Shown here: piece after piece, positions 1 through 64,000 of the stretch
Position numbering within the stretch: position 1 is the stretch's first letter
Layout: every line of letters starts with the position of its first letter
Assembly (NCBI GenBank): GCA_902825865.1
Contig: CADECX010000002.1
Location: forward strand, 1 to 64,000
From: an uncultured Alphaproteobacteria bacterium
GTDB lineage: Bacteria > Pseudomonadota > Alphaproteobacteria > Micropepsales > Micropepsaceae
Direction: 5' to 3'
Length of the DNA: 64,000 bases
Translations under genes and position numbers: made by a program
The notes under the pieces: generated by a model
Seen by the model: the letters and a program-made list of their open reading frames with translations, nothing else
What the model was told of the DNA's origin: nothing
Databases searched by the model: none

Positions 1-517
1 GAAACGGGATGCCCAAGGCCGAAGCAAGATCCAAGGACTGCATGCCGCGCGGATCCAGGCCCAGGACCGCGAACCAGCCGCGCAAATCATAAAACACCGG
101 CAGGGCGCGAGCCCGGGTCATGCCGTAAAGACGCACATTCTCCTGCAGCGCACGGTCGTCGCGGCCGAAGGCGGCGATGGGCCCCTCGCCCGCAAATTCC
201 AGAAAAGCCGCATAAGCGGCGGCGAAGTCCTCGCCATGCCGGGCGAGCCGGCTATTGGTGATGCCGGTGAGCTTTTCAAAATAGGGCGACAGGACCGGAT
301 TGAAGCGCGGACGCACCAGCCTGTCGAACTCCTCAAGCACCGCGAAACTATCGGCATCGAGCTTCACCGCGCCGATCTGCACCACTTCCCGGAATTCGCC
401 CGGCGCCAGCCAATGGCGCGCCATCGAACATTCCCAGGCGGTATATTCCAGGTCGAAGATGGTGATCGTGGGTGACGCCAACCGCAAACCCCGACTGTGC
501 GCATCGGAACGAATCAT
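1..517 (-). CDS. DEDD-family 3'-5' exonuclease (DnaQ-like), 3' end cut by window edge
   Basis: Reading the minus strand from an ATG at 517 gives an open frame that runs off the left edge after 172 codons. The protein shows ITIFDLEYTAWE (the DxE metal-binding Exo I motif, about residues 17-28), then REVVQIGAVKLD and YFEKLTGITN, the usual layout of DEDD exonucleases such as the DnaQ epsilon and ERI-like families. A further acidic motif, GRDD, follows near residue 125. The last motif (HxxxxD or YxxxD) would lie beyond position 1, so activity cannot be confirmed. A role in trimming DNA or RNA 3' ends is inferred from family only. It is divergent from the membrane-protein gene at 583, with a 65-base shared upstream region. 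Confidence 0.75.
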   Translation of the reverse strand, partial: MIRSDAHSRGLRLASPTITIFDLEYTAWECSMARHWLAPGEFREVVQIGAVKLDADSFAVLEEFDRLVRPRFNPVLSPYFEKLTGITNSRLARHGEDFAAAYAAFLEFAGEGPIAAFGRDDRALQENVRLYGMTRARALPVFYDLRGWFAVLGLDPRGMQSLDLASALGIPF

Positions 518-582
518 CTAATGCTGCGATTAATACATTCTTGAGCATGTGCTCCTAGCGCCGAATTCGCCAAAGGCGTTTC

Positions 583-1314
583 ATGATCCTCACCGGTCCG
601 GTTTTGCCAGCTCCCGATGCGCCGCGCCCCCAACAGGCGCTCGCCGCCGCCATCCCGCATGCCGCGCTGGCCCGGCTGCCGCTGCTTCGCGACCAGGCCC
701 GCCACGATCTCGACCTGCTTTCCTTTCTGGGCCGCGTGCCGCAGGCTTGCCTGATGCTGCTGGCGGCGGGTGCTTGCGTCCTGATCTGGGCCCGGTTGAG
801 TGCCGGCCCGGCCGCCCTGGAGCGGGAATTTGTCTGGGCGCTGTTGGTCCTGACCGGCATTGCCGCCATGACCGGCCTTCACATTATGAGTTATGCGCAG
901 GGGCAGGCACCCATGCCACTGCACAAAGCTGCCCCGGCCATGCGCCGGCTGCTTTTTTATGCCGGCATCGCCTGGGGCACGGGCGCCTTCCTGATAATGC
1001 CCGGCCAACCCTCGCCGGCCTTGGTGGTTGGCTTTGCCGCCGTCCCCTGCCTGGGCCTGGGTCTGCTGCTCGGTGATCAAAAGGGAACAACCGCTTTTAC
1101 CGCCACCGTGATATTGGACACCGCCGGCGCGGCCTGGCTTCAATCCTGGCCGCATGGCTTTTGGGTGGCCGCGATCCTTCTCGCCACAGGCTTGGCGGTC
1201 TTCTGTCTTGCCATGTTGCAACGCGAGATATCCCTGCGCCACGACCGGTTGCCGACGCCCCCCATCACCTTGAGCCGATCTAAACGGAGCACGGTTGCCG
1301 CCGCCGGGTTATAG
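583..1314 (+). CDS. Unrecognised six-helix integral membrane protein
   Basis: This encodes 243 residues. After a polar N-terminus of about 50 residues come some six hydrophobic stretches (about 52-70, 82-102, 122-138, 146-163, 168-182 and 188-208), then a basic tail of about 30 residues, so an inner-membrane location is likely. I do not recognise the family. An AAAGGCG sequence sits just upstream of the ATG. The gene ends 39 bases before gdhB, so the two could be co-transcribed. A 242-residue frame also lies antisense here, but the hydrophobic periodicity supports the plus-strand reading. Confidence 0.6.
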   Translation: MILTGPVLPAPDAPRPQQALAAAIPHAALARLPLLRDQARHDLDLLSFLGRVPQACLMLLAAGACVLIWARLSAGPAALEREFVWALLVLTGIAAMTGLHIMSYAQGQAPMPLHKAAPAMRRLLFYAGIAWGTGAFLIMPGQPSPALVVGFAAVPCLGLGLLLGDQKGTTAFTATVILDTAGAAWLQSWPHGFWVAAILLATGLAVFCLAMLQREISLRHDRLPTPPITLSRSKRSTVAAAGL

Positions 1315-1353
1315 TTGCGTGGTCAAATCACCGCGTTTCTTCGCGAGGCTCCC

Positions 1354-4300
1354 ATGACCGTGATGACCGCCATCCGATCCGCCGAGACCGAAGAGGCCAA
1401 AAGCGCCGCGGATCGCATCGCTGAGGCCCGCGAGCTGCTGCCCCAGGATGCGCAACTGCTGCGCTTCTTCGACGCGCTTTATGCCAGCGCCATGCCCGAC
1501 GATGTGGTGCGCGCCCGCGCCGACCAGCTGGCTGCCTTGGCATTGGCGGTGCATGCCGAAACCGGCAAGCGCGCCCCAGGCGCGATCCATGTGATGGCGC
1601 TGGACCATGCGCAAGAGACGGTACTGGTCAGCATCAACGACGACCGGCCTTTCCTGTTCGACTCCTCGCTGCAGGCGGTGATGGCGGGCGGCGGACGCAT
1701 CCGCGCCGCCTATCACCCGGTGATCGAATTGAACGGCGTGTTGACCAGCGTCATTGCCCTGGTCTGCGATGCCATGCCCGCGGACATGCGCCAGAAGTTG
1801 CTCGTCTCTCTGCGCGAGACTTTCGCCCAGGGCGCGCTTGCCGTGCGCGACTGGAAGCCGATGCTGGCGCGGCTGGCGGCGGCGCGCACCGATTTGACCC
1901 GCCATCCGCCCCTGATCGCGGGGCAGCGCGCCGACCTCACCGAAGACCTCGCCTTCCTGGATTGGCTGGCGGACAATCATTTCACCTTCCTGGGGGCGCG
2001 CGACTATATCCTGAGCAAGGACGGCGCCAACGGCATACTGGAGCCGGTCAAGGGCAGCGGATTGGGTGTTCTGTCCGACGAGCATACCCGCGTGATACGC
2101 AGCGGCGGCGAACGCGCCGGCCTCACCCCGGAAGTGCGCGCCTTCCTCAACGCGCCCGACCCCATCATTGTCACCAAGAGCGCCACCCGCAGCCTGGTGC
2201 ATCGCCGCGCCCATATGGATTATATCGGCATCAAGACGTTTGATCCCAACGGCAATTTCATCGGCGAACGCCGCTTTGTCGGCCTCTTTACGTCCAACGC
2301 CTATTCCACGCCGCCGCGCGCCATTCCGATTCTGCGCCGCAAGGTCGAAGCGGTGATGGCGCATGCCGGCCTTGCGCCCACCAGCCATAACGGCAAGGCC
2401 CTGACCCATATCCTGGACACGTTTCCGCGCGACGAACTGTTCCAGATTTCGACAGATGAACTCTATGTGATCGCCACCGGCATCCTGCATATGGGCGGAT
2501 TGCCGCGGCTCAAGCTGTTCCTGCGCTTCGACCGTTTCGACCGCTTTGTTTCCGCACTGCTGGTGGCGCCGCGCGATCATCTCACGGCCAAGATTCGCGG
2601 CGACATCCATGCGCTTTTGGCCAAGGCCTTGAACGGCCGCACCAGCGCCTTCGAGGCGTCGATGGATGAGGGCGCGCTGGTGCGGCTGCATTTCATCATC
2701 GGCCGCAATGACGGCCCGCTGCCCAAAGTGAATGTGCGCGAGCTGGAACGGCAGATTTCCACCCTGCTCACCACCTGGGACGATCATCTTGCCAATGCGA
2801 TGTGCGCCGCCCATGGCCGCAGCCAAGGCCCTGCCCGGCTTGCCGCGCTCAGCCCCCGCTTTTCCCCCGGCTATCGCGGCGCCTTTCCCGCCCATGAGGG
2901 CGCCGGCGATCTTGCCGCCCTGGAAGAACTCGCCGGCGCGAGTGACGGGCTGAATCTGCGCGCCGGGGTGTGGCGCCGCGAGGGCGACGCGGCTTCGGCG
3001 GTGCGCATGAAGCTCTATGTGTTGGGCGAGGTGTTGCCGCTCTCGGCTTCGTTGCCGGTGTTCGAAAATCTGGGCCTGAAAGTGATCGCCGAGGATTCCT
3101 TTCCGGTCTCCTTCAATCGCGACGGCGGCTGGCGGCAGGAGGCGGTGATCCTGGATTTCACCATGGAGCGCGCCGACGGCCTGCCGGCGAACATCGACCA
3201 GCTGCGCAAACCGCTTGAGGACGCCTTTCATGCGGTTTTGCGGGGAGAGGCGGAAAGCGATGATTTCAACCGGCTGGTGATCGGCGCCGGCCTGGAATGG
3301 CGCGATATCACCATCCTGCGCGCCGTGGGCAAATTCCTCCGCCAGGCGGCGATGACCTTCAGTCTCGCCTATATGCAGCAGGCGCTGGTGCGCAACCCGG
3401 ACGTCGCTGGTCTTTTGGTGGCGCTGTTTCGCGCCAAGCACGATCCAGATTTTTCCGGCGAGCGCGCCGCGGAAGTGGACGCGATCGAAAAACGCATCGC
3501 GGCGGCCTTGCGCGATGTGCCCTCGCTGGACGACGACCGCATCATCCGCCGCTTCAAGAATGTGATCGATGCGGTGCTGCGCACCAATTTCTTCCAGACC
3601 GTCAATGGAAGTGTCCGCCCGGCCATGGCGATGAAATTCGACTCCGCCAGGCTGGACGAGCTTCCGGCACCCCGGCCTTGGCGGGAGATTTTCGTTTATT
3701 CCCCGGTCCTGGAAGGCGTGCATCTGCGCTTCGGCCGCATCGCGCGCGGCGGCTTGCGCTGGAGCGACCGGCGCGAGGATTTCCGCACCGAGATATTGGG
3801 CCTGGTCAAGGCGCAGCAGGTCAAGAATGCGGTGATCGTGCCGGTTGGCGCCAAGGGCGGCTTTTTCCCCAAGCTGATGCCGCCAAATCCCAGCCGCGAA
3901 CAGTTCATGGAAACCGGCATCGCCGCCTATAAGATTTTCATCAACACCCTGCTGGACGTCACCGACAATCTGGACAAGGACGGCGGAATCGTGCCGCCGC
4001 CGGATGTGCTGCGCCCGGACGGCGATGATCCCTATCTGGTGGTGGCGGCCGACAAGGGCACCGCCACTTTTTCCGACATCGCCAACGGCATCGCATTGGA
4101 GCGCGGCTTCTGGCTGGGCGACGCTTTCGCCAGCGGCGGCAGCGTCGGCTATGACCATAAGAAGATGGGCATTACCGCCCGAGGCGCCTGGGAAGCGGTG
4201 AAGCGCCACTTCCGCGAGCTCGGCACCGACATCCAATCCACCGACTTCACCGTGGTGGGCGTGGGCGACATGTCCGGCGACGTGTTCGGCAACGGCATGC

Positions 4301-6099
4301 TGCTCTCCAGGCATATCCGCCTGCTGGCCGCTTTCGACCATCGCCACATCTTCCTCGACCCCCAGGCCGACGCCGCTTCCGCTTTTGCCGAGCGCCAGCG
4401 GCTGTTCGACCTGCCGCGCTCCAGCTGGGACGATTACAACAAGGCGCTAATCGGCAAGGGCGGCGGCGTGTTCGCGCGCAGCTTGAAGGAAATTCCGCTA
4501 TCGCCCGAGGTCAAGGCGCTGATCGGCAGCGACGCCGACACCATGACTCCGTCCGCCCTGATGAACGCGCTGCTGAAGGCCAGGATCGATCTTTTATGGT
4601 TCGGCGGCATCGGCACCTACATCAAGTGTTCGTCGCAGTCCCATCTGGAGGCGGGCGACCGCGCCAATGACACTTTGCGCATTGATGGCAACGAGGTCAG
4701 GGCCAAGGTCGTGGGCGAAGGCGCCAATCTGGGCATCACCCAGCTGGGCCGCATCGAAACGGCGCGCAGCGGAGCGCGCATCGACACCGATGCGGTGGAC
4801 AACAGCGCCGGGGTGGATACGTCGGATCACGAAGTCAATCTCAAGATCCTGCTGGGCGGACCGGTGATGCGCGGCGCCTTGAGCACTGATCAGCGCAACA
4901 CCCTGCTCGCCTCGATGACCGACGATGTCGCCGCCCATGTCCTGGCTGACAACTATAACCAGACCCTGGCGCTGTCGGTGGCCCAGCTGCGCGGCACGGC
5001 CGACCTGGATGCCCATGGCCGGTTGATGCGCGATCTGGAATCGCGCGGCAAGCTTGATCGTGCGGTGGAATTCCTGCCCAGCGACACGCAACTCCAGACC
5101 CTGGCCCATGACGGCAAGGGACTGACACGTCCGGAACTCAGTGTGCTTCTGGCTTACGCCAAGCTCGATCTGGATGCCGAAGTGCTGGCGAGCAGCCTGC
5201 CGGACGATCCTTTCTTTGCGCCCTTGCTGGCGGGCTATTTCCCCCGCGCCGCCGTTGCGGCCTTTCCCGAGGAACCCGGACGCCACCGCCTGAAACGGGA
5301 AATCGTTTCCACCGTGCTGATCAACACCATCGTCAATCTGGCGGGCCCGGTCTTTGTCTTGCGCACCCGCGAGGTCACCGGTCTTGGCGCCGCGGAAGTC
5401 GCGCGCGGTTTTGTCCTGGCCGACGGCGCCTTCGGCCTGTCGGCGCTGAAAGCCCGCATCGACGCCCTGGATCTGAAAGTGGACGCAGGCGTGCAGACGC
5501 AACTCTATGCCGAGATCGCCGACCAGTTCCGCCGCGCCACCCGCTGGCTGCTCAGCCATGTGACGGGCGCGGCGCCGATCGCCGATACGGTGGCGCAGTA
5601 TCGCGCCGGTGTGGAGGCCTTGCGCGAAAATTATGTCCTGACCGGCGAGGACCAAGCCCGCATCGCGGAACTGTCCGAGGCCGGCGTACCGGAAGAATTG
5701 GCGCGGGACATGGCGCTTCTGACGCCGCTGGCATCGGCGCTGGATGTGGCGCTGCTGGCGCATGAAACCGGCTCGCCGCCGGCAACCGTGGCGCCGCTGT
5801 ATTTCGCGCTGGGCGAAACATTGGGGCTGGACCGGCTCCGCGCGCTGGCGGGCAAATTCGCGCCGCCGGAGCATTGGGACCGGCTGGCGCTGCGCCGGCT
5901 GATGGACGATCTTTCGCAATCCCAGCGCGCCATAGTGGCGCGCTTGCTGAAAAACCGGACCAGCGTGGCGGACTGGGCGAAGGCGCAAGGCGAAGCGCTG
6001 GAGCGCACCCGCACATTCCTCAACGCGCTGGAAGCCAGCGGCGAAATTTCCGTCGCCAAACTGATGCTGGCCTCCAGCCAAATTCAAAGCTTGAGCTGA
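1354..6099 (+). CDS. gdhB: NAD-specific glutamate dehydrogenase, large (about 180 kDa) class
   Basis: The 1581-residue protein belongs to the very large NAD-GDH class (Bac_GDH), which catalyses oxidative deamination of glutamate to 2-oxoglutarate and ammonia and normally serves amino acid catabolism. The length is typical (about 1600). The catalytic half carries GGLRWSDRREDFRTEILGL at about residues 799-817, followed by VKNAVIVPVGAKGGFFPK and a nucleotide-binding region with VVGVGDMSGDVFGNGMLLS. The long N-terminal part holds the regulatory ACT-like segments expected of the class. I chose the ATG at 1354, preceded by GCGAGG, over an in-frame TTG at 1315. Its product, 2-oxoglutarate, is the substrate of the suc-encoded dehydrogenase downstream. 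Confidence 0.95.
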   Translation: MTVMTAIRSAETEEAKSAADRIAEARELLPQDAQLLRFFDALYASAMPDDVVRARADQLAALALAVHAETGKRAPGAIHVMALDHAQETVLVSINDDRPFLFDSSLQAVMAGGGRIRAAYHPVIELNGVLTSVIALVCDAMPADMRQKLLVSLRETFAQGALAVRDWKPMLARLAAARTDLTRHPPLIAGQRADLTEDLAFLDWLADNHFTFLGARDYILSKDGANGILEPVKGSGLGVLSDEHTRVIRSGGERAGLTPEVRAFLNAPDPIIVTKSATRSLVHRRAHMDYIGIKTFDPNGNFIGERRFVGLFTSNAYSTPPRAIPILRRKVEAVMAHAGLAPTSHNGKALTHILDTFPRDELFQISTDELYVIATGILHMGGLPRLKLFLRFDRFDRFVSALLVAPRDHLTAKIRGDIHALLAKALNGRTSAFEASMDEGALVRLHFIIGRNDGPLPKVNVRELERQISTLLTTWDDHLANAMCAAHGRSQGPARLAALSPRFSPGYRGAFPAHEGAGDLAALEELAGASDGLNLRAGVWRREGDAASAVRMKLYVLGEVLPLSASLPVFENLGLKVIAEDSFPVSFNRDGGWRQEAVILDFTMERADGLPANIDQLRKPLEDAFHAVLRGEAESDDFNRLVIGAGLEWRDITILRAVGKFLRQAAMTFSLAYMQQALVRNPDVAGLLVALFRAKHDPDFSGERAAEVDAIEKRIAAALRDVPSLDDDRIIRRFKNVIDAVLRTNFFQTVNGSVRPAMAMKFDSARLDELPAPRPWREIFVYSPVLEGVHLRFGRIARGGLRWSDRREDFRTEILGLVKAQQVKNAVIVPVGAKGGFFPKLMPPNPSREQFMETGIAAYKIFINTLLDVTDNLDKDGGIVPPPDVLRPDGDDPYLVVAADKGTATFSDIANGIALERGFWLGDAFASGGSVGYDHKKMGITARGAWEAVKRHFRELGTDIQSTDFTVVGVGDMSGDVFGNGMLLSRHIRLLAAFDHRHIFLDPQADAASAFAERQRLFDLPRSSWDDYNKALIGKGGGVFARSLKEIPLSPEVKALIGSDADTMTPSALMNALLKARIDLLWFGGIGTYIKCSSQSHLEAGDRANDTLRIDGNEVRAKVVGEGANLGITQLGRIETARSGARIDTDAVDNSAGVDTSDHEVNLKILLGGPVMRGALSTDQRNTLLASMTDDVAAHVLADNYNQTLALSVAQLRGTADLDAHGRLMRDLESRGKLDRAVEFLPSDTQLQTLAHDGKGLTRPELSVLLAYAKLDLDAEVLASSLPDDPFFAPLLAGYFPRAAVAAFPEEPGRHRLKREIVSTVLINTIVNLAGPVFVLRTREVTGLGAAEVARGFVLADGAFGLSALKARIDALDLKVDAGVQTQLYAEIADQFRRATRWLLSHVTGAAPIADTVAQYRAGVEALRENYVLTGEDQARIAELSEAGVPEELARDMALLTPLASALDVALLAHETGSPPATVAPLYFALGETLGLDRLRALAGKFAPPEHWDRLALRRLMDDLSQSQRAIVARLLKNRTSVADWAKAQGEALERTRTFLNALEASGEISVAKLMLASSQIQSLS

Positions 6100-6202
6100 T
6101 CTCCCGCAAAACTTTTGTACCAACTTCCTGTCGCTCCCAAATTGTCGTAAGCTGTCGCGTCTTTCGCAGGTAGCAAACAAAAACAAACGCTGGGGGCGGC
6201 AT

Positions 6203-6784
6203 TTGGGGGGATCACCGTATTTATCCGGCGCGTTGGTGGCCTGGCCGGGCGTGTTCAACGCCGCGGAGTTGGACACAATCGTGCGGCTCGGCGACGGGCT
6301 GGCGATGGAAAAAGCCGAACTGTCGGGCGGCGGCGCGGGCTATGAAAATATCCGCGCCACAAAGGTCGCCTGGGTGGCGCGCGGGCCCGAGACGGAAATG
6401 CTGTACCAGCGCATGGAACAGGTCATTCTGGACATCAATGCCCGCTATTTCCGTTTCGACCTGTCGGCGCTGGCGACCTTCCAATACGCGCTTTACGGCG
6501 GACCGGAAGGCGGGCATTTCGACTGGCACAAGGATTATGGCCGCGATCCTTCCGATCCTGGCCAGGAGCCGCGCAAGCTGACCATCAGCCTGCAACTCAG
6601 CGACGGATCGGATTATGAGGGCTGCGATCTGCAACTGCGCGCCGGGCATCAGATCGACACAGCACCGCGCGAGCGCGGCACGGTGATCGCCTTTCCCGCC
6701 AATGTGCTGCACCAGGTGACGCCGATTCGCAGCGGCATCCGCCGTGCATTGGTGGCGTGGGCTGTGGGACCGGAGTTTCGCTAG
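6203..6784 (+). CDS. PKHD-type 2-oxoglutarate/Fe(II)-dependent hydroxylase
   Basis: The 193-residue protein has a double-stranded beta-helix oxygenase signature: GGHFDWHKD gives the HxD pair (H105, D107), FPANVLHQVTPI gives the distal histidine (H170), and SGIRRALVAW gives the 2-oxoglutarate-binding arginine (R180). This is the YbiX/PiuC-like prolyl-4-hydroxylase group; the substrate is unknown. No ATG is available near the start. The TTG at 6203 follows a GGGGGCGG sequence at good spacing and is preferred; a GTG at 6236 is the alternative. It converges on the PilZ gene. Confidence 0.82.
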   Translation: MGGSPYLSGALVAWPGVFNAAELDTIVRLGDGLAMEKAELSGGGAGYENIRATKVAWVARGPETEMLYQRMEQVILDINARYFRFDLSALATFQYALYGGPEGGHFDWHKDYGRDPSDPGQEPRKLTISLQLSDGSDYEGCDLQLRAGHQIDTAPRERGTVIAFPANVLHQVTPIRSGIRRALVAWAVGPEFR

Positions 6785-6791
6785 GGAGCGA

Positions 6792-6837
6792 CCGGCAACC
6801 CGGAGCGATTGCGCAGCAATCGCGTAGGGCCTGCCGG
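6792..6837. repeat. Imperfect palindrome between convergent genes
   Basis: An inner perfect 8-bp stem (GCGATTGC 6805-6812 with GCAATCGC 6816-6823, loop GCA) sits inside a 6-bp outer stem (CCGGCA 6792-6797 with TGCCGG 6832-6837). It lies in the gap between the converging hydroxylase and PilZ genes. There is no T-run on either side, so intrinsic termination is doubtful; a REP-like or Rho-associated 3' structure is possible. Confidence 0.55.
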
Positions 6838-6890
6838 CGCGACCATCAAGAAAAGAGCGAATGCGAACGCAGTCTTGAACCGCGTTTTGG

Positions 6891-7511
6891 TTAGAAGCGC
6901 ACCAGATTGATATTATGCGCGGGCTCGTGCTGGGTCTTTTCCTGACCGATGAACTCGATGCCGATGCCGTCGGCATGATGACGCGCCACGCGGCCCGCGA
7001 TCTGGGCAATCAAGACGAACTCACCGATCGGCGGTTTGACGTCGGTTTTCAGCGACACGCCGCCCACCGAGATATCGGTCACTTCGCAATGCACGATCTG
7101 GCCGTCGGCGCGGGTGAATTTTGCAAAACCCTTGCGGCTGGAGCGCTCATGACGGCGCAGCACATTGTCGTCCACCAGCGTCTTGTTCAGGAACAGGATC
7201 AATTGCTCGGCGGTGCGTTCGCGCTTGGAGGGCGTGCAGACGAAGGCCAGGCCGAAGCCATCTTCGTCACAGCGCACCACGGTGCCTTCGAAGCGGCCGA
7301 AACTGTCGACATACAGAACAACCGAAGTGCCGGCTTCCGGAATGATCTCGCACGAGATCGCCGCGCCGCCGGGCGACAGATCGGTAACGGTGCAGCGGGC
7401 TTCGCGGCTATCGGCAGGGACGAACAGACGGCCGGGAAGATCGATTTTGACGCGGCGGAAGCGGCGCCGTTCGGCACCACCCTTCGCGACTACCGGTTCT
7501 GCCTCTTCCAT
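6891..7511 (-). CDS. Tandem PilZ-domain protein, putative c-di-GMP receptor
   Basis: The 206-residue protein has two PilZ domains. The first has the arginine motif around RRRFRR (15-20) and DLSPGG (44-49). The second has RRHERSSR (119-126) and DISVGG (146-151). Both keep the RxxxR and (D/N)xSxxG elements that contact cyclic di-GMP, so both could bind it. No other domain or signal peptide is present, so a cytosolic adaptor role is likely. The ATG at 7511 is preferred; a TTG at 7616 would add 35 residues of poor quality. An EAL protein at 27.4 kb could act on the same messenger. Confidence 0.85.
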   Translation of the reverse strand: MEEAEPVVAKGGAERRRFRRVKIDLPGRLFVPADSREARCTVTDLSPGGAAISCEIIPEAGTSVVLYVDSFGRFEGTVVRCDEDGFGLAFVCTPSKRERTAEQLILFLNKTLVDDNVLRRHERSSRKGFAKFTRADGQIVHCEVTDISVGGVSLKTDVKPPIGEFVLIAQIAGRVARHHADGIGIEFIGQEKTQHEPAHNINLVRF

Positions 7512-7691
7512 GGCCACTGACAAGCCCGGTATGGGCCAGCCCCAAATTGTTAATTCCGGCTCCCGTTTTACGCCCGCCCGCGTCAACAGGAGGTTACCAA
7601 AGCGGGTGGGGATCAACCAAAATGAGCCTTAATCTGTGCGGGCCGCCGGTCTTTCCACCGCCGGCGGGTCAACCATTTTGCATCAGGGGCT

Positions 7692-7719
7692 TTTGCCCCT
7701 TTGACTGCCGCGCTATAGG
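7692..7719 (+). promoter_or_regulatory. Possible sigma-70 promoter for the OmpA-type lipoprotein
   Basis: TTTGCC (7692-7697), a 16-base spacer, then TATAGG (7714-7719), about 75 bases before the start codon at 7795. The -35 is weak and it overlaps a small GGGGC/GCCCC hairpin, so this is tentative. The rest of the 283-base gap between the divergent genes shows no coding potential that I can support. Confidence 0.35.
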
Positions 7720-7794
7720 AAAGACCGGGTAATTTTCGCGGCAAGGGCAGGGCTGGGGCTCTGACACCAAACGCCGCCCAGTGGGGACGTATAA

Positions 7795-8745
7795 ATGCGC
7801 TTTCTTGGAGCTTCGGGTGGCCAGGGCCGCCGTCTGATCATGCTTGCCGCGGCCGGTATTCTGGCAGCTGGTCTGACCGCCTGTTCCAGCGATGATGAAG
7901 AGGCCTTTGGCACACCCTTCACTCAGGCTTTATATAAAGATTACAGTGATTTAGCTGGACAGGCGGCATCCCTTCCGGCCGAGGAAGCGGAAGCCGGTTT
8001 CTTCGATTGGCTGGACCCCTTCTCCAGCAGCAGCTCCTCCAGCGACCTGCTGTCCGAGGCCTTCACCACCAAGGCCGATCTGGCCAATTCGGGCACCGAG
8101 CCTGAGCTTGAGGCTGCCTCGAATCCTGCCCAGACCACCCTTCGCGCCCGCTTGGAGCGTGCCCTGGCCGCCGGCAAGGACCAGTTCCCCGAACAGGCGT
8201 CCCGCGCCCAGGCCGATTATGACTGCTGGGTGCTGTACGGCACCGTTCCCGCCGCCGCGGCTGCCAGCCAGACCTGCAAGACCGCGCTGGATGCCTCGCT
8301 GGTCCGCCTGGAAACCGCCGCCCGTCCGGCGTCGGCGCCTGCCCCCGCCCCGGCCCCGGCGCCCGCGCCGGTATCGACGGCCCCGGTGGCACCCGCCTCT
8401 GCCCCGGCTGCATCTTCCAACTTCTCGGTCTATTTCGACTTCGACTCCTGGACCCTGAAGGCCGAGCAGTTGAAGGTGTTGGACGATGTCATCGCCACCG
8501 CGCGTACCGGCGGCCAGGCCAATATCAACATCGTGGGCCACACCGACACATCCGGCGCGTCCGACTACAATCAGAGGCTGTCGGTTCGCCGCGCCAATGT
8601 CGTGGTCGAGGCTCTGGTGCAGATGGGCGCGCGCCGCGCCGCGCTGCATGCCAGCGGCGTGGGTGAAACCGATCTCGCGGTTCAGACCGAAGACGGTGTC
8701 AAGGAAGCCCAGAACCGCCGCACTGTGATTTCGCTGCAACCGTAA
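7795..8745 (+). CDS. OmpA-family peptidoglycan-associated lipoprotein
   Basis: The 316-residue protein starts with a lipoprotein signal peptide and the lipobox GLTAC (Cys30), followed by an acidic Ser-rich segment, a helical region, a Pro/Ala-rich linker (about 177-205) and a C-terminal OmpA domain. The domain shows YFDFDSWTL, GHTDTSGASDYNQRLSVRRA and a final EAQNRRTVI, including the Asp and Arg positions that bind diaminopimelate in peptidoglycan. It should tether the outer membrane to the cell wall. It resembles Pal in its C-terminal domain but is longer, and no tol genes are adjacent, so I do not call it pal. A hairpin terminator follows. Confidence 0.88.
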   Translation: MRFLGASGGQGRRLIMLAAAGILAAGLTACSSDDEEAFGTPFTQALYKDYSDLAGQAASLPAEEAEAGFFDWLDPFSSSSSSSDLLSEAFTTKADLANSGTEPELEAASNPAQTTLRARLERALAAGKDQFPEQASRAQADYDCWVLYGTVPAAAAASQTCKTALDASLVRLETAARPASAPAPAPAPAPAPVSTAPVAPASAPAASSNFSVYFDFDSWTLKAEQLKVLDDVIATARTGGQANINIVGHTDTSGASDYNQRLSVRRANVVVEALVQMGARRAALHASGVGETDLAVQTEDGVKEAQNRRTVISLQP

Positions 8746-8772
8746 TCATTAAAACGGCGATAGTGATTAACC

Positions 8773-8808
8773 CGGCCCGCGCCGTAAAAGGCGCGGGCCG
8801 TCGCTTTT
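8773..8808 (+). terminator. Rho-independent-like terminator after the OmpA-type gene
   Basis: Perfect 11-bp GC-rich stem (8773-8783 pairs with 8790-8800), loop GTAAAA, followed by TCGCTTTT. It lies 28 bases after the lipoprotein stop codon and before the next plus-strand gene. Confidence 0.6.
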
Positions 8809-8849
8809 GCGGCTGTCCAATAACGCACAAAGCGCCTAGTCTCTTGCCC

Positions 8850-9206
8850 ATGAAACGCGCGCTTCTTGCCGCCCTGCTTTTGACTGCCGCCGGTCCCGCG
8901 CTGGCGCAGCGCAACGGCAATTACCAGGTCATGCAAATGAATTTCGATCTGTGGTGCCAGGAACAGGCTGGGCTGCCGGTCGAGCGTTGCGACAAACACA
9001 CGCCGCAGGACATCGCCACCTTCGAAGCCTATCGCGCCAAGGTCGAGGCCTACGAAATCCCCTATCTGCAAAGAAAGAACAGCGCGGCGCGGCTGGACCG
9101 CGATATTTTGCGCAACGATCCGGTGGACAATCCCGTGACCAAGGATCTTGGCGGACAAAGGCCTGATCTGAACACGCCGTCCACCAGCGTGCCGCCCAGG
9201 CCGTAG
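8850..9206 (+). CDS. Small secreted protein of unknown function
   Basis: The 118-residue protein starts with MKRALLAALLLTAAGPALAQ, a clear Sec signal peptide with an ALA-Q cleavage site. The mature part is about 98 residues, charged, and contains two cysteines (LWCQEQAG and ERCDKH) that could form one disulphide. The C-terminus is Pro/Thr-rich. I do not recognise a family. The start at 8850 is chosen because it gives the signal peptide; an upstream in-frame start at 8763 would bury it and would overlap the terminator. Confidence 0.7.
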   Translation: MKRALLAALLLTAAGPALAQRNGNYQVMQMNFDLWCQEQAGLPVERCDKHTPQDIATFEAYRAKVEAYEIPYLQRKNSAARLDRDILRNDPVDNPVTKDLGGQRPDLNTPSTSVPPRP

Positions 9207-9215
9207 CTGCGGCAA

Positions 9216-9917
9216 TCAGAGCTTGCGGGTCAGATCTTCATTGTTGGCGGCCCGGTTGAAGAGAACCGCCATTTTTTCGAGCAGATCGCCCGAGCCGAAA
9301 TTCAGCAGAGACGGCCGCTCACGCGACACGACCAGACGCAGATAAGGCGCCTTGGGATGGCTGGCCATGGGCTTGGCCGGCGGCGGAGGCGGCGGCGTAT
9401 GCTGATCGTAATTGGGCAGCGGCTCGGCTTCCTGAATCAGCTGCGAGCCCATCAATCTTTCATAGGCGATGGAACGTCCCAAAAGCGGGGTGGGATCGCC
9501 CAGCATCTGCACCATGCCGAAGAAACGGGTCGGGACGCCGCCGTCCAGGGATATCGGGGTGAGGATGGTTTCCAGCTCCACCATGCCATTGTCGGCGGTG
9601 GCGGCGATGGAAGACAGGCAAATGGGCTGCGAGGCGCTCAACGCCTGGCGCAGCAGCGAGGTCAGCGACAGGCCGGACTGGGCCTCCCAATGGGCGAGGA
9701 AACTGGTGCCCTTGAGCTCAAAGCCGAAGCGCTCACACAGAGCGGTGCCGGCAAGGCGATAGACCGGGCGGGCGGGATTTTCGCAATCGAGAATGAAAAC
9801 ATAGGAGAGCAGACGCTTGATGGCGCGCGGATCGATATCGCCTTGAAAGGGAACGCTGCGGCCCCGGCGTAACCGGCTCCAATATCCCACCAGCAGATGC
9901 GAATTCTTGTGCTTCAT
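9216..9917 (-). CDS. PAS_5-type PAS-domain protein
   Basis: The 233-residue protein has the opening seen in the alphaproteobacterial PAS_5 family: LLVGYWSRLRRGRSVPFQGDIDP, then RLLSYVFILDCENP, YRLAGTALCERFG and GTSFLAHW. The PAS-like core covers about residues 25-160. A Pro-rich stretch (TPPPPPPAKP) precedes a poorly conserved tail. No output domain is attached. The family is usually described as a sensory or regulatory protein of unknown target. It converges on the small secreted gene with a 9-base gap. Confidence 0.8.
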   Translation of the reverse strand: MKHKNSHLLVGYWSRLRRGRSVPFQGDIDPRAIKRLLSYVFILDCENPARPVYRLAGTALCERFGFELKGTSFLAHWEAQSGLSLTSLLRQALSASQPICLSSIAATADNGMVELETILTPISLDGGVPTRFFGMVQMLGDPTPLLGRSIAYERLMGSQLIQEAEPLPNYDQHTPPPPPPAKPMASHPKAPYLRLVVSRERPSLLNFGSGDLLEKMAVLFNRAANNEDLTRKL

Positions 9918-10097
9918 GACCTAAGCTGACCTGTTTCCACCAGGCCGCACTGCTCCGTAACGGAACGTTTTGCGGCCCTTGGCAAGGAACCCAGCGAAAG
10001 CCGTGCCAAGGCAAAGCTGTGCCGTTTCATGACGGGATGGGTGTCAGCGATGCCTGGAAAGCGGGTCAGTCCGCGCCTTTTTGGGCCATCTGCCGCG

Positions 10098-10125
10098 TTG
10101 CACAGGACTTTTGGGCTGCTATTGT
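10098..10125 (+). promoter_or_regulatory. Candidate promoter of the suc operon
   Basis: TTGCAC (10098-10103), a 16-base spacer and TATTGT (10120-10125), about 35 bases before the sucC start. The elements fit an alphaproteobacterial housekeeping promoter. An 8-bp stem (9977-9984 with 10004-10011) lies upstream in the same gap. Confidence 0.45.
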
Positions 10126-10159
10126 GCCCCCGCTTCTTCCTCCCTTTGGGGCTAACTCC

Positions 10160-11329
10160 ATGAATATCCACGAATATCAGGCAAAAGAGGTGTTGCGCGG
10201 ATTCGGCGTGCCCGTCCCCAAAGGCAAGGCCGCCTTCACGGTGGAAGAAGCGGTCGCCGCGGCACAGGAATTGGGCGGCCCGGTCTGGGTGGTGAAGGCG
10301 CAAATTCACGCCGGTGGCCGCGGCAAGGGCGGCGGCGTCAAGGTGGTCAAATCCATCGAAGACGTGAAGAGGGAAGCCAGCCGCATTCTGGGGATGACCC
10401 TGATCACCCACCAGACCGGACCGGCGGGCCGCCTGGTCAAGCGCCTCTATATCGAGGACGGCTCCGCCATCGAGCGCGAACTCTATCTTTCGGCGCTGGT
10501 GGACCGCGCCACCAGCCGCATCGCCTTCATCGTCTCCACCGAAGGCGGCATGGATATCGAGGAAGTGGCGCACAAGACGCCGGAAAAGATTCACACCTTC
10601 CAGATTGAGCCAGCCGCGGGTTATTCGCCCTATGTCGGCAATGAGATCGCCGTCGCTTTGGGGTTGAAGGGCGAGCAGGCCAAGCAGATCGGCAAGGTGG
10701 TCAAGGCGCTTTATGAAGCGTTCCTGGCCAAGGATATGAGCCTGCTGGAAATCAATCCGCTGGTGGTGACCAAGGACGGCAACATTATCTGCCTGGATGC
10801 CAAGGTGAACTTCGACGACAATTCGCGGTACCGCCACAAGGATGTGCAGGCGCTGCGCGACCTGGATGAGGAAGATCCGGCGGAAGTGGAAGCCAGCAAA
10901 TACGATCTGTCCTATATCAAGCTGGATGGCGAGATCGGCTGCATGGTGAACGGCGCAGGCCTGGCCATGGCGACCATGGACATCATCAAGTTGTACGGCA
11001 GCGAGCCGGCCAACTTCCTGGATGTGGGCGGCGGCGCCACCAAGGAAAAAGTCACCCAGGCCTTCAAGATCATTGTCAGCGATCCCAATGTGAAGGGCAT
11101 CCTGGTCAATATCTTCGGCGGCATCATGAAATGCGACATCATCGCCGAAGGCATCATCGCCGCCGCCAAGGAAATTTCGCTGAGCGTGCCGCTGGTGGTC
11201 CGCCTGGAAGGCACCAATGTCGAATTGGGCAAGCAGATCCTGGCCAAATCGGGCCTGGCCATCACCAGTGCCGACAATCTCGCCGACGCCGCCGAGAAGG
11301 TGGTCAAGGCCGTGAAGGGTTCGAAATAA
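10160..11329 (+). CDS. sucC: Succinyl-CoA synthetase beta subunit
   Basis: The 389-residue protein (E. coli SucC is 388) begins [20 protein letters not shown] and has the ATP-grasp N-terminal domain followed by the CoA-ligase-like domain. [10 protein letters not shown] marks the nucleotide-binding region, and [11 protein letters not shown] with [11 protein letters not shown] marks the C-terminal domain that meets the alpha subunit phosphohistidine. It makes ATP or GTP while converting succinyl-CoA to succinate in the TCA cycle. The start at 10160 is set by homology; an upstream frame back to 10019 is not family-like. The stop overlaps the sucD start as TAATG. Confidence 0.97.
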
Positions 11330-12207
11330 TGTCCATTCTGGTCGACAAGAACACCAAGGTCATCTGCCAGGGCTTCACCGGAAACCAGGGCACCTTTCAT
11401 TCCGAACAGGCGATCGCTTACGGCACCAAGATGGTCGGCGGCACCACCCCGGGCAAAGGCGGTTCGACCCATTTGGGGCTGCCGGTGTTCGACACCGTGC
11501 GCGAGGCACGCGAAAAAGTCGGCGCCGATGCGTCGGCCATCTATGTTCCCCCGCCCTTTGCCGCCGACGCCATACTGGAAGCGATCGACGCGGAAGTGCC
11601 GCTGATCGTCTGCATCACCGAAGGCATTCCGGTGCTGGACATGGTCAAGGTCAAGCGCGCTTTGTCGGGTTCCAAGTCGCGGCTGGTGGGCCCCAATTGC
11701 CCCGGCGTGATCACGCCGGGCGAATGCAAGATCGGCATCATGCCCGGTCACATCCACAAGCGCGGCAGCGTCGGCATCGTCTCGCGCTCCGGCACCCTCA
11801 CCTATGAAGCGGTGTGGCAGACCACCGCCGTCGGCCTGGGCCAGACCACCTGCGTCGGCATCGGCGGCGATCCGGTGAAAGGCACCGAACATATCGATGT
11901 GCTGGAAATGCTGTTGGCCGATCCGGAAACCAAGTCGATCATCATGATCGGCGAGATCGGCGGCAGCGCCGAGGAAGACGCCGCCGACTTCATCAAGCGT
12001 TCCAAGGCGAAGAAGCCGATGGTGGGCTTCATTGCCGGGGTCACCGCCCCGCCGGGACGCCGCATGGGTCATGCCGGCGCCATCATTTCGGGCGGCAAGG
12101 GCGGCGCGGATTCCAAGATCGAGGCGATGAAGGCGGCGGGTATCCGCGTCTCGCCCAATCCAGCCGCGTTGGGTACGACCCTCATCGACCTTCTGAACGG
12201 CAAGTAG
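11329..12207 (+). CDS. sucD: Succinyl-CoA synthetase alpha subunit
   Basis: The 292-residue protein has an N-terminal CoA-binding Rossmann domain ([13 protein letters not shown]) and the ligase domain with [13 protein letters not shown]. His248 in that motif is the residue phosphorylated during catalysis in this family. [19 protein letters not shown] is also conserved. The ATG at 11329 overlaps the sucC stop, implying translational coupling and equal subunit output. A copy of a dispersed repeat begins 11 bases after its stop. Confidence 0.97.
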
Positions 12208-12217
12208 TCCGTTTTCT

Positions 12218-12327
12218 TACCCCCTCCGGTTTCAGCTTCCGCTCGGCTCCCGCCGGTCGCCTTCGCACGCTGAAACCACCTCCCCCTTGGGCGTGCTTGC
12301 GCACGCATAGGGGGAGGCGGACCTGTG
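12218..12327 (+). repeat. Dispersed intergenic repeat, family 1 copy A
   Basis: About 110 bases. The first half starts ACCCCCTCCGGTTTCAGC and can fold back (GGTTTCAGC with GCTGAAACC). The second half is a hairpin with CTCCCCCT and AGGGGGAG arms around GCGTGC/GCACGC. The same unit is found nearly identical but inverted at 17716-17825, and a diverged copy is at 26246-26332. It sits between sucD and sucA, within the suc cluster. Confidence 0.85.
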
Positions 12328-12353
12328 CTTTTGTCATCTCGACGTCGTCGCGC

Positions 12354-12393
12354 TGCCCAAATATCGGGCGCGTAAGGAATAGACATTTGGGCA
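12354..12393 (+). other. Perfect 9-bp stem-loop upstream of sucA
   Basis: TGCCCAAAT (12354-12362) pairs perfectly with ATTTGGGCA (12385-12393) around a 22-base loop. It lies about 165 bases before sucA in the 351-base gap after sucD. Besides this element and repeat copy A, I see no gene in the gap. It may be an operator dyad or an mRNA structure; no T-run follows. Confidence 0.5.
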
Positions 12394-12558
12394 TGCGTGA
12401 GCGGGTGGTCTGTTGCCCTGGTTTTGCCGGGTTATTGAGCCCATATTAACCGCATTCAGCGTTGAATCGGCTGGCAGAAGGCGCTACCACCCACCGCCGC
12501 AAACGACGCGCCACCAGGAAGGGGACAGGCCCAACAAGCCGCCCTATAAGCGTTTGAA

Positions 12559-15528
12559 ATGACTGAGCAATCCCCCGCAGACCGCATGAATCGCGCTTCG
12601 AATGAGATTTTCGAGGCAACCTCTTTCCTCAACGGCACCAACGCCGCCTATGTCGAGCAGATGTATGCCGCCTGGCTGGCCAATCCCAATTCCGTCGATG
12701 AAGGCTGGCAGACTTATTTCGCTCAGACCGGTGATCAGGGCGCGACGCCCACCCAACTGGGCCGCGGTCCGGCCTGGAAACGCGACAGCCGTCCCGACTT
12801 TGCCAGCAGCGATTTGATCGCCGCCCTGACCGGTCAGGACCCGCCGGCTGTACCAGGCAAGCCCGGTGCGAAAGCCAAGCCCGCCACCGCGCCTGCCGCC
12901 GCCCCCGCCGGCGACACCAGCGAAGCCGCCAAGCACTCCATTCACGCCGTCCAGATGATCCGCGCCTATCGCATGATCGGCCATCTGGAAGCCGATCTCG
13001 ATCCCCTGAAGATCACGCCGCGCACGCCGCAACCGACCCTGGACCCCAAGCAATATCAGTTTGAGGGCCCGGTGCTGGACACGCCGGTCTATGTCGACGG
13101 CATTCTGGGTTTCACCACGGCCACGCCGCGTCAGTTGCTGGACAAGTTGCGCAGCATCTATTGCGGCCGCATCGGCTATGAGTTCATGCACATCAACGAT
13201 GCCGAGCAGAAAATCTGGCTGCAACGCCGGATCGAGGGCGATGCGGTCAATTTCACGCCCGAAGGCAAGAAGGCGATCCTCAACAAGCTGATCGAGGCGG
13301 AGGGTTTCGAGAAATTCGCCTCCAACCGTTTTGTCGGCACCAAGCGTTTCGGCCTGGACGGCGCCGAATCCACCATTCCCGCGCTGGAGCAGATCATCAA
13401 GCGCGGCGGCCAGCTGGGCATCAGCGAGATCGTGATGGGCATGGCCCATCGCGGCCGCTTGAACGTGCTGGTCAATGTGATGGGCAAGCCCTATCGCCAG
13501 CTGTTCCATGAATTCCAGGGCGGCAGCGCCAATCCCGACGATGTCGAAGGCTCGGGTGACGTCAAATACCATCTGGGTGCTTCGTCGGACCGCGAGTTCG
13601 ACGGCCAGAAGGTGCATCTGTCACTGACCCCCAATCCTTCGCATCTGGAAATCGTCAATCCGGTGGTGCTGGGCAAGGCCCGCGCCAAGCAGTGGCAGTT
13701 GCACGACATCGATGCCCGCAGCTCGGTGCTGCCCGTGCTGATCCATGGCGACGCCGCCTTTGCCGGCCAGGGCGTGGTGGCGGAATGTTTCGCCATGTCG
13801 GGCATCAAGGGCTTCCGCACCGGCGGCACCATGCATTTCGTCATCAACAACCAGATCGGCTTCACCACCGCGCCGATCTTTTCGCGCTCCTCGCCCTATT
13901 GCACCGACATCGCACTGATGGTGCAGGCGCCAATCTTCCATGTGAATGGCGATGATCCCGAAGCGGTGGTGCACGCCACCCGCATCGCCATCGAGTTCCG
14001 CCAGAAATTCAAGAAGGACGTGGTGCTCGACATGATCTGCTATCGCAGATTCGGGCATAATGAGAGCGACGAGCCGGCCTTCACCCAGCCGCAAATGTAC
14101 CGGGTGATCAAGGATCATCCTTCCACCCTGCAGCTCTACTCATCCAAACTGGTCAAGGAAGGCACTTTGAGCCAGGCCGAGGCCGATGCCATGGCCGCCG
14201 AGTTCAACAAGCGGCTGGATGAGGAATTCAACGCTTCCAAATCCCATCTGCCCAATCGCGCCGACTGGCTGGACGGCCGCTGGCAGGGATTGGAAGTCGC
14301 GCCCAAGAACAGCGACCGGCGCGGCGAAACCAGCGTCAGCGAGGACGAACTCAAGAAAGTGGGCAAGGCGCTGGTCGCCGCGCCCCAGGGCTTCAACCTG
14401 CACAAGACCATCGTGCGGCAGTTGGAAGCCAAGGCCAAGATGTTCGAGACCGGAGAAGGCTTCGATTGGGCCACCTGCGAAGCCTTGGCTTTCGGCACCC
14501 TGCTGAACGAAGGCTTTTATGTCCGCCTGTCGGGCCAGGATTCCCAGCGCGGGACTTTCAGCCAGCGCCACGCCGCCCTTGTCGATCAGCAGAGCGAAGA
14601 ACGCTATTTCCCGCTGCAGCATGTCAATGAAAACCAGGGCTGCTTCGAGGTGATCGATACGCTTCTGTCGGAAGAAGCGGTGCTGGGCTTTGAGTATGGC
14701 TATTCCACCGCCGAACCCAAGGCCTTGGTGTTATGGGAAGCCCAGTTCGGCGACTTCGCCAATGGCGCGCAGGTCGTAATGGACCAGTTCATCGCCTCGG
14801 GCGAAATGAAATGGCTGCGCATGTCGGGCCTGACTTTGCTTCTGCCGCATGGCTATGAAGGCCAGGGGCCGGAGCATTCCAGCGCCCGGCTGGAGCGCTA
14901 TCTGCAGCTTTGCGCCCAGGACAATATGCAGGTCTGCGTGCCCACCACCCCGGCCAATTATTTCCACATCCTGCGCCGCCAGATGCATCGCAGTTTCCGC
15001 AAGCCGCTGATCGTGCTGACGCCGAAATCACTGCTGCGCCACAAGAAGTGCACCAGCTTCCTCACCGACATGCTGCCCGGCACCTCTTTCCATCGCGTCT
15101 TGCGCGACCAGGCCGAGGTTGTGCCCGGCGCCACCACCATCCAGCTGGTGCCCGATCACATGATCAAGCGCGTGGTGTTGTGCACCGGCAAGGTCTATTT
15201 CGACCTGATGGAAGAGCGCGAAAAGCGCGGCGAGAACCGCATCCAGATCCTGCGCATCGAACAGCTTTATCCTTTCCCGGAAAATGTGCTGGCCCAGGAA
15301 CTCAACCGCTTTCCCAAGGCCGACCTGGTCTGGTGCCAGGAAGAGCCCAAGAATCAAGGCGCCTGGAACTTCATCAAGCCGCGCATCGAGGACACGCTCA
15401 CCAAACTGGGCGGTCAGGGCAGCCCGCGCTATGTCGGACGCCCCGAATATGCCTCAACCGCTGCGGGCCTGATGAAACAGCACCTGGCCGAACTCGCCAA
15501 ATTCCTCAACGAAGCCCTTTCTCTCTGA
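12559..15528 (+). CDS. sucA: 2-oxoglutarate dehydrogenase E1 component
   Basis: The 989-residue protein is full length for the thiamine-diphosphate E1 of the 2-oxoglutarate dehydrogenase complex, which decarboxylates 2-oxoglutarate and transfers the succinyl group to E2. The N-terminal segment has [19 protein letters not shown], the E2/E3-binding part. The core has [30 protein letters not shown] and [14 protein letters not shown], and the pyrimidine-binding domain has [21 protein letters not shown] Pro/Ala linker lies near residues 95-120. It is followed 10 bases later by sucB, so E1 and E2 are co-transcribed. Confidence 0.97.
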
Positions 15529-15538
15529 GAGCCATTCC

Positions 15539-16765
15539 ATGACCGTCGAAATCAAAGTCCCCGCGATGGGCGAGTCCGTCACCGAAGCCACCATTTCCAA
15601 ATGGTTCAAGAAGGAAGGCGATGCGGTGAAGCGGGACGAACCGCTGCTGGAACTGGAGACCGACAAGGTCACGGTCGAAGTGCCATCGCCCACCGACGGC
15701 GCGATTGAATCGATTTCCGCCCAGGCCGGCGCCACGGTGCAGGTCGGTGCGCTTTTGGGCGCTATCGCCGAAGGCAAAGCCGGCAGTGCCCCTGCCGCAG
15801 CCGCCCCGAAAGCGGAAGCACCCAAACCGGCAGCGGCGCCCGCCCCTGCTCCCGCCGCGCCAAAGGTGGATGCGCCCGCCATGCCCTCGGCCACGCGCAT
15901 TTCCGAAGAAAGCGGCGTGCCTTTGTCTTCCATTGCCGGCACCGGCCGCGACGGCCGCGTCACCAAGGGCGACATGCTGGGTGCGCTTGCGGCGCGTTCC
16001 TCCGCCCATGCCCCGGTTTCCGCCGCGCCCCCCTCTCCTATTTCAAGTGGCTCACGCCACAATGAAGCGCGCGAGGAAAAGGTCGCGATGACCCGGCTGC
16101 GCAAGACCATCGCGCTGCGCCTGAAGGAATCCCAGAACACCGCCGCCCAGCTCACCACCTTCAACGAGGTCGACATGACCGCGGTGATGGGCCTGCGCGC
16201 CACCTATAAGGACGCGTTCGAAAAGAAGCACGGCGTCAAGATGGGCTTCATGGGCTACTTCACCAAGGCGGTGGTGGCCGCGCTCAAGGACCTGCCCAAC
16301 GTCAACGCCGAGATCGAAGGCGATAACATCATCTACAAGAATTACTATGACATCGGCATCGCGGTCTCGACCGAGCGCGGGCTGGTGGTGCCGGTGGTGC
16401 GTGACGCCGATCATCTGTCCCTGGCCGGCATCGAAAAGGCCATCGCCGATTTCGGCATGCGCGCCCGCGACAACAAACTGAAGCTGGAAGAGCTGCAGGG
16501 CGGCACCTTCTCCATCACCAATGGCGGGGTGTTCGGTTCGCTGATGTCGACCCCGATCCTGAACTCGCCCCAGTCGGGCATTCTGGGCATGCACAAGATC
16601 CAGCCCCGCCCCATGGCGATCGGGGACAAGATCGAGGTCCGCCCCATGATGTATCTGGCCCTGTCCTATGATCACCGCATCGTGGATGGCCGCGAGGCGG
16701 TCACCTTCCTGGTCAAGGTCAAGGAAAACCTGGAAGATCCGCAGCGCCTGTTGCTGGAAATCTGA
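15539..16765 (+). CDS. sucB: Dihydrolipoyl succinyltransferase, E2 of the 2-oxoglutarate dehydrogenase complex
   Basis: The 408-residue protein has one lipoyl domain (lipoyl Lys43 in [13 protein letters not shown]), a Pro/Ala-rich linker (about 80-115), a peripheral subunit-binding domain ([19 protein letters not shown]), a second linker and the acyltransferase domain. The catalytic motif [13 protein letters not shown] is near the C-terminus. It transfers the succinyl group from E1 to CoA. A strong terminator follows immediately, and no lpd (E3) gene is adjacent, so E3 must come from elsewhere in the genome. Confidence 0.97.
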
Positions 16766-16796
16766 AAAAAAAGGCGGCGCGAGCCGCCTTTTTTAT
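16766..16796 (+). terminator. Intrinsic terminator of the suc operon
   Basis: GGCGGC and GCCGCC (16773-16788) pair around GCGA, with an A-run before and TTTTTT after. The hairpin begins 7 bases after the sucB stop. It could work in both directions. Confidence 0.9.
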
Positions 16797-16872
16797 TGCC
16801 CAATTTGTTGGTCAGCTTTTGTCGGATCGAAGCGGGTTCCCGCGTCCTTGGGAAGAAACCAGGAGGAAAGCC

Positions 16873-17226
16873 ATGGCCTATGTTGACGGTTTTATAATCG
16901 CGGTTCCGAAGAACAAGCTGGATGCCTACAAGGATATGTCCCGCAAATGCGAGCCGGTCTGGCGGGAAAACGGCGCCACCGACTATGTCGAATGCGTCGG
17001 CGACGATGTGCCGTATGGCGAACTGACCTCTTTCCCCCGCGCCGTGCAGGCCAAGGAGGATGAGGTCGTGATCTTTTCCTGGATCGTCTATCCGTCGAAA
17101 GAAGTGCAGGATGCCTGCAACAAGAAGGTGATGGAAGATCCGCGCCTGAAGGACATGGACAAAGACATGCCGTTTGACGGCAAGCGGATGATCTATGGTG
17201 GCTTTGCGCCCTTCTTGGGCCTTTAA
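16873..17226 (+). CDS. DUF1428 (YbaA-like) family protein
   Basis: The 117-residue protein starts MAYVDGFIIAVPKNKLDAY and contains VECVGDDVPYGELTSFPRAVQ and PFDGKRMIYGGFAPF, the recognisable beginning, middle and end of DUF1428. The fold is a ferredoxin-like dimeric alpha/beta barrel; the function is unknown. The start is fixed by a strong AGGAGG 8 bases upstream. The stop codon overlaps the convergent fliX stop. Confidence 0.9.
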   Translation: MAYVDGFIIAVPKNKLDAYKDMSRKCEPVWRENGATDYVECVGDDVPYGELTSFPRAVQAKEDEVVIFSWIVYPSKEVQDACNKKVMEDPRLKDMDKDMPFDGKRMIYGGFAPFLGL

Positions 17227-17648
17227 GCGACGCGCTTGTCGAGGACTTCGAGCTTTGCGAGTTCGACATGGGCGCGCAGCTCGATCTGGTCCAGCACGTC
17301 CTGCAGCTTGGGATCGGCGAAAGCTTCGTGACGGCGGGTGACCGCGGCCGCCAAGCGGTTCAAGGTGGCGCGCGGAATTCCGCCCGCCAGCAGTCCGTCG
17401 CGCACCGAATCCAGAAGATCGAGCAGCTGTTCGCCATGCGCCAGGCCCTTGGACTTGCCTTGGGTGGAATCGTCCAGCTGTTGCAGCATCAGAATGGAGT
17501 CGAGCGCGGCGATGGGACCGGGACCGGCCACGATCTGAGCGTGGCTTTCACCAGCGCCCGCCACGGAAAAACCGCCGCCGGCAGCGCCAGACGTGGTCTT
17601 GCGCTTGATAGCGGCTGTTTCGATCCTGCCGGGGCCTTTGATTTCCAC
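17223..17648 (-). CDS. fliX: Class II flagellar assembly regulator FliX
   Basis: The 141-residue protein opens with MEIKGPGRIETAAIKRKT, carries a Gly-rich SGAAGGGFSV stretch, and then a helical region ending LRAHVELAKLEVLDKRVA, which fits the FliX family. In Caulobacter FliX links flagellar basal-body assembly to the activity of the sigma-54 activator FlbD. The start is GTG at 17648 with GGGA 7 bases upstream. No other flagellar gene lies in the window; in relatives fliX usually sits by flgI. A CtrA-like box lies about 42 bases upstream. Confidence 0.8.
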   Translation of the reverse strand: MEIKGPGRIETAAIKRKTTSGAAGGGFSVAGAGESHAQIVAGPGPIAALDSILMLQQLDDSTQGKSKGLAHGEQLLDLLDSVRDGLLAGGIPRATLNRLAAAVTRRHEAFADPKLQDVLDQIELRAHVELAKLEVLDKRVA

Positions 17649-17689
17649 GAGAAAGTCCCACTACGACAGCTCACCATCGCCGATTATGG

Positions 17690-17704
17690 TTAAGGAAGGG
17701 TTAG
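17690..17704 (-). promoter_or_regulatory. CtrA-like box upstream of fliX
   Basis: On the minus strand the sequence is CTAA-N7-TTAA (TTAA at 17690-17693 and TTAG at 17701-17704 on the plus strand), one base from the CtrA consensus TTAA-N7-TTAA. Control of early flagellar genes by CtrA is well established in Caulobacter, so the site is plausible, but it is a short motif. Confidence 0.5.
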
Positions 17705-17715
17705 CCCCCGACTAA

Positions 17716-17825
17716 CACAGGTCCGCCTCCCCCTTGCGTGCGTAAGCACGCTCGAGGGGGAGGTGGTTTCAGCGTGCGAAGGCGACCGACGGGAGCCGAG
17801 CGAAAGCTGAAACCGGAGGGGGTAA
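17716..17825 (-). repeat. Dispersed intergenic repeat, family 1 copy B
   Basis: This is the reverse complement of copy A at 12218-12327, with only a handful of mismatches over about 110 bases. It fills the gap between the rlmH stop and the fliX promoter region and can form the same two hairpins. Confidence 0.85.
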
Positions 17826-17826
17826 A

Positions 17827-18309
17827 CTAAGCGCGATGATACGGATGTCCCGCCAGGATGGTGAGAGCACGATAGACTTGCTCGGTGAGCAGCGCGCGCG
17901 CCAAAAGATGCGGCCAGGTCTGGGGGCCGAACGCCAGGCTGCGGCCCGATTTCTTGCCCGGCAAGGGCGCCAAGCCGTCCGGCCCGCCGATCACAAACGC
18001 CATATCCTTGGTGCCGACATCGCGCAGGCTTCCCAGCATTTCGGCGAAATCCTCGGATGTCATGCCTTTGCCGCGCGCGTCCAAGAGCACGATATGGGCG
18101 CCTTCGGGCAGGCGCGCCGACAGGCGCTCGGCCTCGTCCTTCATGCGGGCTTCGGCGCTGCGCTGCTTGGAAACCGGCAATTCCTCCAGCACCACGGCGG
18201 CAATGCCCATATTGCGCCCCAGCTTGCGGGCGCGGTCGCAGAAGTCCTCGCACAGCTGGCCTTCCGGCGTGCCGCGCATATGGCCGATGGCGTAGATCCA
18301 CAATCTCAT
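17827..18309 (-). CDS. rlmH: 23S rRNA pseudouridine-1915 N3-methyltransferase
   Basis: The 160-residue SPOUT-fold methyltransferase starts MRLWIYAIGHMRGTPE. It contains VLLDARGKGMTSEDFAEML, FVIGGPDGL (the SAM-binding knot region) and the diagnostic C-terminal HPYHR. It methylates pseudouridine 1915 in helix 69 of 23S rRNA on assembled 70S ribosomes. It is the last gene of the rplU to rlmH operon, 27 bases after rsfS, the usual pairing. Confidence 0.95.
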   Translation of the reverse strand: MRLWIYAIGHMRGTPEGQLCEDFCDRARKLGRNMGIAAVVLEELPVSKQRSAEARMKDEAERLSARLPEGAHIVLLDARGKGMTSEDFAEMLGSLRDVGTKDMAFVIGGPDGLAPLPGKKSGRSLAFGPQTWPHLLARALLTEQVYRALTILAGHPYHRA

Positions 18310-18336
18310 GAAAAAGAACTCATGCCGCGCGAGACA

Positions 18337-18852
18337 CTATTTCTTGCTACCGACCGACCACATGCCTTCCAGGTCGTAATAGTCGCGCACTTCGGGGCGG
18401 AACAGATGCACGATCACATCGCCCGCATCCACCAGCACCCAGTCGCCCTGGCCCTGGCCGCTGACCGGGCGGGTGCCGTAACCGGATTCCTTCAGCCGGC
18501 GCGCCAGATGCTCGGCCATGGCGCTGACATGGCGCGAAGAGCGGCCCGAAGCGATCACCGCCGCGTCGCACAGCGCCGTGCGGCCTTCCAGATCGATGGT
18601 GACGACATTCTCGGCCTTGTCATCGTCCAGCGACGTCAGGATCCGCTTGAGCAAGTCGGTTTGCGGCGCGGGTTTGCGCGCCGGCGCAGCCGATGCCGGC
18701 TTTCTGGCCGGCGGCTTTTTGGCGGCTTTCTTGACGGATTTCTTGCCAGAATTCTTAAGGGGGGACCGGGCCGGAACTTTTTTGGCTTTTTTCGCGGGCT
18801 TGGCCTTTGCGGCGGGCTTCTTCGCGGATTTGGGAGCGGCTTTGCGAGTCAG
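18337..18852 (-). CDS. rsfS: Ribosomal silencing factor RsfS with Lys/Ala/Pro-rich N-terminal extension
   Basis: The conserved RsfS domain (LLKRILTSLDDDKAENVVTI to DYYDLEGMW) covers the last 105 codons and binds uL14 to block 30S/50S joining. The only ATG/GTG/TTG start in frame is a TTG at 18654, right at the domain edge. However, the frame stays open upstream for another 66 codons of Lys/Ala/Pro-rich sequence back to a CTG at 18852. That CTG has AAAGGA 9 bases before it and lies 19 bases after the nadD stop. I therefore give the longer 171-residue form; the TTG is the fallback. The core call is firm, the start is not. Confidence 0.7.
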   Translation of the reverse strand: MTRKAAPKSAKKPAAKAKPAKKAKKVPARSPLKNSGKKSVKKAAKKPPARKPASAAPARKPAPQTDLLKRILTSLDDDKAENVVTIDLEGRTALCDAAVIASGRSSRHVSAMAEHLARRLKESGYGTRPVSGQGQGDWVLVDAGDVIVHLFRPEVRDYYDLEGMWSVGSKK

Positions 18853-18871
18853 GGCTTGGGGTCCTTTGCGG

Positions 18872-19438
18872 TCAGGTTACGGGATTTAGCATGGCTTCGG
18901 CCGTGACACCAAGCGCCCGTTCCCGAAGCTCGGTCGAGCTCTCGGAACTGCGCGGCCCGTCCAGCACAGTCAGGGACGGCGCGGATGCGAGGTGCCGCGC
19001 CAGCCCCAAGCGCCGCGCCAGCCCGGCATGCAAAGACGCCAGAACCGTTCCGGGACGGCGCACCACCGCAATCGGGATGCGATCGGCGATGGCCTGCCAC
19101 CGCCGCCAACGGGAAAATTGTTCCAGATTGTCGCTGCCCATCAGCCAGATGAAATGGACCCGCGGAAAACGTTTCTGCAGCGCGGTCACGGTATCGACGG
19201 TGTAGCGGGTGCCCAGCCGGGCCTCGATATCGGTGACGAAGATATGACGATCCCGCGCGATATGACGCGCCCGCCGCAGGCGCACCGCCAAGGCATCCGG
19301 CGCGGGCTTGAGCGGGTTGCCCGGCGACACCAGCCACCAGACATGGTCGAGGTTCAGCGCTTTGCGCGCGATGGTGCTGACATAGAGATGGCCGCCATGC
19401 GCCGGGTCGAAAGACCCGCCCAAAAGCCCGATGCGCAT
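18872..19438 (-). CDS. nadD: Nicotinate-nucleotide adenylyltransferase
   Basis: The 188-residue protein starts MRIGLLGGSFDPAHGGHL, the nucleotidyltransferase T/HxGH motif, and has WLMGSDNLEQF and SSTELRERA (the ISSTxxR element) near the end. It makes nicotinate adenine dinucleotide from NaMN and ATP in NAD synthesis. The ATG at 19438 places the HxGH motif near the N-terminus as expected; an in-frame TTG at 19489, abutting the upstream stop, would add 17 residues. Coupling with rsfS is typical. Confidence 0.93.
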   Translation of the reverse strand: MRIGLLGGSFDPAHGGHLYVSTIARKALNLDHVWWLVSPGNPLKPAPDALAVRLRRARHIARDRHIFVTDIEARLGTRYTVDTVTALQKRFPRVHFIWLMGSDNLEQFSRWRRWQAIADRIPIAVVRRPGTVLASLHAGLARRLGLARHLASAPSLTVLDGPRSSESSTELRERALGVTAEAMLNPVT

Positions 19439-19489
19439 CCCGTCTTGGACGGGTCCGGGGGCGGTTATCCAATGGCCGTTGGTGCCCAA

Positions 19490-19837
19490 TCAGACGGCGC
19501 GCCCGTTGAAGAATTTGACGTCCAAGGCGCGGGGATCGACATCCTCGACACACCGCATATTGATGCAAACCATCTTGTTGCCCTTGGGATCGGCGCCTTC
19601 GGTGAAAGGCGAGACGCCGCAACTGGGGCAAAAATGGTGGGACAGCAGATGCTTGTTGAATTTGTAGGTGCCCAGATTCTCGCGCGGCGTCTTCAAGGTA
19701 AAGGCGCTTTCGGGAATGAAATGCAGCAGCCCGCCGCGCTTCTGGCAAAGCGAGCAGTTGCAATCCAGCACCGTGCCGATCTCGCCCTCGAACTCATAAG
19801 CAATCTTGCCGCAATGGCAGCCGCCCTTGTGGGTCAT
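19490..19837 (-). CDS. GFA/CENP-V family zinc protein
   Basis: The 115-residue protein has the full set of zinc-binding cysteines of the glutathione-dependent formaldehyde-activating (GFA) family: GGCHCGKIAYEFEG, CNCSLCQKRG and FCPSCGVSPF. Family members bind structural and catalytic zinc; many are annotated as S-(hydroxymethyl)glutathione synthase, but that activity is disputed. It lies between proA and nadD, which are usually adjacent, so it looks like an insertion into an otherwise conserved operon. Confidence 0.88.
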   Translation of the reverse strand: MTHKGGCHCGKIAYEFEGEIGTVLDCNCSLCQKRGGLLHFIPESAFTLKTPRENLGTYKFNKHLLSHHFCPSCGVSPFTEGADPKGNKMVCINMRCVEDVDPRALDVKFFNGRAV

Positions 19838-19861
19838 GCCAGAGTCCTCATAAACAGATCC

Positions 19862-21138
19862 TCATGGCCGCGTTTGCCCGTTGCCGCGAACCACATATTT
19901 GAAAGTGGTGAGCTGCTCGGCGCCCACGGGGCCGCGGGCATGCATCTTGCCGGTGCCGATGCCGATCTCGGCGCCCATGCCGAACTCTCCGCCATCGGCG
20001 AACTGGGTCGAGGCGTTCCACAACACAATGGCGCTGTCGACGCTGTTCATGAAAATTTCGGCGGCGGCGGCGTCTTCGGTAACGATGGAGTCGGTGTGAT
20101 GCGAGCCGTAATGCTCGATATGCCGGATCGCCTCTTCCAAACCGTCCACGGTCCGAACCGCAATGATGGCGTCGAGATATTCAGTCTTCCAGTCTTCCTC
20201 GGTGGCAAGTTTGGCGGAGGGATAGACCGCGCGCACCGCTTCGTCGCCGCGGATTTCGCACCCGGCCTTGGCCAGGTCTTCCAGCACCGGAAGGCCGTGG
20301 GACTTCAGCACGGCGCGGTCCACCAGCAGGGTCTCGGCGGCGCCGCAAACACTGGTGCGCCGCATCTTGGCGTTCAGCGCGATGCTACGCGCCTTGGCCA
20401 GATCGGCCTTGGCATGAAGGAAGACATGGCAAAGCCCTTCCAGATGCGCCAGAACCGGCACCCGCGCCTCGTTGAGGACGCGGCCCGTCAGGCCCTTGCC
20501 GCCGCGCGGAATGATCAGGTCCACCGTGCCGTTCAAGCCTTCCAGCATCATGCCCACTGCGGCGCGGTCCGTGGTCTTGACCACTTGGATGGCGGTCTCG
20601 GGCAAGCCCGCCGCCGCCAAGCCTTCCGCCATGGCTTTCTGGATGGCGCCGGAAGACCGGATGGAATCCGAACCGCCGCGCAGGATGGCGACATTGCCGG
20701 CCTTCAGCGCCAAGGCGCCCGCATCCGCCGTCACATTGGGGCGGGATTCATAGATGATGCCGATCACGCCGATAGGTGTGGAGACACGGGCGATATCCAG
20801 CCCATTGGGCCGCGACCAGCGCGCCAGCTCGCGCCCCACCGGATCGGGCAGCGCGGCGACAATCTCGACGCCAGCGGCCATGGCCTCGATGCGCGCATCA
20901 TTGAGCGCCAGCCGGTCGATCATATTGGCGGGCATGTTGGCGGCTTTGGCGGCTTCGATATCGCCCTGGTTGGCGGTCATGATTTCGGCGGCGCGGCGGC
21001 GGATGGCGGCGGCGGCGACTTTAAGCGCCTTGGTCTTGGTCTCGCCGCTGGCTTCGCGCATGGCGCGCGCCGCGTCGCGGGCGGCAGCGCCGATCGCCAC
21101 CATCTCCGCCGCGAGTGCATCACTGGAATTGTGAACCG

Positions 21139-21142
<4 letters not shown>
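19862..21142 (-). CDS. proA: Gamma-glutamyl phosphate reductase
   Basis: The 426-residue protein belongs to the aldehyde dehydrogenase superfamily. The catalytic cysteine is Cys266 in [15 protein letters not shown], and the cofactor region contains [14 protein letters not shown] and [14 protein letters not shown]. It reduces gamma-glutamyl phosphate to glutamate semialdehyde, the second step of proline synthesis. Its ATG overlaps the proB stop by 4 bases, so the two enzymes are translationally coupled. Confidence 0.96.
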
Positions 21143-23669
<2,527 letters not shown>

Positions 23670-23688
23670 TCATGTCGCCGGTCACTCC

Positions 23689-24210
23689 CTATGCGGCCTG
23701 TTTTCGCAGGAAATCGGTCCGCGTCAACAGCATGTCATGGCACAGAACCGGCCGCCCCCTGGCCCGGCAATCCCGCATCGCCGAGCCGTTATGGCGCGCG
23801 CCCAGCTTGGCCAGGACGCGGCCCGAAGCCGGATTGTCGTAGAACCAGCCGGCATGGACGGTGTTTTGGCCTAGCGCTTCGAAGGCATGGCGAACCAACC
23901 GGTGCGCCGCCTCGGTGGCGTAGCCGAAGCCCCAGAAAGGCTTGCCCAGCCAATAGCCGAATTCATAGCCGTCGTCCTCGGCGTGCAGGCCGGTAGCGCC
24001 CATGAAAAGCCCGTCGCTCTTGCGCTGGATGACGAAGCAGTGCGCCTCGCCCAGCGCCAGAAACGCTTCGGCATCCCCTTCGCTGTAAGGATGGGGCACG
24101 CGCGAAGTCATCTTCGCCACGTCGAAATCGCTGAGCCACACCGTCATGCTTTGGATATCCGTGGGCCGAGGCGGCCTTAAGATCAGTCTCTCACTCTCCA
24201 GAATGCACAT
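23689..24210 (-). CDS. RimJ/RimL-type GNAT N-acetyltransferase
   Basis: The 173-residue protein starts MCILESERLILRPPRPTDI, then has FGYWLGKPFWGFGYATEAAHRLVRHAF, where the acetyl-CoA loop is GFGYATEA. This is the ribosomal-protein-acetyltransferase-like GNAT group; the substrate is unknown. A GNAT gene between rpmA and obgE is common in alphaproteobacteria. The ATG at 24210 has GGGGGA upstream. It follows a terminator-like hairpin after rpmA, so it may be expressed at a lower level than the ribosomal genes. Confidence 0.87.
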   Translation of the reverse strand: MCILESERLILRPPRPTDIQSMTVWLSDFDVAKMTSRVPHPYSEGDAEAFLALGEAHCFVIQRKSDGLFMGATGLHAEDDGYEFGYWLGKPFWGFGYATEAAHRLVRHAFEALGQNTVHAGWFYDNPASGRVLAKLGARHNGSAMRDCRARGRPVLCHDMLLTRTDFLRKQAA

Positions 24211-24241
24211 GTCATCCCCCGCGTCCTTATCGTTGCGAGGA

Positions 24242-24272
24242 ATAAAAAAGGGAGATGGCGGACCATCTCCCT
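24242..24272 (-). terminator. Intrinsic terminator or attenuator after rpmA
   Basis: A perfect 9-bp stem (24250-24258 with 24263-24271, loop of 4) is followed on the minus strand by TTTTTT. It lies between rpmA and the GNAT gene and would separate high-level ribosomal protein transcription from the obgE-proBA part. Confidence 0.8.
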
Positions 24273-24283
24273 CGCGCATAATG

Positions 24284-24305
24284 GGCCGCCAATTTCTTGG
24301 CGGCC
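24284..24305. other. Second perfect hairpin after rpmA
   Basis: GGCCGCCAA and TTGGCGGCC (9 bp) pair around TTTC. It sits 15 bases after the rpmA stop and just before the terminator, so the two hairpins form a tandem 3' structure that may also protect the rplU-rpmA mRNA end. Confidence 0.6.
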
Positions 24306-24320
24306 TATGTCTTCAGCCGC

Positions 24321-24605
24321 CTATTCTGCCGCGATCTTCATCGCCGGATTCGCACCGGTGATCACGGATACGAAAGTACGGCGCTTGTAGCCGGTCTTGA
24401 ACGCAACGCGGCCGTCGCGGAGTGCGAACAGGGTATGGTCCTTGCCCATGCCGACGCCTTCACCGGCATAGAATTTGGTGCCGCGCTGGCGCACGATCAC
24501 ATTGCCGCCGGCAACGGCTTCGCCGCCGAACAGCTTGACGCCCAGCATCTTGGGATTGGAATCGCGACCGTTGCGCGAGGAACCGCCGGCTTTCTTATGC
24601 GCCAT
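24321..24605 (-). CDS. rpmA: 50S ribosomal protein L27
   Basis: The 94-residue protein is typical bL27, starting [16 protein letters not shown] with no cleavable N-terminal extension of the Firmicutes type, and containing [30 protein letters not shown]. The N-terminal tail reaches the peptidyl transferase centre. It follows rplU by 3 bases. Confidence 0.98.
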
Positions 24606-24608
24606 AAC

Positions 24609-24923
24609 TTACTCCTTGCCGGCCGTGATGCCGAGCACCTTCACGGTGGTGAAGTGCTGGCGGTGACCGCGCTTGCGGTGGGTGTTCTTGCGGCGCTTTT
24701 TCTTGAAGGCGATGACTTTCTCGCCCTGGCCATGCTCGACGATCTCGCACTGGACGCTAGCGCCCTTGACCAGCGGCGCGCCGATTTTCGGCTTGTCGCC
24801 GCCCAGCATCAGGACCTCGAGGTCGAGCTTGGAGCCGACATCGCCAACCAGGCTTTCGACCTTCAGGACGCTGTCCTTGGCCACTTTATACTGTTTTCCG
24901 CCGGTGCGGACGACCGCATACAT
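24609..24923 (-). CDS. rplU: 50S ribosomal protein L21
   Basis: The 104-residue protein starts [23 protein letters not shown] and contains [21 protein letters not shown], the bL21 signature. It is the first gene of the operon and is preceded by a strong promoter, with a leader of about 50 bases. Confidence 0.98.
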
Positions 24924-24983
24924 GGTCTAAACCTTTGAATTTAATTGTTTTTCCTAGGGAACGAGTCCCCCGGAGAGCGGCGG

Positions 24984-25011
24984 AATATACGCATAGACGC
25001 TTTGCGGTCAA
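24984..25011 (-). promoter_or_regulatory. Sigma-70 promoter of the rplU-rpmA operon
   Basis: On the minus strand TTGACC (25011-25006), a 16-base spacer and TATATT (24989-24984). Transcription should start near 24976, leaving a leader of about 52 bases before rplU. The match is good and the location is right for a ribosomal protein operon. Confidence 0.75.
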
Positions 25012-25022
25012 GGACAGCTTTC

Positions 25023-25580
25023 TTAAGCCCCGTTAGCCCGTCTCAGACGGTGCTGCAGCCGCTCCTGCTGGCGGGCCAACAAGGCCCCCAGCCACAGCAC
25101 CGCCCCGACATAAATCGCCACCCATTTGGCGTTGGAGACGGACAAGGCAATGGCGGCAATCCGATCGGTCGGCGCCGACAAAAACATGCTGAGCTGCAAG
25201 GCGTTCTCGACGCCATCCAGAAGCGCTCCCGCGATGGGCACGGCCGCCAGCATGGTCAGAAGACGGCGCGGCAGCCCCGGGCGCAGCGCAAAAGCTTCCC
25301 GCGCCAGGATGCCGGCATAAAAAAAGGCGCACCCATAAAGCAGCATAAGCAAATAATCCAAACCCCAACCGAATCCTGCCCGCATCGCATAGCGCGACGG
25401 CCAGACCAGGAAGGCCTGGCGATATTGGTCGGCGGTGGCAAAGCCTTGCAGATCGGCGGTGCCGAAGCCCGACAGGCTTTTGAGGCGCATATCCGACCAG
25501 GCCAGGACGGCATACACCAAAGCGGCCAGGACCGAGGAGACGGCCCAGCGATAGGCCAGGACTTGCTTGGTGATGCGCAT
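25023..25580 (-). CDS. Unrecognised integral membrane protein
   Basis: The 185-residue protein has about four hydrophobic segments (about 10-30, 70-95, 105-122 and 146-168) and a basic C-terminus (RQQERLQHRLRRANGA). A loop of about 40 residues between helices one and two (DMRLKSLSGFGTADLQGF) would be outside if the N-terminus is cytosolic. I do not recognise the family. It is divergent from the phosphatase gene with 31 bases between the starts. Its stop lies just upstream of the rplU promoter. Confidence 0.6.
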   Translation of the reverse strand: MRITKQVLAYRWAVSSVLAALVYAVLAWSDMRLKSLSGFGTADLQGFATADQYRQAFLVWPSRYAMRAGFGWGLDYLLMLLYGCAFFYAGILAREAFALRPGLPRRLLTMLAAVPIAGALLDGVENALQLSMFLSAPTDRIAAIALSVSNAKWVAIYVGAVLWLGALLARQQERLQHRLRRANGA

Positions 25581-25611
25581 GAGGATTCCAAAATATGCTA
25601 AAGGCCATCTT

Positions 25612-26247
25612 ATGCGATCGGTCCGGGCCCGAACAGTCGGAGATATTCTCTACAACTTCCACTGGGTGATACCGGGCGAGGCCGCGCGCGCGATGCAGGC
25701 CTGGGCGGGCGGCCTGAGCCCTTTCCTGAAACGCCGCGGCATTGCCGCCATCATCAACCTGCGCGGCCGCAACGACGATCTGGACTGGTGGAAAAAGGAA
25801 ACCGCCATCGCCAAGCATGCCGGCATCGTCCATCTCGACGCCATGCTGGATTCGCGCAAACTGCCGACCCGGGACATGCTGGTGCAATTGATCGCCGCCT
25901 TTGACGCGGCGCCGCGCCCCTTCATGCTGAAATGCTCGGGCGGCCAGGACCGCACCAGCTTTGCCGCCGCCCTCTACATCATCCATCGCGACGGCTGGGG
26001 CGCCGTGACAAAAGCGCGGCGGCAGTTCGACCGCTTTCCCTATCTGCACTTTCCCAAAACCCAACAGCGCTGGCTGAAGGTTTTTCTGGACTTCGCCCAA
26101 GCCGATGCAAGCGGCCAAGCCTTGGGGCGCTGGATCGCCGATAGTTATACGCCGGAAAAATTAAAGGCCTGGCTGGATGCCAATGGCTTGCAGGGCAGCT
26201 ACGCCGCGATCTTTTCCGCGCCGACGCGTTCACCTTTTCAATGGTGA
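25612..26247 (+). CDS. Dual-specificity/tyrosine phosphatase-like protein
   Basis: The 211-residue protein has the cysteine phosphatase loop CSGGQDR (Cys108 to Arg114, CX5R) followed by TSFAAALYI. An upstream segment, GIAAIINLRGRN, matches the start of DSP-like domains. The general acid is less certain. Such bacterial proteins are related to the DSP-PTPase group. There is no signal peptide, so it should be cytosolic. The ATG at 25612 is preferred because the longer frame would overlap the divergent gene. Repeat copy C begins at its stop codon. Confidence 0.78.
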   Translation: MRSVRARTVGDILYNFHWVIPGEAARAMQAWAGGLSPFLKRRGIAAIINLRGRNDDLDWWKKETAIAKHAGIVHLDAMLDSRKLPTRDMLVQLIAAFDAAPRPFMLKCSGGQDRTSFAAALYIIHRDGWGAVTKARRQFDRFPYLHFPKTQQRWLKVFLDFAQADASGQALGRWIADSYTPEKLKAWLDANGLQGSYAAIFSAPTRSPFQW

Positions 26248-26332
26248 CCCCCTCCGCCCTTCGCAGCGCAAGCGCTGCTACGGGCACCTCCCCCTCCTGT
26301 GCGCTCACGCGCACGAGGGGGAGGCGGGCCTG
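26246..26332 (+). repeat. Dispersed intergenic repeat, family 1 copy C (diverged)
   Basis: It has the same plan as copies A and B: ACCCCCTCCG, a first stem (here CGCAGCG/CGCTGC), CACCTCCCCCT, a GTGCGC/GCGCAC stem and AGGGGGAGGCGGGCCTG. The flanking conserved blocks match copies A and B, while the hairpin insides differ. It ends 3 bases before the alkB start codon, so its right arm supplies the G-rich sequence where a ribosome-binding site should be. Confidence 0.7.
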
Positions 26333-26335
26333 AGT

Positions 26336-26965
26336 ATGCCGCAACGAATTGCGATTGCGCCTGGCGTGTTTCTGTGGCGCGAAAAATTCTCCCCGCTTGA
26401 GCAAAAGAAATTGCACGACGAGGTCATGGCGCGGCTGGAACAGGCGCCGCTCTATCGCCCGGTGATGCCAAACACCGGCAAGGAATTTTCGGTGGAGGAG
26501 AGCAATTTCGGGACTTTGGGTTGGGTCTCGGACAAAAGCGGCTATCGCTATCAACCAGCCCATCCGGTGACGGGGATGCCTTGGCCCGCCATCCCCCAGC
26601 CGCTGCTGGATCTGTGGGCAGAGATCAATGGCGGGCGCGCGCCGGAATGCTGCCTGGTCAATGTCTACCGCGCCGGCGCCAAGATGGGGCTGCACCAGGA
26701 CCGTGACGAGAAGGACACAAGCGCGGCGGTGATCGGGGTGTCGCTGGGCGATGAGGCGCTGTTCCGGATCGGAGGCACCAGCCGTGCGGGGCGGACCGTC
26801 AGTGTGTCCTTGGCCTCGGGCGATGTGATTGCCTTTGGCGGGACAGCGCGGCTGGCCTATCACGGCATCGACCGGATCAGGCCGGGGACCTCCCGCTTGC
26901 TGCCGGGCGGTGGGCGGCTCAGCCTGACCTTACGGCGGGTTTCAAAGGCGACCGGCGGCGCCTAG
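26336..26965 (+). CDS. alkB: AlkB-type 2-oxoglutarate/Fe(II) DNA repair dioxygenase
   Basis: The 209-residue protein has YRAGAKMGLHQDRDE (metal ligands His120 and Asp122), YHGIDR (His176) and GGRLSLTLR (Arg194 and Arg200, for 2-oxoglutarate and substrate). CCLVNVY and GTLGWVSDKSGYRY match the AlkB nucleotide-recognition region. It should reverse N1-methyladenine and N3-methylcytosine damage by oxidative demethylation. The start at 26336 lies 3 bases after repeat copy C; no separate Shine-Dalgarno sequence is visible. Confidence 0.9.
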   Translation: MPQRIAIAPGVFLWREKFSPLEQKKLHDEVMARLEQAPLYRPVMPNTGKEFSVEESNFGTLGWVSDKSGYRYQPAHPVTGMPWPAIPQPLLDLWAEINGGRAPECCLVNVYRAGAKMGLHQDRDEKDTSAAVIGVSLGDEALFRIGGTSRAGRTVSVSLASGDVIAFGGTARLAYHGIDRIRPGTSRLLPGGGRLSLTLRRVSKATGGA

Positions 26966-26986
26966 CGACAGCGTAGCGACGCGGAC

Positions 26987-27009
26987 AAATCGGTCCGGTG
27001 GACCGATTT
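26987..27009. other. Perfect 10-bp palindrome after alkB
   Basis: AAATCGGTCC (26987-26996) pairs with GGACCGATTT (27000-27009) around GGT. It lies 22 bases after the alkB stop. No T-run follows, so it is a 3' structure of uncertain role rather than a proven terminator. Confidence 0.6.
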
Positions 27010-27059
27010 GAGCCTTGAAAGCCCCGAGCTTGAGCGAGGGGCCGGGGGGCGAATAGAGC

Positions 27060-27084
27060 AAAAAAAAGCCCCCCGGCGGGGGGC
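27060..27084 (-). terminator. Strong intrinsic terminator of the candidate small RNA
   Basis: On the minus strand a GCCCCCC/GGGGGGC stem (27084-27078 with 27074-27068, loop of 3) is followed by eight T residues (27067-27060). It would also end any read-through from the EAL gene upstream. Confidence 0.85.
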
Positions 27085-27205
27085 CGGGGGGCGAAAGCGC
27101 TTTTAGAGCGCAAGGAGCAACCGGGAGGGGATAACCGGCTACCCCAGCGAAGACGGGGGCTGAAAGCGAGCGGGGGGCAGTGCTAGCAGCCCAGGGCCGT
27201 CTTCA
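27060..27205 (-). ncRNA. Candidate small structured RNA with own promoter and terminator
   Basis: On the minus strand a promoter at 27240-27212 predicts a start near 27205, and a strong intrinsic terminator ends transcription near 27060, giving an RNA of about 146 bases. GAAGACGG (27204-27197) pairs perfectly with CCGTCTTC (27156-27149), enclosing a GGGCTG/CAGCCC stem; a GGGGTA/TATCCCC hairpin and a GCGCT/AGCGC hairpin follow before the terminator. No open frame fits it. I could not match it to 6S, SRP, tmRNA or RNase P RNA. It is inferred from signals only. It fills most of a 427-base gene-free gap. Confidence 0.5.
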
Positions 27206-27211
27206 CCTTAT

Positions 27212-27240
27212 AAAATAGGCAAAGATGCAACAGGTTTCAA
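27212..27240 (-). promoter_or_regulatory. Sigma-70-like promoter for the candidate small RNA
   Basis: TTGAAA (27240-27235), a 17-base spacer and TATTTT (27217-27212) on the minus strand, in a locally AT-rich stretch (about 27205-27310) that stands out from the GC-rich surroundings. Confidence 0.6.
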
Positions 27241-27392
27241 GAAAATTTGTTGGAATGAAAGAATTATAATGACAGTGATATTTCTGTCAGCCTTATTTTG
27301 GCCAAATCAAGGGGGTTAGGCGGGGCTTTGCTTACTCGCCCAACACGCCCGGAACCTCAAATTTCCGGCATTTTTGGCTGCGGGAACCGCGA

Positions 27393-28973
27393 TCAGCCCC
27401 AACTTTCACTGACACCTTTACGCCGCGCCACGGCGACGGGAGCAGCTGGCAACTGCGCCAACGGCGCCCCCAGCCATTTGCCCTGGCCATGCTGAAAGCC
27501 CAACGCGCGGGCGGCATGGGCCATGGCTTCACTCTCGATCCATTCGGCGATGGTGGTCACGCCCATCTCGCCGCACAGTTTCGCCAGACCGGCGAGCAGC
27601 GCATCGTCGCGCTTGGAGCTGCCGATTTTCTTGATCATGGCGCCATCGAATTTCACGAAATCCACCTGGAAGGCGTGCAAGTAATTTATTGATGCCGCGC
27701 CTGCGCCGAAATCGTCCAGCCCGACGCGATAACCCAGGGCGCGAAGCGCCGCGATCGCCTTGCCGGCATTTTCCAGATCGGCGATGGCGGCGGTTTCAGT
27801 GATCTCGATCAGGGTGCGCGGCGCCAGCTTGCGGCGCTTGGCGAGAATCCCGGCCAGCATCCCGAAGCTGGAGGGCGAGGCGATGGTCGCGCCGGAGACA
27901 TTGAAGGCGATATGGACGCTGGATTGGTCTTCAATGATATCCAGGACCTTGCTGGCCACCGCCAGGTCGAAGGCGTTGGCGATGCCCAAAGCTTCGATGA
28001 ACTTGACGGTTTCCTGCGTGCCTTCCGGATTGGAGAAGCGCGCCAGGGCTTCATAGTGCGAGACCTTTCCGCTGCCCAGATCGCTGATCGGCTGATAGGC
28101 GATCTCAAACGCGCCCTCGCCCACGGTCTTGGTCATCGCGGCCAGCCTCTGCTCGGTCGCCGCCATCATGCCCGCGAAGATGCCGGCAATATCGCCGTCC
28201 CGGTCATCGACCTTGCCCTTCCCGGCAAACTGCTCGATCACATAGCGCATCGCCAACAGACGCTGCTCGGGACTTAAGCCGCCGCCTTTGAGGCCAATGC
28301 TGGTCTCCGCCACTTTGAGCGGTGTCAGCCCGCCGGCGGAAAACGCCTCGGCGACCTTTTTCGCGATATCCAGCGAACCTTTGGTGGCGGGCGCCAAGGC
28401 GCCGAAAATGGATTCGGAAATGCGCCCCGACGCGCTGGCGCCGGAGTTCTGAATACTGTCTCCGATACGCTGCAACAGCGCGTCGGCGCCTTCCTTGGGA
28501 AGCTGGGCGCAGAGTTCCGGCAACCCCTGCACATGCAGCAGGGTGAGTGTGTCGCGTTCGCCGGCTTTCTCGGCGGCGGCCATGAAGCCTTCGCGCGAGG
28601 CGAGTCCGGTCTTGGGATCGATGGTGGCGCTGGGGGTGCGCGTGCCCGGCCGCGTCAGGGTGCAGGATATGTTGGCGCCATTCTCCGGCAGGCGGAACAT
28701 GGCGAGATTGGCGTCGGCCCCGGTCGCCAAAGTAAGCGTGAAAGGACCGGCGCGATCGCCGCTTTTCAGCGCCTGGGCAAAGGTGGCGAATTTCGCGCCT
28801 TCGGACGGCTTGAACAATCTGGCGGCGGGCCTGCCGATCAGCGCTTCACCGCTTTCATGCACCAGATCGTTGGCCGCGCCGGCGGCAAATAGAATTTTGC
28901 CTTCCTTGTCGGTCTCAAACAGGAAGTCGGCATTGGTGAAGGCAAAGCCAAGCAGGCGGACGGGCAAAGACAT
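27393..28973 (-). CDS. PAS plus EAL domain cyclic di-GMP phosphodiesterase-like protein
   Basis: The 526-residue protein starts with a PAS-like segment (FTNADFLFETDKEGKILFAAG), has a middle region resembling a degenerate GGDEF domain without its motif, and ends in an EAL domain. EAL features: YEALARF (the EAL motif), FNVSG, IEITETAAI, GLDDFGAG, VKFDG, TIAEWIES and QGKWLG. The metal- and substrate-binding Glu, Asn, Asp, Lys and Gln positions appear present, so it may be active, though AEWIE replaces the usual AEGVE. The ATG at 28973 is preferred to a GTG at 29006. It is cytosolic. Confidence 0.85.
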   Translation of the reverse strand: MSLPVRLLGFAFTNADFLFETDKEGKILFAAGAANDLVHESGEALIGRPAARLFKPSEGAKFATFAQALKSGDRAGPFTLTLATGADANLAMFRLPENGANISCTLTRPGTRTPSATIDPKTGLASREGFMAAAEKAGERDTLTLLHVQGLPELCAQLPKEGADALLQRIGDSIQNSGASASGRISESIFGALAPATKGSLDIAKKVAEAFSAGGLTPLKVAETSIGLKGGGLSPEQRLLAMRYVIEQFAGKGKVDDRDGDIAGIFAGMMAATEQRLAAMTKTVGEGAFEIAYQPISDLGSGKVSHYEALARFSNPEGTQETVKFIEALGIANAFDLAVASKVLDIIEDQSSVHIAFNVSGATIASPSSFGMLAGILAKRRKLAPRTLIEITETAAIADLENAGKAIAALRALGYRVGLDDFGAGAASINYLHAFQVDFVKFDGAMIKKIGSSKRDDALLAGLAKLCGEMGVTTIAEWIESEAMAHAARALGFQHGQGKWLGAPLAQLPAAPVAVARRKGVSESWG

Positions 28974-29028
28974 GAAAGACCGGATCTGAAACAGGCGGCC
29001 CGGCACTGTGTCAGCAATATCTTAGGAT

Positions 29029-29050
29029 GCTGTAAACGGATGTTTACAGC
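29029..29050. repeat. Perfect 9-bp palindrome between the amidotransferase and EAL genes
   Basis: GCTGTAAAC (29029-29037) pairs with GTTTACAGC (29042-29050) around GGAT. It includes the stop codon of the amidotransferase gene and lies 56 bases before the EAL start. It is a possible operator for the EAL gene or a 3' stem-loop. Confidence 0.6.
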
Positions 29051-29763
29051 TGTGTCCCGAAGGCTTGGAATATGGCGCGGCTCAGCGCGTCTGCGGCAAA
29101 GCGCCATTCCGGATGCCATTGTACGCCCAAAAGAAAGCCCGGCGCGCTCGCGTGCGATACGGCTTCAATCTGCCCGTCCGGCGCATGCGCCTCTGCTTTC
29201 AGACCGGGCGCCAGCCGGTCGATGCCTTGATGATGCAGCGAATTGACTTTTGCCTCGCTCTGACCCGACAGCCGCGCCAACAACCCGCCCGGCACAATCG
29301 TTATGGAATGTGCCGGCGCATACTCCTCATCGCGCGCGCGCCCCGATGGCTCGCGATGATCCAGCCGGCCGGGAATTTCATGGACGTGCTGATGAAGGCT
29401 GCCGCCCAACGCAACATTGAGTTCCTGAAAGCCGCGGCAGATCGCCAGCAGCGGCTTGCCGCTTTGGACGGCGGCGCGCAGCAAAGGCAGGCTGGTGGCG
29501 TCACGTATCTCATCCAGCTCGGTGCCGGGCCGCGCAGTTTGGCCGTAATGGGTGGGCGCGACATTGGACGGCGCGCCGGTGAACAGCAGTCCGTCGACTT
29601 GCGCCAACACGCCTGCGGCATCCAGCGGACGATCTGTTGACGGAATCAGCAGCGGAAAAGCCCCGGCGCCATCCCGGATCGCTTCGATATATTCGTCATT
29701 GGCCTGATGCACCGCCATGCCGTCAAAGACGCGGCGGTCGCTGATGATCCCCACCCGCTTCAC
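29044..29763 (-). CDS. Class I glutamine amidotransferase-like (peptidase C26/PuuD-type) hydrolase
   Basis: The 239-residue protein has the nucleophile elbow LLAICRGFQELNVALGG (Cys109) and the His-Glu pair in VQWHPEWR near the C-terminus, as in gamma-glutamyl-GABA hydrolases. LFTGAPSNVAPTHYG is the usual substrate-side motif. It likely cleaves gamma-glutamyl amides; the true substrate is unknown and no other put genes are nearby. The GTG start at 29763 overlaps the lolA stop by one base (TAGTG), so it is probably coupled to lolA. Confidence 0.87.
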   Translation of the reverse strand: MKRVGIISDRRVFDGMAVHQANDEYIEAIRDGAGAFPLLIPSTDRPLDAAGVLAQVDGLLFTGAPSNVAPTHYGQTARPGTELDEIRDATSLPLLRAAVQSGKPLLAICRGFQELNVALGGSLHQHVHEIPGRLDHREPSGRARDEEYAPAHSITIVPGGLLARLSGQSEAKVNSLHHQGIDRLAPGLKAEAHAPDGQIEAVSHASAPGFLLGVQWHPEWRFAADALSRAIFQAFGTQL

Positions 29764-30404
29764 TATTTGCGGGCCTGCTTGATCGGCTTGGCCGGCGCGG
29801 TGAACTGCGCGGTGTCGAGCTTGGCGTTGGGCTGCACATTCTGCAGCGCCACGGTGGTGTTGCCGCCCTGATCGTCGCGCACCGTCCATTGCCGCAGCTC
29901 GATGCCGGGCGTGGCGAAGACCAGGGTGATATTGGAATCGTTGCGATTGGCGCTGGTGCGGGCGCGCACGACAATGGCGCCATTCTGTTCGCTGACCCCG
30001 ATCACCGCCTTGTTGGTCTTGAGATCGACGCGCGCATTGAGCAACAGGCCCAGCGGGGTATCCGACAGGTCATACTGATCGCGGGTATTGAGACGCGAAT
30101 TCTTCACATAGACGCTGCCGCCGGTGGCCACGATCAGGATCGGGCTTGGCGGGCGGTATTCAAAACGAATCTGGCCCGGCTTCTGGATGCTGACTTCACC
30201 TTGATCCATGCCGCCTTCCGGGCCGACCTGAATGAAACTGGCCTTGAGGCTTTGAAAGCCGTTGAGATAGGCGCTGACCTTGTCCAGGTCGGCGCGCTGC
30301 TGATCGCTATAGGCCTGGTACAGGCGCTGCGGCACAGGCTGGCCCGCGCCGCCCAGAAGAGCGATCGAGAGGGTGGCAGCAAGGCAAAGGCAAAAGCGGC
30401 GCAT
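29763..30404 (-). CDS. lolA: Outer-membrane lipoprotein carrier protein LolA
   Basis: The 213-residue periplasmic protein has a signal peptide (MRRFCLCLAATLSIALLGGAGQ), then DLDKVSAYLNGFQSLKASFIQVGPEG, GQIRFEYRPPSPILIV and DTPLGLLLN, all LolA landmarks. It ferries lipoproteins from LolCDE to the outer membrane. The start at 30404 is chosen because it yields the signal peptide; the frame extends upstream to 30494 without family features. It is divergent from gpsA. Confidence 0.85.
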   Translation of the reverse strand: MRRFCLCLAATLSIALLGGAGQPVPQRLYQAYSDQQRADLDKVSAYLNGFQSLKASFIQVGPEGGMDQGEVSIQKPGQIRFEYRPPSPILIVATGGSVYVKNSRLNTRDQYDLSDTPLGLLLNARVDLKTNKAVIGVSEQNGAIVVRARTSANRNDSNITLVFATPGIELRQWTVRDDQGGNTTVALQNVQPNAKLDTAQFTAPAKPIKQARK

Positions 30405-30505
30405 CAGCAAGCCTCGCACGGCAGTATGGAGAAATTCAGGCGGCAATTTGCGATCAACAAGGCGGCACGATAGATTTCGGCCCCGAATAAGCAACTAACG
30501 ATTTG

Positions 30506-31504
30506 ATGTCCCAACCGGTTTCCTTTTCCCATATTGCGATTCTGGGCGCCGGCGCCTGGGGCACGGCGCTGGCGCTGGCGGCCCTGGCGGCGGGGCGCAG
30601 AACCAGCCTTTGGGTGCGGGAAGACGATGTCCTGGCCGATATGGCGCGGGGACGCGGCAACCGCTTCCTCCCCGGTGTGGCCATCCCTGAGTCTCTGCAC
30701 GTCACCGGCGATCTGGCGGAGGCGTGCAAGGCGCAAGTCCTGCTGCTGGCGGTGCCCGCCCAGGTGCTGCACGCCTTTGCCGATAATCTCAAACCGCACC
30801 TGACCAAGGGTCAGCCGGTGGTGGTCTGCGCCAAGGGCATCGAGAAAGACAGCGGCAAGCTGGTGACCGAAGTCGCGGCGGAAAGCTTGCCGGGCGCCGC
30901 GCTTGCCATTCTGTCGGGACCGTCCTTTGCGCGCGATGTGGGGCGCGGCTTGCCCACCGCGGTGACCATCGCGGCAAAGGGCGGCTTGGCTTCCCAGCTG
31001 CAAGCCGCGCTGGGTTCGCCCGCCTTTCGCCCCTATGCCAGCGACGATCTCATCGGCGTGGCGCTGGGCGGCGCCGCCAAGAATGTCTATGCCATCGCCT
31101 GCGGCGTGGTCGAAGGCATGGGACTTGGTGAGAATGCCCGCGCCGCGCTCTTGGCGCGCAGCTTCGCGGAATTGACCCGGTTGGGCGAAAATCTCGGGGC
31201 CAGACGCGAGACCTTGATGGGTCTGTCGGGGCTTGGCGATCTGGTGTTGACCGCCACCAGCCCCTCCTCGCGCAACTTCTCTTTCGGGATCGAATTGGGC
31301 CGCGGCAAAACGCTGGCGGAGTTGAGCGCGCCGGGCCTGCCGCTGGCGGAGGGCGTTGCCACCGCACCGGCGCTGGTCAAGCGCGCCCGCGCGGGCGGCG
31401 TGGAAATGCCCATCGCCGAAGCCATGGCCGACCTCTTGAGCGGTGCGCTGCCCATGGGCGAAGCGGTGATGCGGCTGATGAGCCGCAAGCTGACCGTGGA
31501 ATAG
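30506..31504 (+). CDS. gpsA: Glycerol-3-phosphate dehydrogenase (NAD(P)+)
   Basis: The 332-residue protein has an N-terminal Rossmann domain with ILGAGAWGTALALA, then VVVCAKGIEKDSGKLVTEV, SGPSFARDVGRGLPTAVT and the catalytic-domain motif GGAAKNVYAIACGVVEGMGLG, in which the lysine is catalytic. GLSGLGDLVLTATSPSSRN is also conserved. It makes sn-glycerol-3-phosphate for phospholipid synthesis. The ATG at 30506 is preferred to the adjacent TTG at 30503. Confidence 0.96.
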   Translation: MSQPVSFSHIAILGAGAWGTALALAALAAGRRTSLWVREDDVLADMARGRGNRFLPGVAIPESLHVTGDLAEACKAQVLLLAVPAQVLHAFADNLKPHLTKGQPVVVCAKGIEKDSGKLVTEVAAESLPGAALAILSGPSFARDVGRGLPTAVTIAAKGGLASQLQAALGSPAFRPYASDDLIGVALGGAAKNVYAIACGVVEGMGLGENARAALLARSFAELTRLGENLGARRETLMGLSGLGDLVLTATSPSSRNFSFGIELGRGKTLAELSAPGLPLAEGVATAPALVKRARAGGVEMPIAEAMADLLSGALPMGEAVMRLMSRKLTVE

Positions 31505-31511
31505 GAAAGTC

Positions 31512-31928
31512 ATGAATTATTGGCTGCTGAAAAGCGAACCCGAAACCTGGTCCTGGGAGATGCAGAAAAAGAAGGGCGCCAAGGGCGAGCCCTGGAGCGG
31601 GGTGCGCAATCACACCGCCAAGCTGAACATGATGGCGATGAAGAAGGGCGATTTGGGCTTCTTCTATCATTCCGGCGAGGAAAAAGCCGTGGTCGGGATT
31701 GTCGAAGTGATCGGCGAATACCGTCCCGATCCCACGGACGAGAAGGGCATATTCGGGCTGGTGATCGTCAAGGCGTCAAAGGACGTGCCCAAGCCCGTGA
31801 CCCTGGCGGACTGCAAGGCCAATCCCAAGCTCAAGGAGATGAGCCTGGTGAAAAGCTTCCGGCTCTCGGTTCAGCCGGTCACGCCTGCCGAGTGGAAAGA
31901 AGTCTGCCGGATGAGTGGATTGAAGTAA
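31512..31928 (+). CDS. EVE-domain protein
   Basis: The 138-residue protein consists of one EVE domain, starting MNYWLLKSEPETWSWE and containing WSGVRNHTAKLNMMAMKKGDLGFFYHS and VVGIVEVIGEYRPDPTD. EVE domains have a PUA-like fold that binds modified bases in DNA or RNA. It follows gpsA by 7 bases, likely in one transcript. It converges on the next gene with no gap. Confidence 0.92.
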   Translation: MNYWLLKSEPETWSWEMQKKKGAKGEPWSGVRNHTAKLNMMAMKKGDLGFFYHSGEEKAVVGIVEVIGEYRPDPTDEKGIFGLVIVKASKDVPKPVTLADCKANPKLKEMSLVKSFRLSVQPVTPAEWKEVCRMSGLK

Positions 31929-32279
31929 TTAGAACTTCTCTTCGCCTTCCCGCCGCCCGGGATCGGGAAAATCGCGGTATAGGCCGAAGCGGATATTCTG
32001 CACCTTGGCATTGACGCCAAAATGCACGCTCTCGACTGGCTCGGCCCGACTTGAGACATGCTGGAAGGCTTCCTCCAACTGCGCCATGTTTTTGGTCTCC
32101 ATCACCAGATGGTATTCGCCGAACTCCGCCGGTCCCAGCCCCAACTTGCGGCGCGCGAGCTTCCAACCCTCGATCAGCTTCTTTTCCGACAGATAAGACA
32201 TATAGCGCGCCAGATCGCGCGCGAAATCCGTGTCCTTGACGCCGGACTTCAGATCGAACCAAGCCTGATAATAGTCCAT
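31929..32279 (-). CDS. Small conserved protein, DUF6614-like
   Basis: The 116-residue protein starts MDYYQAWFDLKSGVKDTDFARDL and contains KLARRKLGLGPAEFGEYHLVMETKN, a pattern I associate with a small alphaproteobacterial family (DUF6614-like, from memory). The predicted alternation of strand and helix suits a dimeric alpha/beta barrel. The function is unknown. It has no signal peptide and stands alone between the EVE and peptidase genes. Confidence 0.6.
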   Translation of the reverse strand: MDYYQAWFDLKSGVKDTDFARDLARYMSYLSEKKLIEGWKLARRKLGLGPAEFGEYHLVMETKNMAQLEEAFQHVSSRAEPVESVHFGVNAKVQNIRFGLYRDFPDPGRREGEEKF

Positions 32280-32340
32280 CGCCGCCCCCTTCAGTCTTGT
32301 TCAGAATAGCCGGACAAATGTGATTGAGAAGCGCCCATGG

Positions 32341-33948
32341 TCACGGTGCGGCCGGGGCAGATCTCTTGACGAATTTGTCCGCAAAGAAATCGCCCTTGTT
32401 CCAGGAGGGGCGCGCGCCGTCCGCCAATTCGCGGGTGATCTCGAAATTCAGGCGGGCGAATTTTGCCCCCGCGTCATAGCGGATCGGCTGGCTGAGATCA
32501 TCGCTGGGCTTGTGATAGTTGTTGCGCATGAAGAATTCCGTCGCCGCCTTGCCGCCATTGGCATAGCCGGTGGTGACGAAAACCGCCGGTATGCCTTGCT
32601 CAACAAAGCGGTAATGGTCGGAGCGGGTAAAGATGCCCTCATCCGGCACCGGATCGGGCGAAAGCTGGATGTTCATGCGGGCGGCGGCGCGCTGGACCGA
32701 GGGGCCGATGCTGGAACGGTCGGCGCCGAACGCCGTCACATCGGTGAAATCATAGGTCAGGATCGGCATGTCGAGATCGACATCGGCGACCATGCTGCCC
32801 TTTGGCACGGTGGGATTGCGGGCGAAGTAATCCGCCCCGATCAGGCCTTTTTCCTCCGCCGTGTCGACCAGGAACAGCACCGAACGCTTGGGCGCGGCGC
32901 CCTGGAACAGGCGGGCCACCTCCAAGGTCGCTGCCACGCCGGACGCATTGTCCAGCGCGCCATTGTTGATGGTATCGCCCTTCACCGGCGGGGTGACGCC
33001 GATATGGTCGAGGTGCGCCGAGAGCACGATATACTCGTTCTTGAGTTTGGGATCGGAGCCCGGCAGCAGGCCGACGATATTCTTGCTTTCGGCCGTCTTG
33101 ATTTCGTTGTGCAGCACGGCCTGCAGCGAGAAAGGCAAGGCAAAGCCGCGCACCTCGCCTTGCCTTGTCTCGGCGGCGGCAAGAATTTTATCCGTATCGG
33201 CGCCAAGAAGTTTGTGCGCGCCCGCTACGCTGATCCCGGCCAGATTCGGCAAGGGCGTTGCGACAAAGGGCTTTCCGTCGGCCTGGCGCCAAGTCATCGT
33301 CCATCGGCGATACTGGCGCACGACATTGGGGAAGGGATACAGCTTCTCGCCGGTGAGGGTGTTGATCAGCACCGCACCCACCGCGCCGCGCGCCTTGGCC
33401 GCCGCCAGCTTGACCTTGGGGCTGCGGTAATAGGCGCGCTCTTCGGTCTGCAGGAATTTCGGCGCCCCGTTCAGCGCCACCACGATCTTTCCCTTCACAT
33501 CCAGCCCGCGATAGTCATCGCGGCCCGGCGTCACCAGACCGAAGCCGACAAAGACCAGGTCTGCGTCCATCGTCACGGTCTCGGCCAGCGGGCTGCCGGT
33601 CACGACATAGTCCTTGCCGAATTCCAGCGCCGTGACGCGGCCCGACGCATCTTTGAGCGTGAGCTTGCCCTGGTCCTTGATGCGGGACGCCACCAGCGGC
33701 ACCGGCTGAAAATAGCCCTGCTTGCCGAGCGGCTTCAGGCCCAACTGCTTCATCTGCGCGGCGACATAATCCGCCGCCAGGTCGAATTCCGGCGATCCGG
33801 CTTCGCGCCCTTTGAGCTTGTCGCTGGCCAGGAAGGCCATATGGGCCTTTATGTTCGCGGCCGATTGATCCGGCTGTGCACTGACGTCAGCTATAATGGC
33901 CGAGCCCAGAAGCAGCGGAAAGGCGAGAACAAGCGCAAGAGCTTTCAT
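32341..33948 (-). CDS. Secreted M28-family zinc aminopeptidase with PA insert
   Basis: The 535-residue protein has a signal peptide (MKALALVLAFPLLLGSAIIADVSAQ), an M28 catalytic domain and a protease-associated insert (about 110-250). Zinc ligands: SAHLDHIG (His and bridging Asp region), NGALDNASG (Asp), DTAEEKGLIG (Glu-Glu), VDLDMPIL (Asp) and NYHKPSDD (His). It should act in the periplasm on peptides. The ATG at 33948 has GGAGG 6 bases upstream and overlaps the GNAT stop as ATGA, so it ends the pnt operon. Confidence 0.9.
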   Translation of the reverse strand: MKALALVLAFPLLLGSAIIADVSAQPDQSAANIKAHMAFLASDKLKGREAGSPEFDLAADYVAAQMKQLGLKPLGKQGYFQPVPLVASRIKDQGKLTLKDASGRVTALEFGKDYVVTGSPLAETVTMDADLVFVGFGLVTPGRDDYRGLDVKGKIVVALNGAPKFLQTEERAYYRSPKVKLAAAKARGAVGAVLINTLTGEKLYPFPNVVRQYRRWTMTWRQADGKPFVATPLPNLAGISVAGAHKLLGADTDKILAAAETRQGEVRGFALPFSLQAVLHNEIKTAESKNIVGLLPGSDPKLKNEYIVLSAHLDHIGVTPPVKGDTINNGALDNASGVAATLEVARLFQGAAPKRSVLFLVDTAEEKGLIGADYFARNPTVPKGSMVADVDLDMPILTYDFTDVTAFGADRSSIGPSVQRAAARMNIQLSPDPVPDEGIFTRSDHYRFVEQGIPAVFVTTGYANGGKAATEFFMRNNYHKPSDDLSQPIRYDAGAKFARLNFEITRELADGARPSWNKGDFFADKFVKRSAPAAP

Positions 33949-34433
33949 AGATACCTCCGCAACGTGACCCAATAAGGCGCATAGCCCGCGCCTTCATAGG
34001 CGCGAATAGCGGAAGGATTCTTGGCCAGAACCCCGACCGTCAGCAATTTGTGGCCGCGCCCGCGCGCCCAGGCCTCGCAGCCCTCGATCAAGGCCCGGCC
34101 CAGGCCTTTGCCGCGCGCACTCGGCACCACATACAGTTCCGCCAGAGTGCCGTGATGGCGTTCGGCTTCGATCACGAACAGTTCGGCGGTCTCGTCATGG
34201 GCGAAAGCCCAGCCCACCGGGCACGCCCCCACTCCAGGAACAAAGTCCTCGGCGATCAGGAATATGCCGTGCTTTTCCGCATGGCGGCGCTGCTGCTCGC
34301 GCCAATGATCCATGGTGAAAGCGGAATCGCGGCGGCGATTGGGCTCGAACGCCGCTTCATAGTCTTGCAGTCCGTCGATGAAGGAAAGGATCGCCGCTTC
34401 GTCGGCGGGCAGACGTGCTTGCCTGATACTAAT
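33945..34433 (-). CDS. GNAT N-acetyltransferase, probable ATT start overlapping pntB
   Basis: The protein has the GNAT core (AELYVVPSARGKGLGRALIEGCEAWARG, with the acetyl-CoA loop RGKGLG) and C-terminal NPSAIRAYEGAGY. The only ATG (34313) would leave 122 residues without the first strand and helix of the fold. Upstream the frame stays open and encodes [19 protein letters not shown] and LQDYEAAFEPNRR, a good GNAT N-terminus. No ATG, GTG or TTG exists there; an ATT at 34433 overlaps the pntB stop (ATTAG) and has AAGG 9 bases upstream. I give the 162-residue form; ATC at 34427 is another option. Confidence 0.7.
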   Translation of the reverse strand: MSIRQARLPADEAAILSFIDGLQDYEAAFEPNRRRDSAFTMDHWREQQRRHAEKHGIFLIAEDFVPGVGACPVGWAFAHDETAELFVIEAERHHGTLAELYVVPSARGKGLGRALIEGCEAWARGRGHKLLTVGVLAKNPSAIRAYEGAGYAPYWVTLRRYL

Positions 34434-35835
34434 GGTCCAGCGCCTTGACGATTTCTTCGGTCATCTTCTTGGCGTCGGCGAACAGCATCATGGTGTTGTC
34501 GCGGAAGAAGAGTTCGTTTTCGACGCCGGCATAGCCCGAGCCCATGCCGCGCTTGATGAACAAGACGGTCTTGGCCTTTTCCACATCCAGGATCGGCATG
34601 CCGAAGATGGGCGATTTGGGATCGGTCTTGGCGGAGGGATTGGTGACGTCATTGGCGCCGATCACATAGGCGACATCGGCCTGGGCGAACTGGCTATTGA
34701 TGTCCTCCAGCTCGAACACTTCGTCGTAAGGCACATTGGCTTCGGCAAGCAGCACGTTCATATGGCCGGGCATGCGGCCCGCCACCGGGTGGATGGCGTA
34801 GGAGACTTTGACGCCTTCCTTTTTCAGCTTGTCGGCCATTTCGCGCACCGCATGCTGGGCCTGGGCCACCGCCATGCCGTAACCCGGTACGATGATCACG
34901 CTGGCGGCATTTTTCATGATGAAGGCGGCGTCGTCGGACGAACCCTGTTTCACCGGGCGGGTTTCCTTGGCGCCGGTCGCCGGCCCGGCATCGCCGCCGA
35001 AGCCGCCCGCAATCACCGAGATGAAGCTGCGATTCATGCCCTTGCACATGATGTAGGACAGGATCGCGCCGGACGAACCGACCAAGGCGCCGGTGATGAT
35101 CAGGGCGCTGTTTTCCAGGGTGAAACCCAGGGCGGCGGCGGCCCAACCGGAATAGGAATTCAGCATCGACACCACCACCGGCATGTCGGCGCCGCCGATG
35201 GGGATGATCAGGGTGATGCCGAACAGAAGCGACAGTGCGGTGATGGCCCAGAACATCCAGTTGGCCTGGTCCATGGTGAACCACCCAACCAAAGCGATGA
35301 TGACCAGGAAGATCACCAGATTCAACAGATGGCGCGCCGGCAGGATAATGGGCGCGCCGCTCATATTGCCGTTGAGCTTGGCGAAGGCGATGACCGAACC
35401 GGAGAAGGTGATGGCGCCGATGGCGACACCCAGGCTCATTTCCACCAGGCTCTGGGCATGGATGGCGCCAGCCGTGCCGATGTGGAAGGCTTCGGGCGAA
35501 TAAAGCGCCGCGCCGGCGGTCAGAACCGCCGCCAGGCCGACCAGGCTGTGAAATGCCGCCACCAGCTGGGGCATGTTGGTCATGGCGATACGCTTGGCCA
35601 TCACCGCGCCGATGACGCCGCCAATGCCGAGGCCGCCGATCACCAGCGCCCAGGTCAAAGGATCGCTGACACCCGAAATCCACAAGGTGGTCAGGACCGC
35701 GATGGTCATGCCGATCATGCCGTTGCGGTTGCCGGCGCGGCTGGAGGCCGGCGACGACAGACCTTTCAAGGCGAGAATGAAAAGCGAACCGGCGACCAGA
35801 TAAAGCAGCGCGGCGATATTGGCGTTCGCGCTCAT
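34429..35835 (-). CDS. pntB: NAD(P) transhydrogenase subunit beta
   Basis: The 468-residue protein has about nine membrane helices (residues 1-290), including [25 protein letters not shown], followed by the soluble NADP-binding domain III with [40 protein letters not shown] and [10 protein letters not shown]. It couples proton re-entry to hydride transfer from NADH to NADP. It overlaps pntA2 by 4 bases. Confidence 0.97.
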
Positions 35836-36140
35836 TTCTTGTCTTTCTTCTTGTACATCGCCAGCATGCGCGCGGTGACCAGGAAGCCGCCGAAGATATT
35901 CACGCTGGCCAGCGTCAGAGCGACAAAACCCAGGCCCTTGGAGGTCCAGGATTCCGCACCGATCTCCGGAACCGCCACGGCTATCAGGGCGCCGACCACG
36001 ATCACCGAGGAAATCGCGTTGGTTACCGCCATCAGCGGCGTGTGCAGCGCCGGGGTGACGCCCCAGACCACGAAATAACCGACAAAAATCGCCAGAACGA
36101 AAATCGAAAGCCGGAAAACAAACGGATCGATCATTTCCAT
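35832..36140 (-). CDS. pntA2: NAD(P) transhydrogenase subunit alpha part 2 (membrane)
   Basis: The 102-residue protein is the small membrane part of the alpha subunit found as a separate gene in many alphaproteobacteria. Three to four helices are visible ([34 protein letters not shown] and [20 protein letters not shown]). It lies 3 bases after pntA1 and overlaps pntB. Confidence 0.93.
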
Positions 36141-36143
36141 GGC

Positions 36144-37265
36144 TTATCCCCGTGAAACGACAGCACTGTCTTTGGTGACGGCGCTGCCTTTTACGATCTC
36201 GTCATTCCAATCGATGTTCAGCGCGCCGGTCTTTTTGTCGACAATCAGCGAGATGAAATTGAACAGGTTGCGGGCATAGAGCGATGATGCATCCGCCGAC
36301 AGCGCGCCCGGCAAATTGGTGTGGCCCATGATGGTGACGCCATGCGCTTCCACCACTTCATCGGGTTTGGACAAAGGCGTGTTGCCGCCCGCGCCCGCCG
36401 CCAGATCCACGATCACCGAACCCGGCTTCATGGTCTTGATCATCTCTTCCGTCACCAGGATTGGCGCCTTGCGGCCCGGAATCAGGGCGGTGGTGATGAC
36501 GATATCCTGCTTCTTGATGGTCTCGGCGGTCAGCGCCGCCTGCTTGGCTTGGTATTCCGCCGACATCGGCTTGGCATAACCGGCGGCGGTCTGGGCGTTC
36601 TTGAATTCCTCGTCCATCACGGCGACGAAAGTGCCGCCCAGCGATTCCACCTGTTCCTTGGTGGCGGGGCGCACATCGGTGGCGCTGACGATGGCGCCCA
36701 GACGCTTGGCGGTGGCGATGGCCTGAAGCCCCGCCACACCAACGCCCATCACCAGCACCCGCGCCGGGGCGATGGTGCCGGCCGCGGTCATCATCATCGG
36801 CATGGCGCGGCCATACTGGGCGGCGGCGTCGATCACCGCCTTGTAGCCGGCGAGATTGGCCTGGGACGACAGCACGTCCATCGACTGGGCGCGCGAAATG
36901 CGCGGCAGCAATTCCATGGCGAAGGCGGTGACGCCCCGGCCCGCCAGGCCTGAAATCGCCTCACCCTCGGCATGCGGCGCCAAGAGCGACGCCAGCACCG
37001 CGCCGTTCTTGATCTGGGAAATTTCGGCAGCCGAAGGCCCGCGCACTTTCAGGACGATGTCGGCGTCCTTGAGGGTTGAAGCGGCATCGGGCGCGATGCT
37101 CGCCCCGGCGGCGGCATAATCGGCATCGGCAATCTTGGCGCCGGCGCCGGCGCCGGCCTGCACCACCACATCCAGCCCAAGCCCTTTGAGCTTCTTGACG
37201 GACTCAGGCGTCGCGGCGACGCGCGTCTCTCCCTCTCGACTTTCCTTCGGGACCGCCAGCCGCAT
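36144..37265 (-). CDS. pntA1: NAD(P) transhydrogenase subunit alpha part 1 (NAD-binding)
   Basis: The 373-residue soluble domain I starts MRLAVPKESREGETRVAATPESVKKL, has ISRAQSMDVLSSQANLAGYKAV, the Rossmann loop VLVMGVGVAGLQAIATAKRLGA and VIVDLAAGAGGNTPLS. It binds NADH and passes hydride to the pntB domain. It follows the small coxIV gene by 10 bases. Confidence 0.97.
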   Translation of the reverse strand: MRLAVPKESREGETRVAATPESVKKLKGLGLDVVVQAGAGAGAKIADADYAAAGASIAPDAASTLKDADIVLKVRGPSAAEISQIKNGAVLASLLAPHAEGEAISGLAGRGVTAFAMELLPRISRAQSMDVLSSQANLAGYKAVIDAAAQYGRAMPMMMTAAGTIAPARVLVMGVGVAGLQAIATAKRLGAIVSATDVRPATKEQVESLGGTFVAVMDEEFKNAQTAAGYAKPMSAEYQAKQAALTAETIKKQDIVITTALIPGRKAPILVTEEMIKTMKPGSVIVDLAAGAGGNTPLSKPDEVVEAHGVTIMGHTNLPGALSADASSLYARNLFNFISLIVDKKTGALNIDWNDEIVKGSAVTKDSAVVSRG

Positions 37266-37275
37266 GTGGGAAAGC

Positions 37276-37422
37276 TTAGTGGGTACGGAAAAGGGCGAGG
37301 AACACCATGATCAGCATCACAAACCCGAAGGTCCATTTGGAACCGGTCAGAAAGCCTTGATAGGCCTTCTTGTGTGCGCTGATGTCCATGGATCCCGGCT
37401 GATAGTCGGATTCGTGTGCCAT
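37276..37422 (-). CDS. aa3-type cytochrome c oxidase subunit IV (48 residues)
   Basis: The 48-residue protein begins MAHESDYQPGSMDI, continues SAHKKAYQGFLTGSKW and ends in one membrane helix (TFGFVMLIMVFLALF). This matches the bacterial aa3 oxidase subunit IV (CoxIV), a small non-catalytic subunit with a single helix. The family is often found just upstream of pntA in alphaproteobacteria, as here. It is too short for many ORF callers. It is the first gene after the promoter at 37490-37517. Confidence 0.88.
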   Translation of the reverse strand: MAHESDYQPGSMDISAHKKAYQGFLTGSKWTFGFVMLIMVFLALFRTH

Positions 37423-37489
37423 TAAATGGGCCCCTTATTGACGGGCGGTCCGGCTCTCGCCTAACGCCCCGTACCTTGAATTTGGGGGG

Positions 37490-37517
37490 ACTATAGCAAA
37501 GGCCCGCCGCCCGGCAA
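37490..37517 (-). promoter_or_regulatory. Sigma-70 promoter for the coxIV-pnt operon
   Basis: TTGCCG (37517-37512), a 16-base spacer and TATAGT (37495-37490) on the minus strand. Transcription should begin near 37483, with a leader of about 60 bases before the coxIV start at 37422. The remainder of this 288-base divergent gap shows no gene. Confidence 0.7.
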
Positions 37518-37710
37518 CTTGGTTTATTGGGCCTTAAGCCGTGCCGGTCCGGCGCTTCCCAGAATCGCCGTTTGGCTGCGTATTTGGTGCGGTTCAGGCT
37601 TGATTAAGCATCGAATCCGCCGCTCGCCTGTACCGCAAAGGAACAGGCTTAAACGCCACATTTACCTGTGTTCCCGCAAAATCCCGTCTCATTTCGAGAG
37701 GCTTGGGTTT

Positions 37711-39195
37711 ATGGCGCAGACCATTCTAGTGGTGGATGACGATCCGGTGCAGCGGCGCCTGCTGGAAGCCGCGATCAGCCGTGGCGGCATGAACGTCGTG
37801 ACCGCCCCCGGCGGCCAACCCGCACTGGACCTGATCAACGGTCCCCGCGGCGACCAAATCACCCTGATGCTGCTGGACCTGGTGATGCCCGACATGGACG
37901 GGTTGGAAGTGCTGGCAAAGCTGCGCGCCACCAATCCCGACTTGCCGGTGATCGTGCTGACCGCCAAGGGCGGCATCGATTCCGCGGTCGACGCCATGCG
38001 CGCCGGCGCCAACGACTTTCTGGTCAAGCCCGCCAGCCCGGAACGCATCGCGGTCTCGATCCGCAATCAGCTCAAGATCGGAACCCTGTCGGGTGAAGTG
38101 AAGCAGCTCAAGAAAAAGCAGGACAACAAACTCACGTTCGACGACCTGGTCGCCGGTTCGCCCGAGATGAAGCAGGTCTTCCGCCTGGGCGCGCGTGCCG
38201 CCCAATCCGACATTCCCGTCCTGATCGAGGGCGAAAGCGGCGCCGGCAAGGAATTGATCGCCCGCGCCATCCAAGGCACCTCGGCGCGCGCGGGCAAGCC
38301 GTTCGTGACCGTCAATTGCGGCGCCATCCCGGAAAACCTGGTCGAATCCATCCTGTTCGGCCATGAGAAGGGCTCGTTCACCGGCGCCAGCGACAAGCAT
38401 CTGGGCAAGTTCCAGGAAGCCGATGGCGGCACCCTGTTCCTGGACGAGATCGGCGAATTGCGCCTGGACATGCAGGTCAAGTTGCTGCGCGCGCTGCAGG
38501 AAGGCGAAGTCGATCCCGTCGGCTCCAAGCGGCCGGTGAAAGTGGATGTGCGCATCATCGCCGCCACCAACCGCGACCTGGGCCAGATGGTGAGCGAAGG
38601 CGTGTTCCGCGAGGACCTTTATTATCGCCTGAACGTATTTCCCGTGACCGTGCCCGCCCTGCGCGACCGCTCCGGCGACATCGCGCCCCTGTCGCGCCAT
38701 TTCATCACGCGTTTCGCGGCGGAGGAGAACAAGCAGGTCTCCGGCATGACGCCGCAGGCCAGTCAGTTGCTGGAACAGTTCAACTGGCCGGGCAATGTGC
38801 GGCAGCTGGAAAACACCATTTTCCGCGCCGTGGTCTTGTGCGATGGCACGATACTGGATGTCTGCGATTTTCCGCAGATCGCTTCTGTCCTGGGCGTGGA
38901 AAGCGCGCCGCGTTCCACCAGTGCCGCGCCGGCAGCCACGGAAGGCCCTGCGCTGCAGGCCACTTCGCCCTATGCGCTCAAGGTCACCGACACGTCAGGC
39001 AATATCCGCAAGTTCGACGAGATGGAATGCGAGATCATCCGCATGGCCATCAGCCGCTACAACGGCCATATGTCGGAAGTGGCGCGCCGCTTGGGCATCG
39101 GCCGCTCGACCCTGTACCGCAAGCTGAAGGAATATGGCCTGGAAGGCGATGTGCCGGCGGAACAGGAAGAGAGCGCGGTTCTCAAAGTCGGCTAG
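37711..39195 (+). CDS. Sigma-54-dependent response regulator (NtrC/TacA-like)
   Basis: The 494-residue protein has a receiver domain (phospho-acceptor Asp56 in [11 protein letters not shown], switch Lys106), an AAA+ domain (Walker A GESGAGKE at 174-181, Walker [10 protein letters not shown] at 241-249) and a C-terminal Fis-type helix-turn-helix ([25 protein letters not shown]). The sigma-54 contact loop reads GSFTGA (221-226) rather than GAFTGA. The receiver resembles Caulobacter TacA, but orthology is unproven. No histidine kinase is adjacent. The ATG at 37711 has GAGAGG upstream. Confidence 0.92.
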
Positions 39196-39211
39196 GAAGA
39201 TCTATCGTAGG

Positions 39212-39251
39212 AAAACGGCTCCCGTTTCGCAGCGGGAGCCGTTTTCATTTT
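39212..39251 (+). terminator. Bidirectional intrinsic terminator
   Basis: A perfect 13-bp stem (39212-39224 with 39233-39245), including AAAA and TTTT ends, followed by CATTTT on the plus strand. It separates the sigma-54 regulator from the convergent HTH-VOC gene and should serve both. Confidence 0.88.
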
Positions 39252-39865
39252 CAGGGTTTGGCCTGAGACACAATCCCCAGCGGCCTTCCGTCATTATCCT
39301 TGAAGAAAGCCATCCATTCCTCGGTGCCGTCTTCGTGGCGGTGGATCATATGTGGCGCATTGATGAATTCCACGCCGCGCGCGGCAAGCCCTGTATGGGC
39401 GGCACGGATGTCGGGAACGCGGAAATAAAGGATCGACTCGCCATCCCCCTCGCCTTGGGACAGAAAAAGCCGCGTGCCGCCGCAGTCGAAAAAGGCCAGA
39501 TCACCGAAAGAATAGAGATGGGTGAGGCCCAGCACCTCGCCGTACCAGCGCCGCGCCTCGGCGATATTTTTCACCTTTCGCGCGATCTGGCCCAGCGGCC
39601 CCAACTTCAGGGCTTCGTCCATTTGCATCTCCTTCGAATATAGGGCGGACCCGCGCGACACACCGGTCCAGCGCTTGAGTTCGCCGCGGTTTTCCAGATT
39701 CAATTTTTGCAAAATATTGGCGACATGGAATTTGACGGCATCCAGGCTGATGCCGCGGCGCGCGGCAATCTCGGCATTGCTCATGCCGTGACGTACGGCT
39801 TCCGCCACGCGCCATTCGGCGGGGGTCAGTTGGTCGGCATGGGGCGGGCGGCCGCGCTTGGACAT
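39251..39865 (-). CDS. LuxR-type HTH fused to a VOC (glyoxalase-fold) domain
   Basis: The 204-residue protein has an N-terminal GerE/LuxR-type helix-turn-helix (about 12-65: LTPAEWRVAEAVRHGMSNAEIAARRGIS, then AVKFHVANILQKL) and a C-terminal VOC domain (about 90-204: IARKVKNIAEARRWYGEVLGL, FFDCGGTRLFLSQ, FRVPDIRAAHTGLAARGVEF and EWMAFFKDNDGRPLGIVSQ). A ligand- or metal-sensing transcription regulator is a reasonable guess; catalysis is also possible. No receiver domain is present. Confidence 0.85.
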   Translation of the reverse strand: MSKRGRPPHADQLTPAEWRVAEAVRHGMSNAEIAARRGISLDAVKFHVANILQKLNLENRGELKRWTGVSRGSALYSKEMQMDEALKLGPLGQIARKVKNIAEARRWYGEVLGLTHLYSFGDLAFFDCGGTRLFLSQGEGDGESILYFRVPDIRAAHTGLAARGVEFINAPHMIHRHEDGTEEWMAFFKDNDGRPLGIVSQAKP

Positions 39866-39960
39866 GGCGCAAGCCTAGCAAGCGGACAGGCGAATTACCC
39901 TCCCCCTCCCCCGAGCGGCTTGGCACTGAAATGGCGATTTTGCAGCGGCGAAAAGAACCC

Positions 39961-40069
39961 GGCCGCGCGAGGAATTTTGGGGCGTGAGCAGGAGCGCCGA
40001 GCGAAGTGTACCGAAGACGTACATGAGCGAAGGCGCGACGAACTCACGACCCAAAAGAACCGCGCGGTC
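39961..40069. repeat. Dispersed structured palindrome, family 2 copy 1
   Basis: A long palindrome of about 109 bases. Outer arms 39961-39969 pair with 40061-40069 and 39975-39988 with 40043-40056. The core has CAGGAGCG, GAGCG, GTGTAC, GTACAT, GAGCGA and GCGACGAA, with the GTGTAC/GTACAT pair at the tip. The right end runs into the stop codon of gapR. A second copy with a different outer-arm sequence is at 41168-41271. Confidence 0.8.
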
Positions 40070-40310
40070 AGCGCATATCCATGGCGGTGAGATACAGGTC
40101 CAGCATGGCTTCCTGTTCCTGGAAGTCCGCCTTGTCCAACTTCCGCATGCGAATGACCTGGCGCATGATCTTGGTGTCGAACCCGGTGCCCTTGGCCTCG
40201 GAATAGACTTCGCGGATATCGGCCGACAGTGCGGCGCGTTCTTCTTCCAATCGCTCGATGCGGTTGATGAAGGATTTGAGCTGATCTTTGGCGAAGCCGG
40301 ATTTGGCCAT
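40068..40310 (-). CDS. gapR: Nucleoid-associated protein GapR (DUF2312)
   Basis: The 80-residue protein starts MAKSGFAKDQLKSFINRIERLEEER and contains DIREVYSEAKGTGFDTKIMRQVIRMRKLD, the DUF2312 signature. Caulobacter GapR is an essential dimeric/tetrameric coiled-coil protein that encircles overtwisted AT-rich DNA ahead of replication and transcription forks. The start at 40310 matches the family; the frame extends 7 codons further without similarity. Its stop codon is embedded at the end of palindrome copy 1. Confidence 0.93.
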   Translation of the reverse strand: MAKSGFAKDQLKSFINRIERLEEERAALSADIREVYSEAKGTGFDTKIMRQVIRMRKLDKADFQEQEAMLDLYLTAMDMR

Positions 40311-40379
40311 TGGGACTACCGAAAATTTCAAAAGCCGGGGAACCTAGCTTACCGGCATCGCGCGGCGCAACGCGTAAAA

Positions 40380-41138
40380 TCATTCCTGCCTGTGCATATC
40401 GGAGATGGCCAAATCCAGTATGGGTTTCAGGCGCGACGCAAACTCTTGTGCCGCCGCCTCACTTGCGATCAAGTCCTGCCTTATTTCGATCAGCACATGC
40501 GGCAGTCCGCGCAAGGTGCCGTGCTGATAAAGCGTGTCACCTTCCAGCGCACCGGTATAGGGCTCGTTGTCGCCGACGGTGAATCCGGCCTCGGCCAGGC
40601 GCGCCATCAGCGGCGCCGACAAGCGCGTATCACGGTCATAAAGCACACCGACCTGCCAGGGACGCGGCCGCCCTTTCCAGGCTGGCGTGAAACTATGCAT
40701 CGAGATGACCGCCGCGTCTTTGCCCATGCGGTTCAGCTCGGCGTCGATCGCGGCATGATAGGGCGCATGATAGGCCGCAATACGCCGCGCCACTTCCGCG
40801 GCATCGGCATCAGGGTTGCCTGAAACATTGCCGGGGATGATGCTGCCGTCCGACAATTTCATCACCAGGGTGGGATCGTCGGCGCCCCGGTTGAGGTCGA
40901 TCAAAAGCCGCGACCAGCCGCCCAGCAAGGCGGGCGCGCCATAGGCTTTGGCCAGGGCGCGGGTCAGGGCGCCCGCCCCGATATCATAGGCGATGTGAGT
41001 CGCCAGCAGAGCGGGATCCAGCCCCAGCCCGCCTTCGGGCAGCCGGTTGGAGGCATGGTCGCATAAAAACAGCAGCCGGCTGTTTACGGTTTTTTGATCG
41101 CTTCGGCCGGGGATAGTTTCAAAGGCATTTTCCGCCAT
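40380..41138 (-). CDS. N-formylglutamate amidohydrolase family protein
   Basis: The 252-residue protein has LFLCDHASNRLPEGGLGLD, IDLNRGADDPTLVMKLSDG, AVISMHSFTPAWKGRPRPWQVGVLYDRD and VLIEIRQDLI, the landmarks of the FGase (HutG-like) family. Members hydrolyse N-formylglutamate to glutamate and formate in histidine catabolism, but no hut genes are nearby, so the substrate may differ. The ATG at 41138 is chosen because the frame upstream of it runs through palindrome copy 2. Confidence 0.87.
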   Translation of the reverse strand: MAENAFETIPGRSDQKTVNSRLLFLCDHASNRLPEGGLGLDPALLATHIAYDIGAGALTRALAKAYGAPALLGGWSRLLIDLNRGADDPTLVMKLSDGSIIPGNVSGNPDADAAEVARRIAAYHAPYHAAIDAELNRMGKDAAVISMHSFTPAWKGRPRPWQVGVLYDRDTRLSAPLMARLAEAGFTVGDNEPYTGALEGDTLYQHGTLRGLPHVLIEIRQDLIASEAAAQEFASRLKPILDLAISDMHRQE

Positions 41139-41167
41139 GGGCCGGTTATAATAGAATCGATCCCCTG

Positions 41168-41271
41168 GGACGCGCGGTATTTTGGCCGCCCGGCAGGAGC
41201 GAGGAGCGCGGTGTACTTCTAAGTACATAAGCGACGAGCGACGAACCGGGAGGGCAAAAGACTGCACGTCC
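41168..41271. repeat. Dispersed structured palindrome, family 2 copy 2
   Basis: The outer arm 41168-41184 pairs with 41255-41271 (about 14 of 17 positions), then GGCCGCCCGG with CCGGGAGGG. The core matches copy 1: CAGGAGCG, GAGCG, GTGTACTT, AAGTACAT, GCGACGAGCGACGAAC. It lies in the gap between the amidohydrolase and DUF1036 genes, which are divergent. Confidence 0.8.
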
Positions 41272-41312
41272 AGTTGACCGCTGAGTGGTTTCGCGCCAAA
41301 CCGGAGTCCAAG

Positions 41313-41720
41313 ATGCGCCGCACGACCCTGCTCCTGGCTGTGACTTTGGGCATGCTGTCCCTGACGGCGGCCCCGGCCTTTGCCGCCTTCACGATCTGCA
41401 ACAAAAGCAGCCAGGCGGTCCGCGCCGCCATTGGCCGTTTCGACGGCACCAACTGGACCAGCGAAGGCTGGTGGGCGATCCAGGCCCAGACCTGCGCACC
41501 GCTGCTCACCGGCCCGCTGCAGGGGCGCTTCTACTATGTCTATGCCAGCGACGGCGCGGCGGGGACCTGGGAAGGCAAGACCTTTTTCTGTGTCGCTCCC
41601 GACAAGCGCTTCCGCGCCGTGGGCCGCCGCGATTGCGCCAAGCGCGGTTTCGACCGGCGTGGTTTCTTTGAGGTGGATACCGGCAAAAAACCCGACTGGA
41701 CCCAGTCTCTCTCCAACTGA
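41313..41720 (+). CDS. Secreted DUF1036 protein
   Basis: The 135-residue protein has a signal peptide (MRRTTLLLAVTLGMLSLTAAPAFA) and the DUF1036 pattern FTICNKSSQAVRAAIGRFDG, WTSEGWWAIQAQTCAPLLTGPLQGRFYYVYA and FCVAPDKRFRAVGRRDCAKRGF. Four cysteines could form two disulphides in the periplasm. The function is unknown. It is 8 bases upstream of pyk, a pairing I recall from other alphaproteobacteria. GGAG lies before the ATG at 41313. Confidence 0.9.
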   Translation: MRRTTLLLAVTLGMLSLTAAPAFAAFTICNKSSQAVRAAIGRFDGTNWTSEGWWAIQAQTCAPLLTGPLQGRFYYVYASDGAAGTWEGKTFFCVAPDKRFRAVGRRDCAKRGFDRRGFFEVDTGKKPDWTQSLSN

Positions 41721-41728
41721 AAGCCGCT

Positions 41729-43153
41729 ATGCGCCGCCGCCGTAAAACCAAGATTCTCGCCACCCTCGGTCCCGCCTCCAACACCCCGCAAATGATGCGG
41801 GCCTTGTTCGATGCCGGCGTCGATGTGTTCCGCATCAATATGAGCCACACCAGCCACGAGATGCTGGCCACCATGCACCGGCAGTTGCGTACCCTTTCCG
41901 AAGAGGTCGGCCGACCGATCGGCATTCTGTGCGATCTGCAGGGCCCCAAGATCCGGCTGGGCAAGCTGTGCGGCGGACCGCGCATGCTGCAGGACGGTGA
42001 GCGCATCAAGCTGGTGCTGGGCGAGACCAGCGACAAGCCGGAAGAGGTGCCGATCCCGCATCCGGAAATCTTCCAGGCGATCAAGCAAAAGCATGCCCTA
42101 CTGATCGACGACGGCAAGGTACGGCTGCGCCTGCTGCGCAAGGCCGACACTTTCGCGGAAGCCGTCGTGGAAGTGGCGGGCGAGATCAAGGACCGCAAGG
42201 GCGTCAACATGCCCGACACCTTGCTGCCGATGTCGGCCATGACGCCCAAGGACCGCGCCGACCTGGATGCGGCGCTGGAATTGGGGGTGGACTGGATCGC
42301 GCTGTCCTTTGTGCAGCGGCCCGAGGATGTGGCGGAACTGAAAAAGATTGTGGCCGGGCGCGCCGGGGTGCTGGCCAAGATCGAGAAGCCCAAGGCGCTG
42401 GCATCCTTGCACGGCATCCTGGAATTGGCCGACGCGCTGATGGTGGCGCGCGGCGACCTGGGCGTGGAAATGCCGCTGGAACGGGTTCCGGGCCTGCAAA
42501 AACAGATCACCCGCGCCGCCCGCAAAGCCGGAAAGCCGGTGGTGGTGGCGACCCAGATGCTGGAATCCATGATCAATTCGCCCATGCCCACCCGCGCCGA
42601 AGTGTCGGATGTCGCCACCGCGGTGTTCGAGGGCGCCGATGCGGTGATGCTGTCGGCGGAATCCGCCAGCGGCTCCTATCCGGTGGAAGCGGTGCAGACC
42701 ATGGACCGCATCGCCTGTTCGGTGGAAGACGATGAGCTCTATCAATCCATCATCGAATCCCAGCGCGGCACGCCGGAAAAGACCACGCCGGACGCCATCA
42801 TGGCGGCGGTGCATGAAGTGACCGCCACCATCGAAGCGCGCGCCATTGTGTGCTGGACCAAGTCGGGCATCACCGCCATGCGTGCGGCGCGCGAGCGCAG
42901 CCAGGCGCCGATCATCGCCCCCACCCCCTCGATCGAGACGGCGCGGCGGCTGTGCCTGGTTTGGGGCACCCATAGCGTCACCACCGAGGATATTCGCGAC
43001 TTCGACGATATGGTGAAACGCGCCAGCCAGATCGCGCGCCAGGAAGGTTTTGCCCAGGCCGGCGAGCGCATCGTCATCACCGCCGGCGTGCCGCTGGGCA
43101 CCACCGGCGCCACCAATATGCTCCGGGTGGCGTTTGTGACCGACGAAGATTAA
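41729..43153 (+). CDS. pyk: Pyruvate kinase
   Basis: The 474-residue protein starts MRRRRKTKILATLGPASNTPQM and has VFRINMSHTSHE, ILCDLQGPKIRLG, LAKIEKPKAL (catalytic Lys), MVARGDLGVEMPLERV (metal and substrate site) and VATQMLESMI. It converts phosphoenolpyruvate and ADP to pyruvate and ATP. It overlaps the convergent gene at 43150 by 4 bases. Confidence 0.97.
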   Translation: MRRRRKTKILATLGPASNTPQMMRALFDAGVDVFRINMSHTSHEMLATMHRQLRTLSEEVGRPIGILCDLQGPKIRLGKLCGGPRMLQDGERIKLVLGETSDKPEEVPIPHPEIFQAIKQKHALLIDDGKVRLRLLRKADTFAEAVVEVAGEIKDRKGVNMPDTLLPMSAMTPKDRADLDAALELGVDWIALSFVQRPEDVAELKKIVAGRAGVLAKIEKPKALASLHGILELADALMVARGDLGVEMPLERVPGLQKQITRAARKAGKPVVVATQMLESMINSPMPTRAEVSDVATAVFEGADAVMLSAESASGSYPVEAVQTMDRIACSVEDDELYQSIIESQRGTPEKTTPDAIMAAVHEVTATIEARAIVCWTKSGITAMRAARERSQAPIIAPTPSIETARRLCLVWGTHSVTTEDIRDFDDMVKRASQIARQEGFAQAGERIVITAGVPLGTTGATNMLRVAFVTDED

Positions 43154-43557
43154 CTGACCAGTTGACAGTCGGGCATGACGAATTTTTCGTCCACCCGATG
43201 CTCGTCAAAGGGAAAGTTCAGCGGCAGATAGATATCCTTGAACCGTGTGGGCGTGACCAAGGTCAAACGGTAGGTTTCGCTGCGCGGCGCGGCCACGCCG
43301 TTATGCCGCTCGACATTTATGGTGAGAATGTCGCCCTTGACCGACCAGGTGCCGTCCTCATGGCTGTCTTCCGCCTTGTCCTTGAGGCAATCGCGGAATT
43401 GCGAACGGTATTTTCCGTTGGCCATGAAGTGATCGATATACATCGACCGTTTGTCATAGGGTTGGCCCTGGCCGAACCAGAAGCCCACCAGGCTTGGCGC
43501 GGCATAGGCCTCCAAACTCGCCAGACAGAAAATCAGGCAAAGTGCGGCGCCTTTCAT
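43150..43557 (-). CDS. Secreted WFGQG protein, paralogue 3 of a tandem set
   Basis: The 135-residue protein has a signal peptide (MKGAALCLIFCLASLEAYA) and then LVGFWFGQGQPYDKRSMYIDHF, a beta-rich body and the C-terminus DEKFVMPDCQLVS. The WFGQG opening, DGTWSVKGD and the C-terminal Met-Pro-x-Cys are shared with the two genes upstream. A conserved cysteine pair (RDCLK and PDC) could form a disulphide. I do not recognise the family. The last gene of the set, 1 base after its neighbour. Confidence 0.65.
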   Translation of the reverse strand: MKGAALCLIFCLASLEAYAAPSLVGFWFGQGQPYDKRSMYIDHFMANGKYRSQFRDCLKDKAEDSHEDGTWSVKGDILTINVERHNGVAAPRSETYRLTLVTPTRFKDIYLPLNFPFDEHRVDEKFVMPDCQLVS

Positions 43558-43558
43558 C

Positions 43559-43984
43559 TCAGCTCACCAGGTCGCAGGGCGGCATGACGAACTTGGCGTC
43601 CACCCGCTTGGAGCGGAACACAAAACCCGACGGCATGCTGTAGGTCTGGCTTTTTCCGTCATGCGACAGGATCTTGTAAGGCGTCTCGTGGAACATGATT
43701 TGGCCGTCCGACTGGGTGATCTGGATGGTTTCGATCCCGTCCTGAAACCACCATTTGCCTTTCTGGAACAGATCGCTGGCTTTCCCCTTGCGGCAGGCGC
43801 GGAATTGCACCGAAAAATCGCCATTGGGGCCGGCATGCGCCAGCCACATTTCGCTTTTGTCATGCGGCTCGCCCTGCCCGAACCAATGGCCGGTCAGAAA
43901 AGCGGGATGTTCGGCGGCAAAAGCTGGCGCACAAAGCAACGGCGACAGCAGAGCCACGACCGCCAGCGCGCGCATCCAGGTCAA
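43559..43984 (-). CDS. Secreted WFGQG protein, paralogue 2 of a tandem set
   Basis: The 141-residue protein has a signal peptide (MTWMRALAVVALLSPLLCAPAFA), then LTGHWFGQGEPHDKSEMWLAH, FRACRKGKASDLFQKGKWWFQDG and the ending DAKFVMPPCDLVS. It is clearly related to its neighbours but the central strand is more divergent (Trp-rich). It overlaps paralogue 1 by 4 bases (ATGA). The function is unknown; periplasmic location is likely. Confidence 0.65.
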   Translation of the reverse strand: MTWMRALAVVALLSPLLCAPAFAAEHPAFLTGHWFGQGEPHDKSEMWLAHAGPNGDFSVQFRACRKGKASDLFQKGKWWFQDGIETIQITQSDGQIMFHETPYKILSHDGKSQTYSMPSGFVFRSKRVDAKFVMPPCDLVS

Positions 43985-44394
43985 CTCATCGGGCAGGACG
44001 GCATTTGGAAATCGTCCGCCACTTTCTTGGGCGTGTAAGGAAAGTTGAAGCCCATGCTGATGTACTTCTGTGTCGTGGCGGTGTGGGCCAGCATTTGGTA
44101 ATTGTCGGTACGCGGCTCGCGGCGGCCATCCACCAGTTCGACTTTCAAGATCAACGTATCACCCTTCAGCACCCAGCTTCCTTCCTGCACCTGGTCGGAC
44201 AACTTGCCCCTGCTGCAGGTGCGGTACTCGCCGCGCCACTTGCCGTCGGCGCGCATGCGGTCGATATACATGGACTCTTTGCTGTTCGGCTGGCCCTGAC
44301 CGAACCAGGTGCCCACCATGTAGGACTGGGCGCATGCCGGAGATGCGAGCAGGACAAGAAGAGACGCCGCCAATAATTTTCTGGAATGAGGCAT
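43981..44394 (-). CDS. Secreted WFGQG protein, paralogue 1 of a tandem set
   Basis: The 137-residue protein has a signal peptide (MPHSRKLLAASLLVLLASPACA), then MVGTWFGQGQPNSKESMYIDRM, YRTCSRGKLSDQVQEGSWVLKGDTL and the ending ADDFQMPSCPMS. It shares the core motif set with the two genes after it. The body looks like a small lipocalin/META-like beta-barrel by its strand pattern, but that is a guess. It is 4 bases downstream of the TPR gene, so all four may be one transcript. Confidence 0.65.
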   Translation of the reverse strand: MPHSRKLLAASLLVLLASPACAQSYMVGTWFGQGQPNSKESMYIDRMRADGKWRGEYRTCSRGKLSDQVQEGSWVLKGDTLILKVELVDGRREPRTDNYQMLAHTATTQKYISMGFNFPYTPKKVADDFQMPSCPMS

Positions 44395-44398
44395 GGGA

Positions 44399-44989
44399 TC
44401 AGATATCCCGTCCCTCGACCTTGGTGGTCAATTCGCGCACCTTCTGGCCGGTGCCGGGCAAATGCGGATTGAGTTCCAGAGCGCGTCGGTAGAGCTTCAG
44501 GGCGCCCGCCTTGTCGCCATACTCTTCCAGCATGTCGGCCAGTTCGTCCAAGGCCCGGAAATGCCGGGGGTTGAGCTGCACCACTTTTTGCAGGCTCACC
44601 AGCGCGGCGGTGTCGTCGCCGGCCGCATGCTCCAGGCCGGCGCGGATGTGCCAGCCTTCGGCATAGGTGGGCGCGACGGCGGTAACGGCGTCAATCAGCT
44701 TCTTGGCGGTCTCCTTGTCGGTAGCCACCATTGCCGCCTGGACCCGCGTGATCAGCAGATCGACGCTGGGGCTGCCCGAAGCGCGAAACAGCGCCATCAA
44801 TTTCTGTTCGATGGGATGGGCATCCTCTTCGCGCTCCACCGCCTTGAGCTGGGCGAAAAGCTTGTCTTCGCTCGAGACTTCCTTGGGCTTGGGCGCGGAC
44901 GCTTGGGGCTTGGGCGCAGGCGCTTGCATCGGCGCGGCATAAGCCGCGCTGGACAAAAGCAGCAGGACAAGGGCAAGCGCGGGGCGCAT
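44399..44989 (-). CDS. Secreted TPR-repeat protein
   Basis: The 196-residue protein has a signal peptide (MRPALALVLLLLSSAAYA), a Pro/Ala/Lys-rich linker (20-38) and helical repeats. At least two TPR units are visible: TYAEGWHIRAGLEHAAGDDTAALVSLQKVVQLNP and HFRALDELADMLEEYGDKAGALKLYRRALELNP. It should act as a periplasmic protein-interaction scaffold. It precedes the WFGQG genes by 4 bases and follows glcF by 10 bases. Confidence 0.82.
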   Translation of the reverse strand: MRPALALVLLLLSSAAYAAPMQAPAPKPQASAPKPKEVSSEDKLFAQLKAVEREEDAHPIEQKLMALFRASGSPSVDLLITRVQAAMVATDKETAKKLIDAVTAVAPTYAEGWHIRAGLEHAAGDDTAALVSLQKVVQLNPRHFRALDELADMLEEYGDKAGALKLYRRALELNPHLPGTGQKVRELTTKVEGRDI

Positions 44990-44999
44990 GACCTCCAGC

Positions 45000-46280
45000 T
45001 TAGACGGACTTGCGCGGCAATTCCAGATTGGCGGGTTTGGGCCCGCCCTCAGCCCAGTCCAGCAATTCCGCGATGTGCAGAATGGGCTGATTCAAGCCTT
45101 TGCCGGTCGCCAGATGCTGCAGGCAGCCGATGTTGCCGCTGACCAGGACGTCCGGTTCGGCTGCCGCGATATTGCCCAATTTGCGGTCGCGGAGCTGGCT
45201 GGAAAGCTCCGGCTGCAGGATGGAATAGGTGCCGGCGGAACCGCAGCACAAATGCGATTCCGAAAAGGGCGTAACCAGGAATCCCGCCGCGTCCAGCATT
45301 GCTTCGCCCGCACCGCTCAGCTTCAAACTGTTCTGCAGGGAGCAGGCGGGGTGATAGGCGACGCGCAAGGCTTGCGGCGGCGTCACAGTCCGCGGCGTGC
45401 AGAGTTCCGCAAAATCGCGCGCGGCAGCGGCGAATTTGGCGGCGCGCGCTTCCCATACGGGATCGCCGGCGAATTGATGGGCATAGTCCTTCAACTGCGC
45501 CGAACAGCCGGTGGCGGTGATCAGCACGCCGTCATACTGGCCTTGTTCATAAGCCTCGATGGCCCGCTTTGCCCAGGCGCGCGAATCCTGCTCGCGGCCC
45601 ATATGATGGGGCAGCGCGCCGCAGCAGCCCGCGCCTTCCAGCGCCACCAGCTCGATCCCGCGCCGCGCCAGCACCCGGCCCACAGCGCCGTCGATCTGCG
45701 GCGCCAGCGCCCCCTGCACACAGCCCGGCATGATGGCGATGCGCTGTTTGACCTGAGCAGGCTTGGGAAATTGGGTCGGCTCCGGTCCCTGCGGCCGCGC
45801 CGAAAGACCGATACGCGCCATGGCGCCCAACCGACCCGGCAGAAGAAGCGCAATGGGCGCGCCGATCTTGGCCAGCAGCAAGCCGATCCGCACCAGCGCG
45901 GGCCGGGTCATCACCTTGGCGATGGCAAAGCGCAGCAGCCGGTCGGCCAGCGGGCGTTCATAATGATCCTGGATATGGGCGCGCGCCTGATCCACCAGCC
46001 GTTGATAATTGACACTGGAGGGACAGGCGGTTTTGCAGTTGAGGCAAGACAGGCAGCGGTCGATGTGAAAGACCTGCTCCTTGGTCGGCGCGCCGCCCTT
46101 TTCCAGCATGTCCTTCATCAGCACGATACGGCCGCGCGGACTGTCGCGCTCATCGCCCAAGACGACATAGGTGGGACAGGTCGCGGTGCAGAAACCGCAA
46201 TGGACGCAGGAGCGCACCGCCTGGGTGGCGGGCCCCAGTTGCGGATCGGCGATCTGTTCGGCGGTGAAGTTGTATCGCAT
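45000..46280 (-). CDS. glcF: Glycolate oxidase iron-sulphur subunit
   Basis: The 426-residue protein has two 4Fe-4S clusters (C25-x2-C28-x2-C31-x3-C35 in CVHCGFCTATCP and C76-C79-C82-C86 in CLSCLNCKTACP) and two cysteine-rich CCG domains (GAGCCGALPHHMG and HLCCGSAGTYSILQP). It passes electrons from the flavin subunits of glycolate dehydrogenase to the respiratory chain. The start overlaps the glcE stop as TAATG. Confidence 0.95.
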   Translation of the reverse strand: MRYNFTAEQIADPQLGPATQAVRSCVHCGFCTATCPTYVVLGDERDSPRGRIVLMKDMLEKGGAPTKEQVFHIDRCLSCLNCKTACPSSVNYQRLVDQARAHIQDHYERPLADRLLRFAIAKVMTRPALVRIGLLLAKIGAPIALLLPGRLGAMARIGLSARPQGPEPTQFPKPAQVKQRIAIMPGCVQGALAPQIDGAVGRVLARRGIELVALEGAGCCGALPHHMGREQDSRAWAKRAIEAYEQGQYDGVLITATGCSAQLKDYAHQFAGDPVWEARAAKFAAAARDFAELCTPRTVTPPQALRVAYHPACSLQNSLKLSGAGEAMLDAAGFLVTPFSESHLCCGSAGTYSILQPELSSQLRDRKLGNIAAAEPDVLVSGNIGCLQHLATGKGLNQPILHIAELLDWAEGGPKPANLELPRKSV

Positions 46281-47431
46281 TACAGCCGGCCCGGATTAAA
46301 GAGTGACAACGGATCGAACGCCGCTTTCACCGAGCGATTGAGCGCCGCCAAAGCATGCGGCTGTGGCGCGAAAAGACCCAGGCTGGCGCGGCTGGCGGCG
46401 GAGCCACGCAACAACATCGCCTGGCCGTTCGCCTTGGCGGCAATGGCGCGAATGCGCGGGGCTTCCGAGGGATCGGCCGCCATCCACAGCACCGCGCCCG
46501 CCCAATCGCCCAGCCAATGGCGGACATTCAGTTCCTTGGCCAGGCGCGGCGCATCGGCGCGCGCGATCATCACCCGCCAGATATCGCCAGGGATATCGGC
46601 GAATTGCTCGCCGCTGCCGATGGCGGCGAAAGGATCGTCCTCGATCCGACGCAGGGCATTGCCCAATAAGCCATGCGCCAGCGCGATCTTTTCCTCCAGC
46701 GGCTGGCGCGCGCCTTCCAGTTTGATCAACGCCGCGCCCTGACCAGACTCGGCCAGCATGTTGCCGGGCAGATAAGCCAGCCCCGCCGGTTCCAACGCAC
46801 TGAGCGCGATCTTGCGCAAGTGCGCGAAACCGTCTTCCGGCGTCACATCGGACAGGCACAAAGTGGTGGCGAATTGCGGCTGAGGGTAGACGCGGAAGGT
46901 CAGCTCTGTCAGCACACCCAGGGTACCGAAAGCGCCGCACATCAGCTTGGGCAAGTCAAAACCCGTGACATTCTTTACGACTTTGGCGCCGCCGCGGAAG
47001 CTTTCGCCCAAGCCGTTGACGGCGCGGAAACCCAGCAGCGAATCCCGCGCCCCGCCATGCCGCAACTTGCCCGACCCCGAGGCATCGCAGGAGGCCGCAC
47101 CCGCCAGAGTCGCCACACCATTGGAGCCTAGCAGCATGGACCAATCGGCGGGATCAAAACCCAGCCGCTGATTCTTCTGCGCCAGCACCGCCTTGATCTC
47201 AGCCAACGGCGTGGCGGGCTGGGCGGTGACGATCAGTTCGGCCGGTTCATACTTGACGATGCCTGACAGGCCCGACACATCCAGCATCGGCAGGTCGGCC
47301 CCCTTAGAATCAAGAAGAGGCCTTCCCACCGCGCGGCGGGTGCCGCCCGCCACGATCTCGAACGGCGTCTTGCCGGCGCGCGCGGCGTGCACAAAATCCA
47401 CGACCTGATCTTCGTTGGCGACCCTGCTCAT
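46280..47431 (-). CDS. glcE: Glycolate oxidase FAD-binding subunit
   Basis: The 383-residue protein has an FAD-binding type 4 domain: FEIVAGGTRRAVGRP, VTAQPATPLAEIKAVLA, LLGSNGVATLAGAASCDASG and VVKNVTGFDLPKLMCGAFGTLGVLTELTFR. It pairs with GlcD to oxidise glycolate to glyoxylate. The ATG at 47431 overlaps the glcD stop by one base (TGATG); an upstream in-frame extension is not family-like. Confidence 0.94.
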   Translation of the reverse strand: MSRVANEDQVVDFVHAARAGKTPFEIVAGGTRRAVGRPLLDSKGADLPMLDVSGLSGIVKYEPAELIVTAQPATPLAEIKAVLAQKNQRLGFDPADWSMLLGSNGVATLAGAASCDASGSGKLRHGGARDSLLGFRAVNGLGESFRGGAKVVKNVTGFDLPKLMCGAFGTLGVLTELTFRVYPQPQFATTLCLSDVTPEDGFAHLRKIALSALEPAGLAYLPGNMLAESGQGAALIKLEGARQPLEEKIALAHGLLGNALRRIEDDPFAAIGSGEQFADIPGDIWRVMIARADAPRLAKELNVRHWLGDWAGAVLWMAADPSEAPRIRAIAAKANGQAMLLRGSAASRASLGLFAPQPHALAALNRSVKAAFDPLSLFNPGRL

Positions 47432-48912
47432 CAGTAGCGCGGCAGATGGGGATGCGGCAGTTGAGCGCCGTGAACATGGATATGACCCTGTTCGACACAG
47501 GCCGAAAGAGTCGGGAAAACCTTGCCCGGATTGAACAGGCCTTGCGCGTCGAAGGCGCATTTGACCCGGCCCTGCTGTTCCAGCTCGGCGGTTGTGAACA
47601 TGTCGATCATCAGATCGCGCTTTTCCACGCCGATGCCATGCTCGCCCGACAAGACGCCGCCGACCTTGACGCAGAGCCGCAGGATATCGGCGCCAAAGGC
47701 TTCCGCCCGTTCGAACTCGCCGTCCTTCATGGTGTCGAAAATAATCAGGGGATGCAGATTGCCGTCGCCGGCATGAAACACATTGCAGAAGCCCAGACCG
47801 TAATGCTCGGAGAGCTTGGCCATCTCCTCCAGCACTTGCGGCAGGGCATGGCGGGGAATGGTGCCGTCCATGCAGATCATGTCAGGTGCCAGCCGCCCCA
47901 TGGCGGCGAAGGCCGCCTTGCGGCCGGACCAGATGCGGGCACGCTGTTTTTCGTCGGTGGCTTCCACCGTCTTGCCGCCGCATTGGGCGACGATAGCGAT
48001 CACCCGCGACACGGCATAGGCGACATCGGCTTGGACGCCATCGGCATCGATGATCAGAATGGCTTCGGCGCCCTTGGGATAGCCCGGCTGGTTGAAATCC
48101 TCGATCGCCTCGGCGGCGCGGCGGTCCATGAATTCCATGGCGGCGGGCACCACGCCGTCGGCGATAATCGCGGCGACGCAGGCGCCCGCGGCGGGCACGG
48201 TGTCGAAGGATGCCATCAAGGTGCGGGTCACCGGCGCCTTGCGCAGGATTTTCACCACCACTTCCACCACCACGCCCAAAAGCCCTTCAGAGCCGGTGAT
48301 CACGCCCAGCAGATCCAGACCGCCCTGCGCGCCACTCTTGCCGCCCAGCGTCACGATCTCCCCGCCCGGCAAGACCATGGTCACGCCCAAGAGATTGTTG
48401 GTGGTCAGGCCGTATTTCAGGCAATGCAGACCGCCGGAATTTTCCGCGACATTGCCGCCGATGGTGCAGGCGATCTGGCTGGAAGGATCGGGCGCGTAAT
48501 AGAAGCCGTTGGCCTCCACCGCCTTGGTGATATTCATATTGGTGACGCCGGGCTCGACCACGACGCAGCCATTCTCGTAATCGATCTCGATGATGCGCTT
48601 CATGCGCCCCATGCCGATCAGGATGCCGTCCTCGCGCGGCAAGGCACCGCCCGACAAGGACGTTCCGGCGCCGCGCGGCACAATGGGCACGCCTTGGCCT
48701 TCCGCATATTTGAGAATGTCACTGACCTGCTGGCGATTGGACGGCAGCACGCAGACCAGCGGCATCTGGTGATAGGCGCTGAGCGCGTCGGAATCGAACG
48801 TGGCAAGGCCCGATGGATCGGCCACCACGCCATCGGGCACGATCTCTTTCAGCGCCGCGACGATTTCGGCGCGGCGGGCGACGATGCTGGCGTTGGTAAT
48901 AGGAAGAAGCAT
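47431..48912 (-). CDS. glcD: Glycolate oxidase catalytic FAD subunit
   Basis: The 493-residue protein has the FAD-binding segment IVPRGAGTSLSGGALPREDGILIGMGRM, VEPGVTNMNITKAVEANGFYYAPDPSSQIACTIGGNVAENSGG, and the C-terminal FAD-oxidase domain with FCNVFHAGDGNLHPLIIFD and VLSGEHGIGVEKRDLM. It is the first gene of a tight glcDEF cluster; no malate synthase or glcG is adjacent. Confidence 0.95.
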   Translation of the reverse strand: MLLPITNASIVARRAEIVAALKEIVPDGVVADPSGLATFDSDALSAYHQMPLVCVLPSNRQQVSDILKYAEGQGVPIVPRGAGTSLSGGALPREDGILIGMGRMKRIIEIDYENGCVVVEPGVTNMNITKAVEANGFYYAPDPSSQIACTIGGNVAENSGGLHCLKYGLTTNNLLGVTMVLPGGEIVTLGGKSGAQGGLDLLGVITGSEGLLGVVVEVVVKILRKAPVTRTLMASFDTVPAAGACVAAIIADGVVPAAMEFMDRRAAEAIEDFNQPGYPKGAEAILIIDADGVQADVAYAVSRVIAIVAQCGGKTVEATDEKQRARIWSGRKAAFAAMGRLAPDMICMDGTIPRHALPQVLEEMAKLSEHYGLGFCNVFHAGDGNLHPLIIFDTMKDGEFERAEAFGADILRLCVKVGGVLSGEHGIGVEKRDLMIDMFTTAELEQQGRVKCAFDAQGLFNPGKVFPTLSACVEQGHIHVHGAQLPHPHLPRY

Positions 48913-48945
48913 GTGCGCCTATGACAAAGAGCGGCGCAGTATCGC

Positions 48946-49071
48946 TTAACCCTGGCGGGCTTTGAACCGCGGATTCTTCTTGTTGATCACGTAGACGCGG
49001 CCCTTGCGGCGGATGACGCGGCAGTCCTTGTCACGCTTCTTGAGCGACCGGAGTGAGTTGCGAACCTTCAT
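48946..49071 (-). CDS. rpmJ: 50S ribosomal protein L36, 41-residue form
   Basis: [20 protein letters not shown] opens the 41-residue protein, ending [12 protein letters not shown]. It is the longer single-cysteine type of bL36 that lacks the zinc-binding C-x2-C pattern, normal in alphaproteobacteria. It has its own strong promoter at 49158-49130. Confidence 0.95.
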
Positions 49072-49129
49072 GACACTGCCTTTGGACCGTTTTTTCGGCC
49101 GGGAAGGCCGTGTACCGCGAGAGGCGCGG

Positions 49130-49158
49130 AAACTATGCAAGGGGCCTACCCCTGTCAA
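49130..49158 (-). promoter_or_regulatory. Strong sigma-70 promoter of rpmJ
   Basis: Consensus TTGACA (49158-49153), a 17-base spacer and TAGTTT (49135-49130) on the minus strand, giving a start near 49123 and a leader of about 50 bases. A GGCGG/CCGCC hairpin followed by ATTTTTT (minus strand, 49194-49174) lies just upstream and may insulate it. Confidence 0.75.
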
Positions 49159-49226
49159 CCCGCCAAATCCGCTAAAAAATGGCGGTTTTCCGCCAAAAAT
49201 CCTGCGAAGCAGTGTACCAATAGGGG

Positions 49227-50534
49227 GTGCTTCGCGCTTGGCCCCATCCCGCCCGCCTAAAAGTCCTCGCCGCCCTGTGTGGCCTGTTGGCTCTGGCGGC
49301 CTGCGCCACCCGGCCTCCGCCGCCCAAACCGGCCCCCCCGCCCCCACCACCCGCCGCCCCGATTCCCACACCGCCGCCCCCGCCCAGTTCGGGCGATGCC
49401 AAATTCGATGCCTTTCTGGCGCAGGCGCGGACGGAGGCGTTGGCCCAAGGCATCACCATGGAAACTTTTGACGGCGCCACGGCAGGCATCGCACCCCTTC
49501 CCACCATCACCGCCATGAATGCCAATCAGCCGGAATTCAATCGGCCGATCTGGGGCTATCTGGATTCGGCGGTATCGGCGCGGCGGATCAAAGACGCCCA
49601 GTTCATGCTTGGCCGATATGGCGAGGTTCTGGACGCAATCGCGGCGCAAAGCGGGGTGCCGAAGGAGATTCTGGTTTCGGTCTGGGGCATGGAAAGCGAC
49701 TATGGCGCCGACAGCGGCAGCTTTAATCTTTTCGCGGCGCTGGCGACCCTGGCCTATGACGGGCCGCGCACCAACTACGCCAAACCGGAATTTCTGGCGG
49801 CCCTGCGAATCTATCAGCAGCAACGCTATTCGCTCAGTGAGATGGTCGGCAGTTGGGCGGGCGCCTTCGGCCAGACCCAATTCACGCCGACCACCTTTCT
49901 CAAATATGCCGCCGACGGCGATGGCGATGGCAAGATCGACTTGTGGCGCTCGCCACCCGACGCCTTGGCTTCTGCGGCGCGGCTTCTCTCTGAGCAAGGT
50001 TGGACCCGGGCACAAAATTGGGGTTACGAAGTCAGCCTGCCGGACAATTTTGCTTATGAAGATGCCGATCTGGAGAATGACAAGCCGGTTTCGGAATGGA
50101 GCATGCGCGGAGTCCAGACTGTGAACGGTGATCCGCTGGCGGTGCTGGACGGAAATGCGGCAATCTTTTTGCCTGCCGGCGCGCGAGGACCCGCCTTTCT
50201 TGTCTATCCGAATTTCCGGGTTCTCCTCAAATACAACAATGCCGCCAGTTACGCCCTGGCGATATCGCTATTGGCCGACCGGATGATGGGCGCGGGTGTC
50301 GTCAAGCATGCCTGGCCGCGCGACGAGCGTGCGCTGTCGCGCAGTGAGCGGCTGCAATTCCAAACCAATTTGCTGGCATTGGGTTTTGATCCCGGCACAC
50401 CAGACGGTGTGCTGGGACGCCGGACCCGCGCGGCGCTCAGGCAGTATCAGAAATCCAAGGCGCTGACCGCCGACGGCTTTCCCACCGCCGCGCTGCTGAG
50501 CCTGCTGGAAGCCGACACGGCGCAAAAAAAATGA
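49227..50534 (+). CDS. Lytic murein transglycosylase lipoprotein (MltB/SltB-type) with peptidoglycan-binding domain
   Basis: The 435-residue protein has a lipoprotein signal peptide with lipobox LAAC, a Pro-rich linker (about 30-55), a transglycosylase domain ([15 protein letters not shown], with the catalytic Glu; [28 protein letters not shown]) and a C-terminal PG_binding_1 domain ([24 protein letters not shown]). It cleaves glycan strands at the outer membrane. The GTG start at 49227 is forced: the previous codon but one is a TAG stop, and the signal peptide needs it. Confidence 0.92.
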
Positions 50535-52613
50535 TCAGCGCATCCGCTTGAAGCGCACGGTGCTGGAATCGCTGCGGCCTTCGGCATCCACCACCGTGAC
50601 CCGGGCCACGCCCTCACCACCGGGCTTATAAAATGCGGGCGCGAACCGATCGAAACTGCCGACAAGCGCACCATTGACCAGCCAGGTGAGTGGCGCGCGC
50701 CCGCCCTGTGCCTTGAATTCCAGCGCCGCGTCCCTGGTTTTGGTGTCCGGCAAAGCCACCACCGCGCCATTGGGTGGAAAGGCGATGGCCGGGGGCGGCA
50801 GTGATGCCACTTGCGGCAATGACGCCGGCGCTGGCTCGCGCGAAAAAGTCCGCAAGGACGCGGGCAGGCTTTCGGTTGACGACACCCGCAAGACTCCCGC
50901 CGGTGCCGGCGGTGCGGGACGCCGGTCAGGCGGCAGCAAGCCGAACATCTTGAGCAGGATCGGCGCGCCAACCTCGCGTCCGACATGGCCGGGGCGCGGT
51001 GTGCCATCGGCGCGGCCAACCCACACCGCGACGGTATAGTCGTTGGAGAAACCAACCGACCAGGCGTCGCGGTAACCATAGGAGGTGCCGGTCTTGAATC
51101 CGACGGTGCGATTGCGCAGCAGCCCCTGCCCCATCGCCCAGCCATCCGGCAAGGCCACGCCATCCAGAATGTCGCGCAGATACCAGGCCGCGGCGGCACC
51201 GAACAGCCGGTGACTTGGCGCATCCGGCGCACCTGAGACAAAACGAAGGCTCCGCGCCGTGCCGCCTTCGGCGATGCCGGCATACAGCATGGCGGTATCG
51301 GACAGCGAAATGCCCAAGCCACCCAACGCCACCGGCAGACTGGGCGCATCCTGGGTTGGAAAAGTCAGACGCGCACCGGCATTTTGCAGCGCCAGGGTGA
51401 AAGCCAGCGGACCGACCCGGTCCAACGCCATGACAGCCGGTATGTTCAACGACATGCGCAGCGCATCCCGCGCCGTCACCGCGCCTTGGAACCGGCCGTC
51501 AAAATCACGCGGCGCATAGTCACCGAAGTTGGTCGGAACATCCTCCATGCGGCTGGCGGGATGCAGAATCAGATTGTCGAAGGCCAGCCCATAGATGAAA
51601 GGTTTGAGCACCGAGCCCGGTGAACGCGCGCGCGCGGCGAGATCCACCTGTCCGGACCTGCCCCAATAATCGGTGCCGCCGACATAGGCGATGACATTGC
51701 GGCTCTTATTCTCGATCACCAGCAAGGCGACATCGGCCCCATCGTCGAAATAAGCGCGCTCCCGCCGGGCAAGCCGTTCCGCGGCCGCCTGGATTTTGGG
51801 GTTCAGGGTTGTGACGATGCGCGGCGACTTGTTTTCCAGCACCAGCCTTTGCGCCAAATGCGGAGCCGACAGCGGCATCGGCCTGCGGGCCATGGGCACG
51901 GCGTCTTGCTTGGCGATGACGGCATCGCCAGGGCTGATGACCCCTTGATCGGCCATGCGGGTGAGGACTTTGTCGCGGCCCTTGCGCGCGGCGGTGGCGT
52001 TGCGGTCCGGCCGCTGGCGCGCCGGCGACTGCGGCAAGGCCACCAGCAGCGCACTTTCCGCCAGATCGAGATTTTTCGGCTCCTTGCCGAAATAGGACAA
52101 AGACGCGGCGCGCACGCCTTCCAGATTGCCCCCCATCGGCGCCAAGGTGAGATACAGCGCCAGGATTTCATCCTTGGAGTAACGCACTTCCAGCTGCGCG
52201 GCGCGGATCAGCTGATGCAGCTTGCCGGGCACGCCATGGCCATGCGGTTCCAACAGCCGCGCCACCTGCATGGTGAGGGTCGAGCCGCCCGATACCACAT
52301 GCCCCGCACGGACCAGTTGAAGGACCGCGCGCAACAGCGCCGGCGGATCAACCCCCCAATGCCGCTCGAAACGCCTGTCTTCATAGGCCTTGAGCATGGC
52401 GAGATAGCGCGGGCTGACCTGATCCGGCGTGGTGCGGATACGCCAGGCGCCGTCCGCACTGAGGAAAACCCGCATCAATGTGCCGTCGCGCGCCACGACC
52501 TGCGGCGAGAGCTCTTGTGCCCGCGTCATGTCGGGCGGATTGAGGCGGTCGGCGATCACCGCCGCGCACACACAGCCCGCCAGAAAAAGCGCGATGAGCC
52601 GCCGCCTGGTCAT
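50535..52613 (-). CDS. pbpC: Penicillin-binding protein 1C
   Basis: The 692-residue protein has an N-terminal membrane anchor, a GT51 glycosyltransferase domain (EDRRF at 78-82, GGSTLTMQ at 109-116), a transpeptidase domain (SxxK at Ser334 to Lys337 in SPGSVLKPF, SLN, and KTGTS) and the C-terminal BiPBP_C domain typical of PBP1C. It links peptidoglycan strands in the periplasm. It overlaps the macroglobulin gene by 4 bases, the classical pbpC/A2M pairing. It is convergent with the transglycosylase, with no gap. Confidence 0.96.
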   Translation of the reverse strand: MTRRRLIALFLAGCVCAAVIADRLNPPDMTRAQELSPQVVARDGTLMRVFLSADGAWRIRTTPDQVSPRYLAMLKAYEDRRFERHWGVDPPALLRAVLQLVRAGHVVSGGSTLTMQVARLLEPHGHGVPGKLHQLIRAAQLEVRYSKDEILALYLTLAPMGGNLEGVRAASLSYFGKEPKNLDLAESALLVALPQSPARQRPDRNATAARKGRDKVLTRMADQGVISPGDAVIAKQDAVPMARRPMPLSAPHLAQRLVLENKSPRIVTTLNPKIQAAAERLARRERAYFDDGADVALLVIENKSRNVIAYVGGTDYWGRSGQVDLAARARSPGSVLKPFIYGLAFDNLILHPASRMEDVPTNFGDYAPRDFDGRFQGAVTARDALRMSLNIPAVMALDRVGPLAFTLALQNAGARLTFPTQDAPSLPVALGGLGISLSDTAMLYAGIAEGGTARSLRFVSGAPDAPSHRLFGAAAAWYLRDILDGVALPDGWAMGQGLLRNRTVGFKTGTSYGYRDAWSVGFSNDYTVAVWVGRADGTPRPGHVGREVGAPILLKMFGLLPPDRRPAPPAPAGVLRVSSTESLPASLRTFSREPAPASLPQVASLPPPAIAFPPNGAVVALPDTKTRDAALEFKAQGGRAPLTWLVNGALVGSFDRFAPAFYKPGGEGVARVTVVDAEGRSDSSTVRFKRMR

Positions 52614-55600
52614 TTGTTGATCGTCACCTCGCCCATGGCGGTACGCGCCCGCACAGCGGGCGCGTACATGTCCTCAACCGAGGCGGCGGGAAGAACAAAG
52701 CGGCCGACGGAAACAGCCCGGGCAATATAGGCGACATGAAAGGCCCGGCGCTTTTCCATCGGATCGCTTTCATAGCGCCGGTAGATCGTATCGATGGTGA
52801 AAGCCGCGACATAACGGTCGTCGCGGGCATCCTGCATGTTGGCCTCGGTCAGGCCGCCCAGGAAGGAATAGGCTTTGGCATCGGGGCCCCGGAGAGGCTG
52901 CTCGATCTCCAGGCCCGCGGGCAACAAGTCGATGATGCCCATCTGGCGGTGCACGCCTTCCGGAACGGTGCCGGAAATCTGCACAATCACCCGGTCGTTC
53001 TGGCGCAGATTGGCGAGGTCGGCGGGCGCGCCGGACATGGTCCAGATGCTCTTTTTGACCGTAACGCCATTTTCAGCCGGCGGCAGCGCCGCGCTGGGGG
53101 TGCCGGTCACGGCGCTGGAACGCCATATCCCCGCATCGCTGCGATTCACAAAGGTGATGCCGCTATTGAGCTGGGCCAGGTTCGGCGTCAATCGCACCGC
53201 GCCCCGGCGCGGCGTGGCGGGCGCGCCATTCACCGTGACATCCAAGGGCAATTTCTGGCGCGTCAGGGCATAGGCGGCGCGCAGCATCCAGCCTTTTTCC
53301 TGCGTGCTGGTGTCCTCGATGTGCATGTCCAGCGACTTGCCACGGTCCAGCAGGAAGGGCACCAGATCGGCGCGGCCATTTTCCGCCGCCAGCGCCAGCA
53401 CACCGGACAGATCGCGCAACACGGAGCCGTATTCGTACCAGTAATTGTGCTGCGTATAGGCGGTGGCATAGGACATCACATCGGCTTTTGCGATCAGCGA
53501 CCGCGCCTTGTCGAAACCGAACGTGGCGCGGGCGCGGTCGCCAACCTGATTGGCGGCGGCGCCGGTCAGCGCCGCGGCCAAGGCCGAATACATGCCGGTC
53601 ACCTTGGTATCGCTGAAATAGCGCAAGTCGCTGACATTGGCCTGGCCATTGAGCGCCAGAACATAAAACGCATAGGCGCGGGACAGATCGCTGCCATCCT
53701 CGGAAGCGGTGGATTTCAGCCAGTCGATGCCGCGGCGCATCGCGTCATTGGGCACGACATAGCCCTTGGCCCGGGCCTGGGTGAGAAAATCCAAGGCATA
53801 GATGCTGATGAAATTCTCGGCATCCTCGCCCGGCCCCCACAGGCCGAAGTTGCCCGCGTAATTCTGCATGTCGAGAATGGCGTCGATGGATTCCTGCACA
53901 CGGCCGCGCAGCGCCTGATCTTTGGGATAACCGACCAGGTCGGCCATATCGTTGAACCAAAGCAGCGGCAAAGCACGGCTGCTGGTCTGTTCCAGGCAGC
54001 CATACGGATATTTGTCGAGCCACTTGAGCAACCCCGGGACATTGTTATAGCCGTGCGCCGCGGAGATGCTGAGACTGACATTGGCGGTCGATCCGACCAG
54101 ATTGCTGACCAGGCTCTTGTCGGCGACATAAGTAGCGCCGCCGGCAAGCGGCACGTCTTCCTCATGCGTGACATCGAGCTGGGCGGGGCGCACCTGGATC
54201 GGCCAGTTGTGGCTGACATGGAAACCGCCCGGACCACGCACATCCAGGGTGATATCGGCAATGCCAAGTCCCGCACCACGCAACTGCACCGGCACCACGG
54301 TCCGCTGTCCGCGCTGGAGTGTCTGGTTCACCACCGTTCTTGCGCCCGCAGGCAGCGAAAGCGGCCCTCGCGTCTGGATGGTGGCGACATAGGTTCCCGG
54401 ACCGCCTTCCACATTGTCCAGATTCAAGCCGGCGGCGACATTGTCCCCGGGCGCCAGGAAGCGCGGCAGGACCAGATCGGCCACCACAGGATCGCGGACA
54501 ATCAGCATCCGGTCGCCATGACCGAGCTTGTTGCCGCTCCAGGCGACCGCCATCAAGCGCAAGGAGCCATTAAAGTCGGGCACATCCAGCGGGATATTGG
54601 CGACACCGCCGGCGCCGACTTTCACCAAGCCGCTGAACAGCGCCACGGTCTTTTGCGGCACCACCGCCAGGCTGCGGCCGCCGAAACCGTCACCGCCCTG
54701 TTGCAGCGCGCCCAGCGCGCCTTTCTCGGCGCGGATCAACCGGCCATAATCGTCGCGCACCAGCACACCCAGCCGCCGCTTGCCGAAATAATAACCGACC
54801 GGATCGGGCGACTTGAAATCGGTGAGCTGCAGAATGCCCTCATCCACCGCCGCCAGGGTGACATAGGCTTCCTCGCCCGCGCTCAAGCCCGCGACCGTGA
54901 CCGGAAGGGTGAGCTTCTGGCGCGGCAGGATCTTTGGCGCGCCTCCGACCGTGAGCTTGAGGGTGCGCGGCGCGTTATCCACCCCCAGCCAGGCGACGCC
55001 GATCGAGCGGACCGGCTCGCGGCCCGTGACGTCGGCCAGCGGACGGTACGTGGTCACCAGCACATAGGCGCCCGCGCCCCAGTCGGCCGAGACCGGAATA
55101 TCCACCGTCGCGCCGGCGGCAGGCGCATCGATCAGCCTGGAGGAGAACAGCCTGTCCCCCGCGACAACCACCAGCGCCTTGCCGGTGCCGTCGGGCTTGA
55201 TGCGGACACGGGCCACCGCGCCGGGCGCGTAGCTGGGCTTGTCGGCGGCGACAGGAATGCGGTCGGGACGATCGCCCGCGCCGGAGGCGGACCAGCCGGA
55301 ATAAAAACGGAATGCCGACGACGTTCCGGATTTGGGATCGCTGACCGTCAGCCTGTAGCTGCCCCAGGGCAGCGCCTGCTCAAGGCGCGTGCTGGCGCCG
55401 GCTGCCACCCGCGTGCCGCCGCTGGAGACCATCCGGTCGCGGGTGCTGGGCTGATACCGCCATTCGCCATTGCTCTGGAACCACTGATAGCTGGTATCTT
55501 CACGCACCCAGCTGTAGGTCAAGCCGTCGAGGGCAATGCGCTTGCCTTCGGCATCCACCGCAATCACTTCAAAGCCGGCGCGCGAATTCTCGGCGACCTG

Positions 55601-57535
55601 CCCGCCGTCGAATTGCGGGCGGATTCCGATCATCGCGGCATGGGTGCGGATGGGAATGGCGACGGTCTTGTCGGTGGTGCGTCCGCCGGGCTCATGGATG
55701 GAAATCCGCACCGTGGCTTTCAAAGCCAGAGTCGTATCGGCCAAGGCGCCGGTATTGCCGGTAATGGTGCTGATGCCGGCGGCATCGGTTGTGGGCACCG
55801 CCAGATCGACCTTGGTTTCGGAAAAACTGTCGTCCACCCGGCCGAACTGGAAGCCGTGATGCTGGGGATAGGGATCGCTGTCGGCGGCGATGGTGGCTTC
55901 GCCGTCGCCGGAAAGATCGCCGGCCGGGGCGCCGTAAAGAAAGCGGCTCTCCGCGCGGATGTGGAAATCCCCGCCGGGCTTGAGGCTGTTTTCCTGTGCG
56001 GTGAGGGTCACTTTCAGCCGCTGCGGGACAAAGTCCGCCACATCGAACTGAACCCGGCCCACCTCTTTGGCCTTGGGGTCGATATAGGCGGAAATTTGCC
56101 AGCGGCCATGCGGCGCGCCTTGCGACAAGGCCAGATTCCATCCGGCGCTGCCCGCCGACAGCTTGTCGCCATCGACCGTGATGCGGCCCACTTCGATGCC
56201 GTCCGGCCGTTGCGCCACCAAGGTGAGCGGCGCGCTAAGGGCTGCGCCGACACGGTCGCGCAGCATCGCCACCGCCCGAACCGTCTCGCCGGGGCGGTAA
56301 ATCCCGCGCTCGGTATAAAGCCAGGCGTCGACCGGGCCGGGCGACGAGCGTCCCCCAACGCCGCGATCGGCCAGATCGAAGGCCGCGCGCCGCAGGTCCA
56401 GGAAACTGAAATCGCCGTCCGGGCCATAGGCCATCACCATGACGGGTTCGTCGCCGCCGGTTGCCTTGAACAGGCCGGCGTCAAAATCCGCCCTGCCATT
56501 GCCATCGGTGGTGGCGCTCGCCAATAGGCTGTTGTTGCGCGCCACCAGGGTCAATTTGACCGCCGCCACCGCCGTCGCGCGATTGTAGGAACGGGCAAAG
56601 ACGCTGAGGCCGGAGCCGGTGGCGGCATTGGCGCTGGCAAAGCTGGTAAGGGAAATATCGCTGTCCACCACCCATTGCATCGCCATGACCCGGCGGTAAT
56701 CCTCTTCATTGCCGGATTTTTTGGCCGCGTCCTGCGCCAGCAGCACATAAGCGCCGGGCTTGCCGCTCTTCAGCAGGTCCCGGATGGGGATCAAGGTCAC
56801 CACGGTGTCGTTCTTGAGATTGTCCACCGCCATGGTGCCCTGCCACACCAGGGTGCCTTGATTGTTTTCCAGCTCCCGGATGCCCCAATTGTAGAGGGTG
56901 GCATCATCTATCGTGCCGGTTTGAATCTGCGACAGGAGCCGGTCGCCGACCCGGATGATCTTCAGCGACAGCTTGCCGATATTGACCGTGGTGACCGGTA
57001 CGCCGGCGGTGTTTTCCCGCGGCAGGATGATCCCGCCGGAAAAGCTTACCAGGGACGGCTTGTCCCGCAGTTCGACCGGCACCGTTTCCGCTTCGACCAG
57101 CCTGTCGCTGCCGGCCGAGGGCAATCCCGCCTTGAGAGCGACGCTATAAGTCGTCCCGAAATCCAGGCCGGCCAGGCACAGGCGCGTATCCGCCACCCGC
57201 GCCGCAACGCGGACGACAGGGTCGACGGTCAGATAGTCTTCATAATGGGTTCGGCCGCTGGCATCCAAAGCCCGGGTAAAGACCAGGCAAGCCTCGGCCT
57301 GGGGTTTGGTGACGTCGATCTCCAGCCGGCGGAAGGCAAAGGGTCCGCTGGCGGTAATCGGCGTGCCGGGCACCGCGCCGGTGACAACGGAAAGTCCGCT
57401 CTGCAGCCGCGCCAGCACACCCGCATTCCGGTCGCCGCTTCGCGCGCCGATGAAGTAGATCGCCACCAAAGCCGCCAGGATAAGCGCGCCAAGTCCGCCG
57501 CCGACAACAAATAAAAGCCGCCGATTGTTGTTCAT
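52610..57535 (-). CDS. Bacterial alpha-2-macroglobulin with thioester
   Basis: The 1641-residue protein has an N-terminal membrane anchor (LLFVVGGGLGALILAALVAIYFIG) without a lipobox Cys, then the tandem MG domains (for example GPVDAWLYTERGIYRPGETVRA), the A2M domain (TVALFSGLVKVGAGGVANIPLDVPDFNGSLRLMAVAWSG) and the thioester domain with YPYGCLEQTSS (Cys1180 and Gln1183). It is thought to trap proteases that breach the outer membrane, with PBP1C repairing the wall. It corresponds to the long YfhM type. The start at 57535 is preferred to a further start at 57559. Confidence 0.95.
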   Translation of the reverse strand: MNNNRRLLFVVGGGLGALILAALVAIYFIGARSGDRNAGVLARLQSGLSVVTGAVPGTPITASGPFAFRRLEIDVTKPQAEACLVFTRALDASGRTHYEDYLTVDPVVRVAARVADTRLCLAGLDFGTTYSVALKAGLPSAGSDRLVEAETVPVELRDKPSLVSFSGGIILPRENTAGVPVTTVNIGKLSLKIIRVGDRLLSQIQTGTIDDATLYNWGIRELENNQGTLVWQGTMAVDNLKNDTVVTLIPIRDLLKSGKPGAYVLLAQDAAKKSGNEEDYRRVMAMQWVVDSDISLTSFASANAATGSGLSVFARSYNRATAVAAVKLTLVARNNSLLASATTDGNGRADFDAGLFKATGGDEPVMVMAYGPDGDFSFLDLRRAAFDLADRGVGGRSSPGPVDAWLYTERGIYRPGETVRAVAMLRDRVGAALSAPLTLVAQRPDGIEVGRITVDGDKLSAGSAGWNLALSQGAPHGRWQISAYIDPKAKEVGRVQFDVADFVPQRLKVTLTAQENSLKPGGDFHIRAESRFLYGAPAGDLSGDGEATIAADSDPYPQHHGFQFGRVDDSFSETKVDLAVPTTDAAGISTITGNTGALADTTLALKATVRISIHEPGGRTTDKTVAIPIRTHAAMIGIRPQFDGGQVAENSRAGFEVIAVDAEGKRIALDGLTYSWVREDTSYQWFQSNGEWRYQPSTRDRMVSSGGTRVAAGASTRLEQALPWGSYRLTVSDPKSGTSSAFRFYSGWSASGAGDRPDRIPVAADKPSYAPGAVARVRIKPDGTGKALVVVAGDRLFSSRLIDAPAAGATVDIPVSADWGAGAYVLVTTYRPLADVTGREPVRSIGVAWLGVDNAPRTLKLTVGGAPKILPRQKLTLPVTVAGLSAGEEAYVTLAAVDEGILQLTDFKSPDPVGYYFGKRRLGVLVRDDYGRLIRAEKGALGALQQGGDGFGGRSLAVVPQKTVALFSGLVKVGAGGVANIPLDVPDFNGSLRLMAVAWSGNKLGHGDRMLIVRDPVVADLVLPRFLAPGDNVAAGLNLDNVEGGPGTYVATIQTRGPLSLPAGARTVVNQTLQRGQRTVVPVQLRGAGLGIADITLDVRGPGGFHVSHNWPIQVRPAQLDVTHEEDVPLAGGATYVADKSLVSNLVGSTANVSLSISAAHGYNNVPGLLKWLDKYPYGCLEQTSSRALPLLWFNDMADLVGYPKDQALRGRVQESIDAILDMQNYAGNFGLWGPGEDAENFISIYALDFLTQARAKGYVVPNDAMRRGIDWLKSTASEDGSDLSRAYAFYVLALNGQANVSDLRYFSDTKVTGMYSALAAALTGAAANQVGDRARATFGFDKARSLIAKADVMSYATAYTQHNYWYEYGSVLRDLSGVLALAAENGRADLVPFLLDRGKSLDMHIEDTSTQEKGWMLRAAYALTRQKLPLDVTVNGAPATPRRGAVRLTPNLAQLNSGITFVNRSDAGIWRSSAVTGTPSAALPPAENGVTVKKSIWTMSGAPADLANLRQNDRVIVQISGTVPEGVHRQMGIIDLLPAGLEIEQPLRGPDAKAYSFLGGLTEANMQDARDDRYVAAFTIDTIYRRYESDPMEKRRAFHVAYIARAVSVGRFVLPAASVEDMYAPAVRARTAMGEVTINK

Positions 57536-57634
57536 TCCACGCCCCGAATCTTTGCGCAAACCTAGTGCAAGCGCAGGTGTAAGCGCATGCCTGAATCACG
57601 GCGGGACTTTGACAAAGCGGTTGGTAGTTTCAGT

Positions 57635-58903
57635 TTATTTTTTTGGACAGTCGAGACGGCCGCGTTTGCCGTCTTGCGCGGTGGCGAAGCGGCACTGGCC
57701 GGTCGCTTTGCCGGCGGGATCGTAAAGATCGATTGTCCAACCGCCTTCGGCGCGGGTCATCAGCAGAAAACCGAAGCCATCTACTGACAGGCCGTCAGCG
57801 ACGGTCACGCCGGAATGACCCTGGAATTGCGCGCCCCTGAGATTTTCCGGAGTGGCGTGAAGATTGTCGCCGCCATTGCCCGCCACGATCTGCGGCGGCA
57901 CCTTGCCGTCATAGTTAATCGCTTCGAAGCTATGGATATGACCCGACAGCATCAGCTCGACATTGGACGCGATGGGCGGAGAGCCGGACTGGGTTGCAAC
58001 ACGCACCGCATCGATCAAGGCCAGATTGCCACCTATCGGAATGCCCAAAGGTCCGGTGATCGCCGCCCAGATCGGACGGTGATGAACGAACCAGACCGGC
58101 GCGGGGATGGCGGCAAGTCCCGTCAGCTCCGCGGCATAGAGAGGGGAGTCGTCGCGGTTGAGTTCGGTGTCCTGGGCGGTGGCATCGTCCATCACCGCCA
58201 GCCGAAGCGCTCCCAGATCAACGGTATAGACCGGCAGATGCGGGATGCAGGGCGCGGCGGGGTCAAAGGCGGACGGCCCTTGCAGCCTCAGCCAGCCGGG
58301 GCCGGTGCGCAGGCAATCCTCATGATTGCCGCGCACCAGCACAATCGGCGCCGCCTTCAACAGCGCCGCGGCCGGAGTGTAGAAATCGGCTTGCCAGGTG
58401 GCCCAGTTGTCCCCCCAGGGCGAGCCGGCACAGCCTTGATTGCCCGGCGGACAGGGGCTTTCGCGATAAAGATAATCGCCGACATGGATCACCAGGTCGG
58501 GCTTCAGCGCCGCCGCGGCGTCGGCCAGGCGTGGGAAGGGCCATTTGTCCGGATCGTTGCAGGCCTGCAGGGCCCCGCCCTTGATGCGGCAACCGGTATC
58601 GCCCAGCACCAGTATACGTTCGGGCTTGGCCACCGGCAGCGGCAGCGTTTCACCCGCGATATCGCCCCGCACCGCGCCGGCCGGAAGGACGGCGGCGCAG
58701 ACTTGCGGGAAGTCGGCTGTCGCCGCGGCGCGCGCGGTCATCGCCACATCGCCCTTGTCGGTGCGCAGGACGGGACAAGCAGCGGCTTCGGTGACCAGGC
58801 GGGCTTCAAAGCCGGATACGGTTGCCTGGACCCAGGCGCTGTCGGCAGCGACCGCCGTCATCGGACTGACACAAAACAGCAGAGACAGCGCCAGCCTTTT
58901 CAT
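57635..58903 (-). CDS. Secreted calcineurin-like metallophosphoesterase
   Basis: The 422-residue protein has a signal peptide (MKRLALSLLFCVSPMTAVA) and the metallophosphatase motifs LVLGDTGCR, VIHVGDYLYR, VLVRGNHEDC and LMLSGHIHSFEAI, which hold the two metal ions. Several cysteines suggest disulphides. The domain order resembles purple-acid-phosphatase-like periplasmic enzymes; the substrate is unknown. It stands between the macroglobulin and receptor genes, on the same strand. Confidence 0.88.
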   Translation of the reverse strand: MKRLALSLLFCVSPMTAVAADSAWVQATVSGFEARLVTEAAACPVLRTDKGDVAMTARAAATADFPQVCAAVLPAGAVRGDIAGETLPLPVAKPERILVLGDTGCRIKGGALQACNDPDKWPFPRLADAAAALKPDLVIHVGDYLYRESPCPPGNQGCAGSPWGDNWATWQADFYTPAAALLKAAPIVLVRGNHEDCLRTGPGWLRLQGPSAFDPAAPCIPHLPVYTVDLGALRLAVMDDATAQDTELNRDDSPLYAAELTGLAAIPAPVWFVHHRPIWAAITGPLGIPIGGNLALIDAVRVATQSGSPPIASNVELMLSGHIHSFEAINYDGKVPPQIVAGNGGDNLHATPENLRGAQFQGHSGVTVADGLSVDGFGFLLMTRAEGGWTIDLYDPAGKATGQCRFATAQDGKRGRLDCPKK

Positions 58904-58946
58904 GACGCGAGCCTAAGCGGGCCCTGAAGCTAGAACAATCGCTTGC

Positions 58947-61328
58947 CTAAAAAAGCCTTTTAAAAGTGACTTTCCAGGTGCGGCCGACACCGGGCAGAGC
59001 GCTGAGATTGGCATAGGTGTCGGCGCCCGGTGTGAAATAGCGCTCGTCTCCCAGATTGTTCACATTCAGGCTGGCCTCCCACACATCCCATTGCACAAAG
59101 GCGGAGGCGTTCAAGGTGACATAAGACGGATAGAGGATGGGGCTGGGCACCGGCTGCTGGGTCTTGCCGACATAGGTGCCACCGAAAGTCGCGCCCCAGC
59201 TGCCCCACGACGCCGCATCACTCGTCCAGGTGACATAGGGGCTGATCACCGCATGCGGCAGCAGGGTGTTTTCATAATCGCCGCCCCGCCCAGGCAAAGT
59301 GGAGAAATCGAACGTGATGTAGCTGCCGCCGAAACCGTTCTGCGGCGTCACGCCATACGTACGCGCCGGGACATAGGAGAAACTATGATCCGGGCCCTTG
59401 ATGGTGGTGTGCTGCAGCGACCCCGCCAGAGTCAGGCTGAGATTGGGGGTGGCGACATAGCGCAACTCCGCTTCAACGCCTTTGGCGCGGGTGCCGATCA
59501 CGCTGGTAACCCCGCCGCCCTGGCTGAGCTGGGTGCGGTTCTGGACGTACCAGTCCAGGCTGCCGACCAGATGGCCATCCAGGGCGGTGAATTTCACGCC
59601 CACTTCATTGAGGAAGGAATTGGACAGCCAGTTACGCGCCGCCAGCAGACTGGTCAGAACCTGGCTGGCCTGCCCGATTTCCAGCGCCGACGACTTGGCG
59701 GTGGTGACATAGGGCACCAGTCCCCAGGGGGTTTTGTAGGAAAGGCTGGCGGAATAGGTGAAGCGTCCGGCATTGCCGCGGCCGCTGGCGGGCTCGAAGG
59801 CCAGCACACCCATATCGACCGAACGCACATTATAGTCGTCATAACGCCCGCCCAGGACGAGGTCCAAACTGTCGTTCCAGTTCAAGTCGGTGGTGACAAA
59901 GACACCCGCATTGCCGCTGTTGGTGCGGACGTCATTCTCCCAACCCAGGCCAATGGCGCCCGGCGGATCGCTGTTGAAGGGGGAATCGATAATGTCGTTG
60001 GCGGCCGCGCCCGCAGCGATGTCGCGGCGGTCCAGCGCGATCACGCCGCTGTTGAAGCTTTCTTTCCCGACGGCATGGACAGTGCGGTAGGACAGCCCCG
60101 CCACCGTCTGGGTCTTCAACAAGCCGAAATCGCGTTTGAGGTCGTAACGCAGCCGCACTTCGCCGATCTGGGTGCGATAGGAGCCGGGAAAGCCATAGGA
60201 AACAAAACGGTCATTCTGCAGCGTGTCGCCGAACAGCTGCAGGCGCAGGCTTTCGCCTTCACCCAAACTGTTTGCCAGTTCCAGAAAGGCGGTGTGGGTG
60301 GTGGTGTTGGAGAAATCCACGCCGCGCGCGGTGTAGACGGTGCGCGGGTCGAGTGTGGTTGTGCCGAAACCGCTGTCCAGCCGGTGGGCCGCGTCCTGGC
60401 AGGCGACACAGGCCAAGGCGCGGAAATTGGGATCGAAGAAATAGGGATTGCCGCCCAACTCGTTCAGGGTGAGGCGGCCATTGCCGTCCGCATCGGTCAA
60501 GGATGTGTTGCGGCCGGTGATGTAGCTGCCGCTGTCGATCAACGGCTGAGTCAGGCGGTTCCAGCCCGGGGTTTGCACGTCACCATCGGAATGAAAATAC
60601 ATATAGTCGGCGGAAAGCGACCAGCCGCCCCAATCCAGCCCGCCGGTCAGCTGGATCAAGTGATGACTGGGATGGATGCCGCGATAAAAGCTGAAACTGT
60701 CGTCCAGTTCGCCATAGGCATGCAGCCCGCCCATAGCTTCGCCGATCGCGATCGGCGTGCTGATCTGGGCGGTGGCATTGCGTTTGGAATAGCTGCCATA
60801 GGTGACGGTGACTTCACCGCCGAACGCGTCAGTGGCGCTGGCGGTCTTGGGCAGGAAATTGACCAACCCGCCGACCTTGCCGGCGCCATACAGCGGCGAT
60901 GGCGGCCCGCGCAGGATCTCGATGCCCGCCGCATCGGCCAAGGGCGTGGAATAAGTGCCGCGATTTTCCACCCGCTTGAAACCACGGAAATAATTCTCCG
61001 CCAAGGTGCCGCGCAACGACACCGCGCCTTCGACGCCATAATAGCTGGCGGTATAGGCCGAAGGGGTGATCGCGGTGAGATCATTGATCCCGGAAATGCC
61101 ATAGCGCGCGATGGTCGTGTCGCTGACCAGGGTGATGGCGCGCGGGGTTTCGATCAGCGGCTTGTCCAACCCGAAGGCGGCGCTATTGGCGCGGGTTTCC
61201 AGCAAGCGCACCGGATCGCCGGTGACGGTGATGGCTTCCACCCCCTGCCCCCAGGCCGCGCCCGCGCAAAAAACCGCCCACCCGGCGGCGGCAAAAATCG
61301 TCCGGCCCCATCTCATGGCGCGGTACAT
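58947..61328 (-). CDS. TonB-dependent outer-membrane receptor (siderophore-receptor type)
   Basis: The 793-residue protein has a signal peptide (to about residue 28), an EAITVTGDP segment (possible TonB box), a plug domain (ETPRAITLVSDTTIARYGI, SLRGTLAENYFRGFKR, IEILRGPPSPLYGAGKVGGLVNFLPK) and a 22-stranded barrel ending in KVTFKRLF with the terminal Phe. The plug is of the siderophore-receptor subgroup, but the neighbours are catabolic genes, so the ligand may be something else. The ATG at 61328 has GGAAG upstream. An inverted repeat lies 23 bases before it. Confidence 0.92.
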   Translation of the reverse strand: MYRAMRWGRTIFAAAGWAVFCAGAAWGQGVEAITVTGDPVRLLETRANSAAFGLDKPLIETPRAITLVSDTTIARYGISGINDLTAITPSAYTASYYGVEGAVSLRGTLAENYFRGFKRVENRGTYSTPLADAAGIEILRGPPSPLYGAGKVGGLVNFLPKTASATDAFGGEVTVTYGSYSKRNATAQISTPIAIGEAMGGLHAYGELDDSFSFYRGIHPSHHLIQLTGGLDWGGWSLSADYMYFHSDGDVQTPGWNRLTQPLIDSGSYITGRNTSLTDADGNGRLTLNELGGNPYFFDPNFRALACVACQDAAHRLDSGFGTTTLDPRTVYTARGVDFSNTTTHTAFLELANSLGEGESLRLQLFGDTLQNDRFVSYGFPGSYRTQIGEVRLRYDLKRDFGLLKTQTVAGLSYRTVHAVGKESFNSGVIALDRRDIAAGAAANDIIDSPFNSDPPGAIGLGWENDVRTNSGNAGVFVTTDLNWNDSLDLVLGGRYDDYNVRSVDMGVLAFEPASGRGNAGRFTYSASLSYKTPWGLVPYVTTAKSSALEIGQASQVLTSLLAARNWLSNSFLNEVGVKFTALDGHLVGSLDWYVQNRTQLSQGGGVTSVIGTRAKGVEAELRYVATPNLSLTLAGSLQHTTIKGPDHSFSYVPARTYGVTPQNGFGGSYITFDFSTLPGRGGDYENTLLPHAVISPYVTWTSDAASWGSWGATFGGTYVGKTQQPVPSPILYPSYVTLNASAFVQWDVWEASLNVNNLGDERYFTPGADTYANLSALPGVGRTWKVTFKRLF

Positions 61329-61351
61329 AGGCACTTCCGGACGGAAATGCC

Positions 61352-61367
61352 ATGTAACATTTTACAT
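61352..61367. promoter_or_regulatory. Inverted repeat upstream of the TonB receptor, possible operator
   Basis: ATGTAA (61352-61357) and TTACAT (61362-61367) around CATT form a perfect palindrome 23 bases upstream of the start. It lies in an AT-rich 93-base gap after the hydrolase gene, where a promoter is expected. The regulator is unknown. Confidence 0.45.
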
Positions 61368-61421
61368 CAGCCGCTCAACAGAACTGAATGGCAGGCCACA
61401 ATTTCTACTTATATACTTGAA

Positions 61422-62033
61422 TTATATGGATTTTTTCCAATTTTCGGCCAATTCCTGCATCGAAGCCACCGTCGCCCCGCTCAAGGCCAATGCCTTTAGC
61501 GCATGGCTATGCAGGTCCGGCTCATAGGCCGCGCAGGCGTCCTCGGCGATGAAAATATGGAAGTCGTGCTCGAAGCCGTCCCAGGCCGAGGCAGCCACAC
61601 AGCATTCGGTGGTCAGGCCCGCCAACACCAGCGTGTCCACGCCACGGGCATGAAGCTGGTCGGCCAGGCCGGTGCGGGCGAAGGCGCTGAAATGAGTCTT
61701 GGAAACGATCATGTCATCCGCCTGGGGCAGCGGCCCGATGAAATCCGCGCCGCGGCTGCCTTCCACGCACAAATCGCGTTCGTCATCGTGACGGCGCGCC
61801 TTGGCCTCGCGCGCGATTTTATTTTCGACGCCCGCGAGCAGACGCACAAAGACGATCTTCACCCCGGCTTGCCGCGCCGCATCGGCCAGCCCTACCGCTT
61901 TGGCCAGCGCCGCCTGGGGCGCGGTCATGTCCGCCCCCCGCCGCGCCATTTCGCCGTCGGGGGCGCCGAAATCGACCTGGCAATCAATCACGACAAGGGC
62001 GGTACGGTTCGGCGCGATCCAATCGGGTTTCAT
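61422..62033 (-). CDS. Isochorismatase-like cysteine hydrolase (RutB-related)
   Basis: The 203-residue protein carries the Asp-Lys-Cys triad of the superfamily: Asp17 in VVIDCQVDF, Lys112 in SKTHFSAF and Cys145 in GLTTECCVAASA. Substrates in this family include carbamoyl groups and ureidoacrylates. It is shorter at the N-terminus than RutB, so the function is not certain. It overlaps the monooxygenase gene by 4 bases and is the likely next step of its pathway. Confidence 0.88.
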   Translation of the reverse strand: MKPDWIAPNRTALVVIDCQVDFGAPDGEMARRGADMTAPQAALAKAVGLADAARQAGVKIVFVRLLAGVENKIAREAKARRHDDERDLCVEGSRGADFIGPLPQADDMIVSKTHFSAFARTGLADQLHARGVDTLVLAGLTTECCVAASAWDGFEHDFHIFIAEDACAAYEPDLHSHALKALALSGATVASMQELAENWKKSI

Positions 62034-63061
62034 GGGAAGGCTTTGCGAAGAACGGGAAGGATGTCGCGGGCGGTAACGCGCAAACCTTGAACATAGTCGT
62101 CATAGACGAACATCAATCCGTCGATATCGCAGTCGCGCAGGAATTGCTCGATTTTGGCGGCGCAGGTGGCAGGCGAACCCACCGCCGCCTGGGTCATGAA
62201 GGCGCCTTGCGCCCGCGCCGTCATGGCATTTCCGGCAACACCATAGCTTTCCAGCATGCCCAGCACCGCGCCCTCGTCCAGGCCGTCGCGATATTTCTGC
62301 GCCTTGGCTTCGGCCTCAGCATCCGTCGGGGCGGTGATCACCGTCATCATGCAATAGGTTTTGATCGGCTTGCCCAATTTTGCCGCCAGGGCGCGGGCGC
62401 GCGCCGACGCATCGCGCGTCTCCGCCTCGTTGCGGCCGCCGATGAAACAGCCGTCCGCCTCGCGCACCGAAAATTCAAAGCCGCGGGCCGACATGCCGGC
62501 ACAGATCAGGAAAGGCAGCTTCAGCGGCTTGGGTTCGCTGACGCAATCACGGAAATCGAAGTGGCGGCCCTTGAAGCTCACGCTGGGTTCCGACCACAGG
62601 CGCTTGACGATCTGGGTCCATTCCTCGGTCAAATCGTAGCGCGCGTCATGGTCGAGCGCGGGGTCCCAGGCGCCCATCTGCTCGAACTCACCGCGATAGG
62701 CGCCCGCCACGATATTCAATCCGGCGCGCCCGCCGCTGATATGGTCCAAGGTGGCGATCACCTTCGCCGCCACCGCCGGATTGTGCAGAATGGCGTGCAA
62801 GGTCGCCCAGATCTTGATTTTTTTGGTGACGGCGGCGATTCCCGCCATCATGGTGACGGCTTCCAGACTATGGCCCCAATGACCGGTATCGCCGCCGAAG
62901 CCGCGCCACTTGCCCATCGCCATCACGAAATCGAAGCCTTCTTCCTCGGCGATCAGGGCGGCGTCGCGATTTTGCGCCCAGCCGCCATCCAGCAGCGGCG
63001 TGTTGCGGCTGACGATCCAACCGCCATTCGCCACGGGGAGGAAGACACCGAACTCTTTCAT
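62030..63061 (-). CDS. LLM-class flavin monooxygenase related to RutA
   Basis: The 343-residue protein starts MKEFGVFLPVANGGWIVSRN and has KWRGFGGDTGHWGHSLEAVTMMAGIAAVT, DHISGGRAGLNIVAGAYRGEFEQMGAWDP, CVSEPKPLKLPFLICAGMSARGFEF and MFVYDDYVQG. The arrangement is close to RutA (uracil ring-opening oxygenase) and more distantly to other luciferase-like oxygenases that form a flavin-N5-oxide. The substrate may be a pyrimidine or other N-heterocycle. It overlaps the MFS gene by 4 bases. Confidence 0.88.
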   Translation of the reverse strand: MKEFGVFLPVANGGWIVSRNTPLLDGGWAQNRDAALIAEEEGFDFVMAMGKWRGFGGDTGHWGHSLEAVTMMAGIAAVTKKIKIWATLHAILHNPAVAAKVIATLDHISGGRAGLNIVAGAYRGEFEQMGAWDPALDHDARYDLTEEWTQIVKRLWSEPSVSFKGRHFDFRDCVSEPKPLKLPFLICAGMSARGFEFSVREADGCFIGGRNEAETRDASARARALAAKLGKPIKTYCMMTVITAPTDAEAEAKAQKYRDGLDEGAVLGMLESYGVAGNAMTARAQGAFMTQAAVGSPATCAAKIEQFLRDCDIDGLMFVYDDYVQGLRVTARDILPVLRKAFP

Positions 63062-64000
63062 GCCGGCCTCTTATGCGGCGGGCGCATCAACACCACGGCG
63101 ACAAGGACCAGCGCCACCATCACGGCAAGGCCGATAAAGAACGGCGTGAATCCGCCGGTATGGTCGCGGGTCAACCCCGCAAAGGTCGGCGCCACCGCGC
63201 CGATGGTGGAGATCAGATTGACGGTGGAAAACAGTTCCAGATAGGGGCCGCGCCCGAAATAATCCAACAGCAGAATAGTGGCGGCAAAAAGCGTCAGGCC
63301 ATAGCCGACACCGATGCCGGCGGCATAGATCAGCATCATCGGCACGTCACGCGCCGCACCCAAGGCCAGCAAGCCGACAATCAGGCTCGCCAGCGACACG
63401 ATCAGCAAGCTCTTGGCGCCGACAAAGCGGGTGAGAATGCCGCCGGCCAGCCGGGCGCCGGAATTGAGCAAGGCTTCCACGCTTAAAATACCGGCGGCGG
63501 TCGCCGCCGCCACGCCATGCTGGGTCAGGTGCGCCACCGACACCGAACTGGCGGTGATGCCACAGAACTGAAAAGCGGCATAGGCGGCGGCGATAATCCA
63601 AAATTGGCGTGTCTGCAGCGCCTCGCGCATGGTCCAGCGCTCGGTGGAAATTTCGGGATCGCTCTCCGCGGCATGACCGACGTCGGTCTTTGCATCGATC
63701 AAAAAGGCCGCAATTATTCCGATCAGCACAATAAGCGCGCCCACCACCAGCCAATAGCTGCGCCAGTCGCCGGTGATCCCCAACACTTGCGAATAGAGCA
63801 ACGGTCCGGCCACACCGCCCAACCCGCCGATGGTGAAAAACAGGCCAATGGCGAAGGACGGCCGGGGAAACAGCCGCGACACAAGATAGGTGCCGGGCAC
63901 CGAGTCCAGCAGGGTGAAGCCCAACCCCGCCAAGGACGCGCCCACAAAATAAAGCAGCAATCCATCGGTGCGGGCCAGGCAAAGAAAAGCCAGTGCCATC
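63058..64000 (-). CDS. MFS transporter, N-terminus beyond the right edge
   Basis: The C-terminal 313 residues or more of a major facilitator superfamily protein are visible. The first helices correspond to about TM3, then SFAIGLFFTIGGLGGVAGPLLYSQVLGI (TM4-5), a loop with WTMREALQTRQFWIIAAAYAAFQFC (TM7) and five more helices, ending RPPHKRPA. The pattern suits the OFA/MCT-like group. Because the first helices are missing, the ATG at 63999 is probably internal. It is the first known gene of the coupled transporter-oxygenase-hydrolase cluster. Confidence 0.82.
   Translation of the reverse strand, partial: MALAFLCLARTDGLLLYFVGASLAGLGFTLLDSVPGTYLVSRLFPRPSFAIGLFFTIGGLGGVAGPLLYSQVLGITGDWRSYWLVVGALIVLIGIIAAFLIDAKTDVGHAAESDPEISTERWTMREALQTRQFWIIAAAYAAFQFCGITASSVSVAHLTQHGVAAATAAGILSVEALLNSGARLAGGILTRFVGAKSLLIVSLASLIVGLLALGAARDVPMMLIYAAGIGVGYGLTLFAATILLLDYFGRGPYLELFSTVNLISTIGAVAPTFAGLTRDHTGGFTPFFIGLAVMVALVLVAVVLMRPPHKRPA

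Follow-up and report, generated by a model that had tools for sequence, protein, structure and literature searches.

A conserved small RNA at the lolA locus of an uncultured alphaproteobacterium as a likely orthologue of RusT

We asked whether the interval between an alkB-like gene and an EAL-domain gene in an uncultured alphaproteobacterium (Micropepsaceae) encodes a free-standing small RNA (sRNA) and, if so, to which family that RNA belongs. The interval lies in a window of 64,000 nucleotides, the whole stretch of DNA that was analysed. A sequence-only reading had proposed a free-standing sRNA there, "after alkB", with its own promoter and terminator. The proposal is upheld as far as sequence can test it, and the RNA does follow alkB on the map, but alkB lies on the opposite strand and is convergent. 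The features of the locus are as follows.

29763..30494, minus strand: lolA, class-wide anchor gene of the locus (context; PF03548, E = 2.6e-29)
29044..29889, minus strand: class-I amidotransferase gene, peptidase C26 family, second anchor gene (context; PF07722, E = 3.2e-71)
27393..29006, minus strand: EAL-domain gene separating the sRNA from the amidotransferase gene (context; PF00563, E = 3.3e-50)
27270..27289, minus strand: palindrome TGACAG-N8-CTGTCA, a candidate site for a regulator, with 29 bp between it and the -35 box downstream
27212..27240, minus strand: promoter TTGAAA-N17-TATTTT, from sequence, conserved in the genus
27060..27205, minus strand: sRNA of ~146 nt (fold z-score, match to covariance model R1, covariation)
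27149..27204, minus strand: stem-loop 1 (SL1), a two-part helix (fold; upper helix covaries, 5/5 pairs with double changes)
27166..27183, minus strand: loop 1, GCACUGCCCCCCGCUCGC, C-rich and near-invariant (58 sequences, only the number of C varies)
27114..27145, minus strand: stem-loop 2 (SL2; fold; 5/5 tested pairs with double changes)
27124..27132, minus strand: loop 2, AUCCCCUCC, presumed RusT seed (58/58 genus sequences; Caulobacteraceae matches)
27097..27111, minus strand: stem-loop 3 (SL3), GCGC stem (GCGC/GCGC almost invariant)
27060..27092, minus strand: intrinsic terminator (5/9 pairs with double changes, the rest invariant)
26336..26965, plus strand: alkB-like 2OG-Fe(II) oxygenase gene, convergent (context; PF13532, E = 1.4e-50)

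The proposed minus-strand promoter was found with its TTGAAA box at 27240-27235, a 17-nt spacer and its TATTTT box at 27217-27212. On their own, such consensus matches are weak support for an sRNA, and region-wide matching gave 2 promoter-like sites with 0.7 expected. The transcript is predicted to start near 27205 and to end within the T run at 27067-27060. About 146 bases of structured non-coding sequence had been claimed, and the 146-nt RNA indeed has a folding energy of -79.7 kcal/mol compared with -54.9 ± 3.6 in dinucleotide shuffles (z = -6.9; 0/200 shuffles folded as well). Its predicted fold consists of four hairpins, SL1, SL2, SL3 and the terminator. Within the 8-bp 5' stem of SL1 (GAAGACGG/CCGUCUUC, 27204-27197 pairing with 27156-27149) lies a second stem, as described before; the SL2 loop reads UUAUCCCCUC; and the perfect GC stem of the terminator (27092-27068) has 10 G-C pairs and a 5-nt loop and is followed by 8 T (8 U in the RNA). 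The sRNA is single-copy within its own 3.77-Mb genome.

Known RNA families did not account for the locus. Family models for 6S RNA and SRP RNA match elsewhere in the genome and none matches here, in line with the earlier judgement that this is not a housekeeping RNA, and a covariance-model scan against Rfam returned no family at gathering score for the locus. The SL2-to-terminator part resembles RF02837 (anti-hemB, 29.3 bits) and RF00519 (suhB/mmgR, 20.9 bits) in its C-rich loop and terminator, at scores under the gathering thresholds of 49.5 and 41, respectively. ChvR was set aside as a distinct sRNA of 84 nt that adjoins recF and has a proposed ChvI motif, TTGC-N3-GCAA.

We then turned to relatives. 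By blastn, the sRNA was present in 23/59 of the same-genus relatives first searched. Scanning 84,980 species genomes for the motif gave 63 loci. We judged 59 to be real, nearly all of them having the promoter, the terminator and both loops, and took the other four (L051, L074, L079 and L081) as chance matches; the scan loci include Rhizomicrobium electricum DSM 21034, with its orthologue at L067:1049-1195, and many genomes titled as uncultured Alphaproteobacteria. A covariance model trained on the window's genus only (R1) matched the window at 27064-27207 with 105.7 bits and found the sRNA in 67/69 genus genomes, at one copy each save for one weak second match. This second match (G002:C2:276899-277040, 28.2 bits) is possibly a diverged paralogue or possibly chance.

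The sequence-only reading had staked itself on the stems being kept in close relatives, and they covary. In an alignment made from sequence alone, 96.5% of cells were paired and 15/25 pairs changed on both sides; doubly changed cells numbered 182, compared with 47.6 ± 8.4 after shuffling and 38 at most once partners were slid. Covariation is seen in the upper part of SL1, in SL2 and in the terminator. SL3 is almost constant, and conservation is its only support. Across 58 distinct sequences the loops are near-invariant while the stems change, reading CUGCCCCC(C/CC)GCUYGC and AUCCCCUCC (as DNA, CTGCCCCC(C/CC)GCTYGC and ATCCCCTCC), and many members have a C-rich terminator loop. Because the predicted sRNA is conserved in 67/69 genus genomes, its stems covary and its promoter is conserved, we regard doubt about its reality as removed and its existence as confirmed by conservation.

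The same-strand genes upstream of the sRNA, lolA, the C26 amidotransferase gene and the EAL gene, place the window in a class-wide series. Searching 385 alphaproteobacterial genomes with R1 gave matches at E ≤ 0.01 in 69, five of them from the genus itself. We fetched 47 non-genus matches (45 with E ≤ 0.00104, two at ~0.006) and assigned their neighbours by comparison with the proteins of these loci: 40 adjoin lolA, the C26 amidotransferase gene, ftsK or xthA on the same strand, and these 40 span 21 families besides the genus's own. The typical order is ftsK-lolA-(amidotransferase)-RNA-(unknown gene)-xthA. Most of the weak matches (27-40 bits) sit where the strong ones do, which would not be expected of chance matches. 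At its cut-off, Rfam gave no family for the 20 class loci scanned. In the genus, a convergent alkB or phosphatase-like gene occupies the place of xthA, which is not the downstream neighbour, and the EAL gene is a frequent insertion found in some genus members; the EAL protein, searched against the genome contigs, gave no match.

Two further observations concern these loci. Many alphaproteobacterial families carry a gene of ~200 amino acids between the sRNA and xthA (L125 from ~1801, cluster c2, and 15 other loci), for which there was no Pfam match. There is also a shorter-RNA sub-type (L138, L148, L150, L151, L154, L157, L160, L161, L164, L166 and L168), adjoining the amidotransferase gene or lolA, in which a GCUCC...GGAGC hairpin replaces SL3 and the terminator loop often holds CCCCCC.

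R1 also matched two genomes of a family that we take to be Caulobacteraceae from CtrA identity of 87-91%; both matches lie in the lolA-xthA gap (L155, 31.7 bits; L165, 28.1 bits). A wider model, R2, contains both of these loci, and only the R1 matches are independent; R2 gave matches in 47/80 Caulobacteraceae. Of the 34 R2 matches inspected, 29 are at the locus, two of them beside xthA alone and the others in the lolA-xthA gap, and the off-locus matches L193, L197, L200, L203 and L206 were taken as chance. All 29 locus matches carry a UCCCC(C/U) loop, with the exact 9-mer AUCCCCUCC in 18/29.

In Caulobacter crescentus, the sRNA between lolA and xth is RusT (CCNA_R0199), a 118-nt, iron-responsive, Hfq-dependent RNA of four stem-loops (PMC11005374). 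Its conserved SL2 segment spans nt 45-57, C53 contributes to pairing with receptor and ompW mRNAs, and Hfq contacts SL3 at nt 72-87; NtrX represses RusT, iron chelation or zinc induces it, and its authors reported homologues in Caulobacteraceae only (PMC11005374). When we counted from the likely start in L194-L196, nt 53 was the first C of AUCCCCUCC and nt 72-87 were GAGAGACCUGACUUUC. This numbering agrees with the published C53 and Hfq site, an argument that is strong but indirect, C. crescentus RusT being known here by description, and RusT C53 appears to fall on the first C of the SL2 loop.

Like RusT, the window sRNA lies on the same strand at the lolA locus (RusT between lolA and xthA), has its own promoter and four stem-loops, the last a terminator, and carries a conserved C-containing SL2 loop, which is RusT's pairing site, with SL3 between SL2 and the terminator. 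Unlike RusT, it measures 146 nt rather than 118, its SL1 is far longer and two-part with a near-invariant loop of its own, CUGCCCCCCGCUCGC, its SL3 is a GCGC hairpin, and at its locus amidotransferase and EAL genes follow lolA whereas an alkB or phosphatase-like gene replaces xthA. SL3 occupies the position of RusT's Hfq-contacted stem-loop and, only by analogy with that RNA (PMC11005374), may serve in Hfq binding.

We assign the RNA to the RusT family because the locus and the SL2 loop are the same, the C53 and Hfq numbering fits, and the genus-trained R1 reaches Caulobacteraceae. Orthology with RusT is likely, and with good confidence we read the locus as the local RusT orthologue, an independently transcribed, Rho-independently terminated, trans-acting sRNA. 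Against this identity stand the modest R1 scores in Caulobacteraceae (28-32 bits), the far longer SL1, the frequent insertion of EAL, the absence of xthA as downstream neighbour and target predictions in which receptors were not obviously enriched. Membership in a class-wide lolA-xthA family that includes Caulobacter RusT, which was invisible to the earlier reader, is supported; we read it as a genus-specific two-loop variant of that family, whose long first hairpin carries an additional C-rich loop.

The resemblance could instead be convergent, the RNA being an unrelated, lineage-specific sRNA that has no more in common with RusT than its C-rich loops and its place near lolA and xthA. Similarity to the Caulobacteraceae matches is indeed limited to the SL2 loop, the layout and the terminator, and anti-ribosome-binding loops rich in C have evolved on several occasions, SmelA075 being one case (PMC3927594). 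The SmelA075/SmelA099-type sRNAs of Rhizobiales also have several hairpins, diverging stems and anti-Shine-Dalgarno-like C-rich loops, but the loop sequence, CCUCCUCCC, is different (PMC3927594). What makes convergence improbable to us is that strand, place, four-hairpin order and loop are all shared across intermediate families and that a model trained on the genus still detects the lolA-xthA locus.

The promoter bears on two other explanations. Across the genus its consensus is TTG(A/C)AA-NN-TGT...TGCATA(G/T). In a general-stress sRNA of the GsrN type, transcribed under EcfG, the C-rich loop would bind G-rich mRNA leaders and stabilise or activate them; in Caulobacter crescentus GsrN, an exposed loop with six C binds G-tracts, much like loop 1 here, and both RNAs expose a C-rich loop suited to G-rich mRNA leaders (PMC5869019). 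Unlike for GsrN, neither an EcfG promoter nor a stress-regulator locus was found for the window sRNA: TTG(A/C)AA...TGCATA is no EcfG site, the sole NepR gene is on contig C30 while the sRNA is on C2, and the locus is that of RusT, so that we judge this reading very unlikely. Least credible is that the sequence is simply the 3' untranslated end and terminator of a lolA-amidotransferase-EAL transcript, with no independent RNA: these genes do share its strand, but the promoter and the upstream palindrome are kept whatever gene precedes, and the most conserved part is the loops, distant from the terminator.

The palindrome points to how the RusT orthologue might be controlled. Exact TGNCA-N9..11-TGTCA occurs in 29/59 distinct upstream regions, compared with 0.08 expected in shuffles that preserve base composition only, and 44 of the 59 have it when one mismatch is allowed (1.6 expected). 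In most cases, 28-29 or 39-40 bp separate it from the -35 box. The two spacings differ by about one helical turn, which fits a protein acting from one DNA face, and a dimeric regulator at TGNCA-N10-TGTCA probably sets sRNA transcription. NtrX, which regulates rusT in Caulobacter, is a candidate by analogy; the literature searched gave no NtrX binding motif. Genome-wide, the pattern has 7 sites; the centres of the other six are GC-rich and do not resemble that of the conserved site, and we rejected it as a regulon marker. A second promoter-like match (CTGACA-16-TATAAT, 11/12, minus strand 27263-27290) overlaps the palindrome; it could give a longer transcript or could merely reflect the palindrome.

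That the C-rich loops suit G-rich ribosome-binding regions, as had been suggested, also holds at the sequence level. The genome has an hfq gene. By analogy with RusT, and with the help of Hfq, loop AUCCCCUCC would pair with G-rich segments that resemble ribosome-binding sites in the 5' portions of mRNAs. The loop CUGCCCCCCGCUCGC would probably pair likewise; since it is almost as conserved as loop 2, it suggests a second seed. Pairing would mostly lower translation of the target mRNAs, of which those for outer-membrane transporters and porins are the likeliest by analogy with Caulobacter RusT.

An exact search for the seed complement (10-mer) gave 2 sites, the sRNA gene itself and one antisense in a gene. 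We also scanned 1454 predicted starts, covering 44% of the genome, for duplexes. No obvious receptor enrichment was seen, with just three receptor-like genes identified, and copies of a repeat-like intergenic palindrome accounted for two of the three best hits. Such palindromes lie at 26255-26330 and 17720-17830 in the window and at ~10240-10340 in L266, with arms CTCCCCCTCG...CGAGGGGGAGG and AGCTGAAACCGGAGGGGGTA nearby. Were they part of transcribed leaders, the C-rich loops would pair with their G-rich strand, and they may be decoys or false targets.

On balance, we favour a view of RusT as an old alphaproteobacterial sRNA gene at lolA-xthA, whose stems drift while its C-rich loops stay near-fixed, and which in this genus would be a two-seed regulator (AUCCCCUCC and CUGCCCCCCGCUCGC) that is itself governed by a regulator recognising TGNCA-N10-TGTCA at either of two positions separated by one turn of DNA. 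Our matches indicate that the RusT family, previously placed in Caulobacteraceae only, reaches much of Alphaproteobacteria (~22 family-level groups). The covariance model and the anchor genes now allow the family to be annotated, Rfam having no match that reaches its cut-off at the lolA-xthA loci scanned. Two questions become testable: whether iron-responsive regulation of outer-membrane transporters by an sRNA was already present in the ancestor of much of the class, and what keeps a further C-rich loop nearly constant in one genus. If this reach is true, RusT would be among the more widespread regulatory sRNAs of Alphaproteobacteria.
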